Source: Syntrophaceae bacterium UBA4778 (GTDB lineage: Bacteria; Desulfobacterota; Syntrophia; Syntrophales; UBA4778). Taken from it: a stretch of DNA of 9,627 nt. Each line of letters starts with the position of its first letter. The stretch's first letter is position 1. The stretch lies in assembly GCA_002403175.1 (NCBI GenBank), contig DHHG01000076.1, forward strand, positions 1 through 9,627. Reading direction: 5' to 3'. A program made the translations under genes and the position numbers. The notes under the pieces were generated by a model, which saw only the letters and a list, made by a program, of their open reading frames with translations, ran no database searches and was not told where the DNA came from. This document shows, one piece after another, positions 1 to 9,627 of the stretch.

Positions 1-2
1 CG

Positions 3-257
3 TATTCTTTTGAAAAATCAGTTCGCAGAACAGCAAAAAATAAGGAAAGCATAGCAAGGAAAGGGGATGGAAAATCTACGAATACTAGCCTGGTACTTGG
101 TCTGATTCGGGAGAGCAAAGGCGGTATTACCACTCCGGAATTGAAAAAGAAGACAGGGTTGGCAGACAAACAGATATGGCCGATTATTTATAAAGCCGAA
201 AAGCAGGGCAAAATCAAAAAAGCAGACCGGGGCGTGTATATAGCTCAAATCCGATAA
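3..257 (+). CDS. winged-helix domain protein, C-terminal part (5' end outside window)
   Basis: The reading frame is open from the first bases of the window to a TAA at 255-257, giving 84 residues. It contains no in-frame ATG, so the true start lies upstream. The first 25 or so residues are basic and low in complexity and look like a linker. The rest (about 29-82) has the rhythm of a small winged helix: helix (LVLGLIRESKGG), a second helix after ITTPELKKKTGL, a recognition-like helix (DKQIWPIIYKAEKQGKI), then a short wing ending in DRGVYIA. This pattern is known from MarR/ROK-like and histone-like wHTH modules that bind DNA. The DNA-binding role is inferred from the fold pattern only, and the full protein could carry another domain upstream. 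The stop overlaps the 11-bp palindrome CCGATAATCGG, too tight for a hairpin. Confidence 0.65.
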   Translation, partial: YSFEKSVRRTAKNKESIARKGDGKSTNTSLVLGLIRESKGGITTPELKKKTGLADKQIWPIIYKAEKQGKIKKADRGVYIAQIR

Positions 258-483
258 TCGGGATCAGTTCTAGATGAGAATCAAGCCATATTTCTTATAT
301 TCGTGATGTATTTTGAATGAATTTCAGCGATTCTGATTCGATCGGAAATTTCTATTCTGAGAAAGGGGGGATTCATGGGGATTAAAGGATTGTAGACTGC
401 CGCAAACGGTTGTGTATGAAATGTAATACTCGCCCTAAGAATGAAAATAAAATGGGTTACCTTCTTTTGGTTGGGTATGGATA

Positions 484-803
484 ATTAATTCTTTAAGCAC
501 AGAAAGGGAGATTAGGATTATGAAGAAAATAATAGTTCTCATCGGAGCCGTTGTGGTTCTGGGTTTGGGATATAAATTCTATCTTTCTCCATGGCTGATG
601 GCCACCAGGAATTCTACAGCAGCCTGTCAATCATGTCACATACAGAAATAGGGTACGATCTTATTTTGGACACGAATTATTGATTCTTTTAGGCATAGAA
701 AAGGGAGGTTAGAATAATGAAGAAGATTGTTGTTCTGCTGGCAGCCATTCTGATTTTTGCTGTCGGGTATACCTATCTTGTCTCTTCATGGCTGATGACC
801 CGG
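484..803 (+). repeat. tandem degenerate duplication of a leader and N-terminal coding segment
   Basis: Two stretches, about 484-607 and 676-803, are recognisable copies of each other. Both run from an AT-rich segment (ATTCTTT-AGCA) through a purine-rich ribosome-binding site (AGAAAGGGAGAT / GAAAAGGGAGGTTAG) into ATGAAGAA and on to a shared CATGGCTGATG. The encoded N-termini match at 13 of the first 27 residues, with conservative changes elsewhere. Similarity stops shortly after the WLM motif. This reads as an old tandem gene duplication in which the upstream copy lost most of its body. Confidence 0.7.
520..651 (+). CDS. 43-residue membrane-anchored small protein with a CxxCH motif; truncated paralogue of the next gene
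   Basis: ATG at 520 is preceded by AAAGGGAG at a usable distance and opens a 43-codon frame ending at TAG 649-651. Residues 1-20 are a hydrophobic helix with a Lys-Lys start (MKKIIVLIGAVVVLGLGY), a signal-anchor type. The N-terminus resembles that of the gene at 717, down to the WLM motif at residues 25-27. The last part, TAACQSCHIQK, shares nothing with that gene and contains Cys-x-x-Cys-His, the motif that covalently binds haem c when exported. Either this is the stub of a decayed duplicate and the motif is chance, or it is a genuine membrane-tethered mini-protein. The good ribosome-binding site favours translation; the small size and the adjacent paralogue favour a remnant. No frame downstream restores homology to the SRPBCC body. 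Confidence 0.45.
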   Translation: MKKIIVLIGAVVVLGLGYKFYLSPWLMATRNSTAACQSCHIQK

Positions 804-1409
804 GGTGCTACCAAGGAGGAGGTTACAATGGTTCTCCCTGGCGATGAGCTGCTTGCTCCGAATCCTAAGTTCAATATGACCCATGCAGTTACTGTAAATG
901 CTCCGCCTTCCAAAATTTGGCCATGGCTGGTTCAAATGGGGCAGAACCGTGCCGGTTTCTACAGCTTTGAAAAACTGGAGAGGTTTTTCGGATTCGATAT
1001 CCACAATACCTACCGAATTGTTCCTGAATGGCAGAATGATATGAAAGCGGGTTATTTTGTGAAATTTCACCGCAATGGCATTGGTATGTGGGTACACTCC
1101 GTGCAGAATGGAAAAGCCATTGTGATGCTGGCCGATTCACAAAAGCCGATGAAGCCCGAACCGGACAAATGGGAGTTTTTCCTCCCGTATCCGAAAGGGA
1201 TGGTTTATAACTGGAGTTTCAATACAATTGAATTGCCGGACGGAAAAACACGCCTTATTATAAGATCTCTGGCAAGCTGGAACTCTACAAATGTTGTTCT
1301 CGACGGGATAATTAGCTTCTTCGCCGAATGCTCCTGTGCCATTATGGACTGGCAGATGATTAACGAATTAAAGCAATTGGCAGAGGGAACCCATCCGGCC
1401 CAGCGCTAA
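717..1409 (+). CDS. SRPBCC (START/polyketide-cyclase-like) family protein with N-terminal membrane anchor
   Basis: The product is 230 residues. The start is set by AAAGGGAGG a few bases upstream of ATG 717. Residues 4-24 form a hydrophobic anchor (VVLLAAILIFAVGYTYLVSSW), so the rest is probably on the outer face of the inner membrane. From about residue 56 the sequence reads as an SRPBCC domain: an opening strand HAVTVNAPPSKIWPWLVQMG, then NRAGFYSFEKLERFFGFDIHN, which is characteristic of a widespread bacterial SRPBCC group, followed by alternating strands (GIGMWVHSVQNGKAIVML, RLIIRSLASW) and a C-terminal helix (about 195-222) expected to close the hydrophobic cavity. Such folds bind hydrophobic ligands; no catalytic function can be assigned here. 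A conserved-looking CSC sits at 205-207. The gene directly follows its truncated relative, and a strong hairpin lies about 50 bp after its stop. Confidence 0.8.
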   Translation: MKKIVVLLAAILIFAVGYTYLVSSWLMTRGATKEEVTMVLPGDELLAPNPKFNMTHAVTVNAPPSKIWPWLVQMGQNRAGFYSFEKLERFFGFDIHNTYRIVPEWQNDMKAGYFVKFHRNGIGMWVHSVQNGKAIVMLADSQKPMKPEPDKWEFFLPYPKGMVYNWSFNTIELPDGKTRLIIRSLASWNSTNVVLDGIISFFAECSCAIMDWQMINELKQLAEGTHPAQR

Positions 1410-1933
1410 AATCCAAAATGGAATGCGCTCAGGTCTTTCATTACGTTATATTCAACTTTCGGGGATGAGTCATCCTGATGGATGATCTCATCCCCGAAAA
1501 GGGAAGACATTTTGATCGAGAACAGGTTCAACATCGTTTCTATTCAATAATATTGATTGATATCACAAACGGCTGAACCGGCGGATCGCCCCCCGACCGG
1601 GGAAAATGAATTTTATTAGTTCCGGTCAATAGAATAGAAATCCGTTTATGAGTGATATTTGCAATTATTTTCGGATCTGTGAAAAGGTTCATCCTATAAA
1701 CGCCATTTCTGTCGGTAATCGAAAAGAGACCTGTTTCGCCGCATTATCTCTGCCATCCAATGCCAATGTCCCGCCATCAAATTGCATTTCACACCCCCCA
1801 AGGCGGATCAAGGTTTCAAAAGGCACTTTCCCGTTAAATGGATTTATCCTGATGTTTTTCACAAAAAAAAGAGTTCTTATGGTTTGATTGCAGAAGCAGC
1901 CTTAATCGTCGAGGTTGAATTAGGGAGAAAAGC
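1410..1933. other. 524-bp gap without a supported gene
   Basis: Apart from the 1457-1499 hairpin, this stretch holds only weak open frames. A + strand frame at 1648-1887 lacks a ribosome-binding site and has unconvincing composition. On the minus strand, a 57-codon GTG frame (1862 to 1689) and a 50-codon ATG frame (1692 to 1540) overlap by ATGA; the first has protein-like composition but no ribosome-binding site. A short GC-rich patch at about 1575-1605 (GGCGGATCGCC, CCCCGACCGGGG) stands out from the AT-rich surroundings. No clear promoter for the gene at 1934 could be picked out. Confidence 0.5.
1457..1499. terminator. strong hairpin downstream of the SRPBCC gene, no U-tract
   Basis: The left arm (1457-1475) and right arm (1480-1499) pair over 19 bp with one bulged base around a TGAT loop; the core is CGGGGATGAG / CTCATCCCCG. 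It lies 48 bp after the stop at 1409 and faces no gene on the other strand. The right arm is followed by A and G residues rather than a T run, so this is not a textbook intrinsic terminator. It may end transcription with Rho or protect the 3' end of the mRNA. Confidence 0.5.
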
Positions 1934-2539
1934 GTGAGATCGGATATTTTAACTAAAATGCTATCAGAATTGACGGAAACGGCAAAAACTCTTGTCAATC
2001 CGGCATTACACCAATGGAAAAAAGAAGGTGGCCGGGTCCTTGGGTATACATGCAGTTATTTGCCCAGAGAAATTGCAACGGCTGCAGGACTGCTACCTTT
2101 TCGTATGAGAGCCAATTCCAGTACGGGGACTGAATTATCCGATGCTTACTTCAGCAGCTTCAATTGCAGTTTTGCCCGGCATTGTTTTGATCTGGCCTTA
2201 AAAGGGGGGTATAAATTTCTCGACGGGGTGGTTTTTCTGAACTGTTGTGACCACATTCGCCGCATATATGATAATTGGAGACGGAATATTGAGAATCCTT
2301 CCTATCTGAAATTCTTGAGCCTTCCCCAAAAGAATGAAGCTCCACAGGTTGTCCGCTTCAGGGGGGAACTGGAGGATTTTAAGACCAGTCTGGAGGAATA
2401 CTTTGATGTTAAAATAAATAAGGAGAAACTGAGGGACGCCATTAAAACGCATAATGAGACAAGAGGTCTCCTTCGGAAGATCTACAATCTTAGGAGAAAG
2501 AAAAATCTCCCATTTCCGGGGCTGAAATGCTGGCGATAA
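1934..2539 (+). CDS. 2-hydroxyacyl-CoA dehydratase / benzoyl-CoA reductase family subunit, N-terminal part (frameshifted gene)
   Basis: The frame opens with GTG at 1934, supported by AGGGAG at 1922-1927 with a 6-nt gap. It encodes the N-terminal half of an HgdB/BcrC-type subunit (COG1775). Visible family features are GYTCSYLPREI (Cys40), AGLLPFRMR, AYFSSFNCSFARHC (Cys78, Cys84), YKFLDGVVFLNCCDHIRR (Cys104/105) and YDNWRR. In this family conserved cysteines at the GYxC and xxCD positions help hold a [4Fe-4S] cluster used in radical elimination or ring reduction on CoA thioesters. Up to about residue 188 the frame is good family sequence. The last 13 residues are out-of-frame read-through, ending at 2539. 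The true continuation is in the frame of the next entry, so the two together (about 390 residues) make one normal-length subunit. As written, the product would be half a protein and probably inactive. Confidence 0.85.
   Translation: MRSDILTKMLSELTETAKTLVNPALHQWKKEGGRVLGYTCSYLPREIATAAGLLPFRMRANSSTGTELSDAYFSSFNCSFARHCFDLALKGGYKFLDGVVFLNCCDHIRRIYDNWRRNIENPSYLKFLSLPQKNEAPQVVRFRGELEDFKTSLEEYFDVKINKEKLRDAIKTHNETRGLLRKIYNLRRKKNLPFPGLKCWR
2491..2526 (+). other. -1 frameshift junction within the dehydratase-family gene
   Basis: Upstream of about 2498 the family sequence is in the frame of 1934. Downstream, the frame of 2527 reads SPISGAEMLAITV, a conserved segment of the family, beginning before the ATG at 2527. 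A TAG at 2491-2493 closes that frame on the left, so the switch must fall within roughly 2494-2505. One base inserted in the A5 run at 2501-2505 would join the halves as RRKKKSPISGAEM. AGGAG at 2492-2496 lies 4 nt before the run, but the run is not a good slippery heptamer (G AAA AAT in the zero frame). A homopolymer deletion, either real or from sequencing, is the simplest reading. Confidence 0.8.
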
Positions 2540-3096
2540 CTGTTTCCGGTACCGCCATCCCCATTCAAAAATACAATCTTCTGCTAAAGGAGTTAATTGA
2601 ACTTTTGGGAAAAAAGGAGAGTAACAGGGCCTATCGTGCCAGGGTGCTGGTTATCGGAGGGATCTTGGACGACCCTGCCTATATCAAGATCATAGAAGAT
2701 CAAGGAGCCCTGGTGGTAGCCGATTCTACTTGCTTGGGGTCCAGATTGTTTTTTGAGGATGTGGACGAACACGCAGAGGATCCCTTGATGTCCCTTGCCG
2801 AATATATCCTGGTGAAAAGTCCTTCTTGTCCGCGATTTGGAGACCGCGAGCCTCGGGCCGATTTTGTGCGGAAACTCGTAAATGATTATGCAATTGATGG
2901 TGTCATATGCGAACGCATGGCCTTTTGCGAACAATGGGGCTTTGAGCAATTCATGATTGAAACAGATCTGGAAAAAGATGGCATTCCTTGCCTGCTCCTG
3001 GAAAGAGAATACCGATTGAATAGTATCGGTCAGATGAGGACGAGGGTTCAGGAATTTATGGAGAAGATGAAGGGGGCAGGCGTAAAAGATTCTTAA
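2527..3096 (+). CDS. 2-hydroxyacyl-CoA dehydratase / benzoyl-CoA reductase family subunit, C-terminal part (frameshifted gene)
   Basis: This is the C-terminal half of the gene begun at 1934. The ATG at 2527 is an internal methionine of the family motif ISGAEM rather than a real start, and it has no proper ribosome-binding site. The sequence shows a flavodoxin-like alternation typical of the family's second domain: RARVLVIGGILDDP (residues 38-50), GALVVADSTCLGSRLFF (60-76), then DGVICERMAFCEQWGFE (124-140) with Cys134 at the position of the family's conserved FC cysteine. It closes with IPCLLLEREY and IGQMRTRVQEFMEKM, the usual C-terminal signature. No second subunit follows; a 627-bp gap leads to the regulator. 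The intact protein would be a paralogue of the partial gene at 9072. Confidence 0.85.
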   Translation: MLAITVSGTAIPIQKYNLLLKELIELLGKKESNRAYRARVLVIGGILDDPAYIKIIEDQGALVVADSTCLGSRLFFEDVDEHAEDPLMSLAEYILVKSPSCPRFGDREPRADFVRKLVNDYAIDGVICERMAFCEQWGFEQFMIETDLEKDGIPCLLLEREYRLNSIGQMRTRVQEFMEKMKGAGVKDS

Positions 3097-3723
3097 CATA
3101 CGAAAACAGCCCAGAATGGGAGCACCTGAAGAAAAAGAAATGAAGCAATTCAGGAATCGGTTATCCATATTCATAGCCCTGATATCGGTGCTTTAAGCTG
3201 TTCTGCACTTCAGATGCATTTCCCTGGGAAAACAAATTCAGTTCATATGTAGATTATCGAACATCATCCTGGGGGAGTTTTGTCACTCCCGCCCCAATCC
3301 CACCCGGTATTAACAATTGTGATATGTTTGAGTCTGGTTCTCTATGCATTCTTAGCGATTGCGTTATGTGAATTTTTGCATAACTATCTATAAATTTTGA
3401 CATTACTGCCTTGTTTAATATTGAATTATCTGATACATAGAAAAAATCCTATCTTGCCCATGTGCTTTTTTCTACATCAGAACAGAAGAATCTCAACGTT
3501 AGAGTGTGTTTTTCGAAGTTTTGAACCAAAATAAAATAAATAAAAATTAAAAAAATTTTTTATCCATATACAAAATATTTTTCAGGACAGAATCTAATCT
3601 CGATGAAACAGAGTGGATTTAGTATGGTTGGGTTCTCTTGAAAGACTTTGTAGTGATTTGAAGCCTTTCACTTCAGGAGATGTCTTCAGATTTCAAAATC
3701 CTAAGATGTTGGAGGATGGATTG
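3097..3723. other. AT-rich 627-bp intergenic region upstream of the regulator
   Basis: No gene is supported here. A 6-bp hairpin, GGGAGT (3273-3278) with ACTCCC (3285-3290), may mark the end of the preceding transcript but has no T run. An inverted repeat GTTATG (3363-3368) / CATAAC (3379-3384) with a 10-bp spacer could be an operator. A perfect TTGACA lies at 3397-3402 without a well-spaced -10. From about 3520 to 3595 the sequence is extremely AT-rich, including A7T6 near 3549-3561, suggestive of bent promoter DNA. A GTG at 3613 and an ATG at 3706 are in frame with the regulator but lack ribosome-binding sites. Confidence 0.5.
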
Positions 3724-5787
3724 ATGGACTCTAAACAGAATATGACCGACAGGATTTATGTAGATAATGAGGTCGATCTCGATAGAGACATCAATGCATT
3801 CAATGAAGCGCTCTACAAAATACTGGACTATTCTCCCGAAAGGGAATTGCTGGATGATAAAATTCATCTGAAAGAGCTGTTTTATTCTCGGATGCAGAAA
3901 ATGAAAGAGAATCTTCGCGTGCTCAAAAAGGAAATTGCTGCAAGGCAGGAAGTAGAATCGGCATTGCGAAACGAAAAAGAATTTTCACAACATGTCATTG
4001 AGGCAATACCGTCTATATTCTACATGTTTGATGAAAGTTTAAGAATGGTAAAATGGAATAAAAACTTAGAATATGCCACTGGGTATTCCCCCGAAGAGAT
4101 GCGGAACTTCAATGTAATAAATTTTGTTGAAGGAGACGATAAAAATATTATTTTGGAGAAAATCACCGAAGCTTTTCGGGAGGGAAAATTAATATCTTAT
4201 CCTTGTGCTGAATTGGTCAACAAGAAAGAGGGGAAAAAATCCCTCCATTATTTCACCGGAGTGAGAACTATCATCAATAATAAAAAATTTATTATTGGTG
4301 TTGGCATCGATATTTCCCAGTTGGAAAAGTCAAAAAAAGCTTTGCAGGAACGTGAAATGCAGCTGAATCTGGCAGCTGAATCTGCTGGGGCGGGACTTTG
4401 GTCGATTGATACCAGCACTGGAAGAGGGTGGGCTACTCAGATCGCGCTTGCATTGCATAATCTTGTGCCGGATCCGGATACTACACTGAATTCGCTATTC
4501 ACAATTATGCATCCGCAAGATCGTGAGCGAGTAAAGGCTGCCATTCAGGATGCGATCCAAAACAAGACGATGTATTATGTTGAATACAGAATAATGCTTC
4601 CGGATGGAAATATTCGCTGGTTGGCAACCAAAGGGAGAATACATTCCCATTCTCCCAAGGCTTCCGAAAGATTGATGGGCGTCTCCATGGACATTACGGA
4701 ACGCAAGGTCATGGAAGTACAATTGAAAGAGCGGCTGATCGAGATTGAAAAGCTTAAAAAGCAATTGGAGATGGATAATATTTATTTGCGGCAGGAAGTC
4801 AAAAGTCTTTTCAATCATGATGAAATAATCGGGCAAAGTGAGGCGATCAGGCGTGTTCTTATGATGGCGGAACAAGTCGCCCCCATGGATTCGAACGTGC
4901 TTATCTTGGGAGAGACGGGAACCGGCAAGGAATTGATTGCCAGAGCGATTCACGAAATGAGCAGATGCAAGGGCCGCAATATAGTAACCATAAATTGTGC
5001 GTCCCTTCCGCCCTCATTGATCGAAAGTGAGCTGTTTGGACGGGAAAAGGGGGCATATACAGGAGCCCTGACCAAGATGGTGGGGCGATTTGAGACGGCG
5101 AACGGATCGACGCTATTCCTCGATGAAATAGGGGAACTGCCTTTGGAACTGCAGAGCAAGCTTCTGCGTGTTCTTGAAGTGGGTAAATTCGAAAGATTAG
5201 GATCTTCCAAAACAATTGAAGTAAATGTTCGCCTCATCGCCGCTACGAATCGTGATCTGGCCAATGAAGTAAGGGAAGGCAGGTTCAGGAGAGACTTGTA
5301 TTATCGTCTGAATGTTTTCCCGGTTTGCATTCCGCCATTACGAGAGAGAGTGGAAGATATTCCTGCCTTGGTTTGGTTTTTTGTTAGACAGTTTGAGAAA
5401 AGGATGGGAAAGCGGGTGGATGGCATCACCCAAAAAAGCATGGGCACTCTCAAACAGTATTCATGGCCTGGAAACATCAGGGAACTTAAAAATGTAATTG
5501 AGCACGCCATGATTATGTGCACGGATAAAATACTCAATATCGAGCTCCTGGCCACAGATTCTCAGGATCAGGCGGAATATACTACATTTGAAAGTGTTGA
5601 AAGCAAGAAACGGGATATCGAGCGCAAGTATATTCTTGGCGTCTTAGAGAGTACCGGTTGGCGGATAGCCGGGAAGAACGGAGCCGCTGAAATTATTGGG
5701 ATCAAGAGAACCACCCTGAATGCTAAAATCAAAGCGCTTGGGATTACCAGGCCCTCCATGGTTGTGACAACGGATTTGTCACAATGA
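3724..5787 (+). CDS. PAS-domain sigma54-dependent transcriptional activator (PAS-PAS-AAA+-Fis HTH)
   Basis: The ATG at 3724 is chosen because GGAGGA (3711-3716) lies 7 nt upstream; longer in-frame starts at 3706 (ATG) and 3613 (GTG) lack such a site. The product is 687 residues. After an acidic N-terminus and a helical stretch (about 45-85) come two PAS domains: about 87-200, ending GVGIDISQLEKS, and about 211-328, ending GVSMDITERK, both with the PAC ending. A coiled coil (330-362) leads to the AAA+ domain: Walker A GETGTGKE (396-403), the sigma54-contact loop GAYTGA (443-448, Tyr for the common Phe), Walker B TLFLDEIGELP (463-473), and arginine-rich FRRDLYYRLNVFP (521-533). A Fis-type HTH ends the protein (about 633-672; AAEIIGIKRTTLNAKIKALG). 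There is no receiver domain, so the PAS domains are the likely sensors; no cofactor can be assigned. It probably controls the operon starting at 6305. Confidence 0.93.
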   Translation: MDSKQNMTDRIYVDNEVDLDRDINAFNEALYKILDYSPERELLDDKIHLKELFYSRMQKMKENLRVLKKEIAARQEVESALRNEKEFSQHVIEAIPSIFYMFDESLRMVKWNKNLEYATGYSPEEMRNFNVINFVEGDDKNIILEKITEAFREGKLISYPCAELVNKKEGKKSLHYFTGVRTIINNKKFIIGVGIDISQLEKSKKALQEREMQLNLAAESAGAGLWSIDTSTGRGWATQIALALHNLVPDPDTTLNSLFTIMHPQDRERVKAAIQDAIQNKTMYYVEYRIMLPDGNIRWLATKGRIHSHSPKASERLMGVSMDITERKVMEVQLKERLIEIEKLKKQLEMDNIYLRQEVKSLFNHDEIIGQSEAIRRVLMMAEQVAPMDSNVLILGETGTGKELIARAIHEMSRCKGRNIVTINCASLPPSLIESELFGREKGAYTGALTKMVGRFETANGSTLFLDEIGELPLELQSKLLRVLEVGKFERLGSSKTIEVNVRLIAATNRDLANEVREGRFRRDLYYRLNVFPVCIPPLRERVEDIPALVWFFVRQFEKRMGKRVDGITQKSMGTLKQYSWPGNIRELKNVIEHAMIMCTDKILNIELLATDSQDQAEYTTFESVESKKRDIERKYILGVLESTGWRIAGKNGAAEIIGIKRTTLNAKIKALGITRPSMVVTTDLSQ
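5762..5784. promoter_or_regulatory. perfect 9-bp inverted repeat, candidate activator-binding site
   Basis: TTGTGACAA (5762-5770) and TTGTCACAA (5776-5784) are perfect reverse complements separated by CGGAT. The repeat covers the last codons and reaches the stop of the regulator gene. Its distance upstream of the candidate -24 element (about 115-135 bp) suits an enhancer-like site for a sigma54 activator. It could also form a weak AT-rich hairpin. The half-sites resemble CRP half-sites, but the spacing (11 bp between TGTGA and TCACA) is wrong for CRP/FNR. Confidence 0.45.
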
Positions 5788-5896
5788 CCAATATGCGGTC
5801 GACATTTTACCTCTTTTTGAATCATTCCTAGAATGCATTTCTAAAATATAACAATCATATCAATATACTAGATTTATTTATTTCGTCGTATCTTTC

Positions 5897-5911
5897 TGGC
5901 ACAATCCAAGC
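5897..5911 (+). promoter_or_regulatory. candidate sigma54 (-24/-12) promoter
   Basis: TGGCACAATCCAAGC has the exact -24 element TGGCAC and the invariant GG and GC spaced by 10 bp, as in the consensus TGGCAC-N5-TTGC. The -12 box reads AAGC, not TTGC, so it would be a weak match. It is the only intergenic TGGCAC noticed in the window, and it lies between a sigma54 activator and the operon that activator is likely to control. Confidence 0.45.
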
Positions 5912-5918
5912 ATTATAA

Positions 5919-6108
5919 AATGCACTGGTTTCATTTCAGCGTGAGTTTTATCAAGATAACTCTGATTTAAAAGAGCGCATGTGGGTTGATGCGATTGAAA
6001 GAAGTTATACAAGCCACCCCGGAGGACAAGCCCCCCTTACATGAACGTAATCGCAGAAGTGTTCTGCATAATATAGGCTATGTTAAGTCAGAGCAGGAGC
6101 TTGTTTAA
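5919..6108 (+). pseudogene. possible decayed small coding sequence with one frameshift
   Basis: From 5919 an open frame reads protein-like sequence (for example YQDNSDLKERMWVDAIERS, then SHPGGQAPLT) to a TGA at 6042-6044. Removing one C from the C6 run at 6031-6036 continues it as HERNRRSVLHNIGYVKSEQ to a TAA at 6106-6108, giving about 60 residues. There is no convincing start or ribosome-binding site (the only Met, ATG 5979, follows AAGAG closely). The composition looks more like coding than intergenic sequence, but I do not recognise a family. It could be a remnant or chance. Confidence 0.25.
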
Positions 6109-6304
6109 GATCTGGATAAGGGCTAGACGCCTTTAAAAGGATCTGGAGCGTTAGGAAAGAATCTCCAGTAGGAATGTGCAAATCGAAGATCTCCCGATTA
6201 CTAGAATTTCCAAATTAAAATCCAAGTTCCCAAATAAAGATAATGGGATTCCTTTTTAATGTACTTTAAACAAAGAAGGTAAAAGAAGAAAGGGAGGGGT
6301 ATTT

Positions 6305-7651
6305 ATGGGTATTCATGATGCGAATTATCCGATGGTTAACAATGGTGTGACGGGGGGCAATTATGATTACATCGTAGTCGGGACCGGTCCCGGTGGTGCC
6401 ACGGTAGGAAGGGATTTGGCCAAGGCCAAGAAGAAGGTCCTCTTCATTGAATGGGGCGGTTTTACGGGACCTGGAGGCGGTCAGATTCAGGCCTTCAAAG
6501 AGATGCTCATGCCTTTTAAGGCCATGTACGTTATGCCCCGGCAGATCCTCGGTTGTGTCCGGGCTGTCACGGTGGGAGGAGCTTCGCTCTTCTTCTACGG
6601 GTCATCCGTTCCGCTGCCCCTGGAGATGTTCAAGAAGCGCGGCGTCGATCTGAAGGATTCTCTGGCCGAAGTCTATCAGGATATTCCGTTTCTCAAACCT
6701 CTTCCGGAGGAAGTGCTTACTCCCATCGCAAAAGCGACCATGGAAGCCGCCAACAGCCTGGGAGGCGTTTTCAACTGGAATCCCATTGATAAATTCATCG
6801 ATGCCAAAAGAATAACGCCTGATTGGAAGTTCGGGGTAACCGATCCGAAGGAGATCAAATGGACCTCCCATATCTGGATCAGAGAGGCCATGCAGGCAGG
6901 CGCCGGACTGCTGACGCGCTCGAAGGTTACCAGAGTTCTCTTTGAAGGCAAGAGGGCCGTGGGAGTCGAATATAAAAACAAGGGAAAGCTGTACAAGGCC
7001 TATGCCAATACCATCGTCCTAGCCGCCAGCGGAATCGGTACGCCCGTTATTTTGATGAAGGCAGGGATGAAGAACATCGCAACCGATTTCTTCTTCGATC
7101 CGTTTGCGACCATTACCGGTCAGCATCCGCACCTCACGAGAGTTCAGAGCGAGATACCGATGCAGTGCGGTCAGTATTTCCCGGACGACCACATCGTCAT
7201 GACGGATCTGTACATCCCCGGATATTTGATCGAGAACATGGTTCACCTCGAAGCATTCAGAGTCGATCATCTCTTCAAGATGAAGCACACCATGAATATT
7301 ATGATCAAGCTGGCAGATGAGATGAAGGGTGGAAAGCTTTGTTCCAACGGTTATCCTCTTAAGCATATGACCAGTATCGACTGGAAGAGGATGAAGGTCG
7401 GCGTTGATCGTGGCAAGGCTATTCTGAAAAAAGCTGGCTGCAAAGGCGTCCACGGTCTGTGGTATCTGGGTGCCCATCCGGGCGGAACAGTCAAAATAGG
7501 GACCGGCGTTGATCACAACCTCCAGACGCCTTTTGATAATCTGTATGTTTGCGACTGCTCAGTTATTCCCGAGCCGTGCGGATTGCCCCCTGTGACGACG
7601 ATCATCGCGCTGGGTAAATACCTGAGCAAGCACCTGCTGAGCAAGAAATAG
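6305..7651 (+). CDS. GMC-type FAD-dependent oxidoreductase, short form
   Basis: The product is 448 residues; AGGGAGG (6291-6297) sits 7 nt before the ATG. An N-terminal Rossmann motif binds FAD: YDYIVVGTGPGGATVGRDLAK, with GxGxxG at 26-31 and the acidic Glu49 ending the second strand (VLFIEWG). The GMC signature region appears as VTVGGASLFFYGSS (88-101), and NTIVLAASGIGTPVILMKAG (235-254) matches the second GMC signature. The C-terminal domain carries WYLGAHPGGTVKIG (387-399), with His391 at the place of the catalytic histidine, and NLYVCDCSVIPEPCGLPPVTT (412-432). Where classical enzymes have Asn or His (NPTLT), this protein has Leu-Pro-Pro. It is also shorter than the usual 500-600 residues. 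It presumably oxidises or reduces an alcohol/carbonyl or C-C bond; the substrate is unknown. It heads the operon with the helical protein and the dehydratase-family gene. Confidence 0.85.
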   Translation: MGIHDANYPMVNNGVTGGNYDYIVVGTGPGGATVGRDLAKAKKKVLFIEWGGFTGPGGGQIQAFKEMLMPFKAMYVMPRQILGCVRAVTVGGASLFFYGSSVPLPLEMFKKRGVDLKDSLAEVYQDIPFLKPLPEEVLTPIAKATMEAANSLGGVFNWNPIDKFIDAKRITPDWKFGVTDPKEIKWTSHIWIREAMQAGAGLLTRSKVTRVLFEGKRAVGVEYKNKGKLYKAYANTIVLAASGIGTPVILMKAGMKNIATDFFFDPFATITGQHPHLTRVQSEIPMQCGQYFPDDHIVMTDLYIPGYLIENMVHLEAFRVDHLFKMKHTMNIMIKLADEMKGGKLCSNGYPLKHMTSIDWKRMKVGVDRGKAILKKAGCKGVHGLWYLGAHPGGTVKIGTGVDHNLQTPFDNLYVCDCSVIPEPCGLPPVTTIIALGKYLSKHLLSKK

Positions 7652-7659
7652 CAGTGCCG

Positions 7660-7679
7660 GGGGGCAAGAGATTGCCCCC
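7660..7679. other. intercistronic hairpin after the GMC gene
   Basis: GGGGGCAA (7660-7667) pairs perfectly with TTGCCCCC (7672-7679) around a GAGA tetraloop, which fits the very stable GNRA class. It begins 8 nt after the GMC stop codon and is followed by six A residues, not T, so it is unlikely to terminate transcription on the + strand. It could stabilise the upstream mRNA or set different levels of the GMC protein and the downstream genes. Confidence 0.6.
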
Positions 7680-7773
7680 AAAAAAGCAAATTGGTCCGGC
7701 ATCATGGAATTTATGAGTACCAGATGCTGTAGTGGATTATCTGCAAAAGAAACCCTCAAGGAGGATAGCGAAT

Positions 7774-9075
7774 ATGTTGCCTAGTCCAAAACAGGAACAG
7801 ATGGCGGCAGCAATAGGGAATGTTGTTACCGATATATTATACCATCCGAAGACCATTCCCATGATCTCGCTGGTTGCCGTAAACGTAATCAATAATTGGG
7901 CGGAAGGTGGCAGGCTCAGAAGGATTTTGGCCGCACCCGTCAAATTTATTCTAAGCAAACAGATCAGCAAACAGAGGAGCGGCCATAGTTTCCGGCCGGA
8001 GACAAGCATATCAGGCAGCGTGGGAAAGCTTATCACGCTTTTTGCCGCCAGTGTCAACGAAAACCGCCGGGTCCAGAACCCGGATGTTCGGGATCTCAAA
8101 CGAGGAGACGCAACCAAGAATTTCCTGGCCAGTACAGATTTTGGCGAGATCCTGGAAATGGTCGAGGGGTGCGAGGAAGGCGCTTTGAAAACCATGCAGG
8201 CCTTCAACGAGGAACTCTGGAAGTACCCCAGCAAGTTCGCAACCCTTGCGGCCATGGTGGTTCCTCTTTCCAGGATCGTGACGCGATGCTCGCGCGAGTT
8301 CCTGACCCCCATCGATAAATTGATCGGACCGGATCTGCTTGCCGATATCCTTCTGGCACTAGTGAAGGGAGTGGATGGAGCCGAAGTCGGTCACCTTGTC
8401 AATACCATCAAAGAGCTCATCCGCAGAGCACACACCGGAAGCTTACTGCTGGGCAAGGGAGACAAATCCCTGCTGGAGATTTATCTCCAGGACATCATGA
8501 AGGAGTACTACTCTGTAGCCGATCCTGAGCTTGCCAGAAAGCTGCCCATCTATTTCGGCGAGATGAAAGAAGCCATTGCCAATGCCAATGCCAAGGCGCT
8601 CGAAGAAAATCCCAAGGCCCTGTTGGCGAAGGTATCTTCCGCCGGAGCCGTCAAGACCTCCGCGATCAAAGCCAAATCGTGCAAATTGAAGGTTCTCGAG
8701 GGCATTGAGGAAGCCGACCTGAAGGCATCGGTATCTGTCAGCATGACAGAGCTGGATACGTACGAGATAGCCGATTACATCAATACCGGCTTGAAATTTC
8801 TCAATAAGATATATGAAGCCGATCCGAATTTGATCTCCAGCACGTTCCGCGGGATTGCGGATTCGATCAATTCCGAGGAGGTTGCCAAAACAGTTCAGTG
8901 GCTTATCCCAGATCTGATTGATGCGATTCGTCCATTGTCTCCGGCCTTCGTTCCGGCTCTTGCGCAGGGGCTCAATGAGCTTGCTGCAAGTGCGGATATC
9001 GGTTCGGGTAACGGTTATGCAAAAGGCTCGGCCCTACTTGGTCAGACCGTAGGCGAAGCGGGGGGTGTGCAATGA
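7774..9075 (+). CDS. uncharacterised all-helical protein of a redox operon
   Basis: ATG 7774 is chosen because AAGGAGG (7758-7764) precedes it by 9 nt; an in-frame GTG at 7732 adds 14 residues but lacks such a site. The product is 433 residues and I do not recognise a family. It appears almost wholly alpha-helical, without a signal peptide or clear membrane segment, and is rich in Leu, Ala, Ile and Lys. Two helical blocks stand out: about 112-225 (from TKNFLASTDFGEILEMV to VNTIKELIRRAHTGSLLLG) and about 325-405 (DTYEIADYINTGL to LAQGLNELAAS). They are joined by an Ala/Lys-rich stretch (265-305) that may be flexible. The only cysteines are Cys133, Cys172 and Cys303, so a buried metal cluster is unlikely. 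Its position between a flavoprotein and a dehydratase-family subunit, with an ATGA overlap to the latter, suggests a scaffold, assembly or subunit role. That is inference. Confidence 0.85.
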   Translation: MLPSPKQEQMAAAIGNVVTDILYHPKTIPMISLVAVNVINNWAEGGRLRRILAAPVKFILSKQISKQRSGHSFRPETSISGSVGKLITLFAASVNENRRVQNPDVRDLKRGDATKNFLASTDFGEILEMVEGCEEGALKTMQAFNEELWKYPSKFATLAAMVVPLSRIVTRCSREFLTPIDKLIGPDLLADILLALVKGVDGAEVGHLVNTIKELIRRAHTGSLLLGKGDKSLLEIYLQDIMKEYYSVADPELARKLPIYFGEMKEAIANANAKALEENPKALLAKVSSAGAVKTSAIKAKSCKLKVLEGIEEADLKASVSVSMTELDTYEIADYINTGLKFLNKIYEADPNLISSTFRGIADSINSEEVAKTVQWLIPDLIDAIRPLSPAFVPALAQGLNELAASADIGSGNGYAKGSALLGQTVGEAGGVQ

Positions 9076-9627
9076 AAAATAAACATCTGGAAAAATTCAA
9101 TGAAGTAGCGAAATCACTGAACAACTCATTTATTGAAGAATGGAAGAAAAAAGGAGGCAAAGTTGTCGGTTACTCCTGCACCTTTTTGCCCCACGAGGTC
9201 CTTTATGCGGCGGGAATCCTGCCCGTCCGGTTACGCGGGATCGGCACCACCTCCCTGTCCATCGGGGACTCGTATTTCGGCCCGGTAAACTGCAGTGTTC
9301 CCAAGTGCTTTGTTCAAGTGGCGGGACAGGGCGATTATAAATTCCTCGACGGAGCTGCCGTCGGCAATGGCTGCGATTCCATGCGGCGTCTTTTCGATAC
9401 CTGGCGAAAGGCGAACGAGGATTTCCCTGGGGTCCTGCCTCGATTTTTCGAGTACGTTCCCGTGCCGCACAGAGCGAACGATTACAGCATCGATTTTTAT
9501 GCTGAAGAGATAAAGGACTTCATCAAGAAGCTGGAAGCACATTTCGGAGTTAAAGTTACGGAGCAGAAACTGCGGGATTCGATCAAAGTTTACAATGAAA
9601 GTAGGTCGCTTCTGCAGAAATTGGAAG
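9072..9627 (+). CDS. 2-hydroxyacyl-CoA dehydratase / benzoyl-CoA reductase family subunit (3' end outside window)
   Basis: The ATG at 9072 overlaps the preceding stop as ATGA, so the two genes are probably translationally coupled. 185 codons are visible before the window ends. The N-terminal half of an HgdB/BcrC-type subunit (COG1775) is plain: EEWKKKGGKVVGYSCTFLP (Cys36), AAGILPVRLRG, DSYFGPVNCSVPKC (Cys74, Cys79), YKFLDGAAVGNGCDSMRR (Cys101), FDTWRK, and helix KLEAHFGVKVTEQKLRDSIK before the domain joint. Cys36 and Cys101 are at the family's conserved [4Fe-4S] positions. It is a paralogue of the frameshifted gene at 1934, with the same motif order but clearly diverged. Members of this family work as heterodimers with a second, related subunit and an ATP-hydrolysing electron donor, and these would be expected just downstream. 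The reaction could be 2-hydroxyacyl-CoA dehydration, aryl-CoA reduction or another low-potential reduction. Confidence 0.9.
   Translation, partial: MKNKHLEKFNEVAKSLNNSFIEEWKKKGGKVVGYSCTFLPHEVLYAAGILPVRLRGIGTTSLSIGDSYFGPVNCSVPKCFVQVAGQGDYKFLDGAAVGNGCDSMRRLFDTWRKANEDFPGVLPRFFEYVPVPHRANDYSIDFYAEEIKDFIKKLEAHFGVKVTEQKLRDSIKVYNESRSLLQKLE

Follow-up and report, generated by a model that had tools for sequence, protein, structure and literature searches.

The window, a stretch of 9,627 nucleotides, closes with three genes that follow each other on the forward strand. The first (6305..7651, +) encodes a GMC-type flavoprotein of 448 residues, in which both Pfam domains score above their cut-offs (GMC_oxred_N 51.3 bits, cut-off 23; GMC_oxred_C 27.7 bits, cut-off 24.6). 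Next comes the gene for a protein of an unnamed family, here called HEL (7774..9075, +), a putative helical-repeat partner of a reductase; its ATG is preceded by AAGGAGG and gives 433 residues; with the GTG further upstream, at 7732, as start, it would have 447. The third gene (9072..9627, +) is cut by the window edge and encodes the N-terminal 185 residues of Sm, an HGD-D subunit (Pfam, E=1.2e-33) related to BzdN and HadC. A gap of 122 bp (7652-7773) separates GMC from HEL, and the stop codon of HEL shares an ATGA with the start of Sm. The original prediction described this co-directional arrangement with its short gap and overlap, together with an adjacent sigma-54 activator, and both are confirmed from the window. 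The activator (3613..5787, +) has a PAS-PAS-AAA+-Fis architecture in Pfam, with Sigma54_activat at 233.6 bits besides PAS and HTH_8, and its position makes it a plausible regulator of the HEL operon.

A candidate sigma-54 box at 5897-5912 was rejected, as its 4 matches against 3.87 expected are not above chance. Between GMC and HEL lies a GC-rich perfect hairpin of 8 bp with a 4-nt loop (7660..7679, +; z -1.7 over 51 nt and -2.7 over 126 nt), which has no downstream T-tract and is absent from the terminator scan list; Rfam gave zero matches at gathering thresholds. A second Sm-like HGD-D gene further upstream occupies two reading frames: the N-terminal half (1934..2539, +) covers positions 1-153 of the 342 in the Pfam HGD-D profile, and the C-terminal half, in the other frame (2527..3096, +), covers positions 157-341. 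By eye, the former carries cysteines at the Cys36/73/100 motifs and the latter at the Cys263/293/327 motifs. The split of this gene (1934-3096) is a frameshift or an assembly error, and no partner subunit of the Lg type follows it.

The conserved operon around HEL

HEL has no Pfam match at E<=0.1, no informative PDB match and a single, sub-threshold NCBIfam match (E=0.087). Searches of PDB and Pfam with HEL and with the HEL alignment returned, two fusion domains excepted, matches at chance level only. Homologues numbered 91 among 7999 scored candidates, and HEL is also homologous to the HLX proteins of sister operons, which are smaller (hhalign probability 98.5 and 97.5). Composition, profile alignments and weak Pfam neighbours suggest that HEL is all-helical. 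One homologue (P0011) has SCP2 fused to HEL, the single fusion on which a link to SCP2 rests; an SCP2 identity for the small proteins beside GMC in two HEL-less operons (L107, L110) was rejected, there being no Pfam match. A fused HEL-HGD-D protein (P0091) was given no weight owing to an apparent frameshift inside HEL.

Gene order was counted in 58 loci found through HEL plus the window, each count taking only those loci with room. Sm directly follows HEL on the same strand in all 55 such loci (54 and the window), with at most 90 bp between the two profile matches, and this order is far beyond chance. Beyond Sm come Lg, the second HGD-D subunit (47/47), and then activator ATPases (37/37); further genes encode an acetyl-CoA-synthase-domain-like (CdhC-like) protein (32/35) and a CooC/MinD-like ATPase (28/31). 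The coupling of the helical protein to an HGD-D complex in a redox module, and the second subunit and BcrA/HgdC-type ATPases expected beyond the edge, are thus both seen in relatives. The three genes of the window are the 5' front end of this conserved HEL module, cut by the window edge; extrapolating from the relatives, Lg, the ATPases and the accessory genes would lie past position 9627 in the source organism.

The genomes with HEL and those with the strong Lg class are the same 34, comprising 21 of 395 in one phylum and 13 of 188 in another (Fisher p 2.6e-35 and 2.6e-20, values that ignore kinship). The carriers are sulfate-reducing, syntrophic and spirochaete bacteria, anaerobes of at least two phyla. 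With respect to the dehydratase-family genes, then, HEL homologues are not scattered, whereas GMC is no constant companion. Every one of the 35 loci with at least 7 kb of room has two tandem activators, and 13 of these, for example both Smithella loci, have two Lg; where there is at least 9.5 kb of room, a second Sm is found in 14/28 loci and Lg2 in 13/28. The operon of L088 includes a flavodoxin+4Fe-4S gene (Pfam), L089 has a similar gene, and a Fer4 protein occurs in other loci.

Wherever gene calling found both genes, GMC lies upstream of HEL on the same strand (29/29 loci, drawn from L001-L058, L090, L092 and the window); locus L126 has it downstream. Among the 46 loci with at least 2 kb upstream, the window included, GMC precedes HEL in 23, an acyl-CoA-dehydrogenase-like (ACAD-like) gene takes its place in 18, neither is present in 5 and both in 0. 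GMC is hence not a fixed part of the module. The HEL tree shows 4 changes of the GMC/ACAD label, at least 3 of them forced by starred branches. At E<=1e-20, 32 of 395 genomes have a GMC relative, and 14 further GMC places (L112-L125; in L119 the gene was missed by the gene caller) show Sm or Lg labels only in L118. Because relatives also occur away from HGD-D genes, a dedicated GMC was rejected.

The window protein shares the GMC N and C domains of Pfam and the HPGGT motif with GMC oxidoreductases such as choline dehydrogenase and MftG, and His391 of this motif is invariant in 20/20 GMC sequences. Known GMC enzymes have His or Asn as second catalytic residue; in the present type, by eye, Leu seems to stand there. 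It also differs in its length of about 440 residues and its partial linkage to HGD-D operons.

Cluster ligands and the class of enzyme

The cysteines of the window's Sm at residues 36, 74 and 101 are the first three of six double-cubane positions, and all six are kept in 75/75 unique Sm or Sm2 copies of at least 340 residues among the relatives. The register to BzdN comes from the alignment, and the identity of the BzdN ligands (Cys 36/73/100/263/293/327) from PMC11971306. In NCBIfam, Sm scores highest against NF040772, the double-cubane reductase (182 bits, cut-off 350). In Lg, C135, C164, C414 and E104 are invariant in 22/22 sequences and align with BzdO Cys95/128/380 and Glu65; in Lg2, C186, C214 and C447 are invariant in 11/11. 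The six-cysteine pattern of Sm with the three-cysteine pattern of Lg points to ATP-driven reduction and not to dehydration. Of the earlier designation as a dehydratase/reductase subunit, the family stands and the cysteines favour its second half. DCCP (6ENO, 7YYL) has the same six-cysteine double-cubane subunit, but as a homodimer with the cluster in each subunit, whereas the partner of Sm shows the three-cysteine pattern.

Could the module nevertheless encode just a 2-hydroxyacyl-CoA dehydratase (HAD) plus an accessory protein, with GMC or an ACAD pair making or consuming the 2-hydroxyacyl-CoA? HadBC/HadI share with it the Pfam family, the activator ATPase family and a three-cysteine, Lg-type subunit. 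The top matches of Lg are HadB in NCBIfam (1.2e-10) and 3o3m_A in PDB, and a hydroxyl-oxidising GMC would suit hydroxy-acids. We nonetheless consider this reading unlikely. The invariant ligand set of Sm is the one lost in HAD, whose second subunit holds only a [4Fe-5S] remnant according to PMC11971306; the activators are tandem in all loci with at least 7 kb of room, the top NCBIfam match of Sm is a double-cubane reductase, and the module has ACAD or GMC neighbours.

The closest known plan is that of the BZD-type class I benzoyl-CoA reductase (BzdNO with BzdPQ, PDB 8S02), which likewise has two HGD-D subunits, two activator ATPases, a six-cysteine double-cubane, a three-cysteine active site and a Glu at the Glu65 position. 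Sm aligns to BzdN at E=2e-40, and the activators exceed the TIGR00241 cut-off of 125 with 242 and 255 bits. A diverged benzoyl-CoA reductase proper, reducing aromatic rings with HEL as a lineage-specific add-on, would have this cluster plan and the BzdN alignment in its favour, as well as an annotation-based survey of coal-seam metagenomes in which bcr-named genes serve to mark aromatic degradation and bcrB and bcrC are far commoner than bcrA and bcrD (PMC10936416). Against it, the curated cut-offs of the family models (BcrB/C, BzdN/O) are missed by far: in locus L001, Sm reaches 146.6 bits with the BzdN model (cut-off 453.8) and Lg 21.4 bits with the BzdO model (cut-off 448.6). The position of BzdO His131 is an invariant Asn167 in 22/22 Lg; the printed alignment shows MbdO also without His at +3 from the Cys, so that His131 marks the BZD type only. 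The module moreover adds HEL, the ACS-like gene and the CooC-like gene, and roughly every second long locus has another HGD-D pair; neither such a pair nor the ACS-like and CooC-like genes are known from bcr, bzd or mbd operons. By eye, no benzoyl-CoA pathway set was seen in six downstream flanks, crotonase-like genes being present in three loci. Taken together this makes a benzoyl-CoA reductase proper improbable.

Proposed working and substrate clues

We consider it fairly probable that the HEL module is an ATP-dependent, very-low-potential reductase system with class I benzoyl-CoA-reductase architecture, working as follows. A ferredoxin- or flavodoxin-type protein would pass electrons to the BcrA/D-type ATPases, which, spending ATP, would hand them on to Sm with its double-cubane [8Fe-9S] cluster; from there they would reach Lg, whose active site is a single [4Fe-4S] cluster. 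Lg would reduce an unsaturated or aromatic/alicyclic acyl thioester, and the Sm2-Lg2-ATPase set, where present, may do a second step. The upstream flavoprotein, GMC here and an ACAD-like pair in sister operons, would supply a redox step that is exchangeable and probably specific to the substrate. HEL, co-translated with Sm, is probably a complex scaffold or substrate holder, and the ACS-domain-like and CooC-like proteins probably help in CoA or metal handling.

A CoA ester is the most likely substrate, judging from the ACAD-like genes upstream in the 18 loci and from crotonase-like and CoA-ligase-like genes. After the operon, L010, L087 and L081 (flank of L003) share a crotonase-like gene (82-84% identical); L019 and L087 share a ligase-like gene (66% identical), of which L081 has a fragment. 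Both names were assigned by eye and together concern only 4 loci. Four of six listed downstream flanks begin with seemingly unrelated genes, and a complete substrate pathway was not visible in the loci and flanks looked at, of which L074, L076, L078, L080, L082 and L084 were covered by the profile scan rather than by gene-by-gene reading.

The accessory genes raise the question whether Sm and Lg form an ATP-driven activation or maturation machine for a metalloenzyme, with HEL as the scaffold for docking and the target handled by the ACS-like and the CooC-like protein. The frequency of both genes in operons with room, the loci with two Lg and the lack of a visible pathway agree with this, and the ACS middle domain and neighbouring MinD/CooC-like ATPase are common to CdhC/AcsB with CooC/AcsF. 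But the ACS-like protein (246 residues; PF03598, E=3.9e-12) sits in an HGD-D operon and is without the A-cluster domain, the L001 protein having only the domain that matches 1oao 329-493. The exchangeable flavoprotein and the ACAD- and crotonase-like neighbours suggest a substrate, and Lg retains a substrate-type active site with its invariant Glu. We therefore regard a maturation machine as very unlikely.

Returning to the reductase system, its plan is that of the class I benzoyl-CoA reductases; no description of the HEL module, with its family-less partner, conserved operon and exchangeable flavoproteins, was found in the literature searched. Few substrates are known for the class I BCR/HAD family. 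Its redox potentials are among the lowest in metabolism and may reach about -1 V (PMC11971306), and an operon that conserves one enzyme of this kind, or two in roughly half of the longer loci, is a concrete target for finding new reduction chemistry. Beyond this we speculate, as a possibility short of a probability, that the module represents an undescribed, widespread two-step ATP-driven pathway, in which two tandem double-cubane reductases, linked by HEL/HLX as a new helical-repeat family and by ACS-derived parts, act on hydrophobic acyl thioesters of a class without a known ATP-driven reductase, and interchangeable GMC- or ACAD-like modules set the substrate.

Since the subunits of the HEL module also belong to the HGD-D family, a bcrB or bcrC annotation in a metagenome may not by itself indicate aromatic degradation.

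A conserved operon with its front end in the window

The genes at the window edge are the front end of a conserved, putative ATP-driven double-cubane reductase operon, the part past 9627 being extrapolated from relatives. The original prediction of three co-directional genes, the first two 122 bp apart and the last two overlapping in ATGA, is confirmed by the ORF coordinates: a GMC-type flavoprotein (6305-7651; ORF call and domain search), the protein HEL (7774-9075; ATG start with AAGGAGG 5' of it) and the N-terminal 185 residues of Sm, a subunit of the benzoyl-CoA reductase/2-hydroxyacyl-CoA dehydratase family (HGD-D; 9072 to the window edge). A PAS/sigma-54 activator (3613-5787) precedes them; the match count of a sigma-54-like box (TGGCAC-N5-AAGCA, 5897-5912, about 390 bp 5' of the GMC gene) was not above chance. 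Between GMC and HEL lies a perfect GC-rich hairpin without a T-tract (7660-7679), a possible site of processing or attenuation. Elsewhere in the window, a second Sm-like gene (1934-3096) is divided between two reading frames by a frameshift or assembly error; its two pieces together hold the six cluster-cysteine motifs, with no second-subunit (Lg) partner downstream. A 230-aa ORF (717-1409) has no match in Pfam or NCBIfam (E<=0.1), and positions 1-716 hold no listed ORF of at least 90 aa.

Scanning GTDB-representative contigs with a profile of 44 of the 91 HEL homologues (found among 7999 candidates scored) plus the window protein gave 58 loci. All were located via HEL, their neighbours not being chosen beforehand, and genes were labelled with profiles derived from the loci themselves; L057 has no HEL call. 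The loci do not count as independent samples: L020/L021 and L013/L015 are near-identical pairs, and L001 and L010, one of the GMC type and one of the type with acyl-CoA-dehydrogenase-like (ACAD-like) genes, share one MAG. Counting only loci with room, from the 58 and the window, Sm lies immediately 3' of HEL on the same strand in 55/55 (54 loci and the window; profile matches no more than 90 bp apart), Lg is present in 47/47 and the activator ATPase in 37/37. An acetyl-CoA synthase (ACS)-domain-like protein occurs in 32 of 35 (absent from L023, L033 and L053) and a CooC-like gene in 28 of 31 (absent from L019, L023 and L053). The full order, which varies, is [GMC, or ACAD-ACAD-HLX-HLX] - (TetR) - HEL - Sm - (s79) - Lg(1-2) - ATP - ATP - (Fer4) - ACS-like - CooC-like - (flavodoxin) - Sm2 - Lg2 - (Fer4) - ATP2, where HLX denotes smaller HEL relatives and Sm2/Lg2 a second subunit set. 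All 35 loci with at least 7 kb 3' of HEL have the tandem ATPases and 13 have two Lg genes; with at least 9.5 kb, a second Sm is found in 14/28 and Lg2 in 13/28. In L126 (8896-15362), GMC stands downstream of HEL-Sm-Lg-ATP. The undescribed module originally proposed is real and, as an operon conserved in relatives, exceeds what could be seen in the window; no description of a HEL-type reductase operon was found in the literature searched.

HEL and Lg also occur together across genomes. HEL (E<=1e-20) is found in 21 of 395 genomes in the phylum of genome G010, where the Lg profile matches 32 at E<=1e-30; all Lg matches of at least 646 bits are confined to the 21 HEL genomes, one in each, and the next scores 289 bits. 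Of 188 genomes in the G007 phylum, 13 have HEL, and these 13 are also the ones with Lg matches of at least 711 bits (next best 164 bits). Fisher p values are 2.6e-35 and 2.6e-20, respectively, uncorrected for relatedness and with the score split set post hoc, once the gap in bits was visible; 4 of the 21 and 3 of the 13 HEL genomes were already known from HEL loci. Weak copies may go undetected, since no more than 4 to 9 first-look candidates per genome were scored.

Predicted cluster ligands of the putative reductase subunits

In PMC11971306, the double-cubane ligands of the class I benzoyl-CoA reductase (BCR) subunit BzdN are Cys36/73/100/263/293/327, BzdO has Cys95/128/380 as active-site ligands and positions Glu65 and His131 at the water bound to Fe, and the double-cubane is described as lost in 2-hydroxyacyl-CoA dehydratases (HAD). 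Cys32/70/97/264/294/328 of the L001 Sm align onto the six BzdN ligands, and all six positions are Cys in 75/75 unique Sm/Sm2 copies of at least 340 aa (out of 81 unique and 95 called); the window Sm has just the first three within view. Lg Cys135/164/414 and Glu104, invariant in 22/22 aligned (75 unique called), fall on BzdO Cys95/128/380 and Glu65, whereas Asn167 occupies the aligned position of His131. Lg2 Cys186/214/447 are invariant in 11/11 aligned (22 called), the second lying one column off in the printed alignment to BzdO. The predicted cluster plan of Sm/Lg matches class I BCR rather than HAD or the double-cubane cluster proteins. The core enzyme is a member of a known superfamily.

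A protein family without a name

HEL has no family in Pfam (E<=0.1) and none above threshold in NCBIfam, and the 45 alignment members, scanned at E<=1, matched scattered weak families only, two fusion domains excepted. The HLX proteins of ACAD-type operons (about 145 and 217 aa) are related to HEL (hhalign probabilities 98.5% and 97.5%, E 1.5e-15 and 7.5e-12, respectively), and further overlapping matches suggest that it contains repeats roughly 100 residues long; HEL/HLX is a protein family without a name. A transmembrane helix is not expected in HEL, because its maximum 19-residue Kyte-Doolittle mean is 1.42. In the homologue P0011, an SCP2 domain (E 4.4e-7) is fused at the N terminus, which hints at a hydrophobic ligand.

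Exchangeable flavoproteins and accessory genes

Upstream of HEL, 46 loci with at least 2 kb hold GMC in 23 (window counted), ACAD-like genes in 18, neither in 5 (L006, L014, L024, L029, L053) and both in 0. Each ACAD locus has two ACAD genes except L008, where the contig begins, and HLX is labelled in 0/28 GMC-labelled loci of L001-L058. On a quick-method HEL tree of 60 rows (28 GMC, 21 ACAD, 11 unlabelled), the label changes four times, at least three of them forced by starred branches. HEL is mostly about 490-500 aa in Desulfobacterales GMC-type operons; a short HEL together with GMC is found in the window and L001, which nest in a 25-row clade otherwise ACAD or unlabelled. Both paired ACAD-like proteins (L020 6272-8807 and other ACAD-type loci) lack the EGT-motif Glu in alignment, with Met in ACD2 and, by eye, Leu in ACD1, and the second catalytic residue of GMC reads as Leu; by these residues, both flavoproteins may be unusual or employ others. 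GMC relatives adjoin HGD-D genes without HEL in L106 (5364-10862), L107, L110 and L111, with activator ATPases too in the first three and acyl-CoA dehydrogenase-like genes adjoining in L106; elsewhere they also occur without HGD-D genes.

The ACS-like protein (246 aa) matches the acetyl-CoA synthase middle domain only (PF03598); the three copies inspected by eye (L001, L020, L027) terminate with a CxxCx5C motif. The adjoining gene encodes a MinD/CooC-like ATPase, for which no model named CooC gave a match. Since such ACS-like and CooC-like genes also accompany HEL-less HGD-D pairs with activators (L101 1368-12800, L104 4226-10183), HEL operons form a single branch within a wider set of operons. 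A flavodoxin + 4Fe-4S protein encoded between the CooC-like gene and Sm2 (L088 16239-17084, by Pfam; a similar one at L089 3006-3839) is a likely electron donor. A small conserved protein of about 79 aa (s79), without a convincing Pfam match, adjoins the Lg gene(s) in L001 (12476-12715) and other loci.

Genes beyond the operon, listed for six downstream flanks, appeared unrelated apart from two named by eye: a crotonase-like gene (L010 17372-18223; L081 14704-15516, the flank of L003; L087 3426-4238; 82-84% identical) and a CoA-ligase-like gene, present in L019 and L087 (66% identical), of which L081 has a fragment and L054 a remote copy.
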